From contig JACRJA010000001.1 of assembly GCA_016235745.1 (NCBI GenBank), positions 62,001 to 126,000 on the forward strand: a stretch of DNA of 64,000 nucleotides, given 5' to 3'. This stretch comes from Rhodocyclales bacterium. Its GTDB lineage: Bacteria > Pseudomonadota > Gammaproteobacteria > Burkholderiales > Rhodocyclaceae. Below the pieces are notes generated by a model. The model was not told the origin of the DNA. It saw only the letters and a program-made list of their open reading frames with translations, and ran no database searches. Below are positions 1 through 64,000 of the stretch, piece after piece; position 1 is the stretch's first letter; every line of letters starts with the position of its first letter. A program made the translations under genes and the position numbers.

Positions 1-499
1 CGGGCACAGCGTCCTGACGGCGGGGCTCACGCTCGGGCTCATGATCCTGCCCATCATCATCGTGGCCACCCGCGAGGCGCTGCGCGCCATTCCGGTGGCC
101 ATCCGCGAGGCGGCCTACGCCCTGGGGGCCACGCGCTGGCAGGTGGTGAGCGATCACCTCATCCCCTACGCTTCGGGCGGCATCTACACCGGCGTGATCA
201 TCGGCTTGTCGCGCGCCATCGGCGAGACTGCGCCGGTGATCACCATCGGCGCGCTCACCTTCATCGCCTTCCTGCCGCCGATCCCCTTCAGCGGCGATCC
301 GCCGGCCGGCCCGTTCGATTGGCTCTTCTCTCCCTTCACGGTGCTGCCCATCCAGATGTTCAACTGGCTGTCGCGCCCGCAGAGCGCCTTCCACGTCAAT
401 GCGGCGGCCACCGGCATCGTCATCATCGTGGCCACGCTCGCGATGAACGGCATCGCCATCTGGCTGCGCAGCCGCATCCGCAGCAAGTTGAAGTGGTGA
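1..499 (+). CDS. pstA: Phosphate ABC transporter permease PstA (C-terminal part)
   Basis: Inner-membrane permease of the high-affinity phosphate importer PstSCAB. The gene enters from the left edge; the frame is open from base 2 and about 165 C-terminal residues are visible. Seen: the EAA-type cytoplasmic loop of ABC importers ([14 protein letters not shown]), which contacts the ATPase, followed by [12 protein letters not shown], a strongly conserved stretch of PstA/PstC, and a final hydrophobic helix before a basic tail. It ends 40 nt before the likely pstB ATG, consistent with one pst operon. PstC is less likely because pstA normally directly precedes pstB. Identification is firm; the N-terminus is outside the window. 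Confidence 0.93.
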
Positions 500-539
500 T
501 CGGGTGAACGAATCCTCTTCCTTCGACGGAACCAAGCGC

Positions 540-1346
540 ATGAACGAACCAAGAAAGCCGGAGAGCAACGCGGCGATCGTCACCGAGCCGCTCAAGGCCG
601 AGACGCGCAAGTTCAATTTCTACTACGGCGACAACCACGCGCTGAAAAACGTCGATCTGCCGGTGGCCGAGCGCCGGGTCACGGCGCTGATCGGTCCTTC
701 CGGGTGCGGCAAGTCGACCCTGCTGCGCAGCTTCAATCGCATGCACGACCTCTATCCCGGCAACCGCTACGAAGGCGAGATCCGCCTCTATCCCGACGAC
801 GTCGATCTCGTCTCGCCCACGGTCGACCCCATCGAGATCCGCATGCGCATCTCCATGGTGTTCCAGAAGCCCAACCCTTTCCCGAAGACGATCTTCGAGA
901 ACGTGGCCTATGGCCTGATGGTGCGCGGCGAGAAGCGCCGCTCGGTGCTGGAGGAAAAAGTCGAGGAGGCCCTGCGCGGGGCGGCGCTGTGGGACGAGGT
1001 CAAAGACCGGCTCGATGATCTGGCCTTCAACCTCTCGGGGGGACAGCAGCAGCGGCTGTGCATCGCTCGGGCGCTGGCGGCCGACCCGGAGATCATCCTC
1101 TTCGACGAGCCTACCTCGGCGCTCGATCCCATCGCCACGGCGAGCATCGAGGAACTCATCGCCGAGATCAAGGAAAAAGTGACCATCCTCATCGTCACCC
1201 ACAACATGCAGCAGGCGGCGCGCATCTCGGACTACACCGCCTTCATGTACCTGGGCGAGCTCATCGAGTTCGGGCGCACCGACGAGCTCTTCGTGCGTCC
1301 GCGCAAGAAACAGACCGAGGATTACATCACCGGGCGGTTTGGCTGA
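540..1346 (+). CDS. pstB: Phosphate ABC transporter ATP-binding protein PstB
   Basis: ATPase that powers phosphate import through PstCA. Seen: Walker [10 protein letters not shown], the Q-loop region [10 protein letters not shown] typical of PstB, signature LSGGQQQR and Walker [12 protein letters not shown] followed by the switch His in THNMQQA. From the ATG at 540 the product is 268 aa, close to the usual 250-270. A GTG at 504 in the same frame would add 12 residues not expected in the family; neither start has a strong Shine-Dalgarno. The stop codon abuts the stop of the convergent GDT1-type gene (TGATCA at 1344-1349), so no intergenic terminator separates them. No phoU follows within the window. 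Confidence 0.95.
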
Positions 1347-1913
1347 TCACCACCACCAGGCGGCGATCCCCAGCAGCACGAAGGCGAGCGCCGCGGTGAC
1401 GTGCAGCATCCTGGCTGGCAGGCGGCGGGTGAGGCGCTCGCCGAACCACACCACGGGGGCGTTGGCGAGCATCATGCCCACCGTGGTCCCGGTCACCACC
1501 GCCGCGTAGGGCGAATAGTGCGCGGCGAGCGCCACGGTGGCAAGCTGCGTCTTGTCGCCCATCTCGGCGAGGAAAAAGGCGGAAGACACGATGGCAAAGA
1601 CGCGGGCGAGCGAAGTCGCCGGCCGCGTCTTCGTCTCGTCTTCGTCGAGCGCATCCGGCACCAGCATCCACAGCCCCAGCGCGACGAAAGAGATCGCGAC
1701 CACTGCGCGCAGCACGTCCGGCCCGAGCCACTGCATCACCGCCGCGCCCAGCGCCGCGGCCCCGGCGTGATTGGCGAGCGTGGCAAAGAAAATCGCCGCG
1801 CAGATCGTCCACGGCGCGCGGTAACGTCCGGCGAGCACGAGCGAGAGGAGCTGGGTCTTGTCGCCGACTTCAGCAAGGGCGACGAGCCCGGTGGCGGTGA
1901 GGAAGGCTTCCAT
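1347..1913 (-). CDS. GDT1/TMEM165 family (UPF0016) cation transporter, probable Mn2+ exporter
   Basis: Small membrane protein (188 aa) of the UPF0016/GDT1 family. The hallmark E-x-G-D-K-T motif occurs twice, as AEVGDKTQL near residue 15 and AEMGDKTQL near residue 117, in two homologous three-helix halves separated by an acidic loop (LDEDETKT). Known members exchange Mn2+ or Ca2+ for protons; a bacterial homologue is a Mn2+ exporter, so Mn efflux is the likeliest role, but the ion cannot be read from sequence. It is convergent with pstB, with stops directly adjacent, and divergent from uvrA. No yybP-ykoY (Mn2+) riboswitch is recognisable in the short upstream region. Confidence 0.85.
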   Translation of the reverse strand: MEAFLTATGLVALAEVGDKTQLLSLVLAGRYRAPWTICAAIFFATLANHAGAAALGAAVMQWLGPDVLRAVVAISFVALGLWMLVPDALDEDETKTRPATSLARVFAIVSSAFFLAEMGDKTQLATVALAAHYSPYAAVVTGTTVGMMLANAPVVWFGERLTRRLPARMLHVTAALAFVLLGIAAWWW

Positions 1914-1943
1914 CGGCTGGCGGGCAATGGCGCAGTGTGTCGC

Positions 1944-1949
1944 ATTATA
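1944..1949 (-). promoter_or_regulatory. Perfect -10 hexamer upstream of the GDT1-type gene
   Basis: TATAAT on the minus strand, 31 nt upstream of the start codon at 1913. No good -35 hexamer is visible at 16-18 bp. The same gap also carries TATGAT on the plus strand (1963-1968), which could serve uvrA. Inference from motif and position only. Confidence 0.35.
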
Positions 1950-2014
1950 GCGGCGCGCTTGCTATGATCGTAGAAATCGACGGCGGGCTCGCCAGCCGCA
2001 ATGAACGGAAAACC

Positions 2015-5000
2015 ATGCACGAAGACGAGGGACGACCGGCCGCATCCTGCATCCGCATTCGCGGTGCGCGCCAGCACAACCTGAAGAATCTCGACGTCGT
2101 CCTGCCCACGGGGCGCTTCATCGCCGTGAGCGGCGTCTCAGGGGCGGGGAAATCCTCGCTCGTGATCGAGACGCTCTACGCCGAGGGGCAGCGCCGCTAC
2201 GTCGAGACCTTCTCGCCCTACGCGCGCCAGTTCTTCGAGCGGCTCGACGCGCCCGAGGTCGACGAGATCGACGCCGTGCTGCCGGCGATCGCCATTGAAG
2301 GCGGCACCCACGTGCGCACCTCGCGCTCGACGGTGGGCACGCTCACCGAGATTGCCGACCACGCCAAGTGGCTCTACGCCCGCGCCGCGCGGCTCTTCTG
2401 CCCCGGCTGTGGCGAGGAGATCGTGCCGCACACGCCGGAGACGGTGGCTGCCGACCTGGCTCGGCGTTTTGCCGCGGACGCCCGGCTCGCCGTGCTCTAT
2501 CCCGTGCCGGTGCCCGAGCGCCTGCCCGCCGAGACGGTGCGCGCCGGGCTTGCCGCCCAAGGCTATTCTCGCATCGTCGCCCGCACGCCTGCCGGGGACG
2601 GGCGCTGGTGGTGGTGGGTGGTGCAGGATCGCTTCCGCCTCGCAGCGGCCGAGGAACGCAGGCTCGCCGAAGCGCTGGAGGCGGCCTTCGCCCTGGGGCA
2701 GGGACGGCTGGCGCTGGCCGATTGGGACGAACTGCGGGCGCGCCTGGGGGAGCCGCCCGCGGCGGGCGAGCCTCCCTCCTGCGAGCGGCTGCCCGTGCGG
2801 GAATACCGCCGCGAGCGCTACTGCGGCAGTTGCGACCGGGCTTTCGCCGATCCCTCGCCGGGGCTCTTCTCCTTCAATTCCCCGGTGGGCGCCTGTCCGA
2901 CCTGCCGCGGCTTCGGACGGGTGATCGGCATCGACTGGGACAAGGTGATCCCGGATCCCTCGCTGTCCCTGCGCCGGGGGGCGATCCGTCCTTGGCAAGG
3001 GGGCTTCTCGGCCCAATGCCAGCAGGAGATGGAGATGCTCGCTCCGGCCGCCGGCGTGCGCCTGGACGTGCCTTGGCACGAGCTTAGCCCAGAGGAACGG
3101 CGCTGGGTGCTCGAAGGCGATCCCGACTGGGCCGACTGGGAGACGAGCTGGCCGCAGCATTGGTACGGCGTGCGCCGTTACTTCGCATGGCTCGAATCCA
3201 AGGCGTACAAGATGCACGTGCGGGTGCTGCTGTCGCGCTACCGCAGCTACACCGTCTGCCCCGACTGCCACGGCACCCGTCTCAAGCCCGAGGCGCTCGC
3301 CTGGCGCCTGCTTGCCCCCGGCGAAGAGAACACGGCAGGGCGCCTGCCCGGTCACAGCCTGCCCGAGCTCTTCGCCCTGCCGGTGGATGAGGCGGCTGCC
3401 TTCGTGCGCCGCTGCGCCGCCGGCATCCAGGGCAAGACCCTGCGGCAGGTGTTCGAGGAGATCGACACGCGTCTGGGCTATCTGTGCGAGGTGGGGCTGG
3501 GCTACCTCACCCTCGATCGCGCCTCGCGCACCCTCTCGGGCGGCGAGCTGCAGCGTATTCACCTCACCACGGCGCTCGGCACCTCGCTCGTGGAGACGCT
3601 CTTCGTGCTGGAAGAGCCCACCGCCGGGCTGCACGCGCGCGACGTGGCGCGGCTCATCGGGGCGATCCGCCGGCTGGTGGACCTAGGCAACACGGTGGTG
3701 GTGATCGAGCACGACCCGCAGGTGATCGCCGCCGCCGACTGGGTGATCGACCTCGGACCGGGCGCCGGGGCCGAAGGGGGGCGGCTGGTGGCCGAAGGGC
3801 CGCCGGCGGTCATCGCGGCGCATCCGTCATCCCTCACGGGGGCTTACCTCAGCGGCCGGCTGCGGGTGCAGGCGGAACGCGCCGCGCGCGAGGTGCGCGA
3901 CGCTCCGTGGCTGCACCTGCGCGGCGCGCGCGAGCACAACCTCAAGGGGATAGACGTAGCGATCCCCTTGTCGGGGCTGACGGTGATCGCCGGCGTGTCG
4001 GGCTCGGGCAAATCCACCCTGGTCGAGAACGTGCTCGTGCCCGCCGTGTCGCGGGCGCTGGGGCGCGAGGCCGAGGCCCCGGGGCCGTACGATGCGCTCG
4101 AAGGGGCGCAGGCGCTCGCCGATCTCGTCTGGATCGACCAGACGCCGCTTGCCAAGAGCGCGCGCTCCATGCCGGTGACGGTAACCGGGGCTTGGGACGA
4201 GCTGCGCCGGGCTTTCGCCGCTCAGCCCGAGGCCGCGGCCCATGGCTTCACCGCCGGCAGTTTCAGCTTCAACGCCGGTGAAGGACGCTGCCCCGCCTGC
4301 GGCGGCTCAGGCTTCGAACACGTGGAGATGCAGTTTCTCGCCGACGTCTATCTCCGCTGCCCGGTGTGCGACGGCCGGCGTTTTCGCTCCGAGGTGCTGC
4401 GCGTGCGCTTCGCCGGCAAGAACGCCGCCGAATGGCTGGATCTCACGGTGGACGAGGCCCTGGCGCTCATCTCCCGCCTGCCGCAGGCCAGGGCGGCCGC
4501 GGCGCGCCTGCAGCCGCTCGTTGCCCTCGGGCTCGGTTATCTGCGCCTGGGTCAGCCCACGCCGACGCTTTCCGGCGGCGAGGCCCAGCGCCTCAAGCTC
4601 GCGGCGCGGCTGGCCGAACGCCGCCGCAGCGCCGGAAAGACCCTCTACGTGCTCGACGAGCCCACCACGGGGCTGCACCAGCACGAAGTCGCGCGCCTGC
4701 TGCGCGTGCTCGAGGACCTGGCCGCACAGGGCGAGGCGGTGGTGGTGGTCGAGCACCACCTCGACGTGATCGCCGCCGCCGACTGGGTGATCGAACTGGG
4801 CCCCGAAGGCGGCGAAGGCGGCGGCAGAATCGTCCATGCAGGGCCAGCGGCCACGCTCGCCGCGGCCGAGACCGCCACCGGCCGGGCGCTGCGCGAGCGC
4901 ACCTTCCTCTTCGCCCCGCCGGCCCTGCCGCTCGCCGCCGAACCCGTTCCTCTCTATGGCCTTGCGCCGCGCCGGGCGATCGAGATCGTCGATGCGTACG

Positions 5001-7522
5001 AGCACAACCTCAAGCACCTCGACGTGACGATTCCGCGCGAGCGGCTCACCGTGGTCACCGGCGTGTCCGGCTCGGGCAAGTCGACGCTTGCCTTCGACAT
5101 CGTCTTCGCCGAAGGGCAGCGGCGCTACCTCACGGCGCTCGATGCCTACGCGCGCCAGTTCGTGCAACCGCCACCGCCGCCAGCGGTGGGCCGCATCCTT
5201 GGCCTGTCGCCCACCGTGGCCATCGAACAGCGCACCAGCCGCGGCGGCTACAAGAGCACGGTGGGTACGCTTACCGAAATCGCCCCCTTCCTGCGGCTGC
5301 TCTATGCCCGCCTCGGCACCCCCTATTGCCCCGAGTGCGGCGTTGCGCTCGAACCGCTCGCTGCCGCTTCCTTGGCGCAGCGCCTGGCGACGCTGCCGTC
5401 GCCGCTTGCCCTCTACGCCCCGCTCGTGCGCCGCCGCAAGGGGATCTACAAGGAACTGGCCGCCTGGGCAGCGCGACGCGGCGTGGCGACGCTGCTCGTC
5501 GACGGCGAGGAGCTTCCCACCGACCCCTGGCCCAAGCTCGACCGCTACCGCGAACACGACATCGACCTGCCGATCGAGCGGCTCGCATCCGCCGACGTCG
5601 ACGCCTTGCGCCGCGCCGTGCAGCAGGCGCTGGAGGTGGGCGAAGGGGTGAAGGTGCGCGACGGCCTCGGCCGCTGGCACCTCTTTGCCGGCGCCCACGT
5701 CTGCCCCTCCTGCGGCAAGGGCGCTCCGCCGCTCGATCCGCGTCTCTTCTCGCAGCATTCGCCCCTGGGCTGGTGTCCGGCTTGCCTCGGCACCGGCCGG
5801 AAACTGCTGGGCGAAGGCGCGGCGCTGCGCGACGGCCGGCCGCAGGCGCTCGAAGCGGAACGCGAGGTCGAGGGCCGCCTCGTCACCGCCCAGACCTGCC
5901 CCGAATGCGGCGGCAGCCGGCTCAATGCGGATGCGCGCGCCGTGCGGCTGCAAGGGATGACGCTGCCGCAGCTCGCGCGCCTGCCGCTCGCCCGCCTGGC
6001 GCCGTGGCTCGACGAAGCCGCGGCGCACTGGGACGAGCGCAGCCGGCGCATCGCCGCCGAAGTGCTGCCGCAGATCGCGCAGCGCCTCGCCTTTCTCTGC
6101 GAGGCGGGGCTCGGTTATCTCACGCTGGAGCGCGCCGCGCCCACGCTCTCGGGGGGCGAAGCGCAGCGCATCCGGCTCGCCGCCCAGCTCGGCTCGACCC
6201 TGCGCGGCGTGTGCTACGTGCTCGACGAACCCACCATCGGCCTGCACCCGCGCGACGACGAAACCCTCATCGCCCTGCTGCGCCGGCTGCAGCGGCGCGG
6301 CAACACGGTGCTGGTGGTCGAGCACGACGAGGCGATGATCCGCAGCGCCGACGAGCTGATCGACCTCGGCCCCGGCGCGGGCGAGCACGGCGGCGAGGTG
6401 GTGGCGCAAGGGCCGCTGCCGGCCATCCTCGCTTCGCCGCGCTCGCTCACCGGCAAGATGCTGCGCTGCCCCATCGCGCACCGGCTCGCGCCGCCGCGGC
6501 CCGTCGCCGACGACGCGGCGAGCCTGTGGGTGCGCGGCGCACGGCACCATAACCTGCAGGGCATCGACGTGCGCCTGCCGCTCGCGCGCCTCACGGTGGT
6601 CACTGGCGTGTCCGGCTCGGGCAAATCCACTCTGGTGCGCGAGGTGCTCGCCCAGAGCCTGCGCCAGGGCCGGCCCGTCGGCTGCGAGCGCCTCGAAGGC
6701 GGGGAGGCCCTCACGCGGCTGCTCGAAGTCGACCAGACGCCCATCGGCAAGACCCCCCGCTCCTGCCCGGCCACCTACCTCAAGGTGTTCGACCCCATCC
6801 GCCGCCTCTTCGCCGAAACCCAGGAAGCGCGCACCCGCGGCTGGGCCCCGGCCTGGTTCTCCTTCAATACGGGCGAGGGCCGCTGCCCCGTGTGCGAGGG
6901 ACAGGGCATGATCACGGTGGAGATGGCCTTTCTGCCCGACGTGCGCGAACCGTGCGACGCCTGCGGCGGCAGCCGCTACCGCGCCGAGACCCTGCAGGTG
7001 CGCTGGCGCGGTGCCTCCATCGCCGAGGTACTGGCGATGACGGTAGCGCAGGCGGCGGAATTCTTCGCCGCCCACCCGGCGATCGCACGTCCGCTGCGCT
7101 GGATGGAAGAAGTGGGCCTGGGCTACCTGCGCCTGGGGCAGCCCAGTCCGACGCTCTCCGGCGGCGAAGCGCAGCGGCTCAAGCTCGTGGCCGAGCTCTC
7201 GCGTCCGGCGCATGCGCCCACCCTCTACCTGCTCGACGAACCCACCGTCGGCCTGCATCTGGCCGACATCGAGAAGCTGCTGCGCGTGCTGCACCGCCTG
7301 GTGGAGAACGGACACACGGTGGTGGTCATCGAACACGACCCGGACGTGTGGCTCGAAGCCGACTGGATCATTGATCTCGGCCCCGGCGGGGGTGACGAGG
7401 GCGGGCGACTGGTCCATCAAGGAACGCTGGAGGCGCTGCGGCGCCGGGGCAAGGGGGCGACGTGCGCGGCGCTCGAACGCGTGCTCGCGCGCCGCGCCGC
7501 TACGGAGGTTCTGGTTCTATGA
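2015..7522 (+). CDS. uvrA: Tandem-fused double-length UvrA (excinuclease ABC subunit A)
   Basis: UvrA is the damage-recognition ATPase of nucleotide excision repair and loads UvrB. At about 1835 aa this is twice the usual length: two complete UvrA units head to tail. Four Walker A motifs are seen: GVSGAGKSS near residue 40, then GVSGSGKST near 660, 1015 and 1530. Each unit has its signature motifs ([16 protein letters not shown]) and CxxC zinc modules (for example CPACGGSG...CPVCDG). The first Walker B reads [11 protein letters not shown], with Glu for the usual Asp, whereas the other three read LDEPT. ATG 2015 is chosen because UvrA homology ([11 protein letters not shown]) begins a few residues later; GTG 1937 and ATG 1964 would add unrelated residues. 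Double UvrA proteins are known in proteobacteria; whether one unit is specialised is unknown. Confidence 0.93.
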
Positions 7523-7554
7523 CGCATAATCCTTTCGCGACGAGGAGAATGAAA

Positions 7555-8271
7555 ATGAACCAGGAACACGAACGCCTCCCCGTGTGGGACCCGGCGCTGC
7601 GACTCTTTCACTGGGCCTTGGTTGCCTGCGTGGTCGGGGCGGTGGTGTCGGTCAAGATCGGCGGCAGCGCCATGGGCTGGCATGAGGCATTCGGTCTGGC
7701 CGTGCTGGGGCTCATCGTCTGGCGGCTGCAGTGGGGCTTCGTCGGCCCGCAGACGGCGCGCTTCAGCGCCTTCGTGCGCGGCCCCCGCGAGATACTCACC
7801 TACCTGCGCGGACAATGGCACGGCCTTGGTCACAATCCGCTGGGGGCGCTCTCGGTGCTGGCGCTCCTGGGGCTCTTCGGCCTGCAGGCGGTCTTGGGGC
7901 TCTTCACCTACGACGAGATCGCCTTTCGCGGGCCGCTCGCGCCCCTCGTCGACAGCGATTGGCAGCTGCGCCTCACCGGCTGGCACCGCGCGCTCGAGCC
8001 GCTGCTGTGGCTGATCGTGCTGCTGCACGTGGGCGCCATCTTCTTCTATGCCGTGGTGAAGAAGGAAGATCTGGTACGACCCATGATCACCGGCTATCGC
8101 CGGCCGCCGTCGGGCGTGCAGGACGTGCCGCCGGTGGAATGGGGGAACAAGGCCTACGCGCTGCGCCTGGCGCTCACCATCGTGGTAGCGCTTGCCGTGG
8201 TGTACGGGGCAAGCGGCGCCTGGATCCCGGCGCCCACCCCGGTGGCGCCGGTGCCGGGGATGGATTGGTGA
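7555..8271 (+). CDS. Cytochrome b561 family di-heme membrane protein
   Basis: Bacterial cytochrome b561/Ni-Fe hydrogenase b-subunit type protein, 238 aa, expected to move electrons between quinone and a periplasmic c-type cytochrome. Seen: the start WDPALRLFHW with a heme-ligand His in helix 1, GWHEAFGL in helix 2, GWHRALEPLLW and LLHVGAIFFY in helices 3-4, and an extra C-terminal hydrophobic helix. The ATG at 7555 has GAGGAG 7 nt upstream; ATG 7549 is too close to it. ATG 7519, overlapping the uvrA stop and preceded by GGAGG, is an alternative that adds 12 residues. It converges on a cytochrome c' gene 4 bp away, its likely redox partner since b561 and c' genes are often neighbours. Confidence 0.85.
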   Translation: MNQEHERLPVWDPALRLFHWALVACVVGAVVSVKIGGSAMGWHEAFGLAVLGLIVWRLQWGFVGPQTARFSAFVRGPREILTYLRGQWHGLGHNPLGALSVLALLGLFGLQAVLGLFTYDEIAFRGPLAPLVDSDWQLRLTGWHRALEPLLWLIVLLHVGAIFFYAVVKKEDLVRPMITGYRRPPSGVQDVPPVEWGNKAYALRLALTIVVALAVVYGASGAWIPAPTPVAPVPGMDW

Positions 8272-8275
8272 GGAT

Positions 8276-8752
8276 TCAGTCTTCCTTCATGCGGAACTTG
8301 TCGTGGCAGGCTTTACACGCCTTGCCCAGTTCGCCGAATTGCTTGGCGATCTCGGCCTTGTCGCCCATGGCCGCGTCTTCGGCCAGTTTGTTTGCCTGTT
8401 CGGCGAAATTGGTCGCTATCTGCCGCACTTCGTCGGGCTGCTCGAAGAATTCTTTCTTCAGCCGGCTCTTGTGGAAACCGACGACGCCCACCGTGTCGGG
8501 GCTGTAGAGCGCGCCCATGCCGGAATTGGCCGTGGCGGCGATGGCGTTGGCGGCGGCCGCCACCTGGGCTTGGTTGAAGGGGACGCTGCCGTCGACGGCC
8601 TGGGCCTTGATCTTGTCCATGTTCCAGGCCATGAAGGTGTAGGCGGCTTGGCGGTACTTCACTTTTTCTTCTGGCTTGAGGGCCTGGGCGGCCGCAGCGC
8701 CGGCAAGCCCCATCGCGGTGGCGAAGAGCAGGATTTTGTGCAGTTTCTTCAT
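8276..8752 (-). CDS. cycP: Cytochrome c' (periplasmic)
   Basis: Periplasmic four-helix-bundle heme protein of 158 aa that binds NO or CO at a five-coordinate heme and is linked to nitrosative-stress protection. Seen: an N-terminal signal peptide (MKKLHKILLFATAMGLAGAAAA), then a helical body and a single heme-attachment motif CKACH very near the C-terminus, the class II cytochrome c arrangement. ATG 8752 is preferred over the upstream codon at 8764 because GAGAAG lies 5 nt before it and the signal peptide then starts with MKK. The mature part resembles, as far as I recall, cytochrome c' of Hydrogenophilus, which supports the taxonomic guess. It converges with the cytochrome b561 gene. Confidence 0.92.
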   Translation of the reverse strand: MKKLHKILLFATAMGLAGAAAAQALKPEEKVKYRQAAYTFMAWNMDKIKAQAVDGSVPFNQAQVAAAANAIAATANSGMGALYSPDTVGVVGFHKSRLKKEFFEQPDEVRQIATNFAEQANKLAEDAAMGDKAEIAKQFGELGKACKACHDKFRMKED

Positions 8753-8838
8753 GGGTCTTCTCAACTATGTAAAGGAATGCCGCCTTAGTATAGACAATGT
8801 CCATGGAAATGGCGAGGGGAAGGTGCTCCGCTTCGCCG

Positions 8839-10449
8839 TCACCTCGTGCCGGCACTTTGGCGCTTCCTCTGTTCCCTGCGGCTGCCCAAGGGCGCTGATA
8901 TGGCCGCACGGGGGGCAGGGGCCTGGTCAGTATATTTCTGCTTGACCATCTCGCCGATGAGGCGGATGACCTCCTGGCTCGCCTGTTCGGCCTCGCGCAT
9001 GTTCGCGATGATGGCATCCAGGATCCTGGCATCACGCAGCCAGTCTTTGCGCGCTTCTTCGATGGCGGCATGGACGCTGGCGTGGACGCGGCGGTGCGGC
9101 TCTTCCAGCGTCCGGTAGGCTGGCGTGTGGTTGAAATGCGTCTTGCCATAGCCCTCGTAATACCATTTGCCCATACGGCATTGAGTGTGATCCGCTTGCA
9201 CGGCCTGCGCTTCCTCGCCCTCACCGCTGCGCTCGGCGGCCACGTAGCCGCGCTGCATGAAGATGATGTGATCGAGTTTCACCAGGGAGGCGAAGGCCAG
9301 ATCCTTGGCGCGTTCGATCTCCGCGATCGTCGCCTCGGCCGAGCGGGCCACCGCTTCGAAGCGGCTCTCGAAGCCTTGGACTTCCTCGCTGACGGTCTGC
9401 GCTTCTTCGCTCATCTCCCGGGTCTGTTGCACCATCGTTCCGACCCGCGCACGCAGTTCGCCCACCACGCCGCCGATCTCATCGGTCGCCACCCGGGTGC
9501 GCTCGGCGAGCTTGCGCACCTCGTCGGCCACCACGGCAAAGCCGCGACCGACTTCGCCGGCGCGTGCCGCTTCGATCGCGGCGTTGAGCGCGAGGAGATT
9601 CGTCTGCTCGGTGATCTCCGCGATGAGCTGCACCGTGCGGCCGATCGACTGGCTCGCCTCTTCGAGCGAGCCGGCGGTCTCGGCCATCGACGCCATGTTG
9701 TGATCGATGGCGGCAAGCGCCTGCGCGAGCTGGTGCGCCGTCGCTAGGCTTTCCGATGCGCCTTCCTGGTTGCGCTGCGCGAGTTTCTCCACCTCGTCCA
9801 TGCGTCCGCTCACCTCCATAAGGTCGGCCTGATTTCCGGCAAGGTTGCGCAGGAGGTTATCCACGTTGATCTGATGCAGGCCGCTGTTGAGCCGGTTCTT
9901 CGCCGCGAGCTCGGTGGCCTGTTCCATGGCGGTGAGCGCCAGGTTGATCGACTCCATCGAGCGCCGGATCTCGCCTGGCATGCCGTCGGTGAAGGCGTGC
10001 CGATGGAAGTCGCCGCGGGCAGCGCGCGCGAAGCAGGTATTGACGTCCTTGAAGTAGGCCTCCATCACGTCGAGCAGATCATTCAATTCCCAGGCGATCT
10101 TGCCGATCTCGCCCAGCCCCTTGGTGCGGGTGATGCGCACGCTCAGGCAGCCCTGCTTGGCCTGGGCAAAAGCCTCGCTCATGCGCGCGAGCGCCTTCAG
10201 CGGCTGCGTGATCCAGCGGTAGGCATACCAGGCGAAGGCGATCGCGGCGAGCGGTGCGGCGACATTGAGCAGGGTAGGACCGTGCTGCCAGAGCGAATGG
10301 ATGGCAAGCCCGAGGATCAGGACGACGTAGGCGAGGCTCACCAGCCGCACGCGCTGCCAGATGAAGGGAATGGTGCGGCTCGCTGCGCTCGTTGGTTGCA
10401 ACAGCCGCGCTCGAGAATCGGCAGCGGGGGCGTTTTTAGCGGGCGACAT
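8839..10449 (-). CDS. Methyl-accepting chemotaxis protein with C-terminal CZB zinc-binding domain
   Basis: Transducer of 536 aa that signals through CheW/CheA. Order: basic N-terminus, two closely spaced hydrophobic helices (about 30-75) with almost no periplasmic loop, a HAMP-like linker, the signalling hairpin with [20 protein letters not shown], then a CZB domain (about 420-500) with the Cys/His zinc set [24 protein letters not shown] and EPHRRVH. CZB domains sense zinc-thiolate chemistry such as hypochlorous acid, or modulate diguanylate cyclases in other proteins. With no periplasmic sensor, input probably comes from CZB and from the PAS protein whose 3' end overlaps this start by 14 nt. 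ATG 10449 is the first plausible start. Confidence 0.9.
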
Positions 10450-10984
10450 GGGTTTCCCTCCCCTGCAAGAAGAGCTCGAGCACCAGCGCTTCGTAGGTGG
10501 TGCCGAGCTCCTCGAGTTTTTTTGTCAGCCAGGCGAGCGAGGCGTCGCACGCCTTGGCCGGCCCGGCTTCGCGCTCGATGCGCCGCATCTCGGCGTAGAT
10601 CGGCGCGATCGCCTCGATCGCCGGCGCTGGGGCCTGGCGGCGCACCGAGTAGTAGCCCAGTACCTCGTCGCCGAAGCGATCGACCGTGACGTTGGCGAAC
10701 ACCCAGTAGTAGTGCCCCTTGGCGGTCATGTTCTTGACGAAACCGAACCACTCCTCGCCGCGCTGGATGGTATCCCACAGGTGCTTGAAGGCGCCTCTGG
10801 GCATGTCGGGGTGGCGCACGATGTTGTGCTGCACGCCGAGCAGCTCTTCTTCGTAATAATCGGCCACCCGCATGAACACGCGGTTGGCGTAGGTGATGCG
10901 CCCCTTGAGGTCGGTCTTGCTGACGATGATCTCATCGGGCGAGAAATGGACTTCGACGTTGGTCGGGGTGATTTTTGGTTTCAT
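10436..10984 (-). CDS. Aer-type PAS sensor protein
   Basis: Stand-alone cytoplasmic PAS protein, 182 aa. Seen: a PAS core ([16 protein letters not shown], then [16 protein letters not shown] and [17 protein letters not shown]) very like the FAD-binding PAS of the aerotaxis receptor Aer, followed by a short helical tail. ATG 10984 is chosen because GAGGAGG lies just upstream; the longer upstream reading has no Shine-Dalgarno. The gene overlaps the following chemoreceptor by 14 nt, so the two should be translationally coupled. In Aer the PAS and HAMP/signalling parts are one chain; here they appear split into two proteins (inference). FAD binding is likely from family resemblance but unproven. 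Confidence 0.88.
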
Positions 10985-11164
10985 CGCAAGGCTCCTCCTC
11001 GTGGCGCCATCGTAGCAAGAAATTATCGGCCATCGAAGGGAAAACTGGAGGATTTTTCCCGCTGTGTTCAACGCTTCGCTTGCGCTGTCGCGCGCTATTC
11101 TGCATCATGGATCCAATGGCCCAATGATGCGCTGACGGCGCCCTGGTCATGAGGGAGCGTGACG

Positions 11165-12778
11165 ATGAGAACGAGGCATTCAGTGGCGCGGCGCCTGATC
11201 GCCGCGATCGGGATCATGCTGGTGGCCGGTCTGGCGGTGATGGTCGCCTGGAGTATGGCGGCGTCGCGCACCATGGCGCGCGACCAGGCGGAGCGCTTCG
11301 CCGCTTCCATCAACGAGATGACCATGGCCGGACTCACGGCCATGATGGTCACCGGCACCGTGGGGCAGCGTGACGTCTTCCTCGACCAGATCCGCAAGCT
11401 CACGGCGGTGAGCGGGCTGGAAGTGCTGCGCGGCGAGGCGGTGACGGCGCTCTACGGCAAGGGCGGGCTGGAAAAGGAGCCCGATGCGATCGAGGCCCAG
11501 GTGCTCGCCTCCGGCCAGACCTACCTGGCGATCGAGGAGAACGGCGGATCCCGGGCACTGCGCGCCATCTATCCGGCCAAGGCGGCAAGCGACTACCTCG
11601 GGAAGAACTGCATCGCCTGCCACCAGGTGCCGGAGGGCACGGTGCTGGGGGCGGTGAGCATGCGCATCTCGCTCGGCGAGGCGGACGCCGCCACCCGCCG
11701 CTTTGCCGCCTGGGTGGGAAGTTTTGCCGTGCTGCTCGCCCTGCTGGCGAGGGGGGTGATCGCTGCGGTGGTGCGCCGCTCGGTGGCGCGGCCCCTGGGC
11801 CATCTGGTCGCCAGCCTCGAGGAGATCGCCCAAGGCGAGGGGGACCTGACGCGGCGCCTGCCGGTGGAGCGCGACGACGAGATCGGCGCGGCCGCCGCCG
11901 GCTTCAACCGCATGCTCGAGACGGTGGCCGAGCTGGTGCGCGAGGTCAAGCGCACCGTGGCTACTCTGGAAGGGGAGACGGCGGAGATGGCGCGCAGCGG
12001 CGAGGCGGTGCGCGCCGGAGCGAAGACGCAGAACGCCGTGGTGGCTCAGGTACGGCAACTGATCGGGCAGCTGCACGAGGCGGCGGTCCGGGTGGCCGAG
12101 GAAGTTGCGGCCATCCAGGCCAAATCCCAGGTGAGCCGCGAGCGCACCGAGACGAGCCGGGCGCGGCTCGCCGCCCTCGTCGATGCCTTCGCGGCCATCG
12201 AACAGGCGCTCTCCTCGCTGGTCGAGGCGATGGGCGCTTTTTCCCGGTCGTCGCACGAGATCCGCGTCATCACCCAGGAAGTGCGCGAGATCGCCGACCA
12301 GACGAATCTTTTGGCGCTCAACGCCGCGATCGAGGCGGCGCGCGCTGGCGAGGCAGGGCGCGGCTTTGCCGTGGTGGCCGACGAAGTCAGGAAACTGGCC
12401 GAGAAGTCCAGCACCGCCGCCGGGCGCATCGATACGATCACCGCCGCCGTGGTCGAGCGCAGCGATCAGCTCTACGCCGCGTTCGAGTCCGGTCAGGAGA
12501 AACTCAAGGAAGTGCGCCGCGTCTCGGACGAGGTGACCGAGCGCCTCACCGAGGCCGGAGCGGCCGTGGCCGACGTGGGCCGGCGGCTGGATGCGGTCAT
12601 CGTCACGACCGAAGGGGAGCGGGAGCTGGCCGAGCAGACCTCGTCCGCGGTCGACGGGATCGCGCAGGAAACCGGACGGCTCGATGCCGAGGTCGACGCC
12701 CTCACCTCGGCCGTGGAGAAGGTACAGGCGCAGGCGCAGCAGCTCGTCGAGCGCGTGCGCCGTTTCCGCGTCGAGTAA
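11165..12778 (+). CDS. Chemoreceptor with periplasmic c-type heme motif
   Basis: Methyl-accepting chemotaxis protein, 537 aa. Order: TM1 (about 13-33), a periplasmic domain of about 140 residues, TM2 (about 172-195), HAMP, then the signalling hairpin with [20 protein letters not shown]. The periplasmic domain carries NCIACHQ, a CxxCH heme-attachment motif at residues 149-153, followed by [13 protein letters not shown], as in the heme-binding PAS-like sensor domains described from Geobacter chemoreceptors. It probably senses redox state or a gas ligand. ATG 11165 is used because GAGGGAG lies 7 nt upstream; GTG 11159 is too close to that site. It is divergent from the PAS/CZB pair and convergent with the Do protease gene. 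Heme attachment requires the cell's c-type cytochrome maturation system. Confidence 0.9.
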
Positions 12779-12811
12779 GGCAGGAGACGGACCAAAAGCC
12801 GCCTCCTTGCC
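12779..12811. terminator. Hairpin between convergent chemoreceptor and protease genes
   Basis: Arms GGCAGGAGACGG (12779-12790) and CCGCCTCCTTGCC (12799-12811) pair with one bulge and one mismatch around an 8-nt loop. It occupies almost all of the 35 bp between two convergent stops. There is no T-run on either side, so termination is a guess; a stabilising 3' hairpin is equally possible. Confidence 0.4.
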
Positions 12812-12813
12812 AG

Positions 12814-14301
12814 TCATTGTCGCCGCACGGCAATGAACAAGCGCATGCCGTTGCGATCGACGAGCACCGCGAACCGGTTTCCGGCCTTGCTCACCGCCTG
12901 GCGGAATTCCTCGGGTGTGCGCACCGGCTGCTGATTCACCGCCAGGATCACGTCGCCCGGGCGCAAGCCCGCGAGCGCCGCCAGTCCTTCGACCCGGGTC
13001 ACCACCACTGCGCCTTCCTCCAGGCCGCGCTCTTTCGCTTCCTGGGCGCTGAGGGCGCGCACGGCGATGCCGGCTGTGATCGGTTCGCCGGCAGATTTCT
13101 TGCCGGGAGTTGCTGCGCCTGCAGTTTCCTCGTCCAGTTCGGCCAACGTCACGTTCTTCTCGATGCGCTTTCCTTGCCGAAGGAGCTCGAGGCGCACGGT
13201 CTCGCCCGGCTTGCGCCGGCCAATGAGGCGTGGCAGGTCGGCGGAATCCTCGATGCGCTGGCCATCGAGGCCGACGATGATGTCGCCCGCCTGGATACCC
13301 GCTTTCGCCGCCGGGCTGCCTTCCTCGACGCTCGCCACCAGCGCCCCTTGGGGCTTGTCGAGGCCGAAGCTCTTCGCCAGTTCCTCGTCCATGCCCTGGA
13401 TGACCACGCCGAGCTTGCCGCGCTGCACCCGTCCGTAGGCGATGAGCTGATCCTTCACTTCCTGCGCCACGTCGCTGGGGATGGCGAAGGCGATGCCCAT
13501 GTAGCCGCCGGAGCGCGAATAGATCTGGCTGTTGATGCCGATCACCTCGCCGTCCATGTTGAAGAGTGGCCCGCCGGAATTGCCCGGATTGACCGCCACG
13601 TCGGTCTGGATGAAGGGGACGTAGGTCTCGTCGGGCAAGCGGCGCGACTTGGCCGAGATGATGCCGGCGGTGACGCTGTGCTCGAAGCCGAAGGGCGAGC
13701 CCACGGCGATCACCCACTGGCCGACGCGGGCTTTGTTGGGATCGCCGAACTTCACCACCGGCAAGCCTTTGGCCTCGATCTTGAGCACGGCGATGTCGGT
13801 GCGGCGGTCGGTGCCGACCACTTTGGCCGGGAACTTGCGTCCGTCGGCGAGCTGGACCGTGACGTCCGTCCCCTCGCCGCCCTCGCCTACGACATGGGCG
13901 TTGGTGAGGAGGTAGCCGTCGGCCGAGACGATGAAGCCGGAGCCGAGGCCGCGCTGCACCGGCGCTTCGCCCCGCCCCCCGGGCATGTGCGGCAGCGGGA
14001 TGCCGAAACGGCGAAAGAACTCGAAGAAGGGGTCGCTCTCGTCGAAGGGAAAGGGCAGGGCTTCCTCGTTGGCTCGGCTCACCACGGTGATATTGACCAC
14101 CGCCGGCGTCACCTGCTCCACCAGATCGGCGAAATCCGGCAAGCGCTGCTCGGAGCCGCCGAAGAGCACGGGGCGCAGGGCCGGTTCGGCCGCGCCGGCT
14201 GCGGGCGCGAGGCCCGTACCCAGAGCGAGGGCAAACGCCAGCGCCGCGCTTCGACGGCGCAGCCCGGCGCAGGCAGGATGCCGCGGACGCGATACGTTCA
14301 T
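12814..14301 (-). CDS. degP: Do family periplasmic serine endoprotease (DegP/DegQ/MucD-like)
   Basis: Envelope quality-control protease/chaperone of 495 aa. Seen: signal peptide ending near AGAAEPAL, a trypsin-like domain with catalytic His in LTNAHVVG, Asp in RTDIAVLKI and Ser in GNSGGPLFN, and two PDZ domains (the second around GLRPGDVILAVN) that bind C-termini of unfolded proteins. A GC-rich linker separates the PDZ domains. ATG 14301 has GGAG about 7 nt upstream; the longer reading has no supporting site. The length fits DegP/MucD rather than the single-PDZ DegS. A TACAAT on the minus strand at 14332-14337 could be its -10. It is divergent from oxyR, so the two may share envelope and oxidative-stress cues. 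Confidence 0.93.
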   Translation of the reverse strand: MNVSRPRHPACAGLRRRSAALAFALALGTGLAPAAGAAEPALRPVLFGGSEQRLPDFADLVEQVTPAVVNITVVSRANEEALPFPFDESDPFFEFFRRFGIPLPHMPGGRGEAPVQRGLGSGFIVSADGYLLTNAHVVGEGGEGTDVTVQLADGRKFPAKVVGTDRRTDIAVLKIEAKGLPVVKFGDPNKARVGQWVIAVGSPFGFEHSVTAGIISAKSRRLPDETYVPFIQTDVAVNPGNSGGPLFNMDGEVIGINSQIYSRSGGYMGIAFAIPSDVAQEVKDQLIAYGRVQRGKLGVVIQGMDEELAKSFGLDKPQGALVASVEEGSPAAKAGIQAGDIIVGLDGQRIEDSADLPRLIGRRKPGETVRLELLRQGKRIEKNVTLAELDEETAGAATPGKKSAGEPITAGIAVRALSAQEAKERGLEEGAVVVTRVEGLAALAGLRPGDVILAVNQQPVRTPEEFRQAVSKAGNRFAVLVDRNGMRLFIAVRRQ

Positions 14302-14427
14302 GCTCACTCCTTCCATGCAGGGAAAAAACCCATTGTACGGGATCATCCGGGAACAAAACGCTGGCATCTACGGTAAAAAGATTTGATACACTGGCCGGGG
14401 ACGTACGCCCGGGAAGGGGAAAGCAGC

Positions 14428-15387
14428 ATGACGCTCACCGATTTGCGCTATCTCGTCGCGCTCGCGCACGAACGGCACTTCGGCCGCGCCGCCGAGCGCT
14501 GCCACGTGAGCCAGCCCACGCTCTCCGTGGCGATCAAGAAGCTGGAACAGCATCTCGGCGTATTGCTCTTCGAGCGCAATCCCAACGAGGTGAAACTCAC
14601 CGAGATCGGCCGGCAAGTGGTGGAGCAGGCCGAGCGCGTGCTGCGCGAGGCGCAGCGCGTCGAGGAGATCGCCCAGGCGGGCAAGGATCCCCTCGTCGGG
14701 CCGCTGCGGCTGGGGGTCATCTTCACCATCGGGCCCTATCTCCTGCCGCGGCTCATCCCGCTGGTGCATGAGTTCGCCCCCAAGATGCCGCTCATCATCC
14801 ATGAGGATTACACGGGGAAGCTCTCCGAGCAGCTCAAGCACGGCGAGATCGACGTCGCCATCCTCGCGCTGCCTTTCTCCGAACCGGGGCTCGTCACGCA
14901 GCCGGTCTACGATGAACCCTTCCGCGTTCTCATGCCGGCCGAGCATCCCTGGACCCAGCTCGATCGCATCCCGGCGGCCAAACTTGCCGAGGAAAACGTG
15001 CTGCTGCTGGGGGCGGGCAACTGCTTCCGCGACCAGGTGCTGGAAGTGTGCCCGCAGTGCGTGAGCAATTCGCCGCTGCAGGAGGCGCTCGCCGGAAGTT
15101 CCCTGGAGACCATCCGCTACATGGTGGCGAGCGGCCTTGGGGTGACGGTGCTGCCCTCGTCGGCGGCCGACGACGCCTCGCGCATGAACCCGCTGCTGGC
15201 GGTACGGCCGTTTGTCGCGCCCGAGCCGTATCGTCGCGTGGTGCTGGTGTGGCGCGTCACCTATCCGCGCCACGGGGCGATCGACGTGCTGCGCCGGGCC
15301 ATTTTCGCGGCCGATCTGCCCGGCGTGCACCCGGTGGGCCCCGCGCCGCGGCCTGCCGCCGTTGCCGAACCCTCCGCCGCCGATTGA
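14428..15387 (+). CDS. oxyR: OxyR, peroxide-sensing LysR-type activator
   Basis: Transcription factor of 319 aa that forms an intramolecular disulfide when oxidised by H2O2 and then activates catalase, peroxidase and dps-type genes. Seen: N-terminal LysR winged HTH (MTLTDLRYLVALAHERHFGR, SQPTLSVAIKKLE) and, in the effector domain, GAGNCFRDQVLEVC, which keeps both redox cysteines nine residues apart as in E. coli C199/C208. This separates it from other LysR proteins. ATG 14428 has AAGGGGA 7 nt upstream. The C-terminal 20 residues are Pro/Ala-rich. It lies 93 bp upstream of dps, a classic OxyR target. Confidence 0.95.
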   Translation: MTLTDLRYLVALAHERHFGRAAERCHVSQPTLSVAIKKLEQHLGVLLFERNPNEVKLTEIGRQVVEQAERVLREAQRVEEIAQAGKDPLVGPLRLGVIFTIGPYLLPRLIPLVHEFAPKMPLIIHEDYTGKLSEQLKHGEIDVAILALPFSEPGLVTQPVYDEPFRVLMPAEHPWTQLDRIPAAKLAEENVLLLGAGNCFRDQVLEVCPQCVSNSPLQEALAGSSLETIRYMVASGLGVTVLPSSAADDASRMNPLLAVRPFVAPEPYRRVVLVWRVTYPRHGAIDVLRRAIFAADLPGVHPVGPAPRPAAVAEPSAAD

Positions 15388-15419
15388 CCGGAGTAAAGGC
15401 GGCGATCGTCCGCGCCGAT

Positions 15420-15448
15420 TTGGCAATGCCGCCGCCGTGGGCTATAGT
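15420..15448 (+). promoter_or_regulatory. Sigma-70 promoter of dps
   Basis: TTGGCA (15420-15425), 17-bp spacer, TATAGT (15443-15448), 33 nt before the dps ATG. No clear OxyR site (spaced ATAG-type half-sites) could be read upstream of the -35, although the position would suit one. Confidence 0.65.
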
Positions 15449-15480
15449 GAATGAGAAGCCATGATCACATAGGAGGCAGC

Positions 15481-15951
15481 ATGAGCACCATCGACATCGG
15501 AATCAAAGAAGAAGATCGCAAGAAAATCGCTGGGGGGCTTTCCAAGCTCTTGGCCGATTCTTACACGCTGTACCTGGCCACGCACAACTTCCACTGGAAC
15601 GTGACGGGGCCGATGTTCAATAGCCTGCACCTGATGTTCGAGCAGCAATACACCGAACTCGCCACGGCGGTCGATGACATCGCCGAGCGCATCCGCGCCC
15701 TGGGGGCTCCTGCGCCCGGAACCTACGCCGAATTCCTCAAGCTCACCCGCCTCGAAGAGCCCAAGTCCGGCCTCAAGGCCGAAGACATGATCCGCTACCT
15801 CATCAAGGGCCAGGAAGCGGTGGTGCGCACGGCGCGCGAGACGCTGCCCGTGGCGGAAAAGGCCGACGACCAACCCACGCTCGATCTGCTCACCCAGCGC
15901 ATGCAGATCCACGAGAAGAACGCCTGGATGCTGCGCAGCCTGCTCGAATGA
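15481..15951 (+). CDS. dps: Dps family DNA-protecting ferritin-like protein
   Basis: Dodecameric miniferritin, 156 aa, that binds DNA and oxidises Fe2+ with H2O2, removing both Fenton reactants. Seen: a four-helix ferritin-like fold with the inter-subunit ferroxidase ligands in LATHNFHWNVTGP (His residues) and in DDIAERIRALG (Asp/Glu), and the C-terminal IHEKNAWMLRSLLE typical of the family. The start is fixed by AGGAGG 5 nt upstream. The short N-terminus lacks a long Lys-rich tail, so DNA binding may be weaker than in E. coli Dps. It follows oxyR and has its own promoter and a strong terminator. Confidence 0.95.
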   Translation: MSTIDIGIKEEDRKKIAGGLSKLLADSYTLYLATHNFHWNVTGPMFNSLHLMFEQQYTELATAVDDIAERIRALGAPAPGTYAEFLKLTRLEEPKSGLKAEDMIRYLIKGQEAVVRTARETLPVAEKADDQPTLDLLTQRMQIHEKNAWMLRSLLE

Positions 15952-15980
15952 TCCCTCTTTGCGCAGGATGTGCTGCGCTG

Positions 15981-16008
15981 GCCGATCGGGAAACCGGTCG
16001 GCTTTTTT
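15981..16008 (+). terminator. Rho-independent terminator of dps
   Basis: GCCGATCGG, loop GAAA, CCGGTCGGC (one G-T pair) and six T. Nine-bp stem with a stable tetraloop, 29 nt after the dps stop. Confidence 0.92.
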
Positions 16009-16085
16009 GTGCGTCCCAAGAGGATGACGCCTGTGGCTCGGGGAAAAGCGAGGGCGGGAAGGACGAGGAAGGGTAAAGCGAGCAG

Positions 16086-16161
16086 TGGCGCGCCCGGCAG
16101 GAATCGAACCTGCGACCTTTGGCTTCGGAGGCCAACGCTCTATCCCCTGAGCTACGGGCGC
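16086..16161 (-). tRNA. tRNA-Arg, anticodon CCG
   Basis: Seen on the minus strand: acceptor stem GCGCCCG/CGGGCGC, D arm AGCTCAGGGGATAGAGC, anticodon arm TTGGC-CTCCGAA-GCCAA giving anticodon CCG, T arm GCAGG-TTCGAAT-CCTGC, discriminator G and encoded CCA (16086-16088). It is 76 nt with CCA and decodes CGG. A separate gene in the gap between dps and the efflux operon. Confidence 0.96.
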
Positions 16162-16177
16162 GGAAAGGCAGAAGCGG

Positions 16178-16186
16178 ATTATCGCA
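16178..16186 (-). promoter_or_regulatory. Extended -10 promoter element of tRNA-Arg
   Basis: TGCGATAAT on the minus strand, ending 17 nt before the tRNA 5' end, so transcription would begin about 10 nt upstream of the mature end. No clear -35. The same nonamer occurs before gdhA (48549-48557). Confidence 0.5.
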
Positions 16187-16237
16187 CAAAATGCGCCGCT
16201 TGCGCCCGGTGTGTGCCGCCGGGTTTAGCCTGATCCC

Positions 16238-17437
16238 CTACTCGTGCCGTAGCGCCTCGATCGGGTCGAGCCGGGCGGCGCGGCGCGCCGGGAAAAAGCC
16301 GAAGACGATGCCGATGGCGCCGGAGAAGAGCGCGGCGATCAGCACGATGCCGTAATCGGGCGAGAAGGGAAAACCCAGCTTCTGCGCGGCCACGAGCGAG
16401 AAAACGAGCGCGAGCGTGATGCCGATGGCTCCGCCCAGCAGCGCGAGCACTACGGCTTCCACTAGGAACTGCAGCATGACGTCGGCGGCGCGCGCGCCGA
16501 TCGCCAGACGAATGCCGATCTCGCGCGTGCGCTCGGTCACCGACACCAACATGATGTTCATGATGCCGATGCCGCCTACCAGCAGACTGATGCCGGCCAC
16601 TGCCCCGAGCAGCACCGTGAGCATGCGGGTGGTGCTGGTGAGGGTTCGCTCGATCTCCTTGGAGTCGATGAGGCGGAAGTTGTCCTCCATGTTGGCCGAG
16701 AGGTGCCGGCGCTCGCGCAGCACGAGCCGGATGGCCGCCAGCACCTGCTCGTTGTCGCTGCCGTCGGCAAGCGAAAGCTGGATGGAATCGACGTCGGTGG
16801 TGCCGGAGATGCGCCGCTGGTAGGTGCGCAAGGGGATGATCGCGATGTCGTCCTGGTCGGTGCCCATGGCGCTCTGCCCTTTGGCCTCCAGCAGGCCGAT
16901 GACCTCGCAGGAGAATTTGTCCACGCGCATGCGCTGACCGATGGGGTCTTCGGCACCGAAGAGTTCTCGCGCCACCGTCTGCCCGACGATGCAGGAAGCG
17001 ACGCCCGCGCGCAGTTCGCTCGGCGTGAAGCCGCGGCCCTTGACGATTTCCCAGCGCCGCGCCTCGAGGTAACCTTCCCCCGCCCCGACCACGGTGGTGC
17101 TCCAGCTCTGGTTGCCGGCCACCACGGTGAGGGTGCGCAGCGACACCGGCGTCGACCAGGCTACGCCAGACACTTCGCGGGCGATCGCCAACGCGTCTTC
17201 GACTTTGAAGGGGACGATGTTCTGCCCTGGACCGAAGCCGCGCGAAGGACGCAGGAAGACGATGTTGCTGCCCAGCGACGAGATCTGGTCTGAGACCGCT
17301 TGGGTGGCGCCGCGCCCGAGCGTCACCATGGCGATCACCGCGCCCACGCCGATGACGATGCCGAGCACGGTGAGGAAGGAGCGCAGGGCGTTCCTGCCCA
17401 GCGACCGGATCGCTTCGCGCAGCGCATTGCCCAGCAT
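16238..17437 (-). CDS. MacB-type ABC exporter permease (FtsX fold)
   Basis: Transmembrane half of a MacB-type tripartite exporter, 399 aa. Seen: TM1 at about 17-40 after the conserved start REAIRSLGRNALRSFLTVLG, a large periplasmic MacB domain (about 45-270) and three C-terminal TM helices with the family motif VTERTREIGIRLAIGAR, ending FPARRAARLDPIEALRHE. MacB uses ATP to power conformational change across the envelope without carrying substrate through the membrane. In E. coli the ATPase is fused at the N-terminus; here it is a separate upstream gene whose stop overlaps this ATG by one base (TGATG). Substrate unknown (macrolide, peptide or lipid cargo are known for relatives). Confidence 0.93.
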   Translation of the reverse strand: MLGNALREAIRSLGRNALRSFLTVLGIVIGVGAVIAMVTLGRGATQAVSDQISSLGSNIVFLRPSRGFGPGQNIVPFKVEDALAIAREVSGVAWSTPVSLRTLTVVAGNQSWSTTVVGAGEGYLEARRWEIVKGRGFTPSELRAGVASCIVGQTVARELFGAEDPIGQRMRVDKFSCEVIGLLEAKGQSAMGTDQDDIAIIPLRTYQRRISGTTDVDSIQLSLADGSDNEQVLAAIRLVLRERRHLSANMEDNFRLIDSKEIERTLTSTTRMLTVLLGAVAGISLLVGGIGIMNIMLVSVTERTREIGIRLAIGARAADVMLQFLVEAVVLALLGGAIGITLALVFSLVAAQKLGFPFSPDYGIVLIAALFSGAIGIVFGFFPARRAARLDPIEALRHE

Positions 17438-18171
17438 CAGGCGGCCTCCCCGGCGCCGTCGATGCGCTCGATGTGTCCGTCGCGGAAGTGCACCACGCGC
17501 TGGGCGTAGGCGGCGATGTCCGGTTCGTGCGTCACCATCACGATGGTGAGGCGTCGTTCGCGGTTGAAGCGGGTGATGAGCGCCATGATCTCGTGGCTGC
17601 GGGCGGAGTCGAGGTTGCCGGTGGGTTCGTCGGCGAGCAGGACCTTGGGCTGGGCCACGATGGCCCGGGCAATCGCCACGCGCTGCTGCTGTCCGCCGGA
17701 GAGTTCGCTCGGCACGTGGTGTTCGCGCCCGGCAAGGCCCACTTGGGCGAGCGCCTCGCGCGCGCGCAGGCGCCGTTCGTGGGCCGGTACTCCCTGATAG
17801 ACGAGGGGCAGTTCGACGTTTTCCTGGGCCGTGACGCGCGGCAGCAGGTGAAACCCTTGGAAGACGAACCCCAGGGTATGGCGGCGCAGCAGCGCCCGGC
17901 CGTCGTTGTCGAGCTCGGTGATTTCGACGTCACCGAGCCGATAGCTGCCGCGGGTGGGCGTGTCGAGGCAGCCGAGGATGTTCATGGTGGTCGATTTGCC
18001 CGAGCCGCTCGGGCCCATGAGGGCGACGAATTCGCCCGGCCAGACGTCGAGATCGATGCCACCCAGCGCAACGACGCGCGCATCGCCCTGACCGTAGACG
18101 CGCTCAACGCCGCGCAGCCGGATGAGCGGTGCGCGGGCGGACTGCGCCCCCTGTGGCTGCGGTCCGTTCAT
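17437..18171 (-). CDS. MacB/LolD-type ABC exporter ATP-binding protein
   Basis: ATPase of 244 aa pairing with the FtsX-fold permease downstream. Seen: Walker [11 protein letters not shown]-loop [11 protein letters not shown], signature LSGGQQQR, Walker [14 protein letters not shown] and H-loop [11 protein letters not shown]. The GNLDS after Walker B is typical of the LolD/FtsE/MacB group rather than of importers. The start overlaps the adaptor gene's stop by 4 nt (ATGA), so translational coupling is likely. Together with the adaptor and outer-membrane channel this makes a full MacAB-TolC type pump. Confidence 0.93.
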
Positions 18172-19478
18172 GGCCTGGGACGCTCCACGCCCGTGATGAC
18201 CGGCGTGCCCGCTTCGAGTTTGCCGGAGCGCACTTCCAGTATCTGGGTGCGCCGCCCGTCCGAAGGGCCCAGCCGTACGTGCACCGGGGCTGGCATTCCG
18301 TCCTCGCCCAGCACCCAGATCGTGGCTTCTTCGCGCGTCTTCTTCTCGGGCGGCGGCGGGCGTTTAGCTGCTACGGGAGGACGGAAGAGCGCGCCCAGGC
18401 CGCTTCCGCCGCTTGGGGCGGCCTTGGGCGGTTCGGGCGGGCGGTAGCGCAGCGCGGCGTTGGCGATCGTCAGGACGCCTTCCAGGCGCTGGCTGAGGAT
18501 CTCGGCGGTGGCGGTCATGCCCGGACGCAGCTTGAGCTCGGGGTTGGCCACCGTGATCTCGGTCTTGTAGGTGACCACGCCGTTGACCAGTTCCGAGCCG
18601 TAGCGCACGAGTTTCACGTGCCCCCTGAAGGGCTGGTCGGGATAGGCGTCTACGGTGAAGCTCACGCTCTGCCCTTCGTGCACCTTGCCTACGTCGGCCT
18701 CGTCGACGTCGGCCAAAAGCTCCATCTGCGTGAGATCTTCGGCTAGGGTGAAGAGCACGGGCGTTTGCAGCGAGGCAGCGATGGTCTGCCCCGGGTCGAT
18801 GCTGCGTTTCAGTACCACCCCGCCGATGGGGCTGCGGATGACGGATTTGTCGAGATCGGTGAGGATGGAGGTGAGTTGCGCTTCGAATGCCTTGATTTCG
18901 GCTTCTGCTTGCCGCAGCGCCGCTTCGGCGCGGGCGACGTCGGCCTGGGCCGTGTCGAGGTCCTGCGGGGCTACGGCCTGTCCGGCGCTGAGCGTGCCGG
19001 CGTGCTGCAGGCGCTGCAGCTTGGCCCGGGCTTCCGTCAGGGTGGCTTTGAGCTGCGGGATTTTGGCGCGCGCCAGGGCGAGGTTGGCTTCAGCCTGCAC
19101 GCGCTGCGCCTCGAGCTTGCGCGTGTCCAGCCGGGCGAGCACCTGGCCGACCTTGACCGGATCGTTGAAATCGACGTAGACCTCGCGGATCGTGCCGGAG
19201 ATCTCGGCGCCGACCTCGACCTGGTTGGTCGGGCTGAGGTTGCCGGTGGCGGTGACGGTGATCGACAGGTCCCCGCGCTGCGTGGCGTCGGTGAGATAGC
19301 GCACGCTCGCCGGTTCTCCGCCGCGCGTGCCGACGAACCACAGCCCGGCGGCCAAGAACAAGGCGATGAGCCCGGCGGCAAGGACGATGCGCCGCCGGCG
19401 GCGCAGGCGCGCGAGTTCGGCGCGCAGGTGCGAGGTGTCGAGCACCGCCTCGGGGGGGGTGGGAGCGGTTTCGTTCAT
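18168..19478 (-). CDS. MacA-like periplasmic adaptor (membrane fusion protein)
   Basis: Periplasmic adaptor of 436 aa that joins the inner-membrane MacB unit to the outer-membrane channel. Seen: one N-terminal membrane anchor (about 30-50, after a run of Arg), a lipoyl half-motif GNLSPTNQVEVGAEISG, a long alpha-hairpin (about 110-215) with heptad Ala/Leu content, the second lipoyl half IGGVVLKRSIDPGQTI, then beta-barrel and membrane-proximal domains (PGMTATAEILSQ). A proline-rich insertion (about 345-375) precedes the C-terminus. ATGA overlaps on both sides tie it to its neighbours. Substrate specificity cannot be read. Confidence 0.92.
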   Translation of the reverse strand: MNETAPTPPEAVLDTSHLRAELARLRRRRRIVLAAGLIALFLAAGLWFVGTRGGEPASVRYLTDATQRGDLSITVTATGNLSPTNQVEVGAEISGTIREVYVDFNDPVKVGQVLARLDTRKLEAQRVQAEANLALARAKIPQLKATLTEARAKLQRLQHAGTLSAGQAVAPQDLDTAQADVARAEAALRQAEAEIKAFEAQLTSILTDLDKSVIRSPIGGVVLKRSIDPGQTIAASLQTPVLFTLAEDLTQMELLADVDEADVGKVHEGQSVSFTVDAYPDQPFRGHVKLVRYGSELVNGVVTYKTEITVANPELKLRPGMTATAEILSQRLEGVLTIANAALRYRPPEPPKAAPSGGSGLGALFRPPVAAKRPPPPEKKTREEATIWVLGEDGMPAPVHVRLGPSDGRRTQILEVRSGKLEAGTPVITGVERPRP

Positions 19479-20968
19479 CGGACGGTTTCCTCCTGCGGCA
19501 CCTCGCCCGGCCAGCCGCCGCCGAGCGCCTTGTAGAGTCGCACGCGGTCGCCGGCGTTCTGCCCTTGCTGGGCGACGAAGGCGTCGGTGGCCGATAGCCA
19601 GGCGCGCTGCGTGTCGATGAGTACGGTGTAATCGGTCAGGCCCGAGCGGTATTGCGCGAGCGCGAGCTCCACGCTCGCGCGGGCGCTGTCGGACGCCTGA
19701 CGCAGGTCGTCCAGGCGCCGGTCGTCTTCCTGGAGCGTGAGCAGGGCGTTTTCCACCTCACCCAGGGCGGTGAGCACGCTCTTGCGGTAGTCGGCAAAGC
19801 TTTGCACGAGCTGCGCTTCGCTCGCTTCGAGCTGCGCCGACAGCCGCCCGCCATCGAAGAGGGTGGCGAGCGGTGCGAATGCGAGGCTCCAGGCGCGCGC
19901 GCTCGCCTGCCACAGATCGCCCGCGGTGAGCGCGCTGAGACCCAGGCTGCCGCTCAAGGGAAAGCTCGGATAACGCGCGGCGTCGGCCACGTCGCGCTGG
20001 GCGGCGGCGGCAGCAAGCTGCGCCTCGCTGCGGCGCACGTCGGGGCGGCGGCGCAGCACGTCGGCGGGGATGCCAGCAGCGGGTATCGGTGGTAGGCGCG
20101 TCACCCAGGGCGCGAGATAGGCGAGCTCTGGCGGTTCGGCTCCCGCGGCGACGAAGGGCGGCCCCGGCGGCTGGTCGCGCGTGAGCCGTTCGTGCCAGTA
20201 CCCGGGGGCTTCGCCGGCGAGCAGCGCGAGCGCATTCAGCGCACTTTCCCGGCTCTGGGCGAGCGCGGCGCGCTGCGCCCGGGTCTGTGCGAGCAGCGTC
20301 TGCGCCTGACGCACGTCGAGCTCGCTCACCAGACCGGCGGCGGCCTTGGCCTGGGCGAGCGCCAGGCTGCGCTCGAGCACCACGAGCTGCGCCTCGAGTA
20401 AGGTGAGACGCGCCTGCGCCGTGCGCGCGTCGAACCAGGATTGCGCCGCCTCCGCCGTGGCGCTCACCAGCACGTCGGCCAAATCATAGGTGGCGGCCGT
20501 TTGCTGCGCCTCGGCCGCGCGCAGCGCCGCCCGCCGCCCGCCGAAGACATCGAGCTCCCATTGGGCGTCGAATCCCACCTGGAACTGGTTTTCGATCGTA
20601 CTCATGCCCAATTCGGCGCTCGTGCGGTTGCGCGCGGCGCTGGCATTGCCGGTGATCGTGGGGCCGAGATCGGCGGCAGCGGCGCGGCGCTGCGCCCGCG
20701 CCTGGGCTAGCCGCGCGAGCGCCGCTTCGAGATCGAGGTTGTCGCGGCGCACCTTGACCACGATCTCATCCAGCACGGGGTCGGCGAAATGGCGCCACCA
20801 CTGGGTGAGCTCGGCCTCGGCCGCTCCCGGCGCGGCCTGACGAAACGCCACCGGCGGAGGCGGCGCCTGCGGCGGCACCGTGACGCTGGCGCAGGCCGCG
20901 CACACACAGGCGGCCAAGAGCGCCGCGGCGCGCGCGGAAAACCGGAAAAGCGGGATGGTCGGCTCCAT
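19475..20968 (-). CDS. NodT-type outer-membrane efflux lipoprotein (TolC superfamily)
   Basis: Outer-membrane channel of a tripartite pump, 497 aa. Seen: a signal peptide with lipobox (CVCAAC near residue 26), so the protein is probably lipid-anchored, and two homologous OEP repeats with the NodT-class motifs LTQWWRHFADP, LDLEAALARLAQARAQR and RRRPDVRRSEAQLAAA. It is the first gene of the operon: channel, adaptor, ATPase, permease, each overlapping the next. No purine-rich Shine-Dalgarno precedes the ATG at 20968, so initiation may be weak or the mRNA may be nearly leaderless. Being first in the operon suggests the pump has its own dedicated outer-membrane partner. Confidence 0.92.
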   Translation of the reverse strand: MEPTIPLFRFSARAAALLAACVCAACASVTVPPQAPPPPVAFRQAAPGAAEAELTQWWRHFADPVLDEIVVKVRRDNLDLEAALARLAQARAQRRAAAADLGPTITGNASAARNRTSAELGMSTIENQFQVGFDAQWELDVFGGRRAALRAAEAQQTAATYDLADVLVSATAEAAQSWFDARTAQARLTLLEAQLVVLERSLALAQAKAAAGLVSELDVRQAQTLLAQTRAQRAALAQSRESALNALALLAGEAPGYWHERLTRDQPPGPPFVAAGAEPPELAYLAPWVTRLPPIPAAGIPADVLRRRPDVRRSEAQLAAAAAQRDVADAARYPSFPLSGSLGLSALTAGDLWQASARAWSLAFAPLATLFDGGRLSAQLEASEAQLVQSFADYRKSVLTALGEVENALLTLQEDDRRLDDLRQASDSARASVELALAQYRSGLTDYTVLIDTQRAWLSATDAFVAQQGQNAGDRVRLYKALGGGWPGEVPQEETVR

Positions 20969-21099
20969 GGAGGGATCAGGCGGCTCTGGCGATGGGATCG
21001 AACCGGGCGTGATTGTACGCGTTGCGCACCGGCTGCGGCTGCATGATACGATTTGTTGGGCGCCGTGCTGCCAACCCCCGCGTTTTCAGGAAAGACACC

Positions 21100-21957
21100 A
21101 TGAAATTCATCCGCTTCGGACCCCCTGGTCAGGAACGCCCCGGCCTGATCGACTCCCATGGCGGCCTGCGCGACCTCTCGGCCCATGTGCGCGACATCGA
21201 CGGGATGCTGCTTGCCGACACGGTGGCGCTGGACGCCCTGTGTGTGCTCGACCCGTTCTCGCTGCCGCCGGTGGCACCCGGCGTTCGCCTGGGGCCGCCA
21301 GTGGCCGGCGTGGGCAACTTCTACGCCATCGGGCTCAATTTCCGTGACCACGCGCAGGAGGCGAACTTGCCGATCCCCAGCGAGCCAGTCGTCTTCATGA
21401 AGGCCACGAGCTGCATCTGCGGTCCGGACGATCTCCTCCTGTGCCCGCCCGGAGCGCAGAAACTCGACTGGGAGGCGGAGCTGGGCGTGGTCATCGGCCG
21501 GCGCGCCAAGCGCGTCTCGCCGGCCGAGGCGCGTGCCTGCATCGCCGGCTATTGCACCGTGCTCGACGGCTCGGAGCGCGACTTCCAGATGAACCGCGGC
21601 GGACTGTGGATCAAGGGCAAGAGTTACGAATCCTTCGGGCCGATGGGCCCCTGGCTCGTCACCGCCGACGAAGTGCCCAATCCTCAGGCGCTCGCCATCC
21701 TTCTCGAAGTCAATGGCGAGCGCATGCAGGACGGCAACACCGCCGAGATGATCTTCGACGTGGCCACCCTCGTGAGCCACCTGTCCGAATTCATGACGCT
21801 GCTGCCGGGCGACGTGATCGCCACCGGCACGCCCGCCGGGGTCGGCCTGGGTCAGCAGCCGCCGCGCTTCCTGCGCCCCGGCGACGAGGTGACGCTGGAA
21901 GTGGCGGGCCTGGGGCGGCAACGCCACCGGGTGGTGGCCGACCCTGTGCAGGGATGA
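21100..21957 (+). CDS. Fumarylacetoacetate hydrolase family protein
   Basis: Cytosolic FAH-superfamily enzyme, 285 aa; members hydrolyse, decarboxylate or isomerise beta-diketo acids or acylpyruvates using a divalent metal. Seen: an N-terminal lid domain, then the conserved core with AIGLNFRDHAQEANLP, FMKATSC, the metal-binding pattern DWEAELGVVIG, GYCTVLDGSERD, and the late motif LLPGDVIATGTPAGVG. ATG 21100 follows AGGAAAG. Its stop overlaps the start of a periplasmic binding protein gene (ATGA), so it heads an operon with a BtuFCD-type transporter, an unusual pairing. The exact substrate is unknown; aromatic-catabolism partners are not nearby. Confidence 0.88.
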   Translation: MKFIRFGPPGQERPGLIDSHGGLRDLSAHVRDIDGMLLADTVALDALCVLDPFSLPPVAPGVRLGPPVAGVGNFYAIGLNFRDHAQEANLPIPSEPVVFMKATSCICGPDDLLLCPPGAQKLDWEAELGVVIGRRAKRVSPAEARACIAGYCTVLDGSERDFQMNRGGLWIKGKSYESFGPMGPWLVTADEVPNPQALAILLEVNGERMQDGNTAEMIFDVATLVSHLSEFMTLLPGDVIATGTPAGVGLGQQPPRFLRPGDEVTLEVAGLGRQRHRVVADPVQG

Positions 21958-22763
21958 AGGCCCTGGGTGTACTGTTTCACCTCCGGCTGCTCGGGCTCGC
22001 CCTGCTCTTTGCCGGCGTGGCGTCGGCGCAGGAAGGGCCGCGGCGCGTGGTCTCGGTGAACCTGTGCGCCGACCAGCTGCTGCTGCGGCTCGCCCCCGAG
22101 CGCGTCATCGCCATCACGACGCTGTCGCGTCGCGCCGACCTGGCACCGGACCCGACCCTGGGAGCCGACAAGCCGGCGATCCGCGGTTCGGCCGAAGAAA
22201 TCCTCGCCTTGCAGCCGGATCTGGTCGTCTTCGGGCCGTTCTCGGCCGCGGCCACGCGCGCGCTCCTCGAGCGGCTGGGGCTGCCGGTCTACACGCTGCC
22301 TTACGTCGAATCGCTGCCTGCGCTGCACGGTGCGATCCATACTCTCGGCCAGTTGCTGCACGAGCCGGAACGCGCCGCCGCCCTCGAGGCACGGCTGGCC
22401 GAGCTCGCACGACCTCCTGGCGAAGGGGGGGAGACGCCGGTCATCCTCTATTACCTCCAGGGTGGCTACAGCGCCGGGCGCGGCACCTGGGTGGGTGAGC
22501 TCATCGAGCGCAGCGGCGGCATCAACGCCGCCGAGCGCGCCGGGCTCATCGGCCATGGCAACCTGCCGCTCGAACGGGCGCTCGCCGCTCGCCCGACGCG
22601 CTGGTGGCGTACCGCCTATCAAAATGACACCCCGACCCTGGGCGAGCGCCTGCTCGCGCATCCGGCGCTGCGGCGGCAGGCTGGCGCGCCGCGCTGGCTG
22701 CCGAGCTGGGCCATCACCTGCGCTGGCCCCTGGTCGTTCGAGGCGTTGGAGCGGCTGCGGTGA
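21954..22763 (+). CDS. BtuF/FecB-family periplasmic substrate-binding protein
   Basis: Periplasmic receptor, 269 aa, for a cobalamin or iron-chelate importer. Seen: signal peptide (about 1-23, cleaved near VASAQ), the class III fold start RVVSVNLCADQLLLRL, EEILALQPDLVVFG, a long spine helix and a C-terminal lobe with WVGELIERSGGINAA. The NLCADQ type is common in proteobacterial cobalamin/iron-chelate receptors, but ligand choice cannot be decided. ATG overlaps the FAH stop (ATGA) and the stop overlaps the permease GTG. No cobalamin riboswitch or Fur box was recognised upstream of the operon. Confidence 0.87.
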   Translation: MKALGVLFHLRLLGLALLFAGVASAQEGPRRVVSVNLCADQLLLRLAPERVIAITTLSRRADLAPDPTLGADKPAIRGSAEEILALQPDLVVFGPFSAAATRALLERLGLPVYTLPYVESLPALHGAIHTLGQLLHEPERAAALEARLAELARPPGEGGETPVILYYLQGGYSAGRGTWVGELIERSGGINAAERAGLIGHGNLPLERALAARPTRWWRTAYQNDTPTLGERLLAHPALRRQAGAPRWLPSWAITCAGPWSFEALERLR

Positions 22764-23800
22764 GGGAAGGGCAGCGCACAACGCCAGCATGCGGCCGCGC
22801 CGCAGCGCATTCGATGTCCTCGGGAGTCTGGCTCGCGCCGGCGCTGATCCTCCTGCTGGGCTTGCTTGCGCTGGCCTCGCTCACGCTGGGCTATCTAGAG
22901 CGCTCGCCGCTTGCCTGGTGGCGCGGCGTCTGGGCGGGCGACCCTCTCCTGCGCCTGGTGCTCTTCGAGATCCGCCTGCCGCGCACCCTGCTCGCGCTCG
23001 CCGTGGGGGCGGCGCTGGGCGTGGCCGGGGCGGCGCTGCAGAGCCTGCTGCGCAATCCGCTTGCCGAACCGGCGCTGATCGGGGCCACCGGCGGGGCTTC
23101 GCTGGGGGCGGTGATGGCGCTCTACTGGGGCTGGGCCGGCGCCTGGTCGCTGGCGCTGCCGCTGGCGGGCTTCGCCGGGGCGGCGCTCGTCACCGCGTTC
23201 GTGCTGCTGCTCGCCCTGCGCGGCACGTCCACCGCGGGGCTCATCCTCGCCGGCGTGGCCGCCTCCAGCCTGAGCACGGCGCTCGTCTCGCTCATCCTCA
23301 ACGCTTCGCCCAACCCGCACGCGACGATGGAGATCGTGCACTGGCTGCTGGGCTCGGTGACCGATCGCAGCCTGCACGACGTCGCCCTGGTGCTGCCGCC
23401 GATCGCGCTGGGCGTGGCGCTGCTGCTGCGTCAGGGTACCGCTTTGCGTCGCCTGGCGCTCGACGAAGAGGCCGCCGCCAGCCTGGGGGTGTCGCTGCCG
23501 CGGCTGCGCCTGGCCGTGCTCGTGGGGGCGGCTCTGGCGGTGGGGGCGGCCACGGCCATTGCCGGTTCCATCGGCTTCGTCGGCCTGGTGGCGCCGCACC
23601 TCGTGCGTCCGCTCGTGCGCCACGATCCGGCGCGCACCTTGTGGGCGGCGATGGGCGCGGGTGCGGCGCTGCTGCTCGCCGCCGATCTGGCGGTGCGCCT
23701 CATCGATCCCCACGGCGCGGAGCTCAAGCTCGGCGTGCTCACGGCCCTCGTCGGCGCGCCCTTCTTCCTGTGGCGGGTGCTCGCGGTGCGGGCGCCATGA
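22760..23800 (+). CDS. BtuC/FecCD-family ABC permease
   Basis: Inner-membrane permease of up to 346 aa with about ten TM helices. Seen: the family landmarks RLPRTLLALAVGAALGVAGA, LQSLLRNPLAEPALIGATGG, LDEEAAASLGVSLPRLR (the ATPase-contacting loop) and GSIGFVGLVAPHLVRPL. GTG 22760 overlaps the previous stop as GTGA; ATG 22814 would shorten the protein by 18 residues and begins just before TM1, but has no better Shine-Dalgarno. The gene lies between a receptor and an ATPase, with 4-nt overlaps, a complete class II importer. Confidence 0.9.
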   Translation: MREGQRTTPACGRAAAHSMSSGVWLAPALILLLGLLALASLTLGYLERSPLAWWRGVWAGDPLLRLVLFEIRLPRTLLALAVGAALGVAGAALQSLLRNPLAEPALIGATGGASLGAVMALYWGWAGAWSLALPLAGFAGAALVTAFVLLLALRGTSTAGLILAGVAASSLSTALVSLILNASPNPHATMEIVHWLLGSVTDRSLHDVALVLPPIALGVALLLRQGTALRRLALDEEAAASLGVSLPRLRLAVLVGAALAVGAATAIAGSIGFVGLVAPHLVRPLVRHDPARTLWAAMGAGAALLLAADLAVRLIDPHGAELKLGVLTALVGAPFFLWRVLAVRAP

Positions 23801-24573
23801 GCCGGGCCCTGGAATTCTCCGGCGTCGGCCTGCGGTTGGGCAGGCGGGCCGTGCTCCGCGGCATCGACTGGCGGGGCGAGGCCGGCCGCCTCGTCGGTCT
23901 GGTGGGCCCCAACGGGGCGGGCAAATCGATGTGGCTGCGGGTGGCGGCCGGCGTGCTCATGCCGCAGCAAGGGGAGGTGCGCTGGTGGGGCGAACCGCTC
24001 GCGCGCGTGCCGCGCCCGCGCTGGCCGTCAGTGATCGCCTATTGCCCGCAGCGCTTTTCCCTCCATTTGCCCCTGCGTGCGCTCGACTGCGTGGCGCTGG
24101 GCCTGCCCGCCGGCCGGATCCGCACCGCGAGCGAACGCGAACGCTGCCTGGCCGCGCTCGCGAAAGTCGACGCCGCCGATCTGGCCGAGCGGCCCGTCAC
24201 CGAGCTCTCGGGCGGACAGCAGCAACGCGTAGCGCTCGCCCGCGCTTTTGCCCAAGAGGCGACGATGCTGCTTGCCGACGAGCCGCTCGCCGCGCTCGAT
24301 CCGCGCCACGCGCTGGAGACGCTGGCGCTGCTGCGGCGCGAGGCGCACGAGAGCGGACGGCTGGTGGTGGTGGCGCTGCACGAGCTCACGCTCGCGGCGC
24401 GCTTCTGCGACGAGGTGCTGCTGCTGCACGAAGGGCGCTGCCTCGCGGCCGGCGCCCCTCTGGCTGTGCTCGATGAAGCGCGGCTGCGCCAGGTCTATGG
24501 CCTCGAAGTGCGCCGGCCGACGATCGAGGGCGAGACGGTGCTGCTGCCCTGGGCGCCGGCGCAATGCCGTTAG
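23797..24573 (+). CDS. BtuD/FecE-family ABC ATPase
   Basis: ATPase of 258 aa for the upstream importer. Seen: Walker [12 protein letters not shown]-loop [14 protein letters not shown], signature LSGGQQQR, Walker [14 protein letters not shown] and H-loop [12 protein letters not shown]. Odd: the residue two after the Walker A Lys is Met instead of the near-universal Thr (GKSM, not GKST), which may slow nucleotide binding or simply be tolerated. All other motifs are intact, so the protein is probably active. It overlaps the permease stop (ATGA) and ends convergent with htpX, the two reading frames overlapping by 4 bp. Confidence 0.9.
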
Positions 24574-25427
24574 CGGCGCATCTGCAACGCCATCTCCCGC
24601 AGCCGGGCGATGCGCTCTTCGGTGCTCGGGTGCGTCGAGAAGAGTCCCTTCAGCCAGCCGCCGGAGAGCGGGTTCAGGATCATCATCTGCGCCGTCTCCG
24701 GATGGGCTTCAGCCGTGGGCAGGGGAATCTGCCGCGCGTAGGCTTCGATCTTCGCCAAGGCGGAAGCGAGCGCCTCCGGGTCGCCGCAGATCTCGGCCCC
24801 GCCCGCGTCGGCGCCGAATTCGCGCGTGCGCGAGATCGCCATTTGGATGATTACCGCTGCGATCGGCGCGAGAATCATCACCAGAATGGCGAGCACCGGG
24901 TTGGCCGGCCGCCCTTCCTCGTCGCGTCCGCCGAAGAGCATGCCGAAGTTGGCGAGCATGGAAATGGCACCGGCCACCGTCGCCGTCATGGTCGAGATGA
25001 GGATATCGCGATGCTTGACGTGGGCGAGTTCATGGGCCATCACCGCGCGCAGCTCGCGTTCGTTCAAGAGCTCGATGATGCCGGTGGTGGCCGCCACCGC
25101 CGCGTGCTCGGGGTCGCGCCCGGTGGCGAAGGCGTTGGGCTGCGCCTCGTGGATGAGGTAGACCCTGGGCATGGGCAGGCCCGCGCGCCGGGCAAGCTCG
25201 CGCACGATGCCGTAGAGGTAGGGCGAGGTGGTCTCGTCGACCTCCTGCGCGTGGTACATCGCCAGCACCATCTTGTCGGAGAACCAGTAAGCCCAGAAGT
25301 TGGTGAGCGCCCCGAACCCTAGCGCCAGCAGCATCCCCGTCTTGCCGCCCAGCACCATGCCCACGGCGCCGAAGAGTGCCATGATCGCCGCCATCAAGAG
25401 CGTCGTCTTCAGCCAGTTGCCGTACAT
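24570..25427 (-). CDS. htpX: HtpX, membrane zinc metalloprotease
   Basis: M48B protease of the inner membrane, 285 aa, that degrades misfolded membrane proteins together with FtsH. Seen: two N-terminal TM helices (about 5-55), the zinc site HELAH near residue 130 with a later Glu ligand in [12 protein letters not shown], and two more hydrophobic segments between (about 145-195). ATG 25427 is chosen over GTG 25433 because GGGAGG then lies 6 nt upstream. It is the last gene after def and fmt, with 2 nt between the fmt stop and this ATG, so probably one operon. Envelope-stress control is known for E. coli htpX; no Cpx site was identified here. Confidence 0.95.
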
Positions 25428-25429
25428 CT

Positions 25430-26392
25430 TCACCCTCCCTCAGTCACCAAGCGATCGCCGATAGAGAGCGGAAAACCGCGCAAAAATTCCGCCGCCGGCA
25501 GGCGTTTGCCGCCGGGGCGCTGCAGTTCGGTGAGAAGCAGCCGCCCCTGGCCGGTCTGCACGGTGATCCCTTCGGCGCCGACATGGGTCACCGTCCCCGG
25601 CGGCTCGACTCCTGCCGCATCGAGTACCTGGGCGCGCCAGAGCTTGAGCGGCACGCCGCGCAGCAGCGCCTGCATCCCCGGATGGGGATCGAAGGCGCGC
25701 AACCGCCGTTCGATCCGCTCGGCCGGCTGCGACCAGTCGACCCAGCGCTCCTGCGGCGTGATCTTGGCGGCGTAGGTGGCACCCGCCTCCGGCTGCGGTT
25801 GGGCCTGGGCGAGGCGGCGCGGCAGCTCGGGCAGCACCCGCAAGAGTAACTCGGCTCCGAGCGCCGCGAGCCGGTCGTGCAGCGAGCCTGCCGTGTCATC
25901 AGGCGAAATGGGCGTTGCCACGCTCGCCACCATCGGCCCGGTATCCAGCCCTTCGTCCATCTGCATGAGGGTTATCCCCGTTTCGGCATCGCCCGCCTCG
26001 ATCGCCCGGACGATGGGGGCCGCGCCGCGCCAGCGCGGCAGCAGCGAAGCGTGGATGTTGAGGCAGCCCCAGCGCGGCCAGCGCAGCACGTCGGGCGGCA
26101 GGATCAGGCCGTAGGCCGCTACCACCAGCACGTCGGGCGGCGGTAGCGCGAGCAGTTCCCGCCGATCCTCTTCGCTCTTGAGCCGCGCCGGCTGCAGCAC
26201 CGGAATGCCGGCTGCCTGCGCCACCTGCTTCACCGGGCTGGGGGAGCGCTTCAGGCCGCGGCCGGCCGGCCGGTCGGGTTGCGTGAGCACGAAAGGCACC
26301 TCCCAGCCGGCCGCGATCAGCGCGCGCAGGGCGATCGCCGCGAATTCGGGCGTACCAGCGAAGGCGACGCGACGGACTTCCTCCGCGACCAT
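25430..26392 (-). CDS. fmt: Methionyl-tRNA formyltransferase
   Basis: Transfers a formyl group from 10-formyl-THF to initiator Met-tRNA, 320 aa. Seen: Rossmann start [12 protein letters not shown], the flexible tRNA-binding loop RPAGRGLK, the catalytic set [16 protein letters not shown] (Asn, His) and Asp in DEGLDTGPM, and a C-terminal OB-like tRNA-binding domain (from about 205). ATG 26392 overlaps the def stop (TGATG); an upstream reading into def has no start signal. Coupling of def and fmt is near-universal since the deformylase undoes the same modification. Confidence 0.96.
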
Positions 26393-26895
26393 CAAGCCGT
26401 CATCCTGGCGCGCTTGACGAGCTTCGCCTTGATGCGCGATTGCTTGAGCGGCGAGAGATACTCGACGAACACCTTGCCGTCGAGATGATCGATCTCGTGC
26501 TGGATGCACACCGCGAGCAAGCCTTCGGCCTCGAACTCGACCGGCTCGCCCTGCAGGTTCAAGGCCCGCACCCGGACGCGCTCAGATCGTGTGACTTTGT
26601 CATAGATTCCGGGTACCGACAGGCAACCTTCTTCGCTCACGCACTCGCCGTCCTTCTCCAGGATCTCAGGGTTGATGAGTACCGTCAGTCCCGAACGGTC
26701 CTCGGTCACGTCGATGACGATCACGCGCTTGTGCACGTCGACCTGGGTGGCGGCCAAACCGATGCCGGGCGCGGCGTACATCGTCTCGGCCATGTCGGCG
26801 GCAAGCCGGCGGATCGATTCGTCGACCGCTTCCACCGGCTCGGCGCGCTTCTTCAGCCTAGGGTCGGGATAATGCAGGATGGGAAGTAATGCCAT
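26392..26895 (-). CDS. def: Peptide deformylase
   Basis: Fe2+/Zn2+ enzyme of 167 aa that removes the formyl group from nascent proteins. Seen: motif 1 GIGLAATQ, motif 2 EEGCLSVP (Cys metal ligand) and motif 3 QHEIDHLDG (two His ligands plus catalytic Glu), in type I spacing. The C-terminal helix [12 protein letters not shown] is typical. It is first in def-fmt-htpX and divergent from the LysM gene, with about 120 bp between starts. A perfect TATAAT on the minus strand inside the lysM gene (27033-27038) could feed a longer transcript, but lacks a -35. Confidence 0.97.
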
Positions 26896-26910
26896 ATTTT
26901 CCGTCTCTCG

Positions 26911-26939
26911 TTGCCAATCGTCGATGCGTCGCGTAGAAT
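26911..26939 (+). promoter_or_regulatory. Sigma-70 promoter of the lysM-dprA-smg-topB group
   Basis: TTGCCA (26911-26916), 17-bp spacer, TAGAAT (26934-26939); start expected near 26946, giving a leader of about 69 nt before the ATG at 27015. Confidence 0.65.
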
Positions 26940-27014
26940 GCTGACATTCTCTGCCCCGGCAGTGAGACAGGATCGCTCACCCCCGGTTCCGACATCCCTG
27001 TGAGGTTCCTCGCC

Positions 27015-28058
27015 ATGAAGCGGATGATTCGCATTATAGGCACGATCGCCCTGGTCTGGTTCGCTGCGTTTTCGCTCGCGCGGGCGGGCGTGGAACCCCA
27101 GGCCGTCGCTCCCGATGCGCCCGATACCTACACCGTGCGCCAGGGGGATACGCTCTGGGGCATCGCCAAGAAATTCCTGAGCGACCCCTGGCGCTGGCCC
27201 GACCTGTGGCAGATGAACCGGGCCCAGATCCGCAATCCGCACCTCATCTATCCCGGCCAGATCCTGGTGTTCGACCGCGCCGCCGGCGTGCTGCGCACTG
27301 CCAAGCCCATCGGCCCGATCGACGAGAAGCTCTCGCCGCAAGTTCGCCATGAGTCCATGCAAGAGGCCATTCCCAGCATTCCCCTGGCGGCGATCGAACC
27401 CTTTCTCGTGCGTCCGCTGGTGATCGACCAGAAAGTGCTCGAGAATTCCGGCCGCATCGTCGCGCTGGAAGACGGCCGCTGGATCGCTGGCGCGGGCGAT
27501 GTCGCGTTCGCCGTCGGCGTGCCCGAGGATGCCCGGCTCGTGCAGCTCTTCCGCCCCACCGTGCCGCTCTATGCCCGCGATGGCAAGACGCTCATCGGCT
27601 ACGAGGCGCGCGATCTCGGTACCGCCCTCGTCGAGCCCAATGACGACCCCCGCCTCGGTACCGTGCTGCGCCTGAAGCAGACGAACGAAGAAATCCGCGC
27701 CGGCGACGCCCTCATCGCCTCACAGAAAGAGATGCTGGTCAATTTCGTGCCCCACGCGCCGGAAGAGGGCATCGACGCGCGCATCATCAGGCTCTACCAA
27801 GGCTCGCTCGGAGCCGGCCGGCTCGACGTCGTCCTGCTCGACCAGGGCGAACAGCAGGGCCTCGAACCCGGTCACGTGCTCGCCCTGTGGCGCATCCGCC
27901 CTCCCGTCACCGACGAAGAGCGCGACACCAAGGTCTTCCTGCCGGAAGCGCGCTACGGCGTGGTCTTCGTCTTCCGCGTCTTCGAGCGCATGTCCTACGC
28001 CCTCGTGATGGAGACCGAAAAACTGGTCCAGGTTGGGGATGCCGCTCGCACGCCCTGA
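27015..28058 (+). CDS. LysM-domain periplasmic protein
   Basis: Exported protein of 347 aa. Seen: a signal peptide (about 1-25), a LysM domain at about 37-88 (TYTVRQGDTLWGIAKKFL, NPHLIYPGQILVF) that should bind peptidoglycan, and a C-terminal region of about 250 residues with no catalytic motif I recognise. ATG 27015 follows TGAGG at 7 nt; GTG 27000 would precede the signal peptide and is less likely. This LysM gene next to dprA and divergent from def-fmt is a common betaproteobacterial arrangement. Its 3' end overlaps dprA by 20 nt. Role in the cell wall is inferred from LysM only. Confidence 0.9.
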   Translation: MKRMIRIIGTIALVWFAAFSLARAGVEPQAVAPDAPDTYTVRQGDTLWGIAKKFLSDPWRWPDLWQMNRAQIRNPHLIYPGQILVFDRAAGVLRTAKPIGPIDEKLSPQVRHESMQEAIPSIPLAAIEPFLVRPLVIDQKVLENSGRIVALEDGRWIAGAGDVAFAVGVPEDARLVQLFRPTVPLYARDGKTLIGYEARDLGTALVEPNDDPRLGTVLRLKQTNEEIRAGDALIASQKEMLVNFVPHAPEEGIDARIIRLYQGSLGAGRLDVVLLDQGEQQGLEPGHVLALWRIRPPVTDEERDTKVFLPEARYGVVFVFRVFERMSYALVMETEKLVQVGDAARTP

Positions 28059-29145
28059 AGACCGCGAAGACGCCCAGAGCTGGCTCGACTTCACCTCGCG
28101 CCGGCTCCCGCCGTCCGTCCAACGAAAGCTCTTGGCGCGCTTCGGCGCTCCGCACGCCGTGCTCGCCCAGCCGCTCTCCACCGTGCGCGCCGAGTTCGGC
28201 GCCGAAGTCGCCCAAGCGCTCGCTTCCCCTCCTCCTGCCGCAGCGATCGAGGCGGCGCTCGCCTGGCTCGACGATCCACACCATCACCTCCTCACGCTTG
28301 CCGACGCCGCCTACCCCCCGAATCTGCTCGTACTCGCCGACGCCCCGCTCGTGCTCTACGTCGTGGGCGATCCAGGCACGCTCAGCCGGCCTACCGTGGC
28401 CATCGTCGGCGCGCGCCACGCCACGCCCGGCGGGTTGGAGAACGCCCACGCCTTTGCCCGGGCGCTCGCCGAGCGCGACCTCGTGGTGGTGAGCGGGCTC
28501 GCGCTCGGCGTGGACGCCGCCGCCCACGAAGGCGCGCTCGCGGCCAGGAACGGCAGGACGGTGGCGGTGATCGGCACCGGGGCCGACCGCGTCTATCCGG
28601 CCAGGCACCGCGCGCTGGCGCACCGCATCGCCGAACGCGGTGCGATCGTGAGCGAATTTCCGCTGGGTACCCCGGCCCAGCCCTATCATTTCCCGCGGCG
28701 CAACCGCCTCATCGCCGCGCTCGCCCGCGGCACGCTGGTGGTGGAAGCGGCGCCCGACAGTGGCTCGCTCATCACGGCGCGTCTTGCCGCCGAGCTCGGG
28801 CGCGACGTTTTCGCCCTCCCTGGTTCGATCCATAATCCGCTCGCGCGCGGCTGCCACCGCCTCATCCGCGAAGGCGCCAAGCTCGTCGAGCGTGTCGACG
28901 ATCTCCTCGAAGAATGGCCCGATCTGGCCTCGACCGGCGCCCTCGCTGCGGAAAAACCCGTACCCCTACCTGCCGAAGAAAGCGACCCGCTCCTCGCCGC
29001 CTTGGGGCACGATCCGGTCGATCTCGACACCTTGATGTTACGCACGGGCTTGACGAGCGAGGCACTCTCGGCCATGCTGTTGCCGCTGGAACTCGACGGC
29101 GCCATCGCGCGCCTGCCGGGCGGCCGCTACCAACGCACTCGCTGA
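28039..29145 (+). CDS. dprA: DprA, DNA-processing protein for natural transformation
   Basis: Cytosolic protein of 368 aa that binds incoming single-stranded DNA and loads RecA. Seen: an N-terminal SAM-like region, the Rossmann-like DprA core with VAIVGARHATPGG, VVSGLALGVDAAAHEGAL, TVAVIGTGADRVYPA, SEFPLG and FPRRNRLIAAL, and a C-terminal winged-helix (DLDTLMLRTGLTSEALSAML). ATG 28039 is preferred; TTG 28033 is an alternative. It overlaps the LysM gene and is followed by smg and topB. Natural competence would need com genes outside the window. Confidence 0.96.
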   Translation: MPLARPEDREDAQSWLDFTSRRLPPSVQRKLLARFGAPHAVLAQPLSTVRAEFGAEVAQALASPPPAAAIEAALAWLDDPHHHLLTLADAAYPPNLLVLADAPLVLYVVGDPGTLSRPTVAIVGARHATPGGLENAHAFARALAERDLVVVSGLALGVDAAAHEGALAARNGRTVAVIGTGADRVYPARHRALAHRIAERGAIVSEFPLGTPAQPYHFPRRNRLIAALARGTLVVEAAPDSGSLITARLAAELGRDVFALPGSIHNPLARGCHRLIREGAKLVERVDDLLEEWPDLASTGALAAEKPVPLPAEESDPLLAALGHDPVDLDTLMLRTGLTSEALSAMLLPLELDGAIARLPGGRYQRTR

Positions 29146-29158
29146 AGGAACTCCCCCT

Positions 29159-29638
29159 ATGTTCGACGTCCTCGTCTATCTTTTTGAAAACTACGCCGGG
29201 CCCAACGAGGCGCCGAAGGACCCCGACGAGCTGCGCGCGCGCCTTGCCGATGCCGGCTTCGAGGGCGACGAGATCGACGAGGCGCTCTCCTGGCTCGACA
29301 CGCTCCGGAACGGCGAGGCGCTCTCCCCCTCCTGGCGTGTCCCTCCGGCCACGGGCAGCGTGCGCGTCTTCACCGAAGAAGAACGGCACGTACTGGGAAC
29401 CGCCGGGCAGAACCTGGTCTACTTCCTGCAACGCCACGGCGCCCTCGACGAGGCGCTGCGCGAAACCCTCATCGACCGCGCCCTGGAATTCGGCGCCGCG
29501 CCGCTCGATCCGGACGATTTGAAGGTGCTCGCGCTGATGGTGCTGTGGCAGCATGAACGGGAACTCGATCCCCTCGTGGTCGACGAACTGCTGCGCGTCG
29601 AAGACGACGAAGACGCCGAACCGCCGCGGCTGCACTGA
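29159..29638 (+). CDS. smg: Smg/DUF494 family protein
   Basis: Small acidic protein of 159 aa matching the Smg (DUF494) family found next to dprA and topoisomerase genes in many proteobacteria; its function is unknown. Seen: the conserved start MFDVLVYLFENY, an acidic helix with DELRARLADAGF and EIDEALSWLD, the mid-protein FTEEERHVL and a C-terminal LMVLWQHERELDPLV. AAGGAA precedes the ATG. It sits 13 nt after dprA and 4 nt before topB, so co-transcription is likely. Confidence 0.93.
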   Translation: MFDVLVYLFENYAGPNEAPKDPDELRARLADAGFEGDEIDEALSWLDTLRNGEALSPSWRVPPATGSVRVFTEEERHVLGTAGQNLVYFLQRHGALDEALRETLIDRALEFGAAPLDPDDLKVLALMVLWQHERELDPLVVDELLRVEDDEDAEPPRLH

Positions 29639-29642
29639 ACCC

Positions 29643-32138
<2,496 letters not shown>

Positions 32139-32250
32139 CGTCCCCGGCGGCGCGGCGAGGAGACGCGCCGACGCTCGGGGCATGGCGCCAAGCACGTGCG
32201 AACGGAGCCAGAGAACCGGCCCCGTACGCTGATCGGCATGCGGTATCTAT

Positions 32251-33255
32251 CTATAGCTTGGATGGATCGAGTCCCGTGGCTTGATAGATCGACTGGATCA
32301 GATCGGCGCCGACGCGCGATTCCATCTTCTTGTGCACCGGCACGAGCGCACGCTTGAAGGCGCGTTTCTCTTCGGCGGTGGGGACATGAATCTCCGTCTT
32401 GCCAGCAGCTTTCACCAGTTCCAGCGCCTGTTCGTTTTCCTCCTTGGCAATCCCGTTGCCGTACTCGGTCGCTTCTTTCATCGCCTGCTCGAGCTGTGTC
32501 CGGATGTCAGCCGGCAAACCTTCCCAGAATGTCTTGTTGGTGATCACGGTGTAGCCGATGTACCCATGATCGGTGAGGGTGAGGTATTTCTGCACCTCGT
32601 GCATTTTTTGCGTATAAATGTTCGACAGCGTATTCTCGGTGCCATCGACCACCCCGGTCTGCAGTGCCTGATAGACTTCGGAGAAGGCCATCACCTGGGG
32701 AATCGCCCCGAGGGCGCGCATCTGTTCCTCCAGGACCTTGGAAGACTGGATGCGCATCTTCTTGCCCTTGAGATCCGAGGGCTGGCGGATCGGCGTGTTG
32801 GCAGTCAATGATTTGAAGCCGTTGTCCCAGAACGCCAGCCCTTTGATTCCCTTGGGCTCGAGCTTGGCCATCAACTGTTGTCCTACCGGGCCGTAAGTCA
32901 CTTTGTGCAGATCTTCATAATTGTCGAAGATGTAAGGCAGGTCGAAGACCTCGAATTCGCGCACGCCCAACGGACCGAACTTCGACAAAGAAGGCGCCAG
33001 CATGTGCACCGCCCCCAGCTGCAGCGCTTCGAGCTCTTCCTTGTCCTTGTAGAGCGTGCTGTTGGGATAGACCTCGACCTTGACCTTGCCTTCGGTGTAT
33101 TTCTCGGCCAATTCCTTGAATTTCAGCGCCCCCTTGCCCTTGGGCGTGTCTTCGGCCACCACGTGGCTGAATTTGATGACGATCGGCTCATTGGCCGCCG
33201 CCGTTCCCACCAAGGCAAGCGCTGCCAACCCGACCAGCAAGGATTTGATTTTCAT
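32251..33255 (-). CDS. TRAP transporter solute receptor, DctP family (orphan)
   Basis: Periplasmic receptor of 334 aa for a Na+-dependent TRAP carrier of organic acids. Seen: signal peptide (MKIKSLLVGLAALALVGTAA), start of the mature fold IVIKFSHVVAEDTPKGKGA, the ligand-carboxylate Arg region KKMRIQSSKVLEEQ and VVDGTENTLSNIY. GGAGGGAAGG precedes ATG 33255. It resembles C4-dicarboxylate receptors (DctP). No dctQ or dctM is next to it, so its membrane partners must be elsewhere, possibly those at 48605-50373. It is divergent from an acyl-CoA dehydrogenase gene across an operator-like palindrome. Confidence 0.92.
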   Translation of the reverse strand: MKIKSLLVGLAALALVGTAAANEPIVIKFSHVVAEDTPKGKGALKFKELAEKYTEGKVKVEVYPNSTLYKDKEELEALQLGAVHMLAPSLSKFGPLGVREFEVFDLPYIFDNYEDLHKVTYGPVGQQLMAKLEPKGIKGLAFWDNGFKSLTANTPIRQPSDLKGKKMRIQSSKVLEEQMRALGAIPQVMAFSEVYQALQTGVVDGTENTLSNIYTQKMHEVQKYLTLTDHGYIGYTVITNKTFWEGLPADIRTQLEQAMKEATEYGNGIAKEENEQALELVKAAGKTEIHVPTAEEKRAFKRALVPVHKKMESRVGADLIQSIYQATGLDPSKL

Positions 33256-33370
33256 GACCTTCCCTCCTCCCCTTCGTCTCACACTCGAGTAACCGGCTCG
33301 CCACGGTACTGCATCGTTTCCACCGGGCGGTACATTGTGGCACATAGACCATGCATCAACAACGTTTTTC

Positions 33371-33393
33371 GATCAATCAAATTATTATTGATC
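33371..33393. promoter_or_regulatory. Operator-like inverted repeat between dctP and acyl-CoA dehydrogenase
   Basis: GATCAAT (33371-33377), nine-base spacer, ATTGATC (33387-33393): perfect 7-bp arms in an AT-rich island. The right arm overlaps the predicted -35 of the rightward gene. No adjacent regulator gene is present, so the binding protein is unknown. The half-sites are in the opposite order to an FNR box. Confidence 0.5.
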
Positions 33394-33416
33394 AGACTTT
33401 CCGCGAGGGCTAAAAT
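33388..33416 (+). promoter_or_regulatory. Sigma-70 promoter of the acyl-CoA dehydrogenase gene
   Basis: TTGATC (33388-33393), 17-bp spacer, TAAAAT (33411-33416). The start would be near 33423, about 60 nt before the ATG. Confidence 0.6.
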
Positions 33417-33485
33417 CCACGGACATCGTTGGCGCGTCCCCTCACACCGCCCCTCCTTCCTTCGGAGCCGCATGGAGGTAGCATC

Positions 33486-35099
33486 ATGCAATTCCAATCC
33501 TACGCCTATGGCCGGAACCATTGGCAGTGCGACGACGTCCTGCCCGTCGTCCTGCGTCATTATTGGTCCGACCTCGATGCCGCGCACGCGCGGATCACCT
33601 CGTGGGGCGAACTCGTCGGCACGCATGCCTATCGCGTCGGCGCGCACGTCGATCAGGAATCCCCTCCGGTCCTGGTGATGCACGATCTCGACGGCGTGCG
33701 CATCGATCGCGTCCGTCTCTCCCCGGCCCAAGAAGCGCTGATGCGGGAACTCGCGCCCATGATGCAGCCGCCCTATGTTGACCGAAGCTGGCACGAACAC
33801 TACGCCATGGGTTACCTGCTGGCCGATCCCGGTCTGTATTGCCTCCTCACCATCACCCAGCAAGTGGTCTATGCCCTCTTCAAATACGCGCCTCAGCATC
33901 AGGATTGGTGCGCGCGCTTGTTGCGCGGCGACGCCTGGGGTGCAACCTGGATGACCGAAAATCATGGTGGCAGCGACCTGGGAGCCAACCGCACCGTGGC
34001 CCGTCCCGAGGGGGAACACTGGATCCTGAGCGGCGGAGACAAATACTTCGCCAGCGGCGCCGGCCTGACCGACGTGGCCATCGTCACCGCCCGACCCGAG
34101 GGCGCGCCCCCCGGCCCCAAGGGCATCGCCTTGTTCCTCGTACCCCGTCTCAAACGCGACGGTTCGCTCAATTACCACGTGCGACGACTCAAGCACAAGA
34201 GCGCCACCCGCGCCGTCCCTTCGGGGGAAGTGGATCTCGAAGGCAGCGAAGCCTTTCTCATCGGCGAGGCGGACAAGGGGATCTACTACACCTTGGAAAA
34301 CCTCACCTGTTCGCGCCTGGCCAACGCCGTGGCCGCCATGGGGATTGCCCAGAAAGCGCGCCTCGAGGCCCTGCTGCGGGTACGCAGGCGCGCAACGTTC
34401 GGCAAGATGCTGTGCGAACACCCGCTCATCCAGCGTGACCTCGTCGATCTCGCCGTGCGGCAAGCGGGCGGAACGGCCCTGGCGTTTCATGCCGTCGACG
34501 CCTTCGACGACTGCTGGCGTGACACCCCGCCGTACTCGACCCGCTACCATTACGCGCGCTTCCTGTCGCATCTGGCCAAAAACCGCACCGCGGATCATGC
34601 GGCCGAGAGCACGCGTCTGGCCATGGAATTGTTCGGCGGCCTCGGGTTCCTCGAAGAATACGCCGTGGCCCGCTGGCACCGCGAAGCGCTCATCACACCC
34701 ATCTGGGAAGGGCCGAGCAACATCCAGGCGTTGGACCTGCTCGAAGCCATCGTCAAGAAACACGCGCACGAGCCTTTCCTGGAGGAATTCGTACCCCTGC
34801 TCGAGGCGGCCGGGACCGCCGAGGCAAACCGGGCACGCAACTTGATCGAAGGCGAACTGAAAGCCCTTGCCGGGCGCAATGCCGATACCGCTCAATGGTA
34901 TGGCAAACAGCTTCTCACCCGCTTGGCCGACGCGGCCCAAGTCGCCTTGCTCTACCATCTGGCCGAGCGCCAGGGCGAGGAGCGCTTCGCTCAACTGGCC
35001 ACCCTCTACGCCAAGCGTTTTCTCGAAGGCGAAGAATACCCCTCCTGGGCGGCCTCGCACCCCTCGTTGTACCTGCCAGAACTCGAAACCGAGTCGTAG
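33486..35099 (+). CDS. AidB-like acyl-CoA dehydrogenase
   Basis: FAD-dependent acyl-CoA dehydrogenase superfamily protein, 537 aa, of the longer AidB-like type. Seen: the FAD/substrate loop WMTENHGGSDLGANRT, GDKYFASGAGLTDVAIV, the middle beta-domain, and the C-terminal helical domain with LFGGLGFLEEYAVARWHRE and PIWEGPSNIQALDLL, plus an extra C-terminal helical region. GGAGG precedes the ATG. AidB itself is linked to alkylation resistance, but many homologues are ordinary catabolic enzymes, so the substrate is open. It pairs divergently with an organic-acid TRAP receptor through a shared operator, suggesting joint induction. Confidence 0.87.
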   Translation: MQFQSYAYGRNHWQCDDVLPVVLRHYWSDLDAAHARITSWGELVGTHAYRVGAHVDQESPPVLVMHDLDGVRIDRVRLSPAQEALMRELAPMMQPPYVDRSWHEHYAMGYLLADPGLYCLLTITQQVVYALFKYAPQHQDWCARLLRGDAWGATWMTENHGGSDLGANRTVARPEGEHWILSGGDKYFASGAGLTDVAIVTARPEGAPPGPKGIALFLVPRLKRDGSLNYHVRRLKHKSATRAVPSGEVDLEGSEAFLIGEADKGIYYTLENLTCSRLANAVAAMGIAQKARLEALLRVRRRATFGKMLCEHPLIQRDLVDLAVRQAGGTALAFHAVDAFDDCWRDTPPYSTRYHYARFLSHLAKNRTADHAAESTRLAMELFGGLGFLEEYAVARWHREALITPIWEGPSNIQALDLLEAIVKKHAHEPFLEEFVPLLEAAGTAEANRARNLIEGELKALAGRNADTAQWYGKQLLTRLADAAQVALLYHLAERQGEERFAQLATLYAKRFLEGEEYPSWAASHPSLYLPELETES

Positions 35100-35252
35100 C
35101 AGGATCATCAGGGCTATCACGGCATTGCCGAGTGGCCGCCGTGGTCGTGCTCGCGCCAGGGGATCGACGCGGGGGAGAACGACCTTGGCCGTCGTCCCGG
35201 CGAAAGAGGCCCTCAGCGAGGAAGAACGACGCCTCCACTTGGCAGCGCAAGC

Positions 35253-35459
35253 TCATCCGGCGAGTTCATCCGGCCAGCGTACCCAGCCGACCTCGTCGCG
35301 CGCCGCACCGTGCGGAATGACGCCCAGGCACGGAGCGCCAAGCCCGCGTTGCAAGGTGCGCAGGTTGCCATCGGGACAGGCCATGGCGGGATCGATGTGA
35401 TTGGCCACCCAGCCGGCGAAGCGAAGCCCCCGGCGCCGGATCGCCTCCGCCGTCAGAAG
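35253..35459 (-). pseudogene. bioD: bioD remnant (C-terminal part of dethiobiotin synthetase)
   Basis: On the minus strand the frame reads [26 protein letters not shown] and PCLGVIPHG, the C-terminal third of BioD, ending at TGA 35253-35255 after about 68 residues. It starts abruptly at LLTAEAI, and no N-terminal P-loop part (GTDTGVGKT) is present upstream. It is joined directly, in another frame, to a bioF fragment. The 150 bp further downstream to the acyl-CoA dehydrogenase stop show nothing recognisable. Part of a collapsed biotin operon. Confidence 0.75.
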
Positions 35460-35542
35460 TCAGTGATCAACCAGGCCCCATGCGCTCGTGTCAACGCCGA
35501 CAGTTCCCGCAGCGGTGTCAGATCGCCGTCCATGCTGAATTC
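35459..35542 (-). pseudogene. bioF: bioF remnant (internal piece of 8-amino-7-oxononanoate synthase)
   Basis: About 28 codons on the minus strand read EFSMDGDLTPLRELSAL then [11 protein letters not shown], the BioF segment just before the DDAHG block of this PLP enzyme. In its own frame it reaches a stop two codons later. It overlaps the bioA piece by one base, in a different frame. Too short to fold as an enzyme. Confidence 0.7.
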
Positions 35543-35634
35543 AAGGCGATCTCGGTTGCACTGGCTCCGTCGGAGGCAAAAAAAGCATGACCGAGCTGGC
35601 CCTCGGTCAAGGCCCGAAGGCGCTCGGCCAACTC
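35542..35634 (-). pseudogene. bioA: bioA remnant (internal piece of DAPA aminotransferase)
   Basis: About 31 codons on the minus strand read ELAERLRALTEGQLGH then AFFASDGASATEIAL, the conserved BioA block containing FF-SDGASATE-AL near the PLP phosphate site. It continues in frame from the bioB piece, so the two form one chimeric reading frame. The rest of bioA, including the PLP Lys region, is absent. Confidence 0.7.
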
Positions 35635-35967
35635 GACCTTGGGTGCTCGCCAGGCGGCGCCCATGCAAAAGCGCGTGGCGCCGGCTTCCTTGGCCGCCGT
35701 GGCGTGGCGCACGATGGTCTGCGTATCGAGCAAGGGCTCGCGCGAGTGCGCATGATGGCGCGCCGACTGGGCGCAGTAGCCGCAATCTTCGGAACATCCC
35801 CCCGTCTTGATCGACAAGAGGGCCGATCGCTGGATGCGGTGGCCGGGAAAGTGCCGCCGGTGGGTGTCGTGGGCCCGATGCAGCAGCTCGAAGAACGGCA
35901 ATTCGAACCACGCGCGCAGATGGGCTTTGTCGATCGCTTGCATTGGGGCATTTGTGATTTCTAGCAT
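35635..35967 (-). pseudogene. bioB: bioB remnant (N-terminal third of biotin synthase)
   Basis: About 111 codons from ATG 35967 (an in-frame TTG lies 12 nt upstream) read as BioB: FELPFFELLHRAH, SALLSIKTGGCSEDCGYC, which contains the radical-SAM CxxxCxxC cluster motif, then GATRFCMGAAWRAPK. At this point BioB homology stops and BioA sequence follows in the same frame; about two thirds of the enzyme, including the 2Fe-2S ligands, is missing. The reading frame would give a 148-residue BioB-BioA chimera. The upstream region is AT-rich and may still hold a promoter; no BirA box was recognised. Confidence 0.8.
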
Positions 35968-36105
35968 GATTTTCACCAAAAAGTAGCAAACATCTTCAAT
36001 TGTGCGTTAACTTCTGCGATCGTGCAAGATTTTTTCGGCACGCCCGGTCCGGCGATACCCGTCCGGAAACGGAGTCGCTGAGAAAAACCAAGGAACGAAA
36101 AAGAC

Positions 36106-36249
36106 GGGCGCCGCGAACGACCGTCGCGAGCGGCGGCAGGGCAAGGCGCCCGGAGCGCGGCAGGCGAGACATATCAATGAAGATAGGCGAGCCTGCGAGC
36201 ACCGCGCAACGCCGCCATACGGCCGCGCAGCAGGTCGTTCGAGGCGCCC
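36106..36249. repeat. Structured intergenic repeat, copy A
   Basis: This 144-bp element fills much of the 341 bp gap between the bioB remnant and the LTA-synthase-like gene; I see no gene in that gap. Outer arms GGGCGCCGCGAACGACC (36106-36122) and GGTCGTTCGAGGCGCCC (36233-36249) pair with a single mismatch. Inside are shorter hairpins: GTCG-CGAG-CGGC, GGGC/GCCC around AAGG, and GCAGGC/GCCTGC with a nested TATC/GATA. Blocks GTCGCGAGCG, AGGCGC, CGGAGCG and GGCCGCGCAGC are shared, in order, with copy B at 44468-44555. Either a structured RNA or a palindromic repeat; direction unknown. Confidence 0.6.
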
Positions 36250-36255
36250 AGACGC

Positions 36256-36288
36256 GACCCCGGGCTCGCGCAGGGCGAGGCCGGGGTC
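36256..36288 (-). terminator. Strong hairpin downstream of the LTA-synthase-like gene
   Basis: GACCCCGG (36256-36263) and CCGGGGTC (36281-36288) with an inner CTCGC/GCGAG stem, 20 nt after the stop of the minus-strand gene. It lacks a T-run, so it may be a 3' stabiliser or a Rho-dependent stop rather than an intrinsic terminator. Confidence 0.4.
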
Positions 36289-36308
36289 GGAAGAAATGAG
36301 GAAACGGA

Positions 36309-38261
36309 TTACTTGGCGGCGGTGAGGTCTTGCGCGCGCCAGGCGAGCAGCCCGTTGTGGAAGGCGTGACTCGCGTCTTCGTAGTAGGCGATGGCGCGGC
36401 GCACCAAGGGGTCTTCCGGCGTCGCCGGGCGTTCGCGCTCTGCGTCCGCCGCGGCATTCTCGCGCAGACGGATCTTCTTGCGCGGGCTGAGGATCGCCAG
36501 ATCCTTGCCGTCGAAAAGCCCCAGGTGCTGGTAGTTGCCGATGAGGGCGCGCCCCGGGCGGGTCTCGTCGCGCAGCACGTCGCGCCCGTAGAAGGTGGAG
36601 ACGTAGTCCATGTTCAGCAGCCCGAGCAGGGTGGGGGCGAGGTCGATCTGGCTTGCCAGCGCCGAGACCTCGCGCGGCGCGATGAAGCCCGGCGCGTAGA
36701 TGAAGAGCGGGATATGATAATTCGCCACCGGCAGATCTTCATGTCCGGCGCTGCCGGCGGTGTGATCGGCAAGGAAGACGAAGATCGTGTCCTTGAACCA
36801 AGGCTTGTCGCGCGCTTCGCGCAGGAACTTGCCGATGGCATAATCGGTGTATTTCACCGCGCCGCTTCGCCCCTTGCCCGAAGGGATGTCGATGCGCCCC
36901 TCGGGATAAGTATAGGGGCGGTGGTTGGAGGTGGTCATGAGGTGCAGGAAGAAGGGCTTGCCAGCGGCGTGATCCTGGTCGGCCACTTTCATCGCCTGGG
37001 CATAGAGATCTTCGTCGGCCATGCCCCAGGCATTCTTGAAACCGATCTCGGACTCAGGAACGCTGCTCTGGTCGACGATGCGGTAGCCGTTGCCGCTGAA
37101 GAAAGCGTTCATGTTGTCGAAGTAGCCCCGTCCGCCATAGACGAAGACGGCGTCGTAGCCCTTGGCCACGAGCTGCTGGCCGAGGCTGGCATAGCCGCTC
37201 TCGCGCCCGATGCGCTTGACGATGGAGCGGCCCGGGGTGGGCGGCACCGACAGGGTGACGGCTTCCAGGCCGCGGTCGGTGCGGGTGCCGGTGGCGTAGA
37301 AGTTGTTGAAATAGAGGCTTTCGCGGCGCAGGGCGTCGAGGTTGGGAGTGAGGCCGCGCGTATCGCCGTTGCTGCCGAGGAACTTGGCGCTGAGGCTCTC
37401 CACCGTCACGAGGATGATGTTGCGCCGCACTTCCTCGCCGTCGTTGGCGATGCGCCGGCGCGGATCGAGGGGATCCTGGCTGAGGAAGCTCGCATTGGGC
37501 TCGGCGAGCGCTTCGCGCAAGACCGGCCCCGTCTCGGTTGCGGGCAGGGTAGCGTAGAAGCGGCGGTAGTCGATCTCGTTGTTGCGAAAGGCGGCGAAGA
37601 ACTGGTACGGCCCGTTGCCGGAGAGCTCGCGCCGATAGGTGTTCTGCTCCTGCCCCATGGGGAAATCCTGGTCGACGAAGGTCGCATCGAGCGCGGCGAG
37701 CACGACCAGCCCGGCGAAGGCGGCAAGCCCTGGCTTGAACGGCAGGGGCGGAGCCGCCAGCGCGCGGGCGATCAGCCGGCGCAGGGCGAAGGTCAGCGCC
37801 AGCGCGAGCGCGGCCAGCCCCGCGATCAGCGGCCCCACGGGGTAGGATTCACGGATGTTGTCGATCACCTCCGTGGTATAGACGAGGTAATCCACGGCGA
37901 TGAAGTTGAAGCGCGCGCAGAACTCGTCCCAGAAAAAGTATTCGGCCACGGCCACGAAGAGCATGGCAAAGAGGCTCAGGGCCGTGAGCGCATAGAGGAA
38001 GGCGCGGTGCACCCGCGTGGCCCACAGCCGGTTGGGGCACAGTACGAAGAGATAGAAGGCGAGCGGCAGGGCGGCATAGACGAGAAAGGCGAGGTCGTAG
38101 GCCAGGCCGACGCCGTAGAGGCGCAGCACGTCGACCGGCGTGCCCGCTGCCTCGCCCGAATGCAGTAGAAGCAGCGCCGTGCGGGTGAGAAAGAAGACGA
38201 GCAGCCAGGCAAGCAGGATGAGCGAGAGAAAACGGCTCTGGGCATGGCGGGGCAGCGGCAT
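36309..38261 (-). CDS. LTA synthase-like membrane sulfatase/phosphoglycerol transferase
   Basis: Membrane-anchored alkaline-phosphatase-superfamily enzyme, 650 aa. Seen: five N-terminal hydrophobic helices (to about residue 200), then a periplasmic catalytic domain (from about 270) with the metal-binding ILVTVESLSAKFLG, the nucleophile Thr in GTRTDRGLEAV, and FLADHTAGSAGHEDLP with later metal ligands. Gram-negative members transfer phosphoglycerol or phosphoethanolamine to periplasmic glucans or lipids (OpgB- or EptA-like), so lipoteichoic acid synthesis is not implied. The start has no clear Shine-Dalgarno. It stands alone, downstream of the sigma-54 activator gene on the same strand with a 116-bp gap. 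Confidence 0.88.
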   Translation of the reverse strand: MPLPRHAQSRFLSLILLAWLLVFFLTRTALLLLHSGEAAGTPVDVLRLYGVGLAYDLAFLVYAALPLAFYLFVLCPNRLWATRVHRAFLYALTALSLFAMLFVAVAEYFFWDEFCARFNFIAVDYLVYTTEVIDNIRESYPVGPLIAGLAALALALTFALRRLIARALAAPPLPFKPGLAAFAGLVVLAALDATFVDQDFPMGQEQNTYRRELSGNGPYQFFAAFRNNEIDYRRFYATLPATETGPVLREALAEPNASFLSQDPLDPRRRIANDGEEVRRNIILVTVESLSAKFLGSNGDTRGLTPNLDALRRESLYFNNFYATGTRTDRGLEAVTLSVPPTPGRSIVKRIGRESGYASLGQQLVAKGYDAVFVYGGRGYFDNMNAFFSGNGYRIVDQSSVPESEIGFKNAWGMADEDLYAQAMKVADQDHAAGKPFFLHLMTTSNHRPYTYPEGRIDIPSGKGRSGAVKYTDYAIGKFLREARDKPWFKDTIFVFLADHTAGSAGHEDLPVANYHIPLFIYAPGFIAPREVSALASQIDLAPTLLGLLNMDYVSTFYGRDVLRDETRPGRALIGNYQHLGLFDGKDLAILSPRKKIRLRENAAADAERERPATPEDPLVRRAIAYYEDASHAFHNGLLAWRAQDLTAAK

Positions 38262-38377
38262 GGGGCTTCGGATCCAACGAGGACTCGGAGCCGAAGTGTA
38301 GAAAAAGCGCGGTCAAAGGGGCGTCACGCCGACGTGAAGGAAACGTCAACGGGTGTTCTGCCGGCCAGGAAAACGGC

Positions 38378-39661
38378 TCAGCCCAGCTTGCGGTAGAGCG
38401 TGCGCTCGCTGATGCCCAGCCGTGCGGCCAGGGCCTTTTTGTCGCCGCCGAGCCGCTCGAGCGCACGGCGCAGGTAGCGCCGTTCGACTTCGTCCAGGGG
38501 GACGATCTCCTCTTCGCTCGTCCTGCCGCTGGGCGATCGTTGTTCGGAATTCTCCACCAAGTGCCGCGCTTCGATCGTGTCGCCACCGGTAAGCAGGAGC
38601 GCCCGTTCGAGGAGGTTGCGCAGCTCGCGCACGTTGCCGGGGAAATCGTGTTCCATCAGGCGGGACATGGCCTCCGGGCTCAGGTGTACCGTGCGTTGGG
38701 GAGCGAGCCGCTCGAGCAGGTAGTCCACGAGCAGCGGCAGATCCTCGCGCCGTTCGCGCAGGGGCGGCAGGCGCACGGGAAAGGCGCTGATGCGGTAATA
38801 GAGGTCGCGGCGGAACGTGCCTTCTTCCACCATGCGCTGCAGGTCGCGGTGGGTGGCGGCCACCAGGCGGAAATCCGAGCGCAGCGTCTCGACCCCGCCT
38901 ACCCGCCGGTAGGTGCCCGTCTCCAGCAGGCGCAGCAGCTTCACTTGCTGCGTGAGCGGAAGGTCGCCGATCTCGTCGAGAAAGAGAGTCCCGCCGTCGG
39001 CTACTTCGGCCAGGCCGGTCTTGCGCTGGGTGGCGCCGGTGAAGGCCCCTTTCTCATGCCCGAACAGCTCGGACTCGAAGAGCGTCTCGGGCAGCCCCGA
39101 ACAATCCACCGGCACGAAGGGTCGGTCGCGGCGCGGCGAGAGCTGGTGCAGCGCTTGGGCGGCCAGTTCCTTGCCCGTGCCCGATTCGCCCAGCAGCAGT
39201 ATGGGGGTGTTCGACGGTCCGGCCCGTTCGAGGAGCTCCAGCATCTGCAGGAAGGAGGACGAGCGGCCGACCATGCCCAGGACGGGCGTCGGCAGGCACT
39301 TGCCGCCGAGAAAGCGCATCGTTTCGACGAAGAGCGTCGTGTTGCCCCCGGCATCGCGCAAGGGGAACAGCTCGACCTCGACGAACTCTTCGCCGCGCGG
39401 CGTATGATGGCAATGAATCACCCGGCTTGGGCGTCCGCTTTCCCATGCCTGTTGCCGAGGGCAGGATTCGCCGCACTGGTCGCAGGGGCGATCGAAGTGG
39501 TGCGACACTTGGTAGCAGGTCTGCCCGATCACGGAGGGGTCTTGGCCGAACTCGCGGCGGTAGGCCGCGTTGGCGGCGAGGATGCGGTAGGCGGTATCGA
39601 CGACGATGCGCGGCTCGGGTAAGGCGTCGAGCAACTGGAGCAGTTCGGTGGGTAACGGCAT
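38378..39661 (-). CDS. PAS-containing sigma-54-dependent transcriptional activator
   Basis: Enhancer-binding protein of 427 aa. Order: PAS-like sensor (about 5-130) with a Cys cluster (GQTCYQV, then DRPCDQCGESCP), AAA+ domain (about 145-370) with Walker A GESGTGKE, sigma-54-contacting GAFTGA and Walker B GGTLFLDEIGD, and a C-terminal Fis-type HTH (ISERTLYRKLG). ATG 39661 is chosen because AGGA lies 9 nt upstream; ATG 39670 overlaps that site and longer readings look unrelated. It is divergent from the cytochrome bd operon, which has a consensus sigma-54 promoter, so it is the likely activator. The signal may be redox, oxygen or metal via the PAS cysteines (inference). There is no receiver domain, hence it is not a two-component regulator. 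Confidence 0.93.
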   Translation of the reverse strand: MPLPTELLQLLDALPEPRIVVDTAYRILAANAAYRREFGQDPSVIGQTCYQVSHHFDRPCDQCGESCPRQQAWESGRPSRVIHCHHTPRGEEFVEVELFPLRDAGGNTTLFVETMRFLGGKCLPTPVLGMVGRSSSFLQMLELLERAGPSNTPILLLGESGTGKELAAQALHQLSPRRDRPFVPVDCSGLPETLFESELFGHEKGAFTGATQRKTGLAEVADGGTLFLDEIGDLPLTQQVKLLRLLETGTYRRVGGVETLRSDFRLVAATHRDLQRMVEEGTFRRDLYYRISAFPVRLPPLRERREDLPLLVDYLLERLAPQRTVHLSPEAMSRLMEHDFPGNVRELRNLLERALLLTGGDTIEARHLVENSEQRSPSGRTSEEEIVPLDEVERRYLRRALERLGGDKKALAARLGISERTLYRKLG

Positions 39662-39737
39662 GATTGACATTCCTGGCAAGACTTGCGGCGTTATTTTGCC
39701 ATTTTTGTCAGGATGGGGGGTGCTCGACGCCGGGGAT

Positions 39738-39748
39738 GGCACAGTGCC
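39738..39748. promoter_or_regulatory. Palindrome, candidate enhancer site for the cyd sigma-54 activator
   Basis: GGCACAGTGCC, a perfect 11-bp palindrome about 80 bp upstream of the predicted cyd transcription start, in the usual range for an enhancer-binding protein. A second inverted pair, TGGCAA (39674-39679) and TTGCCA (39696-39701), lies further upstream. Neither is proven. Confidence 0.35.
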
Positions 39749-39795
39749 GAGAGGTAAGGTGCTGGATCTTCGGGAGAAATTTTTTCGCCTGTCCA

Positions 39796-39811
39796 TGGCA
39801 CAGAATTTGCT
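39796..39811 (+). promoter_or_regulatory. Sigma-54 (-24/-12) promoter of the cyd operon
   Basis: TGGCAC-A-GAAT-TTGC-T matches the sigma-54 consensus TGGCACRNNNNTTGCW at every fixed position, with the GG and GC at the required spacing. It points towards cydP-cydA, whose first ATG is 129 nt downstream, and a sigma-54 activator gene is divergently encoded next to it. Confidence 0.75.
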
Positions 39812-39872
39812 CATAACAAAGACGCGGGCATCTTTTCCGTAATTCCTTGAATTGTTTAAATTTTTTGACCAT

Positions 39873-39884
39873 CGTCAATTGACG
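39873..39884. promoter_or_regulatory. 12-bp palindrome in the cyd leader
   Basis: CGTCAATTGACG, perfect, about 50 nt downstream of the predicted sigma-54 start and in an AT-rich stretch (39840-39880). Could be an operator for a second regulator or part of an RNA hairpin. The nearby TTGAATTGTTTAAAT is only a poor FNR-box match. Confidence 0.3.
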
Positions 39885-39939
39885 GTCCCGATCCGCTTCA
39901 TTACCATGAACGAGGTTGTACGCAAGGAGGGCTTCTTCC

Positions 39940-40164
39940 ATGGAAGCGAAAACGGCAGCCCGGCGATTGCGTCGCGAGATCGTCGTGGTGCTGCTGCTCA
40001 AGTTGATCCTGCTCACCGCCTTGTGGTGGGTCTTCATTCGCGATGCCCGGGTCGAGGTGGACGCGGAACGGATGCAGGCCCAGGCCGCCGGCTCGCCTTC
40101 CTCATCTTCCCAACCGTCTTCCTTGCCGCCTTCCCCGGTTCTTCCCGTTTCGCAGGAGCCATAA
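39940..40164 (+). CDS. cydP: CydP-type small subunit of cytochrome bd oxidase
   Basis: Small membrane protein of 74 aa, the first gene of the cyd operon. Seen: a basic N-terminus (RRLRRE), one TM helix (about 15-33, VVVLLLKLILLTALWWVF), then a charged segment and a Ser/Pro-rich tail. This agrees with the family annotated as cytochrome oxidase putative small subunit CydP, known just upstream of cydA in beta- and gammaproteobacteria. AGGAGG lies 9 nt before the ATG. The 3-nt gap to cydA implies tight coupling. Confidence 0.8.
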   Translation: MEAKTAARRLRREIVVVLLLKLILLTALWWVFIRDARVEVDAERMQAQAAGSPSSSSQPSSLPPSPVLPVSQEP

Positions 40165-40167
40165 CAC

Positions 40168-41733
40168 ATGAACGAAACGCTCGTCGATCTCTCGCGCCTG
40201 CAGTTCGCCGCCACGGCGATGTACCACTTCCTCTTCGTCCCGCTCACCTTGGGGCTCACCTGGATGCTGGTGATCATGGAGTCGCTCTACGTGATGACCG
40301 GCAAGCAGGTCTACCAGGACATGGTGAAGTTCTGGGGCAAGCTCTTCGGCATCAACTTCGCGTTGGGAGTCACCACCGGCATAACGCTCGAATTCCAGTT
40401 CGGCACCAACTGGGCCTATTACTCGCATTACGTGGGCGACGTCTTCGGTGCGCCGCTGGCCATCGAGGGGCTGATGGCCTTCTTCCTCGAGTCGACCTTC
40501 ATCGGGCTCTTTTTCTTCGGCTGGAACCGCCTGTCCCGGACCCAGCACCTCTTGGTGACGCTGCTCATGGCCGTGGGGACCAACCTCTCGGCGCTGTGGA
40601 TCCTGGTGGCCAACGGCTGGATGCAGAATCCGGTGGGGTCGGAATTCAGCTTCCAGACGATGCGCATGGAGATGACGAATTTCTGGGACGTGATCTTCAA
40701 CCCGGTGGCGCAGGCCAAGTTCGTGCATACCGTCTCGGCCGGCTACGTCACCGGCGCCATGTTCGTGCTGTCGATCTCGGCCTATTACCTGCTCAAGCAG
40801 CGTGACCTCGAATTTGCCAAGCGCAGCTTCCGTGTGGCAGCCGCCTTCGGCTTTGCCTCGGCCTGCTCGGTGGTGGTGCTCGGGGACGAGTCCGGCTACA
40901 CCATGGCCGAGAAACAGCAGAGCAAGCTCGCGGCGCTGGAGGCGATGTGGGAGACCGAGCCGGCGCCGGCAGGACTGAAGCTCATCGCCGGCATCGACGA
41001 AGCCAATCAGCGCAATACCTGGGAGCTCGAGATCCCGTGGGTGCTCGGCATCATCGGCACCCGCTCGTTCGACACGACCTTGCCCGGAATCAAGGAGATC
41101 ATCGCGCGTAACCGCGAACGGGTCGAATCCGGGGTGGAGGCGGTCAAGGCGCTCGATGTGCTGCGCCGCGACGCGTCCGATCCCCAGGCCTTGGCGCGCT
41201 TCGAAACCCACAAGGAAAATCTAGGTTTCGGGCTGCTCACGCGCAAATACGTGGCGGATATCTCGCAGGTCACGCCCGAGATCATGGACAAGGCCGCCGC
41301 CTCGACGGTACCGCCGGTGAAGCCTCTCTTCTGGACTTTCCGCATCATGGTGCTGCTGGGCTTTTCCTTCATCGCCCTCTTCGGTGCTGCGTTGTGGTAC
41401 AGCATCAAGGACAGCTTCGCCGACAAACGCTGGCTGCTGCGCTGGGCGCTGTGGTTCTTGCCCTTGCCCTGGGTCGCTTCCGAGATGGGGTGGTTCGTGG
41501 CCGAGTATGGCCGTCAGCCCTGGACGATCGCCGAAGTGCTGCCCACCCACCTCTCCGTCTCTACCCTTTCGGTGCAGAGCCTCTACGGGTCGCTCGCCGG
41601 GTTCGTGGGCTTCTACACGCTGCTTCTCATCGTCGAGCTCTACCTGATGTTCCGCTTCGGGCGGCTGGGGCCTTCCACGCTGGGGACCGGACGCTATCAC
41701 TGGGAACGCCAAGGTGCGATGCAGTCTGCCTGA
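40168..41733 (+). CDS. cydA: Cytochrome bd ubiquinol oxidase subunit I
   Basis: Quinol-oxidising, heme-bearing subunit of the high-affinity O2 reductase, 521 aa, close to E. coli CydA (522). Seen: the b595-type His near residue 20 (AMYHFLFVPLTLG), GKLFGINFALGVTTG, the b558 His in KFVHTVSAGYVTGA, a long Q-loop and its C-terminal signature GWFVAEYGRQPW, and nine predicted TM helices. The full-length Q-loop and size mark the E. coli-like bd-I branch rather than the short cyanide-insensitive CIO type. Expression is probably sigma-54-driven (promoter at 39796). Confidence 0.97.
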   Translation: MNETLVDLSRLQFAATAMYHFLFVPLTLGLTWMLVIMESLYVMTGKQVYQDMVKFWGKLFGINFALGVTTGITLEFQFGTNWAYYSHYVGDVFGAPLAIEGLMAFFLESTFIGLFFFGWNRLSRTQHLLVTLLMAVGTNLSALWILVANGWMQNPVGSEFSFQTMRMEMTNFWDVIFNPVAQAKFVHTVSAGYVTGAMFVLSISAYYLLKQRDLEFAKRSFRVAAAFGFASACSVVVLGDESGYTMAEKQQSKLAALEAMWETEPAPAGLKLIAGIDEANQRNTWELEIPWVLGIIGTRSFDTTLPGIKEIIARNRERVESGVEAVKALDVLRRDASDPQALARFETHKENLGFGLLTRKYVADISQVTPEIMDKAAASTVPPVKPLFWTFRIMVLLGFSFIALFGAALWYSIKDSFADKRWLLRWALWFLPLPWVASEMGWFVAEYGRQPWTIAEVLPTHLSVSTLSVQSLYGSLAGFVGFYTLLLIVELYLMFRFGRLGPSTLGTGRYHWERQGAMQSA

Positions 41734-41757
41734 ACAACCCTATCTCGGGAGAAGATC

Positions 41758-42894
41758 ATGCTGGATTATGAAACGATGAAGGTCATCTGGTGGCTGCTCG
41801 TCGGGGTGCTGCTCGTCGGCTTCGCCGTGATGGATGGGCACGACATGGGGGTGGGGACGCTGCTGCCCTTCGTCGGTCGGGACGACACGGAGCGCCGGGT
41901 CATCATCAACACCGTCGGGCCGCATTGGGACGGCAACCAGGTGTGGTTCATCACCGGCGGCGGGGCGATCTTCGCTGCCTGGCCGCTCGTCTATGCCACG
42001 GCCTTCTCTGGCTTCTACTGGGCGATGCTCGCGGTGCTGTGGGCGCTCTTCTTCCGTCCGGTGGGGTTCGACTACCGCAGCAAGATCGCCAACCCGCTGT
42101 GGCGCAAGACTTGGGACTGGGGCCTGTTCGTGGGCGGGGCGGTGCCGCCGCTCATCTTCGGCGTGGCTTTTGGCAACCTGCTGCAAGGGGTGCCGTTTCG
42201 CTTCGACGCCAACCTCGTGTCCTACTATGAGGGGTCTTTCTGGGGGCTGCTCAATCCCTTCGCGCTGCTCGCCGGGGTGGTGAGCTCGGCCATGATCACT
42301 TTCCACGGCGCCGTTTATCTGGCGCACCGCACGGAAGGGGAAATCCAGCAGCGCGCGGTGCGCGCCACCGTCATCTTTGGCGTGATCACGCTCGCGGCGT
42401 TTGCCGCCGCCGGGGTGTGGGTGCAGGCCATTCCCGGCTACGTGATCGCCGCCGGGGCCGATCCGGCCGGTTTGCCCAATCCGCTCGCCAAGGAGGTGGT
42501 GCGCGAGGCCGGGGCCTGGATGGCGAACTACCGGCAGCAGCCGCTGCTGTGGGCGGTGCCGGCGCTCGCCTTCCTCGGCGGGTTGGCGGCGATATGGGCG
42601 GTACGTGCCGGCCGCACCTTCTTCGCCTTCTGGGCATCGGGCGTGATGATCGCCGGCATCATCGGTACGGCCGGGGTGGCGATGTTCCCCTTCGTCATGC
42701 CCTCTTCCATCGACCTGCGTTCCTCGCTCACGGTGTGGGATTCGGTCTCGAGCCACCTCACGCTCGCGGTGATGTTCTGGGCCACCGTCATCTTCATGCC
42801 GCTCATCATCGTCTATACCAGCTGGGCGTACAAGGTGATGGCCGGCAAGGTGACCAAGGCCTACATCCTGGAAAACGAGAAGCAGGCGTACTGA
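41758..42894 (+). CDS. cydB: Cytochrome bd ubiquinol oxidase subunit II
   Basis: Second large subunit, 378 aa, structurally paired with CydA. Seen: the conserved start MLDYETMKVIWWLLVGVLL, FAVMDGHDMGVGTLLPF, GPHWDGNQVWFITGGGAIFAAW, and PFVMPSSIDLRSSLTVWD, with eight or so TM helices. GGGAGA precedes the ATG, 24 nt after cydA. It is followed by cydX and ybgE in the standard order. Confidence 0.97.
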   Translation: MLDYETMKVIWWLLVGVLLVGFAVMDGHDMGVGTLLPFVGRDDTERRVIINTVGPHWDGNQVWFITGGGAIFAAWPLVYATAFSGFYWAMLAVLWALFFRPVGFDYRSKIANPLWRKTWDWGLFVGGAVPPLIFGVAFGNLLQGVPFRFDANLVSYYEGSFWGLLNPFALLAGVVSSAMITFHGAVYLAHRTEGEIQQRAVRATVIFGVITLAAFAAAGVWVQAIPGYVIAAGADPAGLPNPLAKEVVREAGAWMANYRQQPLLWAVPALAFLGGLAAIWAVRAGRTFFAFWASGVMIAGIIGTAGVAMFPFVMPSSIDLRSSLTVWDSVSSHLTLAVMFWATVIFMPLIIVYTSWAYKVMAGKVTKAYILENEKQAY

Positions 42895-42953
42895 ACGGAG
42901 ACAACCCGCGGCGAAGCACCCTGCTTCGTCGCCCCGCATGGAAGGAGATTCGT

Positions 42954-43088
42954 ATGTGGTATTTTGCCTGGGCGTTGGGCGTGGGTTTTGCCATTCTTTT
43001 GGCCATCGTGGTCGGATTGTGGTGGGAAGCGCAGGAAGATGCAAAGGAGAAGCGGCCCCGCGTGCAGGGCGAGACCAATGCCACCTGA
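42954..43088 (+). CDS. cydX: CydX, accessory small subunit of cytochrome bd
   Basis: 44-residue single-TM protein beginning MWYFAWALGVGFAILLAI, the typical CydX start (MWYF-W-LG), with WWEAQEDAKEK after the helix. It stabilises the bd hemes. GAAGGAGA precedes the ATG. It overlaps ybgE by 11 nt. Confidence 0.93.
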   Translation: MWYFAWALGVGFAILLAIVVGLWWEAQEDAKEKRPRVQGETNAT

Positions 43089-43374
43089 GGCGGCGGCTGG
43101 CAAGGAGGATTCCCGGCCGGCCTCGATCCAGCCCTTGGCGCTGGGGCTGGGGATCGTCTTGATGCTGGTGGGCAGTTTCCGCCCCGATTGGCTGGCCGAG
43201 GCTTCTGGCAAGGCAAACCATGGTCTGGCCATGTTGTGGTTCTGGGCCATGGCGGCCGGTTTCGTGCGCGGGGTGGGGTTCATCCCGCATTTCTGGTTGT
43301 GGCGCTGGATCTTTTCCGGCTGGGCGGCGTTCGCAGCGCTCGCCGCGGCGCTGGCGTGGCGTTTTGCTGGATAA
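43078..43374 (+). CDS. ybgE: YbgE family cyd operon protein
   Basis: Membrane protein of 98 aa with about three hydrophobic helices. Seen: LALGLGIVLMLVGSF, the HGLAMLWFWAMAAGFVRGVGF block and a terminal helix, which agree with the cyd-operon protein YbgE in size, position and the FVRGVGF motif. ATG 43078 lies inside cydX; a GGCGAG is the only weak ribosome site, so coupling to cydX translation is likely. Function in the oxidase is not established for the family. Confidence 0.78.
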   Translation: MPPEAAAGKEDSRPASIQPLALGLGIVLMLVGSFRPDWLAEASGKANHGLAMLWFWAMAAGFVRGVGFIPHFWLWRWIFSGWAAFAALAAALAWRFAG

Positions 43375-43480
43375 AGGAGTCTGCGCCCTGTTGCCTGAAG
43401 GCTGCGTGGATACGCGCATCGAAGTAAAATGACAAGCCAGAGCACCCTGCGCAGTGCCCTTCGACGTGCGAGGTTAGGTA

Positions 43481-44452
43481 ATGAACGACACTACCCTTCC
43501 TTCTTCACGCATCAAGAATTTTCCCGTGGCGTGGTTTTCCATGATCATGGGTTTCACCGGCTTTGCCATCGCCTGGATGCGCGCTGAGACGGTCTACGAC
43601 ATTGGTTTTGCGCCCAGCTGCGTGCTGCGCTGGGTCGCGCTGGGGCTGTTCGCCTTGGTGACAGCGTGCTACCTGGTGAAGATCGTGCGCTATCCGCAGC
43701 AGGTAGTGGAAGAATTCCGCCACCCCGTGAAACAGGCTTTCGGTCCGGCCATCTCGATCGCCATGATCCTGCTGTCGATCGCGCTACGGCACGACGCGCC
43801 GCGCCTCTCCTTCTGGCTGTGGAGTGTCGGCACCGTGCTGCATCTGGCGCTCACGCTCTACGTGATGTCCTCCTGGATACATCACACCAAGTACGAAATC
43901 ACGCACATGAACCCGGCGTGGTTCATCCCCGTGGTGGGCAACATCCTCGTGCCGATCGCCGGGGTGCACCACGCGCCGGTCGAGGTGTCGTGGTTCTTCT
44001 ATAGCGTCGGCCTCTTCTTCTGGCCGGTGCTCACGGCGATCCTCTTCTACCGGCTCATCTTTCATACCAGCCTGCCCGAGCGCTTCGTGCCGACGCTCTT
44101 CATCTTCATCGCGCCGCCGGCAGTGGGCTTCATTTCCTGGCATTCACTCGGGGGGCAGGTCGATGCCTTCGCGCACGTGCTCTACGGCGTGGCGCTCTTT
44201 TTCGCGCTGCTGCTCGCAGTGCAGGCGAGTTACTTCGTGCGGTTGAAGTTCTTCCTGTCGTGGTGGGCGTATTCCTTTCCGCTGGCGGCGCTCACCATCG
44301 CGACGCTGATCCGGGCCCAGGAGGATGGCTCGGGTTTCTACCGCAACCTGGGCGCAGTGCTGCTGGCGTTGCTCACGCTGCTCATCGTGCTGCTGCTGGT
44401 GCGTACCGCCATTGCGGTGGCGCGGCGCGAGATCTGCGTCGAGGGGCATTGA
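43481..44452 (+). CDS. TDT/SLAC1 family anion transporter (TehA-like)
   Basis: Ten-helix membrane protein of 323 aa of the tellurite-resistance/dicarboxylate transporter family. Seen: the conserved N-terminal helix FPVAWFSMIMGFTGFAIAW, NPAWFIPVVGNILVPIAG, a helix pair around EVSWFFYSVGLFFWPVL, and FIAPPAVGFISWHSL. Homologues include tellurite-resistance protein TehA, malate transporters and the plant anion channel SLAC1; some bacterial ones export sulfite. Which applies here is not decidable. It lies 106 bp after ybgE and may be a separate unit. Its 3' end meets a structured repeat. Confidence 0.85.
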   Translation: MNDTTLPSSRIKNFPVAWFSMIMGFTGFAIAWMRAETVYDIGFAPSCVLRWVALGLFALVTACYLVKIVRYPQQVVEEFRHPVKQAFGPAISIAMILLSIALRHDAPRLSFWLWSVGTVLHLALTLYVMSSWIHHTKYEITHMNPAWFIPVVGNILVPIAGVHHAPVEVSWFFYSVGLFFWPVLTAILFYRLIFHTSLPERFVPTLFIFIAPPAVGFISWHSLGGQVDAFAHVLYGVALFFALLLAVQASYFVRLKFFLSWWAYSFPLAALTIATLIRAQEDGSGFYRNLGAVLLALLTLLIVLLLVRTAIAVARREICVEGH

Positions 44453-44467
44453 ACGCTGGGCGCTGGT

Positions 44468-44555
44468 GGAGAAATCGTCGCGAGCGACGCGAGTGCGAGG
44501 CGCACGGAGCGAGTACCGCACAACGAAGCAATCGGGCCGCGCAGCGGATTGGTTC
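44468..44555. repeat. Structured intergenic repeat, copy B
   Basis: 88-bp element filling the gap between the convergent TDT gene and modC. It shares with copy A (36106-36249) the ordered blocks GTCGCGAGCG, AGGCGC, CGGAGCG, ACCGC-CAACG and GGCCGCGCAGC, but lacks A's inserted GCAGGC/GCCTGC hairpin. Outer arms GGAGAAATC (44468-44476) and GATTGGTTC (44547-44555) pair at seven of nine positions although they differ in sequence from A's arms. Inner hairpin GTGCG-AGG-CGCAC replaces A's GGGCA-AGG-CGCCC, keeping pairing. It could also act as a bidirectional terminator. Confidence 0.6.
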
Positions 44556-44563
44556 ACGAGCGT

Positions 44564-45664
44564 TCAGCTGAGCACCGCCACCGCCTTGATCTGGGCCCAC
44601 AGGGAGGTAGTGGGGCGTACGCCGAGCGCTTCGGCCGAGCGCCGCGTGATGCGGGCGAGCAAGGGGGTTGGGCCCACCTGTAGCCGGACCAGGGCATGGG
44701 CGGCGTCCAGTACCCGCACTTCCTGCACGACGGCGGGGACGCGGTTGAGGAGGGAAGTGTCGGCGTGCTCGGTGAGCGCCAGGCTCACATCGCGGGCGCG
44801 GACCTGCAGCCGGATCGCCGTGCCCGGCGGTTCCTGGCGGTGCGGCACGAGCAGCGTGCCGCCGGCGAATTTCACCGCCAGCAAGGCATAGGCCGGGTCA
44901 TAGTCGACGACCGTTCCTTCGATCACCACGGCGGCCTCTTCGTCGCTGGCCAAAGGCAGATCGAGCCGAGCGAGCGTCTCCTGCAAGGGGCCGCTGGCGC
45001 GCACGCGCCCGCCTTCGAGCAGCACGAGGTGGTCGGCGAACCGGCCGACCTCTTCGGGGGCGTGCGAGACATAGAGCATGGGAAGGTCGAGGGTTCGCTT
45101 CACTTGCGCGAGGTAGGGCAGGATCTCCGCTTTGCGTTTCCGGTCGAGAGAGGCGAGCGGTTCGTCCAAGAGCAGCAGCCGCGGTGAGGTGAGTAGCGCC
45201 CGGGCGATGGCCACGCGCTGGCGCTCGCCGCCCGAGAGCCGCGCCGGCAGGCGGGTGAGCAGGGGAGCGAGCCCAAGGAGTTCCACCGCCTCTTCGAAGG
45301 CGATGCGCCGCTCGCTCGGCGGGATGCGCTGCCAGCCGAAACGCAGGTTGGCGGCCACGTCGAGGTGCGCGAAGAGGTTGGCCTCCTGGAACACGTAGCC
45401 GATGGCTCGACGATGGGGCGGGACGAAACGAACTTCGTCCTGCCACAGCGCGCCATTGACGCGCACGTATCCCTGGCGGTGTCGGTCGAGCCCGGCGATG
45501 GCGCGCAGCAAGCTGGTCTTGCCGGAGCCCGAAGGTCCGAAGAGGGCGGTGACGCCGCGCCCCGGAAGGTCGAGATCCACCTCCAAGGTGAAACCGGGAT
45601 AGGCGACGCGAAAGCGCGCCTCGATGCGCGCCTCAGCGCCCGGCCGAAGCTGTGCCGCGTCCAT
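44564..45664 (-). CDS. modC: Molybdate ABC transporter ATP-binding protein
   Basis: ATPase of the molybdate importer, 366 aa. Seen: Walker [11 protein letters not shown]-loop [13 protein letters not shown], signature LSGGERQR, Walker [13 protein letters not shown], and a C-terminal Mop/TOBE domain (about 295-360, [13 protein letters not shown]) that binds oxyanion. [13 protein letters not shown] at the very end is typical of ModC. ATG 45664 overlaps modB by 32 nt; an in-frame codon at 45685 is less likely. Its stop faces the structured repeat copy B. Confidence 0.95.
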
Positions 45665-46310
45665 AGAGCACCAGCAGTACCGCAAAACTCAGACCGAGCA
45701 TTACGGCGGCGAGGGCGTGCGCCTGCGGGTAAGCGAAGGCTTGCACGTGATCGTAGATCTGCACCGAGACCACTTTCGTTCGGCCGGGAATGTTTCCCCC
45801 CATCATCAGGACCACGCCGAATTCACCGATGGTATGCGCAAAGCTCAGTACCGCTGCGGTGAGAAAGCCAGAGCGCGCGAGCGGCAGCACGACGTGGATG
45901 AAGCGGTCCCACGGACCGGCGCGCAGGGTGGCCGCTGCTTCGAGCGGCGCTTCCCCCAGCGCGGCGAACGCCTGCTGCAAGGGCTGAACCGCGAAGGGCA
46001 GGGAGGCCAGCACCGAGGCGACGACCAGACCGGAGAAGGTAAAGGGCAGAATGCCCAGGCCGAGCGCCTGGGTCAGCTTGCCCACGGGGCCAGCCGGACC
46101 GAGCAGGACGAGGAGGTAGAACCCGAGGACGGTGGGCGGGAGCACGAGCGGCAGCGCGACGAGCGCCGCGACCGGCCCTTTCCAGGGGGAGCGGGTACGG
46201 GCGAGCCACCAGGCGAGCGGCGTGGCAAGCACAAGCAGTAGCGCCGTCGTCGTCGTTGCCAGCGCCAGGGTCAGGCGGATTGCCTGCCAGTCTTCGGCGG
46301 TGAGCGTCAT
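45633..46310 (-). CDS. modB: Molybdate ABC transporter permease
   Basis: Inner-membrane permease of 225 aa with about five TM helices. Seen: the start [30 protein letters not shown], the Pro-rich [13 protein letters not shown] and an EAA-type loop [20 protein letters not shown], all typical of ModB. It sits 12 nt after modA and overlaps modC, giving the standard modABC order. No ModE-type operator was recognised upstream of modA. Confidence 0.95.
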
Positions 46311-46322
46311 CCGGCGCCTGCC

Positions 46323-47078
46323 TCACTCGTAGCCGCTGGCGCGGATCAGGGCGCGGGCCGCCGGCTCCTGGAGATAGGCGAGCAGGCGGGCGACGGCCTC
46401 GGTGGGGCGGCCGTCTTTGGTACCGGGCAGCAGGATCACTGCATCTTGCCGGATCGGCGGATAGAGCGTCTGGGGCACGAGCCACAGTGAGCCGGGGCGC
46501 AGCCGCCCCGGCGCCTCGTAGACTTGGGCCAGGGCGACGAAGCCGAGCTCGGCGTTGCCGGAGGCGACGAACTGGAACGCCTGGCCGACGTTCTCGCCCA
46601 GCACGAATTTCGCCGCCAGCGGCTCATACACCCCGAGCGCCTGCATCGCCGCCACCGCCGCGGCCCCATAAGGGGCGTGGCGTGGGTTGGCGAGCGCGAT
46701 CCGGCTGAAATTGCCGCGGCGCAGCACCTCGCCGCCCTCGTCGACGAGGGCGGGATCGGCGCTCCAGAGCGCCAGTTTGCCGATTGCGTAGGTGATGCGG
46801 CTGCCCGCCAGCGCGTAGCCTTCCTGCTCGAGCCGGGTGGGAGTCTCCTGGTCCGCGGCCAAGAGGACGGCGAATGGCGCACCGTTGCGGATCTGGGCGT
46901 AGAAATTGCCCGTCGCGCCAAAGGAGAGTTGGAGTTCATGGCCGGTGTCGCGGCGGAAGCGCTCGGCGAGCTCGCGCATCGGGGCGGTGAAGTTCGCCGC
47001 CACCGCCACCGCGATCGTGTCGGCAAACGCGTAAGGCGCCACCAGCAGCGGAACGAGCAGAACCAAGAAGCGGCGCAT
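46323..47078 (-). CDS. modA: Molybdate-binding periplasmic protein
   Basis: Periplasmic receptor of 251 aa for molybdate/tungstate. Seen: signal peptide (MRRFLVLLVPLLVAPYAFA), mature start TIAVAVAANFTAPMRELAE, FGATGNFYAQIRNGAPF, GKLALWS and NPRHAPYGAAA with VLGENVGQAFQFV, the ModA sequence blocks. GGAGGAG precedes the ATG. The group feeds molybdenum-cofactor enzymes (for example nitrate reductase) that lie outside the window. The tandem palindrome at 47098-47121 lies just upstream. Confidence 0.95.
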   Translation of the reverse strand: MRRFLVLLVPLLVAPYAFADTIAVAVAANFTAPMRELAERFRRDTGHELQLSFGATGNFYAQIRNGAPFAVLLAADQETPTRLEQEGYALAGSRITYAIGKLALWSADPALVDEGGEVLRRGNFSRIALANPRHAPYGAAAVAAMQALGVYEPLAAKFVLGENVGQAFQFVASGNAELGFVALAQVYEAPGRLRPGSLWLVPQTLYPPIRQDAVILLPGTKDGRPTEAVARLLAYLQEPAARALIRASGYE

Positions 47079-47097
47079 CGCGATCTCCTCCGTGCAA

Positions 47098-47121
47098 GCT
47101 GCCCGGGCAGCTGCCCGGGCA
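47098..47121. terminator. Tandem palindrome between gdhA and modA
   Basis: The palindrome TGCCCGGGCA occurs twice (47100-47109 and 47112-47121) and the two copies can also pair with each other. It begins 8 nt past the gdhA stop and ends just before the modA ribosome site. No T-run follows, so it may be a terminator, a pause site or a protein-binding site. Confidence 0.4.
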
Positions 47122-47129
47122 CGGGAGGA

Positions 47130-49884
<2,755 letters not shown>

Positions 49885-49888
<4 letters not shown>

Positions 49889-50373
49889 CGCGTCCTCCTG
49901 AATCGTGCCAGCGCAAGGCGCACGGCGATGACGAACGACAGCAGCGGCAGCCAGATCGTGTACCACCACTGCGGCACGCCCAGCGCCGGCGAGGTCTCCT
50001 CGAAACGAAATTGATCGTAGGTCAGGCGCGCCGCATACCAGGTGAGGAAAAGATAGAGGGCAATGGTGACGAACGCATCGAGCCGTTCTGCGAGCAGGCG
50101 CCATCGCCGCGGCAGGCGTTCGACGAAGAAGGTGACGCGGATATGCCGGTCGTTCAGGTAGGCGGGGACGGAGCCGAGAAAGGCGAGCACGGGCAGCAGC
50201 GCGATCGATAACTCTTCGGTGGCGGCGATGGATTGGGCGGTGAAGTAGCGCACGACGACGTTGGCGAAAGTGATGGCGACGATCACGGCCATCACGAGGC
50301 CGACGAGGATTTGCTCCCAGGAATAGGCTTGCGCCCCTGTAGCTGAGGAGGTGGATTCTTTAAGAGATTCCAT
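49885..50373 (-). CDS. dctQ: TRAP transporter small permease DctQ
   Basis: Small four-helix membrane subunit, 162 aa. Seen: helix 1 ILVGLVMAVIVAITFANVVVRY, then ATEELSIALLPVLAFLGS, HIRVTFFVERLPRRWR and a terminal helix LPLLSFVIAVRLALAR, the usual DctQ layout (FANVVVRY, EEL, H-RV). It bridges receptor and DctM. It overlaps dctM by 4 nt and lies 60 nt after dctP across a hairpin. Confidence 0.93.
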
Positions 50374-50394
50374 GTTCGACTCGAACGCGTTGGA

Positions 50395-50421
50395 GGACGA
50401 GGCCGCGTCGCGACCTCGTCC
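50395..50421 (-). terminator. Intercistronic hairpin between dctP and dctQM
   Basis: GGACGAGG (50395-50402) and CCTCGTCC (50414-50421), perfect 8-bp stem, 11-nt loop, with no T-run. Such hairpins after receptor genes commonly attenuate the membrane genes or stabilise receptor mRNA, giving receptor excess. Confidence 0.5.
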
Positions 50422-50433
50422 AGAGAGAGGGTC

Positions 50434-51474
50434 TTAGCGCTTGCCGATATCCTCTTCGGCCTGTTTGACGAGCTCGGCACCGATCTTCTCGGCCCATTCC
50501 TTGTAGACGCTGGCGGTGGCCTGGCGGAACGCGTCGCGCTCGGCGGGGGTCAAGCGCACGATGTCGACGCCATTGGCGGTGATCTCCTTGAGGAGGCTGT
50601 CGTCCTCGGCCGTGATCCCGGCCCGGGCACGAGCGATCTCCTCTCTGGCGGCTTGCTGCGCCGCCTCGAGTACGAGTTGCCGATCTTGCGGGGTCCAGCT
50701 GTTCCAGACGGTCTTGTTCACGGCAAAGATGAGAGGATCGGCGACATAGCCCCATAACGTCAGATACTTCTGCCCCACCGTGTGGAGCTTGGCGGCGTTG
50801 AATACCGACAGGGGGTTTTCCTGGCCGTCGACGGCGCCGGTGGCCATCGCCGGCAGGGCATCGGCCCAGCTCATTTGCGTTGGGTTGGCGCCCAAGGCAT
50901 TGAAGGTGGCGAGAAAGAGCGGCGAGCCGACCACGCGAATCTTCAGGCCGGCAAGATCCTGGGGCGTGCGGATGGGACGCTTGGAATTCGAGATCTCGCG
51001 AAAGCCGTTCTCGCCCCAGGCAAGTGGCACCACGTCGCGTTCGGCGAGCGTATCGAAGAGCTTCTTGCCGACGCGTCCCTGCGTGAGCGCTTCGAGCGCG
51101 CGCTGATCGGGCATCAGGAACGGCAGCGCGAAGAGATTGAGCTCTTTGACCTGCGGCGACCAGTTGATCGTCGAGCCCACGGCCATGTCGATGACTCCCT
51201 GGCGCAGCGCGGTGAATTCCTTGGTTTGATCGCCCGAGACGAGCGAGGCGCCAGGGTAGACTTTGATCTTGATGCGTCCTTGGGTTTTTTCATCGACGAG
51301 TTCGGCCCACCGTTTGGCGCCCCAGCCCCAGGGAAAAGCTTCGCCGAGCACGGTGGACAGCTTGTACTCCTCCTTGTACGGCCCAGCGGCCGCGGCGGGT
51401 TTGCCGAGGCCGAGCAAGGTGGTGCCCAGCAGGGCGGCAAGCAGGGTGGTGGTGAAACGGCGTCGGGTTTGCAT
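50434..51474 (-). CDS. dctP: TRAP transporter solute receptor DctP
   Basis: Periplasmic receptor of 346 aa. Seen: an N-terminal signal peptide ([19 protein letters not shown], cleaved near PAAAAG), the ligand-binding Arg region [14 protein letters not shown], and [13 protein letters not shown] typical of the DctP superfamily. It differs markedly from the orphan receptor at 32251-33255, so the two probably bind different acids. GGAGAC lies upstream. It is divergent from metN, with 216 bp between starts. Confidence 0.94.
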
Positions 51475-51606
51475 CGATGTCTCCTCTCTGGAATGGTTGT
51501 GATGGGCGTATGTGACCTGCCAAAAGGCACGACGTGGATTCGGCTGTCCGAGGCATGCAAAATCCCGCGTGAAGTATCGCCCGCAGCGGCAGACGGCGTC
51601 AATCGG

Positions 51607-51612
51607 TATACT
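51607..51612 (+). promoter_or_regulatory. Likely -10 element of metNI-metQ
   Basis: TATACT, 79 nt before the metN GTG, without a clear -35. No SAM riboswitch, T-box or MetJ box was recognised in the 216 bp between dctP and metN. Confidence 0.35.
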
Positions 51613-51690
51613 CCCCGATCGGCGCAGATTCGTCGAGCTGACGCCTTTCCCGTGCGAAAATCCAACTTTTTGCGGTCAAGGACGGTGGAT

Positions 51691-52698
51691 GTGATCGAAT
51701 TCGACGGAGTACGCAAGACGTACCGCGTCCGGGGGCAGGAGGTCCTCGCGCTGGACGTCGAGCGGCTGACGATCGAACGCGGGGAAGTGTTCGGCATCGT
51801 CGGGCATTCCGGCGCGGGGAAGTCTACCTTGCTGCGCCTGGTCAACCTGCTCGAGCGCCCCAGCCAGGGGCGCGTCGTGGTGGAGGGGGAGGACGTCACC
51901 CGCCTGGCGCCGGCGCAGCTGCGCGCTTTCCGTCGGCGGATTGGCATGATCTTCCAGCATTTCAACCTGCTCTCGTCGAAGACGGTGGCGGAGAACGTCG
52001 CCTTTCCCTTGAAGATTGCCGGCACCGAATCCAAGGCCGCGATCGCGGCGCGGGTCGAGGAGCTGCTCGCCCTGGTCGGCTTGAGCGAGCATGCGGGCAA
52101 ATACCCTGCCCAGCTCTCCGGCGGACAGAAGCAGCGGGTGGGCATCGCCCGGGCGCTGGCTTGCCGTCCTTCCATCCTGCTGTCGGACGAGGCCACCAGC
52201 GCCCTCGATCCGCAGACCACCCGTTCGGTGCTGCAGCTGCTCTCCGACATCAACCGTCGCCTGGGGCTGACCATCGTGCTCGTCACGCACGAGATGGACG
52301 CAGTGCGGCGCGTGTGCGACCGGGTGGCGGTGATGGACGGCGGCCGGGTGGTGGAGACGGGGCCGGTGAGCGAGGTGTTCCTCCATCCCCAACATCCCAC
52401 GACCCGCGAGTTCGTGCTCGAGAGCGAGCACGTCGATACGCAGGAATTCCAGGAGAGCCTGCAGCAGGCGGCGGGACGGGTGGTGCGGCTGACGTTCAAG
52501 GGGGAGGCGACCTACCGGCCGTTGCTGGGCGAGGTGGTGCGCCGCTTCGGGGTGGATTTCAGCATCCTCGCCGGGCGCATCGATCACATCAAGGACGTTC
52601 CGTACGGTCAATTGACCCTGTCGCTCGTCGGCGGCGACGTGGAGGAAGCGCTGCGGGCGCTCGCCGCGGCGGGGGTGGACGTGGAGGTGCTGCGGTGA
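51691..52698 (+). CDS. metN: Methionine ABC transporter ATP-binding protein MetN
   Basis: ATPase of the D/L-methionine importer, 335 aa. Seen: Walker [10 protein letters not shown] (the His is characteristic of MetN), Q-loop [20 protein letters not shown], signature LSGGQKQR, Walker [15 protein letters not shown]-loop [11 protein letters not shown], and a C-terminal NIL domain (about 255-335) that binds methionine and causes feedback inhibition. GTG 51691 has AAGGA 8 nt upstream; GTG 51685 is possible. Its stop overlaps metI by one base. Confidence 0.95.
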
Positions 52699-53363
52699 TG
52701 GCGCAATGGCTGGTCAACGTGGATTGGCTGGAGATCGGCCGGGCCTGCTGGGATACGGTGCTCATGGTCGGCGTATCGCTCTTCTTCGTCGTGCTGCTGG
52801 GGCTGCCGCTGGGGATCGCGCTCTTTCTCACGGGAAAACGCCAGCTGCTGGAGCAGCCGCTCGTCTATGCGCTGCTCTCGTTCGTGGTGAACCTGCTGCG
52901 CTCCGTGCCGTTTGTGATCCTGCTCATCGTCATGATCCCGGTCACCGTCGTGCTGGTGGGCACCTCGCTGGGCGTGCCGGGGGCGATTCCGCCCTTGGTG
53001 GTGGGCGGGGCGCCGCTCTTCGCCCGGCTGGTGGAGACGGCGCTGCGGGAGGTGGATCGGGGCATCGTCGAGGCGACGCAGGCCATGGGGGCGACGGTGC
53101 CGCAGATCGTCTTCGGGGCGCTGCTGCCCGAGGCTTTGCCGGGGCTCATCGCCGGGGTCACCGTCACCTCCATCACCCTGGTGTCGTATGCCGCCATGTC
53201 GGGGGTGATCGGCGGCGGCGGCCTGGGGGACCTGGCCATCCGCTTCGGTTACCAGCGCTTCCAGACCGACGTGATGGTCATCACGGTGGCCCTGCTGGTG
53301 GTGCTCGTGCAGCTGCTGCAGATGCTGGGCGACCGGCTGGTGCTGCGGTTCAGCCGCCGCTAG
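52698..53363 (+). CDS. metI: Methionine ABC transporter permease MetI
   Basis: Permease of 221 aa with five TM helices. Seen: FVVNLLRSVPFVILLI, the EAA-type loop ALREVDRGIVEATQAMGATVPQ and SYAAMSGVIGGGGLGDLAIRFGYQRF, all typical of MetI. GGAGGTG precedes the ATG. It lies between metN and the broken metQ, 41 bp before the latter. Confidence 0.95.
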   Translation: MAQWLVNVDWLEIGRACWDTVLMVGVSLFFVVLLGLPLGIALFLTGKRQLLEQPLVYALLSFVVNLLRSVPFVILLIVMIPVTVVLVGTSLGVPGAIPPLVVGGAPLFARLVETALREVDRGIVEATQAMGATVPQIVFGALLPEALPGLIAGVTVTSITLVSYAAMSGVIGGGGLGDLAIRFGYQRFQTDVMVITVALLVVLVQLLQMLGDRLVLRFSRR

Positions 53364-53404
53364 CGAGCAAGCGGATTTTTCACCCAAGGAAGGAGTGTCG
53401 TGCC

Positions 53405-54187
53405 ATGAAATGGAAAAACGCCTTGTTGATCTTGAGCGCCTCGCTCGGCCTCGTTCCGGCCGCCTGGGCCGAGAAGCTGTCGGTGGCGGCCACGCCCGTG
53501 CCGCACGCCGAGATCCTGGAGTACGTCAAACCCATGCTCGCCAAGGAGGGGGTGGAGCTGGAGGTGCGGGTGTTCACCGACTACGTCCAGCCCAACATCC
53601 AGGTGGCGCAGAAGCGCATGGACGCCAATTTCTTCCAGCACAAACCCTATCTGGACGAGTTCAACAAGGATCGCGGCACCGATCTGGTGGCGGTGGCCGG
53701 GGTGCACATCGAGCCCTTCGGCGCCTAGTCCCGCCGCATCAAGAAGCTCGACGAGCTCAAGGAGGGCGCCGTCGTGGCCATTCCCAACGACCCGACCAAC
53801 GGCGGGCGGGCGCTTCTGCTGCTGCAGCGCGCCGGGCTCATCACGCTCAAGGATCCGGCCAAGATCACCGCCACGCCGCGCGACGTCGCCGACAATCCCA
53901 AGCGGCTCAGCTTCAAGGAGCTGGAGGCGGCCACGCTGCCGCGCATCCTCGACCAGGTCGATCTGGCCCTCATCAACACCAACTATGCGCTGGAAGCCGG
54001 GCTCAATCCCACGAAAGACGCGCTCGTCATCGAGGGGGCCGATTCGCCCTACGTGAACGTGCTGGTCGCCCGGTCGGACAACAAGGACGGCGAGGCCATG
54101 CAAAAGCTCGTGCGCGCCTTGCACTCGGATGCGGTGAAGCGTTTCATCCGCGAAAAGTACCAGGGGGCGGTGGTGCCGGCGTTTTGA
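53405..54187 (+). pseudogene. metQ: metQ interrupted by an in-frame amber codon
   Basis: Methionine-binding protein gene, 260 codons. Seen: signal peptide (MKWKNALLILSASLGLVPAAWA), mature start EKLSVAATPVPHAEIL, then KRMDANFFQHKPYLDEFN up to IEPFGA; codon 108 is TAG (53726-53728), and the same frame continues SRRIKKLDELKEGA, PNDPTNGGRALLLLQRAG to the normal end at 54187. Homologues have Tyr here (GAYS), so one base change (TAC or TAT to TAG) explains it. The rest is intact, which points to a recent mutation, a sequencing error or suppression. No Cys lipobox is obvious. A ribosome site (GGAAGGAG) is present. Confidence 0.85.
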
Positions 54188-54234
54188 GCCGAGGCTGCCG
54201 ATCCGCTCCAGAGTGGACGGATCGGTTCGCGGAA

Positions 54235-54251
54235 TGCACCAAAACGGTGCG
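54235..54251. promoter_or_regulatory. NtrC-type enhancer site for glnK-amtB
   Basis: TGCACC-AAAAC-GGTGCG keeps the full NtrC half-sites (TGCACC-N5-GGTGCA) with one end base changed. Centred about 155 bp upstream of the sigma-54 promoter at 54393, a normal enhancer distance. Confidence 0.7.
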
Positions 54252-54348
54252 TCCGCTCGCGGCAGCGCGCCAGGGACGGTCCGATCCTTGCGCGCCCTGC
54301 CGTTGATCGTCGGCGCGGATTTCTCGATTCCGTAGCATCAGCGTGAGG

Positions 54349-54379
54349 GGGACGCGGTTCGCTGCCGCGTCCCTTTTTT
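54349..54379 (+). terminator. Rho-independent terminator after metQ
   Basis: GGGACGCGG, 7-nt loop, CCGCGTCCC and six T; ends metNI-metQ transcription just before the glnK promoter. Confidence 0.92.
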
Positions 54380-54392
54380 CTTCATCCGTTTT

Positions 54393-54408
54393 TGGCACGT
54401 TCCGTGCT
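54393..54408 (+). promoter_or_regulatory. Sigma-54 promoter of glnK-amtB
   Basis: TGGCAC-G-TTCC-GTGC-T, one mismatch (G for the first T of TTGC) to the sigma-54 consensus, 37 nt before the glnK ATG. Together with the NtrC box this is the expected nitrogen-limitation control. Confidence 0.75.
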
Positions 54409-54418
54409 TATGTCGTGA

Positions 54419-54784
<366 letters not shown>

Positions 54785-54807
54785 TCCTGACGATGAGGAG
54801 AATCATC

Positions 54808-56148
54808 ATGATGAAGAAGACGTGGTTCGGGGGGGGTGCCTCCTTGGCGGTTCTGGCGACGGCTTCCCTTCCTTCGTGGGCGCAGGAGGCGGCAGGTGCC
54901 GCGGCGCCGGTGGTGCATCGCGGCGACGTCGCCTGGATGATGACGTCCACCTTGCTGGTGTTGATGATGATCGTGCCGGGGCTCGCGCTCTTCTACGGCG
55001 GGATGGTCCGGACGAAGAACGTGCTCTCCGTGCTCATGCAGGTGCTGATGGTGACTTCGCTCGTGCTGGTGCTGTGGGCCTGCTATGGCTATAGCCTCGC
55101 CTTCACCGAATCGATGCCCTGGCTGGGCTCGTTTTCCAAGGTGTTCCTCGCTGGCGTGACGCCCGACAGCCTTGCCGACACCTTCACCGCCGAGGTGAAA
55201 CTGCCGGAATACGTCTATATCGCCTTCCAGGGGACGTTCGCCGCCATCACTTGCGCGCTCGTCGTCGGAGCTTTTGCCGAGCGCATCAAGTTTGCCGCGG
55301 TGATGGTCTTCATGGTGCTCTGGTTCACCTTCGCCTATCTGCCGATCGCGCACATGGTCTGGGGGCCGGGCGGTTGGCTGCTCGGCGCCGGGGCGATCGA
55401 CTTCGCCGGCGGCACGGTGGTGCACATCAACGCCGGCGTGGCCGGGCTGGTGGGCGCGATGCTCGTGGGCAAGCGCATCGGTTACGGACGGGAGGCGCTC
55501 GCGCCGCACTCCCTGCCGCTCACCATGGTGGGGGCTTGCCTCTTGTGGGTGGGCTGGTTCGGTTTCAACGCCGGCTCCAACCTGGAAGCGACCTCGGGTG
55601 CGACACTCGCCTTCCTCAACACGCTGCTCGCCACGGCGGCGGCGGTGCTCTCCTGGAGCGCGGCCGAGGCGCTCGTCAAGGGCAAGCCCTCCATGCTCGG
55701 GGCGGCTTCGGGCGCGGTGGCCGGGCTGGTGGTGATCACGCCGGCCTGCGGCACGGTGGGCCCGATCGGCGCCATCGTGATGGGATTGATCGGCGGCGTG
55801 GCTGGACTGTGGGGCGTGAGCGCGCTCAAACGCTGGCACGGCATCGACGATTCTCTGGACGCCTTCGGCGTGCATGGAGTGTGCGGCATCGTGGGGGCGC
55901 TGCTCACCGCCGTCTTCACTGCCCCTGCCCTGGGCGGCACGGGCAACGGCAAGGCGGATTTCTCCGTGATGCATCAGCTGTGGATACAGGGTTGGGGCGT
56001 GCTCACTACGATCGTGGTGAGTGGCGTGGTGGCTTTCCTCGCCTACAAGATCGCCGGCGTACTCACCGGGGGCTTGCGCGTGAGCGAGGAAGAAGAGCGC
56101 GAGGGGCTGGACGTGGCCACCCATGGCGAGACCGCCTACCGCCTATAG
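54808..56148 (+). CDS. amtB: Ammonium transporter AmtB
   Basis: Ammonium channel of 446 aa. Seen: a signal-peptide-like N-terminus ending near SWAQEA, then 11 TM helices with FYGGMVRTKNVLSVLMQ, TFAYLPIAHMVWGPGG (first pore His in this family lies in this region), FAGGTVVHINAGVAGLV, WVGWFGFNAGSNLEA, and DDSLDAFGVHGVCGIVGALLT with the second pore His. ATG 54808 has GAGGAG 8 nt upstream; ATG 54793 and 54811 are alternatives. It is co-transcribed with glnK, 23 bp upstream. Confidence 0.96.
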   Translation: MMKKTWFGGGASLAVLATASLPSWAQEAAGAAAPVVHRGDVAWMMTSTLLVLMMIVPGLALFYGGMVRTKNVLSVLMQVLMVTSLVLVLWACYGYSLAFTESMPWLGSFSKVFLAGVTPDSLADTFTAEVKLPEYVYIAFQGTFAAITCALVVGAFAERIKFAAVMVFMVLWFTFAYLPIAHMVWGPGGWLLGAGAIDFAGGTVVHINAGVAGLVGAMLVGKRIGYGREALAPHSLPLTMVGACLLWVGWFGFNAGSNLEATSGATLAFLNTLLATAAAVLSWSAAEALVKGKPSMLGAASGAVAGLVVITPACGTVGPIGAIVMGLIGGVAGLWGVSALKRWHGIDDSLDAFGVHGVCGIVGALLTAVFTAPALGGTGNGKADFSVMHQLWIQGWGVLTTIVVSGVVAFLAYKIAGVLTGGLRVSEEEEREGLDVATHGETAYRL

Positions 56149-56178
56149 TCTCCTCTCCGACGGCGATTCCCGTCGTTG

Positions 56179-56206
56179 CCCCCGGTGATGAGCCGGGGGT
56201 TTTTTC
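56179..56206 (+). terminator. Rho-independent terminator of glnK-amtB
   Basis: CCCCCGG, loop TGATGAG, CCGGGGG and a run of seven T, 30 nt after the amtB stop. Confidence 0.93.
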
Positions 56207-56234
56207 TTGGCCTGGACCAAGGGGTCGTGCTAGC

Positions 56235-56942
56235 ATGAAGGCATCCGTCCGGTTACGCCCGCCCATGAAAGACACGAGCCGCCTGCTCCTCACCTATACG
56301 CTGGAAGTGTCCCTCCCCGAAGCGTTGCAGAAGATGCCGCGCGCCGATCTGGCGCGCATCGTCGATGGTCTGCTCGGCGACGTAGTGCATCAGGGCTTGA
56401 AGGCGGTGGCGACGAAGCGCCTGCAGGGCAGCGGCATCGTGGTGCACAAGATGCAACATCGCGTCGATGTCGAACGGCCCCGGCGCGAACCGGGCAAGAC
56501 GCTTCCCAAGGAGCTGCTGGTGCGCGCGGCGCCACACCTCACCGACGAGGAACTGGCCGAAGTCGAGGCGCGCGTGGGCAACGTTCCCTTCCTCTCCGAG
56601 GAAGAGCTGGAGAAGCGCTTGCGTACCCAGGCGCTGAAGCTGTGCAACGACGTGCGGCTCGCGCCGGTCGTCGTGCGCGGCGTGCGGCCCAACGATGAGC
56701 CGCTCGAGACCGAGGCGCAGCTCAATTTCACTCACGGCTCGGTCTTCTTCGACGAGTCGCAGCGCAACCTGCGGCTGAAGGCGAACGCGCCGGTGGAGGT
56801 ACTCCTGCCCGGCGCCGAGACGCCCGTACTCGGCCGCTATCTTGGCACTACCCTGGGCGGTCCGGTGGTGGAAGTCCCCCTCCACCTGCTCGCGCCCTAT
56901 CGCGATTTCCTGCTCGCCGCCTGGCAAGCTGGCCGCGGCTGA
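56235..56942 (+). CDS. Protein of unknown function
   Basis: Predicted soluble protein of 235 aa that I do not recognise. Seen: no signal peptide or TM helix; an N-terminal region LLLTYTLEVSLPEALQKMP, then an amphipathic helix RADLARIVDGLLGDVVHQGL, an acidic middle part (LTDEELAEVEARVGNVPFLSEE would be helical), and a beta-rich C-terminal third (QLNFTHGSVFFDESQRNLRL). AAGGGG lies 11 nt before ATG 56235; ATG 56265 is another possible start. It stands alone between the amtB terminator and a P-type ATPase gene. Codon use resembles its neighbours, so it looks native. Confidence 0.6.
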   Translation: MKASVRLRPPMKDTSRLLLTYTLEVSLPEALQKMPRADLARIVDGLLGDVVHQGLKAVATKRLQGSGIVVHKMQHRVDVERPRREPGKTLPKELLVRAAPHLTDEELAEVEARVGNVPFLSEEELEKRLRTQALKLCNDVRLAPVVVRGVRPNDEPLETEAQLNFTHGSVFFDESQRNLRLKANAPVEVLLPGAETPVLGRYLGTTLGGPVVEVPLHLLAPYRDFLLAAWQAGRG

Positions 56943-57023
56943 GCCGTTTCCCCGTGTAAGGACCGGGGGCCTTGCGCTCCGTGGTATGCTGCATTGCACC
57001 GTCCCTTTGTGGTGAGTTCCGCG

Positions 57024-59723
57024 ATGTCTTCCATGAGCCAAAGAAACAGGTCTTTTCATGCACAGTCACCCGTGGAGGTGGCCGAGCAGTTGGCCACGAA
57101 TCTGCAGCGTGGCTTGACGCAGGCCGAGGCCGAGCGGCGGCTCTCGGTCCACGGCCCGAACCGCTTGCCGGAAGAGCCGCCCGATCCGGCCTGGCTGCGG
57201 CTGCTGCGCCAGTTTCACAACCCCCTGATCTATGTGTTGCTGGTCGCTGGAATCTTGACGACCTACCTCGGGCACTGGATCGATGCGGCGGTGATCTTCG
57301 CGGTGGTGATCGTCTCGGCGGTGCTGGGGGCGCTCCAGGAGGGGAAGGCCCAGCGGGCGCTGGCGGCAGTGAAGTCGATGCTGGCGCGCACCGCCGTGGT
57401 GATCCGCGACGAGCGGCGGCGTCAGATCGCCGCCGAGGAACTGGTACCGGGTGATCTCGTCTTCCTCGAATCGGGGATGGTAGTGCCGGCCGACCTGCGT
57501 CTGGTCGCCGCGCGCCAGCTGGCGGTGGACGAGGCCGTGCTGACGGGGGAATCGCTGCCGGTGGAAAAGGATTCGGAGCCTGTCGACGAGGCGGCTCCGC
57601 TTGCTGAGCGGCGCTGCATGGCCTACAGCGGCACCACGGTGGTGCGTGGCCAGGGCCTGGGGGTGGTGGTGGCCACCGGCGGGGACAGCGAGCTCGGACG
57701 CATCGGTAAGCTGGTGGCTAGCGTTTCGCGGCTGGAGACGCCGCTCACCCGCCGCCTGACGCGCTTCGCCCAGGGCGCGGCGGCGGTGATCGTGGGCTTG
57801 TCGGCGCTGCTCTTCGCCTGGGCCTATTGGGGTCTGGGGCAGCTGCTCGACGAGATCTTCCTCGCGGTGGTGGGCATCGCGGTGGCGGCCATCCCCGAGG
57901 GACTGCCGGCCATCGTCACCATCATCCTGGCCATCGGCGGCCAGCGCCTGGCGCAGCACCAAGCCATCGTGCGCCGCCTGCCGGCGGTGGAGACGCTGGG
58001 TTCGGTCACCGTGATCTGTACTGACAAGACGGGGACGCTGACGCGCAATCAGCTCACGGTCACCTCGGTGCTGCTGCCGCACGACACCGTGGAGGTGACG
58101 GGTTCGGGCTACGAGCCGACGGGAGAGTTCCTGCGCGACGGACGCCCGCGGCCGCCGGAGAGCGTGCGCGGCCTGGTGCGGCTCGCCCGCACGGCGCTGC
58201 TGTGCAACGACGCCGCGCTCCACGCGGATGCCGAAGGGAGCTGGCATGGCGAAGGGGATCCGCTCGAAGTCGCCCTCATGAGCATGGCGCTGAAGGCCGG
58301 GCTGGATGCGGAGCGCGAACGCCGCTGCTGGCCGCGGGTGGACCTGATCCCCTTCGAGTCGGAACGGCGCTGGATGGCGACGCTCAATCGCGATCATCAC
58401 GGGAATCACGTGATTTTTCTCAAAGGGGCGCCCGAAGTGGTGTTGGCGCACTGCAGCAGCGAGGCCGATGGCCAGCCGCTCGACGTGACCGGCTGGGGCG
58501 AGCGGCTGATGCGGGAGGCGGCCAAGGGGCGACGGATGATCGCGCTCGCCTGGAAACGGCTGCCCCATCCCAAGGAGGCGCTCGGTCTGGAGGACGTCGA
58601 TGGCGGTTTCACCCTGCTGGGCGTGGTGGGGCTGGAGGATCCGCCGCGGCCGGAAGCGAAGGAGGCGATTCGCGAGTGCCACGAGGCCGGCATCCGGGTG
58701 GTGATGATCACGGGGGATCACCCGGTCACGGCACGCGCCATCGGCGGCATGCTGGGTTTGCGCGCCGACACGGCTCTGACGGGCACGGAGATCGAGCAGC
58801 TCGACGATGCGGCTCTAGGGGCGCGGATCACCGAGACGGACGTGGTCGCACGGGCCGCGCCGGAGCACAAGCTGCGCCTGGTGCGGGTGCTGCAGGGGCA
58901 GGGCCACATCGTGGCCATGACCGGCGACGGGGCCAACGATGCACCGGCGCTGCAGGCGGCCGACATCGGCGTGGCCATGGGCAAGCGCGGCACCGACGCG
59001 GCGCGGCAGGCTTCGGCCATGGTGCTCGCCGACGACAACTTCGCCACCATCGCCCAGGCCGTGCGCTGGGGGCGCGTGGCCTACGACAACATCAAGAAGG
59101 CGCTGCTCTTCGTGCTGCCGACGAATGTGGCCCAGGCCTTGGTCGTGGCGATCGCGCTGGCGGTAGGTTGGTCCCTGCCGATCTCGGCCACGCAGATTCT
59201 GTGGGTGAATCTGGTGACGGCGGTGACGCTGGCGATTGCCGTGGCCTTCGAGTCGCCGGAGCCAAACGTGATGCAGCGTCCGCCGCGCCCGCCGCTCGAA
59301 CCCTTGGTCACGGGGGCGATGGCTTGGCGCATCGCCTTCATCGGCGGGGTCATCTGCCTGCTCAGCTACGGGGCTTACTGGCTGTCGCTGGTGCGAGAGA
59401 TGGACGAGTCCTTTGCCCGTACGGCGGCCACGCACACCTTGGTGTGTGCCGAGGTGGTCTATCTCTTCAACTGCCGGCGCTTCGTTGCCAGCGGCTGGAA
59501 CTTGGACGTTCTGCGGGGCAATCCGGCGCTGTGGCCGGTGATCGGGGTGCTGGCGCTGCTGCAGCTGGCCTTCGTCTATGCCCCGCCGCTACAGCTGCTC
59601 TTTCGCACCGAAGCGCTCGATGCCTTTGCCTGGGCGTATGCGCTCGTCGGGGCGCTGGCGGCTTTCGCGGTGGTCGAGGCAGAGAAGGCTGTATTGCGGC
59701 GCATGGGGCGCGCCGCCCTGTGA
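57024..59723 (+). CDS. Cation-transporting P-type ATPase (P2-type, Ca2+/Na+ pump-like)
   Basis: Membrane pump of 899 aa. Seen: an N-terminal cation-ATPase domain (SPVEVAEQLATNLQRGLT), actuator motif VLTGESLPVEK, TM4 motif PEGLPA that helps bind Ca2+ or Na+, the phosphorylated Asp in CTDKTGTLT, KGAPEVVL in the nucleotide domain, GDGANDAPALQAADIGVAMG and a C-terminal set of six TM helices (TM5 to TM10). The layout matches the SERCA/PMR1-like P2A group also found in bacteria; the ion is uncertain. ATG 57024 has GGTGAG 7 nt upstream; TTG 56994 is unlikely. It ends 12 bp from the convergent gshB. Confidence 0.92.
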   Translation: MSSMSQRNRSFHAQSPVEVAEQLATNLQRGLTQAEAERRLSVHGPNRLPEEPPDPAWLRLLRQFHNPLIYVLLVAGILTTYLGHWIDAAVIFAVVIVSAVLGALQEGKAQRALAAVKSMLARTAVVIRDERRRQIAAEELVPGDLVFLESGMVVPADLRLVAARQLAVDEAVLTGESLPVEKDSEPVDEAAPLAERRCMAYSGTTVVRGQGLGVVVATGGDSELGRIGKLVASVSRLETPLTRRLTRFAQGAAAVIVGLSALLFAWAYWGLGQLLDEIFLAVVGIAVAAIPEGLPAIVTIILAIGGQRLAQHQAIVRRLPAVETLGSVTVICTDKTGTLTRNQLTVTSVLLPHDTVEVTGSGYEPTGEFLRDGRPRPPESVRGLVRLARTALLCNDAALHADAEGSWHGEGDPLEVALMSMALKAGLDAERERRCWPRVDLIPFESERRWMATLNRDHHGNHVIFLKGAPEVVLAHCSSEADGQPLDVTGWGERLMREAAKGRRMIALAWKRLPHPKEALGLEDVDGGFTLLGVVGLEDPPRPEAKEAIRECHEAGIRVVMITGDHPVTARAIGGMLGLRADTALTGTEIEQLDDAALGARITETDVVARAAPEHKLRLVRVLQGQGHIVAMTGDGANDAPALQAADIGVAMGKRGTDAARQASAMVLADDNFATIAQAVRWGRVAYDNIKKALLFVLPTNVAQALVVAIALAVGWSLPISATQILWVNLVTAVTLAIAVAFESPEPNVMQRPPRPPLEPLVTGAMAWRIAFIGGVICLLSYGAYWLSLVREMDESFARTAATHTLVCAEVVYLFNCRRFVASGWNLDVLRGNPALWPVIGVLALLQLAFVYAPPLQLLFRTEALDAFAWAYALVGALAAFAVVEAEKAVLRRMGRAAL

Positions 59724-59735
59724 GCGGCGGCGCGC

Positions 59736-60683
59736 TCAGCCGGCCGCCAGGCGCTCGAGCGCCTCGATCACCTGCTCGGCCACGCTGAAGCCGGTCTGCG
59801 CCGCGATCTCCACCATGCAGGTGGGGCTGGTGACGTTGATTTCGGTGAGCCGCCCGCCGATGAGGTCGAGCCCGACGATCAAAAGCCCCCGCTGCCACAG
59901 GATGGGCGCGATCGCCTCGGCCACTTCCCGTTCGGCCGAGGTGAGCGGCACGGCCACGCCGCGTCCGCCGGCGGCGAGGTTGCCGCGCGTCTCACCGGGC
60001 TTGGGAATGCGGGCGAGCGCATACGGCATCACTTCCCCGGCGATCACCAGCACCCGTTTGTCGCCGTCGCGGATCTGCGGCAGGTATTCCTGCGCCATGA
60101 TGGTGCGGTGTCCGTGGTGCGTCAGCGTCTCGACGATCACGTAGCGGTTGTGGTCTTCGCGATGCACGCGGAAAATCTGGCTGCCGCCCATGCCGTCGAG
60201 CGGCTTGAGGATCACGTCGCCCATCGTGTCGATGAAGGCGTGGATGCGCTCCGGGTTGCGCGCCACCATCGTGGTGGGCGTAAACTGCGGAAACTCCAGG
60301 ATGGAGAGTTTCTCCGAATGGTCGCGGATCGCCCGCGGCCGGTTCCAGACCTGGGCGCCTTGGGCTTCGGCGCGCTCCAGCAGCCAGGTGGCGCTGAGGT
60401 ATTCGAAGTCGAAGGGCGGATCCTGGCGCATGAGGATGGCGTCGAACTCGTCGGCGCGCACCCGCGCTTCGGAGATGACCTCGTACCAGGCGCCGGCTCC
60501 GCCGTCGGTCAGCGCGACGAGCTGGGCCGAGAGCCACACGGCGCCTTCTTCCCAGGAAAGCCCCTCGCGCTGGCAGGTCCAGATCTCGTGGCCGCGCGCC
60601 CGGGCGGCGCGCATCATGGCGATCGACGAGTCTTTCGTCACTTTCAGCTTGGGCAGAGGGTCGAGGAGAAAGGCGAGTTTCAT
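59736..60683 (-). CDS. gshB: Glutathione synthetase
   Basis: ATP-grasp ligase of 315 aa that joins gamma-Glu-Cys and Gly. Seen: start MKLAFLLDPLPKLKVTKDSS, MRQDPPFDFEYLSATWLLE, VILKPLDGMGGSQIF (ATP-binding Lys), MAQEYLPQIRDGDKRVLVI, RGNLAAGG and the metal/substrate region LTEINVTSPTCMVEI. All expected blocks of bacterial GshB are present. It is the last gene of an operon with gshA, 4-nt overlap. Confidence 0.96.
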   Translation of the reverse strand: MKLAFLLDPLPKLKVTKDSSIAMMRAARARGHEIWTCQREGLSWEEGAVWLSAQLVALTDGGAGAWYEVISEARVRADEFDAILMRQDPPFDFEYLSATWLLERAEAQGAQVWNRPRAIRDHSEKLSILEFPQFTPTTMVARNPERIHAFIDTMGDVILKPLDGMGGSQIFRVHREDHNRYVIVETLTHHGHRTIMAQEYLPQIRDGDKRVLVIAGEVMPYALARIPKPGETRGNLAAGGRGVAVPLTSAEREVAEAIAPILWQRGLLIVGLDLIGGRLTEINVTSPTCMVEIAAQTGFSVAEQVIEALERLAAG

Positions 60684-61984
60684 GCTGCGACTCCTTCCGC
60701 CCCGAAACGGGCGACGAGCTCTTCGATTTCGATGGCGGCAGCGAGCAAACCCAGGCGCGCCACCACGCCGTAGGCATAGAAGCGGTTGGGTTCGGCGTCG
60801 GGGGCAAGGCCCGTGTCGGGCAGCGAGCAGCTCGCCGCGAAGCGCAGCGGCTCGAAGTGCATGCCCGGCGCGTTGAGGTTCTCGTCGGGGCCGCGTTCGG
60901 TGTGCACCCGGTAGAAACCGCCCACCACGTAGTGATCGATCATATAGACGACCGGCTCGCACACCGCCTCGCCCAGGCGCTCGAAAGTCGGCACGCCTTC
61001 CTGCACGATCACCTGGTGCACTTCCAGCCCTTCTTTCACCTTGGCCATCTTGTTGCGCTGCCGCCGCGAGAGCTCGCGCAGATCGGCCGGATCCTTGACC
61101 GTCATCACGCCCATGCCGTAGGTGCCGGCGTCGGCCTTGACGACGAGGAAAGGCTCTTGGTCGATGCCGCGGGCGGCGTAGGCGGCGCGGATCTCGGCGA
61201 AGAGCTCGGCGGCGGTGTCGGCAAGCCGGTCTTCCCCTTCCTTGCTCTGAAAATCCAGACCGGAGACGACCCGGTGCGCTGGGATGAGGTACCAGGGATC
61301 GATGCCGATCGCCTCGGCGAAGTCGGTGGCGACACGGGCGTAGATCTCGGCGTGGTGCGATTTGCGCCGCGTGTGCCAACCGGCCACCAAGGGCGGAATC
61401 ACGTTCTGCTCGCTGAGGCCGCGCAGAATCGGCGGCACGCCGCCCGAGAGGTCATTGTTGAGCAGGATGGCGCAGGGGTCGAAGTCGGCCAGCCCCAGCC
61501 GGTTGCCACGGCGCACCAGCGGCTCGACGAGCACGTGCTCGCCCTCGGCCGCCTCGAGCTCGGTCGGGGCGGTGATCTCGGGCAGCAGCGAGCCGAGGCG
61601 CACGTCCAGCCCGGCCAGCCTCAGGATGCGCTGCAGGCGGGCGACGTTGAGCAGGTAGTAGCGGTTGCGGGTGTGATTCTCGGGGATGAGCAGCAGGCGC
61701 TTGGCTTCGGGGCAGACGCGCTCGATCGCCACCTGGGCCGCCTGCACTGCCAGCGGCAGGAAGTCGTCGGACAGGTTGTTGAAGCCGCCGGGAAAGAGGT
61801 TGAGATCGACCGGCGCAAGCTTGAAGCCGGCGTTGCGCAGGTCGGTAGAGGCGTAAAAAGGGGGCGTATGCTCGCAAAAGCCGCCGCGGAACCATTGCTC
61901 GATCGCCGGGAGTTCGGCGAGGAACTGGCGCTCGATGGCGAGCAGCGGCCCGGTGAGGGCGGTGGTCAGATGAGGCACGGTCAT
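60680..61984 (-). CDS. gshA: Glutamate--cysteine ligase, proteobacterial (GshA, ferrooxidans) type
   Basis: First enzyme of glutathione synthesis, 434 aa. Seen: GFCEHTPPFYASTDLRNAGFK, APVDLNLFPGGFNN, LLIPENHTRNRYYLLN, VVKADAGTYGMGVMTV and VYMIDHYVVGGFYRVH, which match the distinct GshA family common in betaproteobacteria and Acidithiobacillus rather than the E. coli GshA. ATG 61984 has AAGG at 9 nt; ATG 61993 is too close to that site. It overlaps gshB by 4 nt and the upstream methyltransferase by 4 nt. Confidence 0.95.
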   Translation of the reverse strand: MTVPHLTTALTGPLLAIERQFLAELPAIEQWFRGGFCEHTPPFYASTDLRNAGFKLAPVDLNLFPGGFNNLSDDFLPLAVQAAQVAIERVCPEAKRLLLIPENHTRNRYYLLNVARLQRILRLAGLDVRLGSLLPEITAPTELEAAEGEHVLVEPLVRRGNRLGLADFDPCAILLNNDLSGGVPPILRGLSEQNVIPPLVAGWHTRRKSHHAEIYARVATDFAEAIGIDPWYLIPAHRVVSGLDFQSKEGEDRLADTAAELFAEIRAAYAARGIDQEPFLVVKADAGTYGMGVMTVKDPADLRELSRRQRNKMAKVKEGLEVHQVIVQEGVPTFERLGEAVCEPVVYMIDHYVVGGFYRVHTERGPDENLNAPGMHFEPLRFAASCSLPDTGLAPDAEPNRFYAYGVVARLGLLAAAIEIEELVARFGAEGVAA

Positions 61985-63303
61985 GAAGGACATCCTTGCG
62001 GGAGATTCGTCCACGATTGTACCGGCTGCGCCTCGTCGGCGCATCGCCCGGGCAGGAAGCGGGCAAAGGAGGCGGGAAGCGGCGCGCGCTCCAGGCTGCG
62101 CTGGGAAAAGAGAAAGCGCCCGTCGCACACGAAGCCGAGCTCGGCCCAGGGGACTTCGTCGTTGAGCGCCGCGGCGAGCTCGGCCAGATCGAGAGTCGGA
62201 TCGTGCGGAAAGATCGCCAGCACGCTGCCGTCCCAATCCCGGCAGGGATGGACGAAGAAGGGGCGCGGCGCCCGGGTGCGGCCGTTCACGTACACCCGGG
62301 GCGCCTCGCTTTCTCGATGATAGCGCCCCCATTCCCACCAGTTGTGCTCGTCGAACTCCCGCACGCGCCGCGCGAGCAGCCGCTCGCGAAAGGGAAGCAG
62401 CTCTGGCGGCGGGGGCTCGCCGGGGCGGACGAAGCGCATGGCGCGGGTGCGGCCATCGCGCACGGTGGAGGAACAGACGAATTCGCGGTTGGCCCAGCGC
62501 GGGTCGGCGTAGAGCTCGTCCGCGCCAGAGACGGCGCCGACGCACACCCGGGCGATCTGCGACAGTCGCAAGGGATACGGGCCGCGCACGAACGCCAGAT
62601 GCCCGTCGTGCTCGAGCACGGTGCGCGCTTCCCACGGCGGCGGGGTTTCGTCCTCGGAAGCGGGTAGCGCAGCAGCGAGCGCCGCGAGCCGCTCTTGCCA
62701 GCCGGCATCCCGCCCCAGCTCGGCGTAGCGCAGCGTGCGCGAGCGCCGGCCGAGCTCGAAGCGCCAGATGAGGCAGTTGGGCACGGCGCCGGAAAAAAGG
62801 CGTGCATCGCCCGTATCGATCACTTCGGTGAAACTGCCCTCTGCGAGCAGCCAGCGGTTGAGTCGCCGCGCGGCGGTGGCCTTGAGGAAATCGCGCGGGG
62901 TGATGAAGATGAGCTCGCCGCCTGGTTCGAGGTGACGCACGGCTTTCTCGATGAAGTGCAGGTAGAGATTGGCGTGGCCGTCGAGCAGACGGCTTGCGAG
63001 TCGAACGGCGGTCTCGGGCAGCACGTCGCGGCGGCGCACGTAGGGCGGATTGCCGATGAGGGTGGCGAACTTCTCGTGCTCGGGCAGGGCGAAGAAGTCG
63101 AGGCAGCGCGCTCGCGGCGGACACACGCGCGGGTCGATTTCACAGGCGACGGCGCCGGCTTCGAGGAAGCGCAGGAAGGCGCCGTTGCCGCAGGCAGGCT
63201 CCAGGATGCGGCCGTGGCGACGGCGCAGGCGCAGCATGGCCCGCACCACCGGCTCGGGCGTGAACACCTGCCCTAGCGCATCCAGCGGGATTTCTTCTAT
63301 CAT
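61981..63303 (-). CDS. Eco57I-like adenine-specific DNA methyltransferase
   Basis: Class I SAM-dependent N6-adenine methyltransferase-like protein, 440 aa. Seen: the start GQVFTPEPVVRAMLRL, motif I ILEPACGNGAFLRFLE for SAM binding, motif IV NPPYVRRRDVLPE with the catalytic NPPY, then LIFITPRDFLKATAARR and a C-terminal region (from about 230) resembling a target-recognition domain (QIARVCVGAVSGADELY). No restriction endonuclease gene is adjacent, so it appears an orphan. It is first of a three-gene run with gshA and gshB by 4-nt overlap, an odd coupling. ATG 63303 is chosen because upstream residues look unrelated. Its target could also be other than DNA. Confidence 0.83.
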   Translation of the reverse strand: MIEEIPLDALGQVFTPEPVVRAMLRLRRRHGRILEPACGNGAFLRFLEAGAVACEIDPRVCPPRARCLDFFALPEHEKFATLIGNPPYVRRRDVLPETAVRLASRLLDGHANLYLHFIEKAVRHLEPGGELIFITPRDFLKATAARRLNRWLLAEGSFTEVIDTGDARLFSGAVPNCLIWRFELGRRSRTLRYAELGRDAGWQERLAALAAALPASEDETPPPWEARTVLEHDGHLAFVRGPYPLRLSQIARVCVGAVSGADELYADPRWANREFVCSSTVRDGRTRAMRFVRPGEPPPPELLPFRERLLARRVREFDEHNWWEWGRYHRESEAPRVYVNGRTRAPRPFFVHPCRDWDGSVLAIFPHDPTLDLAELAAALNDEVPWAELGFVCDGRFLFSQRSLERAPLPASFARFLPGRCADEAQPVQSWTNLPQGCPS

Positions 63304-63350
63304 GGAGCGGGATGATATCCGATTCCGTGGCGCTGCCGCAGGAGGACAGA

Positions 63351-64000
63351 ATGCACGATACCGCCTGGATGACACCGGATCCCGCCAGTCGTCGGCCGCT
63401 GACGCGGCGCGAGGTGCTCAAGCTACTGGGGGCGAGCTTGGCCGCACCGCTCTTTTCCGGCTGCGCCACCTCGCCGGTCACCGGCCAGACCATCTTCGTC
63501 GGCATGAGCGAGGCACAGGAGATCGCGCTCGACCGGCAGCTGGCGCCGCAGCAGTTCTCGCAGGACCTGGGGCCGATCCAGCAAGCGTCGGTCAATGCCT
63601 ATGTGGGCGAGGTGGGGGCGAAGGTGCAGGCGGTGAGCCACCGCCCGCACCTGCCCTATTCGTATCGCGGCCTGAACGCGAACTACCTCAATGCCTACAC
63701 GTTCCCCGCCGGATCGGTTGGCGTGACGCGGGCCCTGCTGGTGCGGCTCGACGACGAGGCGCAGCTCGCGGCGGTGCTCGGTCACGAGATCGGGCACGTC
63801 AACGCGCGCCACTCGGCGCAGCAGCAGGCCAAGGCGATGCTGGCGCAGGTGGCGCTCACCACGCTCGACGCGGCTACGAGCGGGAGCGAGTGGGGACAGC
63901 TGCTGGTGCAGGGCGGCGCGCTCGGGACAAGCGTCCTGCTCGCTTCTTATTCGCGCGAACAGGAGCGCGAAGCGGATTACCTCGGACAACGCTACCTGGT
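63351..64000 (+). CDS. M48 family metalloprotease lipoprotein (N-terminal part)
   Basis: The gene runs off the right edge, with about 216 residues visible. Seen: an N-terminus with RRPLTRREVLKLLG, which has the twin-Arg look of a Tat signal, and a lipobox ending FSGC at about residue 40, so it is probably a lipid-anchored periplasmic protein; then the M48 domain with zinc site HEIGH at residues 145-149 and the third ligand Glu in READYLG. Relatives (LoiP/BepA class) degrade or refold outer-membrane proteins. AGGAGG lies 5 nt before the ATG. It is divergent from the methyltransferase, with only 47 bp between starts. Confidence 0.92.
   Translation, partial: MHDTAWMTPDPASRRPLTRREVLKLLGASLAAPLFSGCATSPVTGQTIFVGMSEAQEIALDRQLAPQQFSQDLGPIQQASVNAYVGEVGAKVQAVSHRPHLPYSYRGLNANYLNAYTFPAGSVGVTRALLVRLDDEAQLAAVLGHEIGHVNARHSAQQQAKAMLAQVALTTLDAATSGSEWGQLLVQGGALGTSVLLASYSREQEREADYLGQRYL

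Follow-up and report, generated by a model that had tools for sequence, protein, structure and literature searches.

A probable remnant of a collapsed biotin operon, apparently mosaic, in a Rhodocyclales bacterium

The stretch of Rhodocyclales DNA analysed here (64,000 nucleotides, hereafter the window) carries at positions 35253–35967 of its minus strand what is very probably a non-functional remnant of a biotin operon, in which pieces of bioB, bioA, bioF, and bioD follow one another end to end and without spacer, the operon order being kept within ~0.7 kb. We hold this explanation with good confidence as a whole, that is, for the remnant together with its mosaic makeup, the deletions that would have produced it, and the predicted auxotrophy of the cell. 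The first-pass annotation had called the locus a bioB-bioA-bioF-bioD fossil, and comparison with Bio proteins, by profile matches and tblastn, bears this out for all four pieces in that order; the mosaic makeup of the remnant is new here. The genome carrying the window (G000) is a draft assembly (73 contigs, 2,158,122 bases, 94% complete), and our genus sample consists of this genome and four congeners (G001–G004).

The bioB piece (35638–35967, minus strand) comprises codons 1–110, with its ATG at 35967, and matches NCBIfam TIGR00433 over profile positions 3–113 of 307 (E 4.8e-28, 98 bits); its score falls short of the cut-off set for the whole protein (225), as one would expect of a fragment, and the radical-SAM motif CSEDCGYC, whose cysteines had already been pointed out, is undamaged. 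The same frame continues through 33 interior codons of bioA (35540–35637, minus strand; TIGR00508 positions 67–110 of 419, E 7.5e-6). Next come ~25 interior codons of bioF (SMDGD ... AHGAWLI; 35463–35539, minus strand, the low end being approximate), which match TIGR00858 at positions 161–187 of 365, with E 2.9e-5 in the genome search and E 1.6e-6 when an approximate query sequence is used. The last piece (~35253–35461, minus strand) holds the C-terminal ~67 codons and the stop of bioD, and was identified by tblastn with the intact BioD of G001 (63% identity over 73 residues, 149–221; E 5e-28). While bioB and bioA share one reading frame, bioF and bioD occupy two others, as had been proposed along with the lack of a spacer; within each of the four pieces there are no stops and no frameshifts, and there is no complete reading frame for BioB, BioA, BioF, or BioD at the locus. 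The positions and reading of the pieces as first described stand, and their lengths shift by a few codons: from 111 to 110 for BioB, from 31 to 33 for BioA, from 28 to ~25 for BioF, and from the last 68 to the last 67 or so for BioD. Pfam retrieved only the radical-SAM part of the remnant, under the cut-off, and gave no match for the three short pieces. Since the four matches stand in operon order on one strand, chance is excluded as their source.

At the DNA level, the bioB piece is 89.2–93.9% identical to the congeners (four genomes, 99 codons) and is thus as near to them as are the flanking genes, while the corresponding values are 72.7–75.8% for the bioA piece, 69.3–70.7% for bioF, and 66.7–67.2% for bioD (three genomes each). 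Third positions differ between G000 and G003 in 15 of 99 bioB codons versus 67 of 122 codons in the other three pieces taken together (Fisher p 8e-10); comparisons with G001 and G002 give the same picture, and these three pieces exceed bioB 2.5- to 3.6-fold in the share of codons with a third-position difference. Neutral drift as the cause of their low identity is ruled out, because 67 of their 109 differences from G003 fall at third positions (p 2e-9 versus one third) and because the bioA piece, which as protein is 85–94% identical to three congeners, reaches 94% in protein and 76% in DNA. By these counts, the differences in the bioA, bioF, and bioD pieces bear the mark of purifying selection. 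The bias suggests that these pieces were functional genes while they diverged and have since become attached to the resident bioB, and they seem to derive from a divergent or foreign block. It bears as well on the first-pass description of a recent, stepwise loss. Recency holds up, in that the bias supports an inactivation that would be recent relative to the divergence from the congeners, without giving it a date; the stepwise loss of a single ancestral operon looks too simple an account, since the bioA, bioF, and bioD pieces seem to come from a divergent allele.

We consider it very improbable that the remnant has been put to new use, with its open BioB–BioA frame (153 codons, 35518–35979) making a small protein. 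The frame is indeed open across both pieces, and the bioB leader region (35968–36105, minus strand) is conserved with G003 (88% identity in the alignment across 35637–36106; the matches to G001 and G002 end near the bioB start, with different genes beyond). However, about two thirds of BioB is gone, as the profile span given above indicates, the third-position bias is accounted for by the time before the collapse, and no BioB–BioA fusion is found at the loci of the four congeners.

On the left, the locus is flanked by a DNA topoisomerase gene (29553–32138, plus strand; PF01131, Toprim_Crpt), a flank common to all four congeners at 91.5–93.2% identity. Between it and the remnant lie a DctP-type solute-binding protein gene (32251–33345, minus strand; PF03480) and an AidB-type acyl-CoA dehydrogenase gene (33429–35099, plus strand; PF00441/PF02770/PF18158), neither of which is at this place in the four congeners. 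The DctP-type gene has a GC content of 57%, against 67% for the window, and its congener copies are 71–79% identical and lie elsewhere, in G001 and G002 only; the nearest congener copy of the acyl-CoA dehydrogenase is 74% identical and also lies elsewhere in the genome. The segment 32251–35099, which holds these two genes, is probably foreign, perhaps with a hint of a hot habitat. A plasmid origin for the block 32139–35640 was considered and rejected: only 64 of 72,556 plasmid records match, all at less than 80% identity (30 Thermus, 28 Rhizobium, and 6 others), the best 10 of the 64 all being Thermus thermophilus acyl-CoA dehydrogenase (72%). Likewise rejected was an association of either gene with bio genes at the other loci compared, where matches occur only in L069, L070, and L078, at 23–33% identity, which we attribute to chance. 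On the right, a sulfatase-family membrane protein gene (36309–38261, minus strand; PF00884) is a flank common to G003 and G004 only (90–92% identity). Beside the bioB leader, at 36106–36249, we also observe a MITE-like mobile repeat, a 144-bp element that ends in imperfect inverted repeats of 17 bp and folds strongly (z −5.5), flanked in G000 by a 4–5 bp direct repeat (AGAC/AGACG) and with an empty site in G003; its first ~95 bases recur in at least 40 other places in G000, and the element is matched in all four congeners and in 7 of the 36 other genomes searched (22 places in G023). Repeats of another kind occur far to the left, at 3686–7444, where four 135-nt and three 140-nt direct copies, 61–73% alike and spaced at 1.0–1.6 kb, perhaps represent tandemly repeated related genes or domains.

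The three joints of the remnant were judged for overlap from congener sequences, from which the actual parental allele of the bioA, bioF, and bioD pieces differs. Junction 1 (bioB to bioA, 35637–35638, minus strand) has a 2-bp overlap, GG, junction 2 (bioA to bioF, 35539–35540, minus strand) has none, and junction 3 (bioF to bioD, 35452–35463, minus strand) has at most a few bp, its position being uncertain by ~10 bases, with the bases between the bioF and bioD matches fitting neither parent well. Such near-absent homology fits illegitimate deletion and not recombination at long repeats. As for direct repeats at the joints, positions 35000–35700 hold just two 13-nt pairs, neither of which joins two joints, in a comparison from which the deleted DNA is absent. 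To join two places, short-read graph assemblers require them to have words of at least ~20 bases in common, and overlaps of 2, 0, and a few bases therefore make assembly collapse at repeats unlikely. That the operon is in truth complete and three of its intervals are left out of the contig is, accordingly, a reading to which we give very little weight, even for a draft in 73 contigs; profile searches moreover did not find the parts supposedly skipped elsewhere in G000, and the bioA, bioF, and bioD pieces represent a separate allele from those of the congeners.

We propose that the genes downstream of bioB were first swapped for a foreign or old divergent block, which perhaps brought along the acyl-CoA dehydrogenase and DctP-type genes now lying on the topoisomerase side of the remnant. 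Three deletions, their ends sharing hardly any homology, by illegitimate end joining or replication slippage, would then have cut both this block and bioB, removing most of the former and the 3′ two thirds of the latter; they may have been successive or parts of one complex event. It is also conceivable, but in our judgement unlikely, that the bioA–bioF–bioD scrap had collapsed already in a donor and that recombination cut bioB at codon 110, in which case junction 1 would be the recombination joint. The boundary between native and divergent sequence does coincide with junction 1, and this account could equally draw on the two neighbouring genes not found at this place in the congeners, one of them low in GC. 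Yet the 2-bp overlap at junction 1 offers little for homologous recombination, the exchange boundary seen among the congeners lies near the end of bioB and not at codon 110, and no donor emerged. No close donor of the three pieces was found among 395 family genomes (227 with a match), in a non-exhaustive search that missed G003 itself, which another search matches at up to 77%, nor among the bio loci compared in protein. Among the matches listed, those of at least 70 bases reach at most 83% identity, and only stretches of at most 50 bases reach 84–92%; for each piece, the nearest of the loci compared by protein bit score are the congeners.

In all four congeners, bio genes with frames free of stops adjoin the same topoisomerase gene, so that the fuller operon that the first-pass annotation suggested looking for in related strains does exist at this locus, in varied states. 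Following the topoisomerase gene, G002 and G003 have bioB, bioA, bioF, bioC, and bioD together with bioH (its frame open in G003), G001 has bioB, bioA, bioF, and bioD and neither bioC nor bioH, and G004 has bioB alone, ending 30 bases from the topoisomerase stop; the intact sets of G001–G003 span 4.4–5.1 kb, and searches of G004 gave bioF matches at paralogue level (≤25 bits), no bioD match, and no bioA above the cut-off. The genes bioA, bioF, and bioD are therefore kept beside the topoisomerase gene in three of the four congeners, and at least bioB in all four. More broadly, bioB scores above the cut-off in 55 of 61 genomes (our own and 60 relatives), including the four congeners. A five-genome tree built from the topoisomerase gene and bioB stretches places G000 with G003 (FastTree 0.96, IQ-TREE 83) and G001 with G004 (FastTree 1.00, IQ-TREE 99), and since G000 and G004 thus stand on different branches, their losses would most simply be independent. 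An older loss with later re-gain in G001 is possible, because G001 and a G003-like lineage seem to have exchanged bioA–bioF recently.

The sign of such exchange is a break in identity near the end of bioB. At 150-base resolution, G001 and G003 are 84–95% identical in bioB, 96.5–100% in bioA and most of bioF, and 93% in the last block, and G001 and G002 are 90–98% and then 75–88% identical, with one block at 61%. Between the loci of G001 and G003 (L109 and L111), bioA is 98.5% and bioF 97.0% identical, versus 93.4% for the topoisomerase gene and 90.1% for bioB. The break suggests that downstream genes have been exchanged between lineages, and part of the operon seems to have passed recently between those of G001 and G003. 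Tentatively, and with less than even confidence, we picture bioB as the fixed resident in this genus and bioA–F–C–D with bioH as a block that may be lost, regained from sisters, or replaced, such that cells would move between making biotin, rescuing dethiobiotin by means of bioB, and full dependence; the remnant would then represent a cell whose last block has collapsed, bioB being lost along with it.

Profile searches of the 94% complete draft found no intact bioB, bioA, bioF, or bioD elsewhere in G000 (none of the four). TIGR00433 retrieves this fragment and one weak match that is also present in congeners, TIGR00858 this fragment and two weak paralogues, and TIGR00508 this fragment and three paralogues below the cut-off; TIGR00347, for bioD, gives one weak match within a 683-codon frame, also found in two congeners, and does not report the C-terminal piece that tblastn found. 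BirA and the biotin carrier protein BCCP score above their cut-offs in all five genus genomes, and a search for the biotin transporter BioY found it in none of the five. The possible biotin auxotrophy suggested by the first-pass annotation gains support from the lack of an intact copy in G000, the congener genes at the locus, and the retention of BirA and BCCP, and we predict from this gene content that G000 is likely a biotin auxotroph; the part missing from the assembly may still hold another, undamaged copy. Lacking bioB, G000 should require biotin itself, dethiobiotin being useless to it, and if the auxotrophy is true, biotin would be taken from the surroundings, the cell loading imported biotin onto its carrier protein via BirA. 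Outside the locus, all five genomes have a second BioC-like gene (141–147 bits, cut-off 185), to which the operon bioC of G002 and G003 is inferior in score (129–130 bits); its retention, like the lack of BioY, counts against our explanation. In two loci (L160, 2821–4539; L161, 3527–4687) this second methyltransferase gene lies between tRNA methyltransferase-like and porphobilinogen synthase-like genes, so named by eye; it is present also in genomes without bioF and bioD.

The process overall is ordinary pathway decay, well documented here; less usual are the clean end-to-end collapse, the two allele sources, and the congeners that display other stages at the same locus. Five genomes of one small-genome genus present complete, partial, bioB-only, and collapsed states at one place, which makes it testable in the genus in what order a vitamin pathway is lost and whether the loss can be reversed. 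Among the papers listed on bio pseudogenes and remnants, gene remnants and successive deletions, and the Wolbachia biotin operon, we found no similar arrangement, though one may be in print. The part of PMC9561691 relevant here reports that aquatic bacteria have often lost bioF, bioA, and bioD, whether or not bioB is missing too, that 51.8% of 1068 genomes are unable to make biotin, that 20.3% keep bioB and lack at least one other gene, and that bacteria retaining bioB grow on dethiobiotin. By gene content, G004 belongs with its bioB-only class of desthiobiotin/biotin auxotrophs, and by analogy is predicted to grow on dethiobiotin, whereas G000 belongs with the class without bioB. That work, in the same part, scores gene presence and absence, whereas the present locus shows the remnants physically, with their joints and a divergent allele; a presence/absence survey would miss that the lost block was a different allele from that of the congeners. 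The BOOM biotin operon of obligate intracellular bacteria, as described in the corresponding part of PMC7750005, entered its hosts on several occasions, five of them in Wolbachia, and in some lineages the locus is incomplete or individual bio genes may have been replaced; it arrives as an operon with flanks that lack synteny, whereas in our genomes bioB keeps its place next to a single topoisomerase gene and the later genes change. In Rickettsia, according to a portion of PMC2374718, neighbouring genes were lost in blocks or by several small deletions; in contrast to the pseudogenes described there, the pieces in G000 contain neither stops nor frameshifts and abut one another directly.
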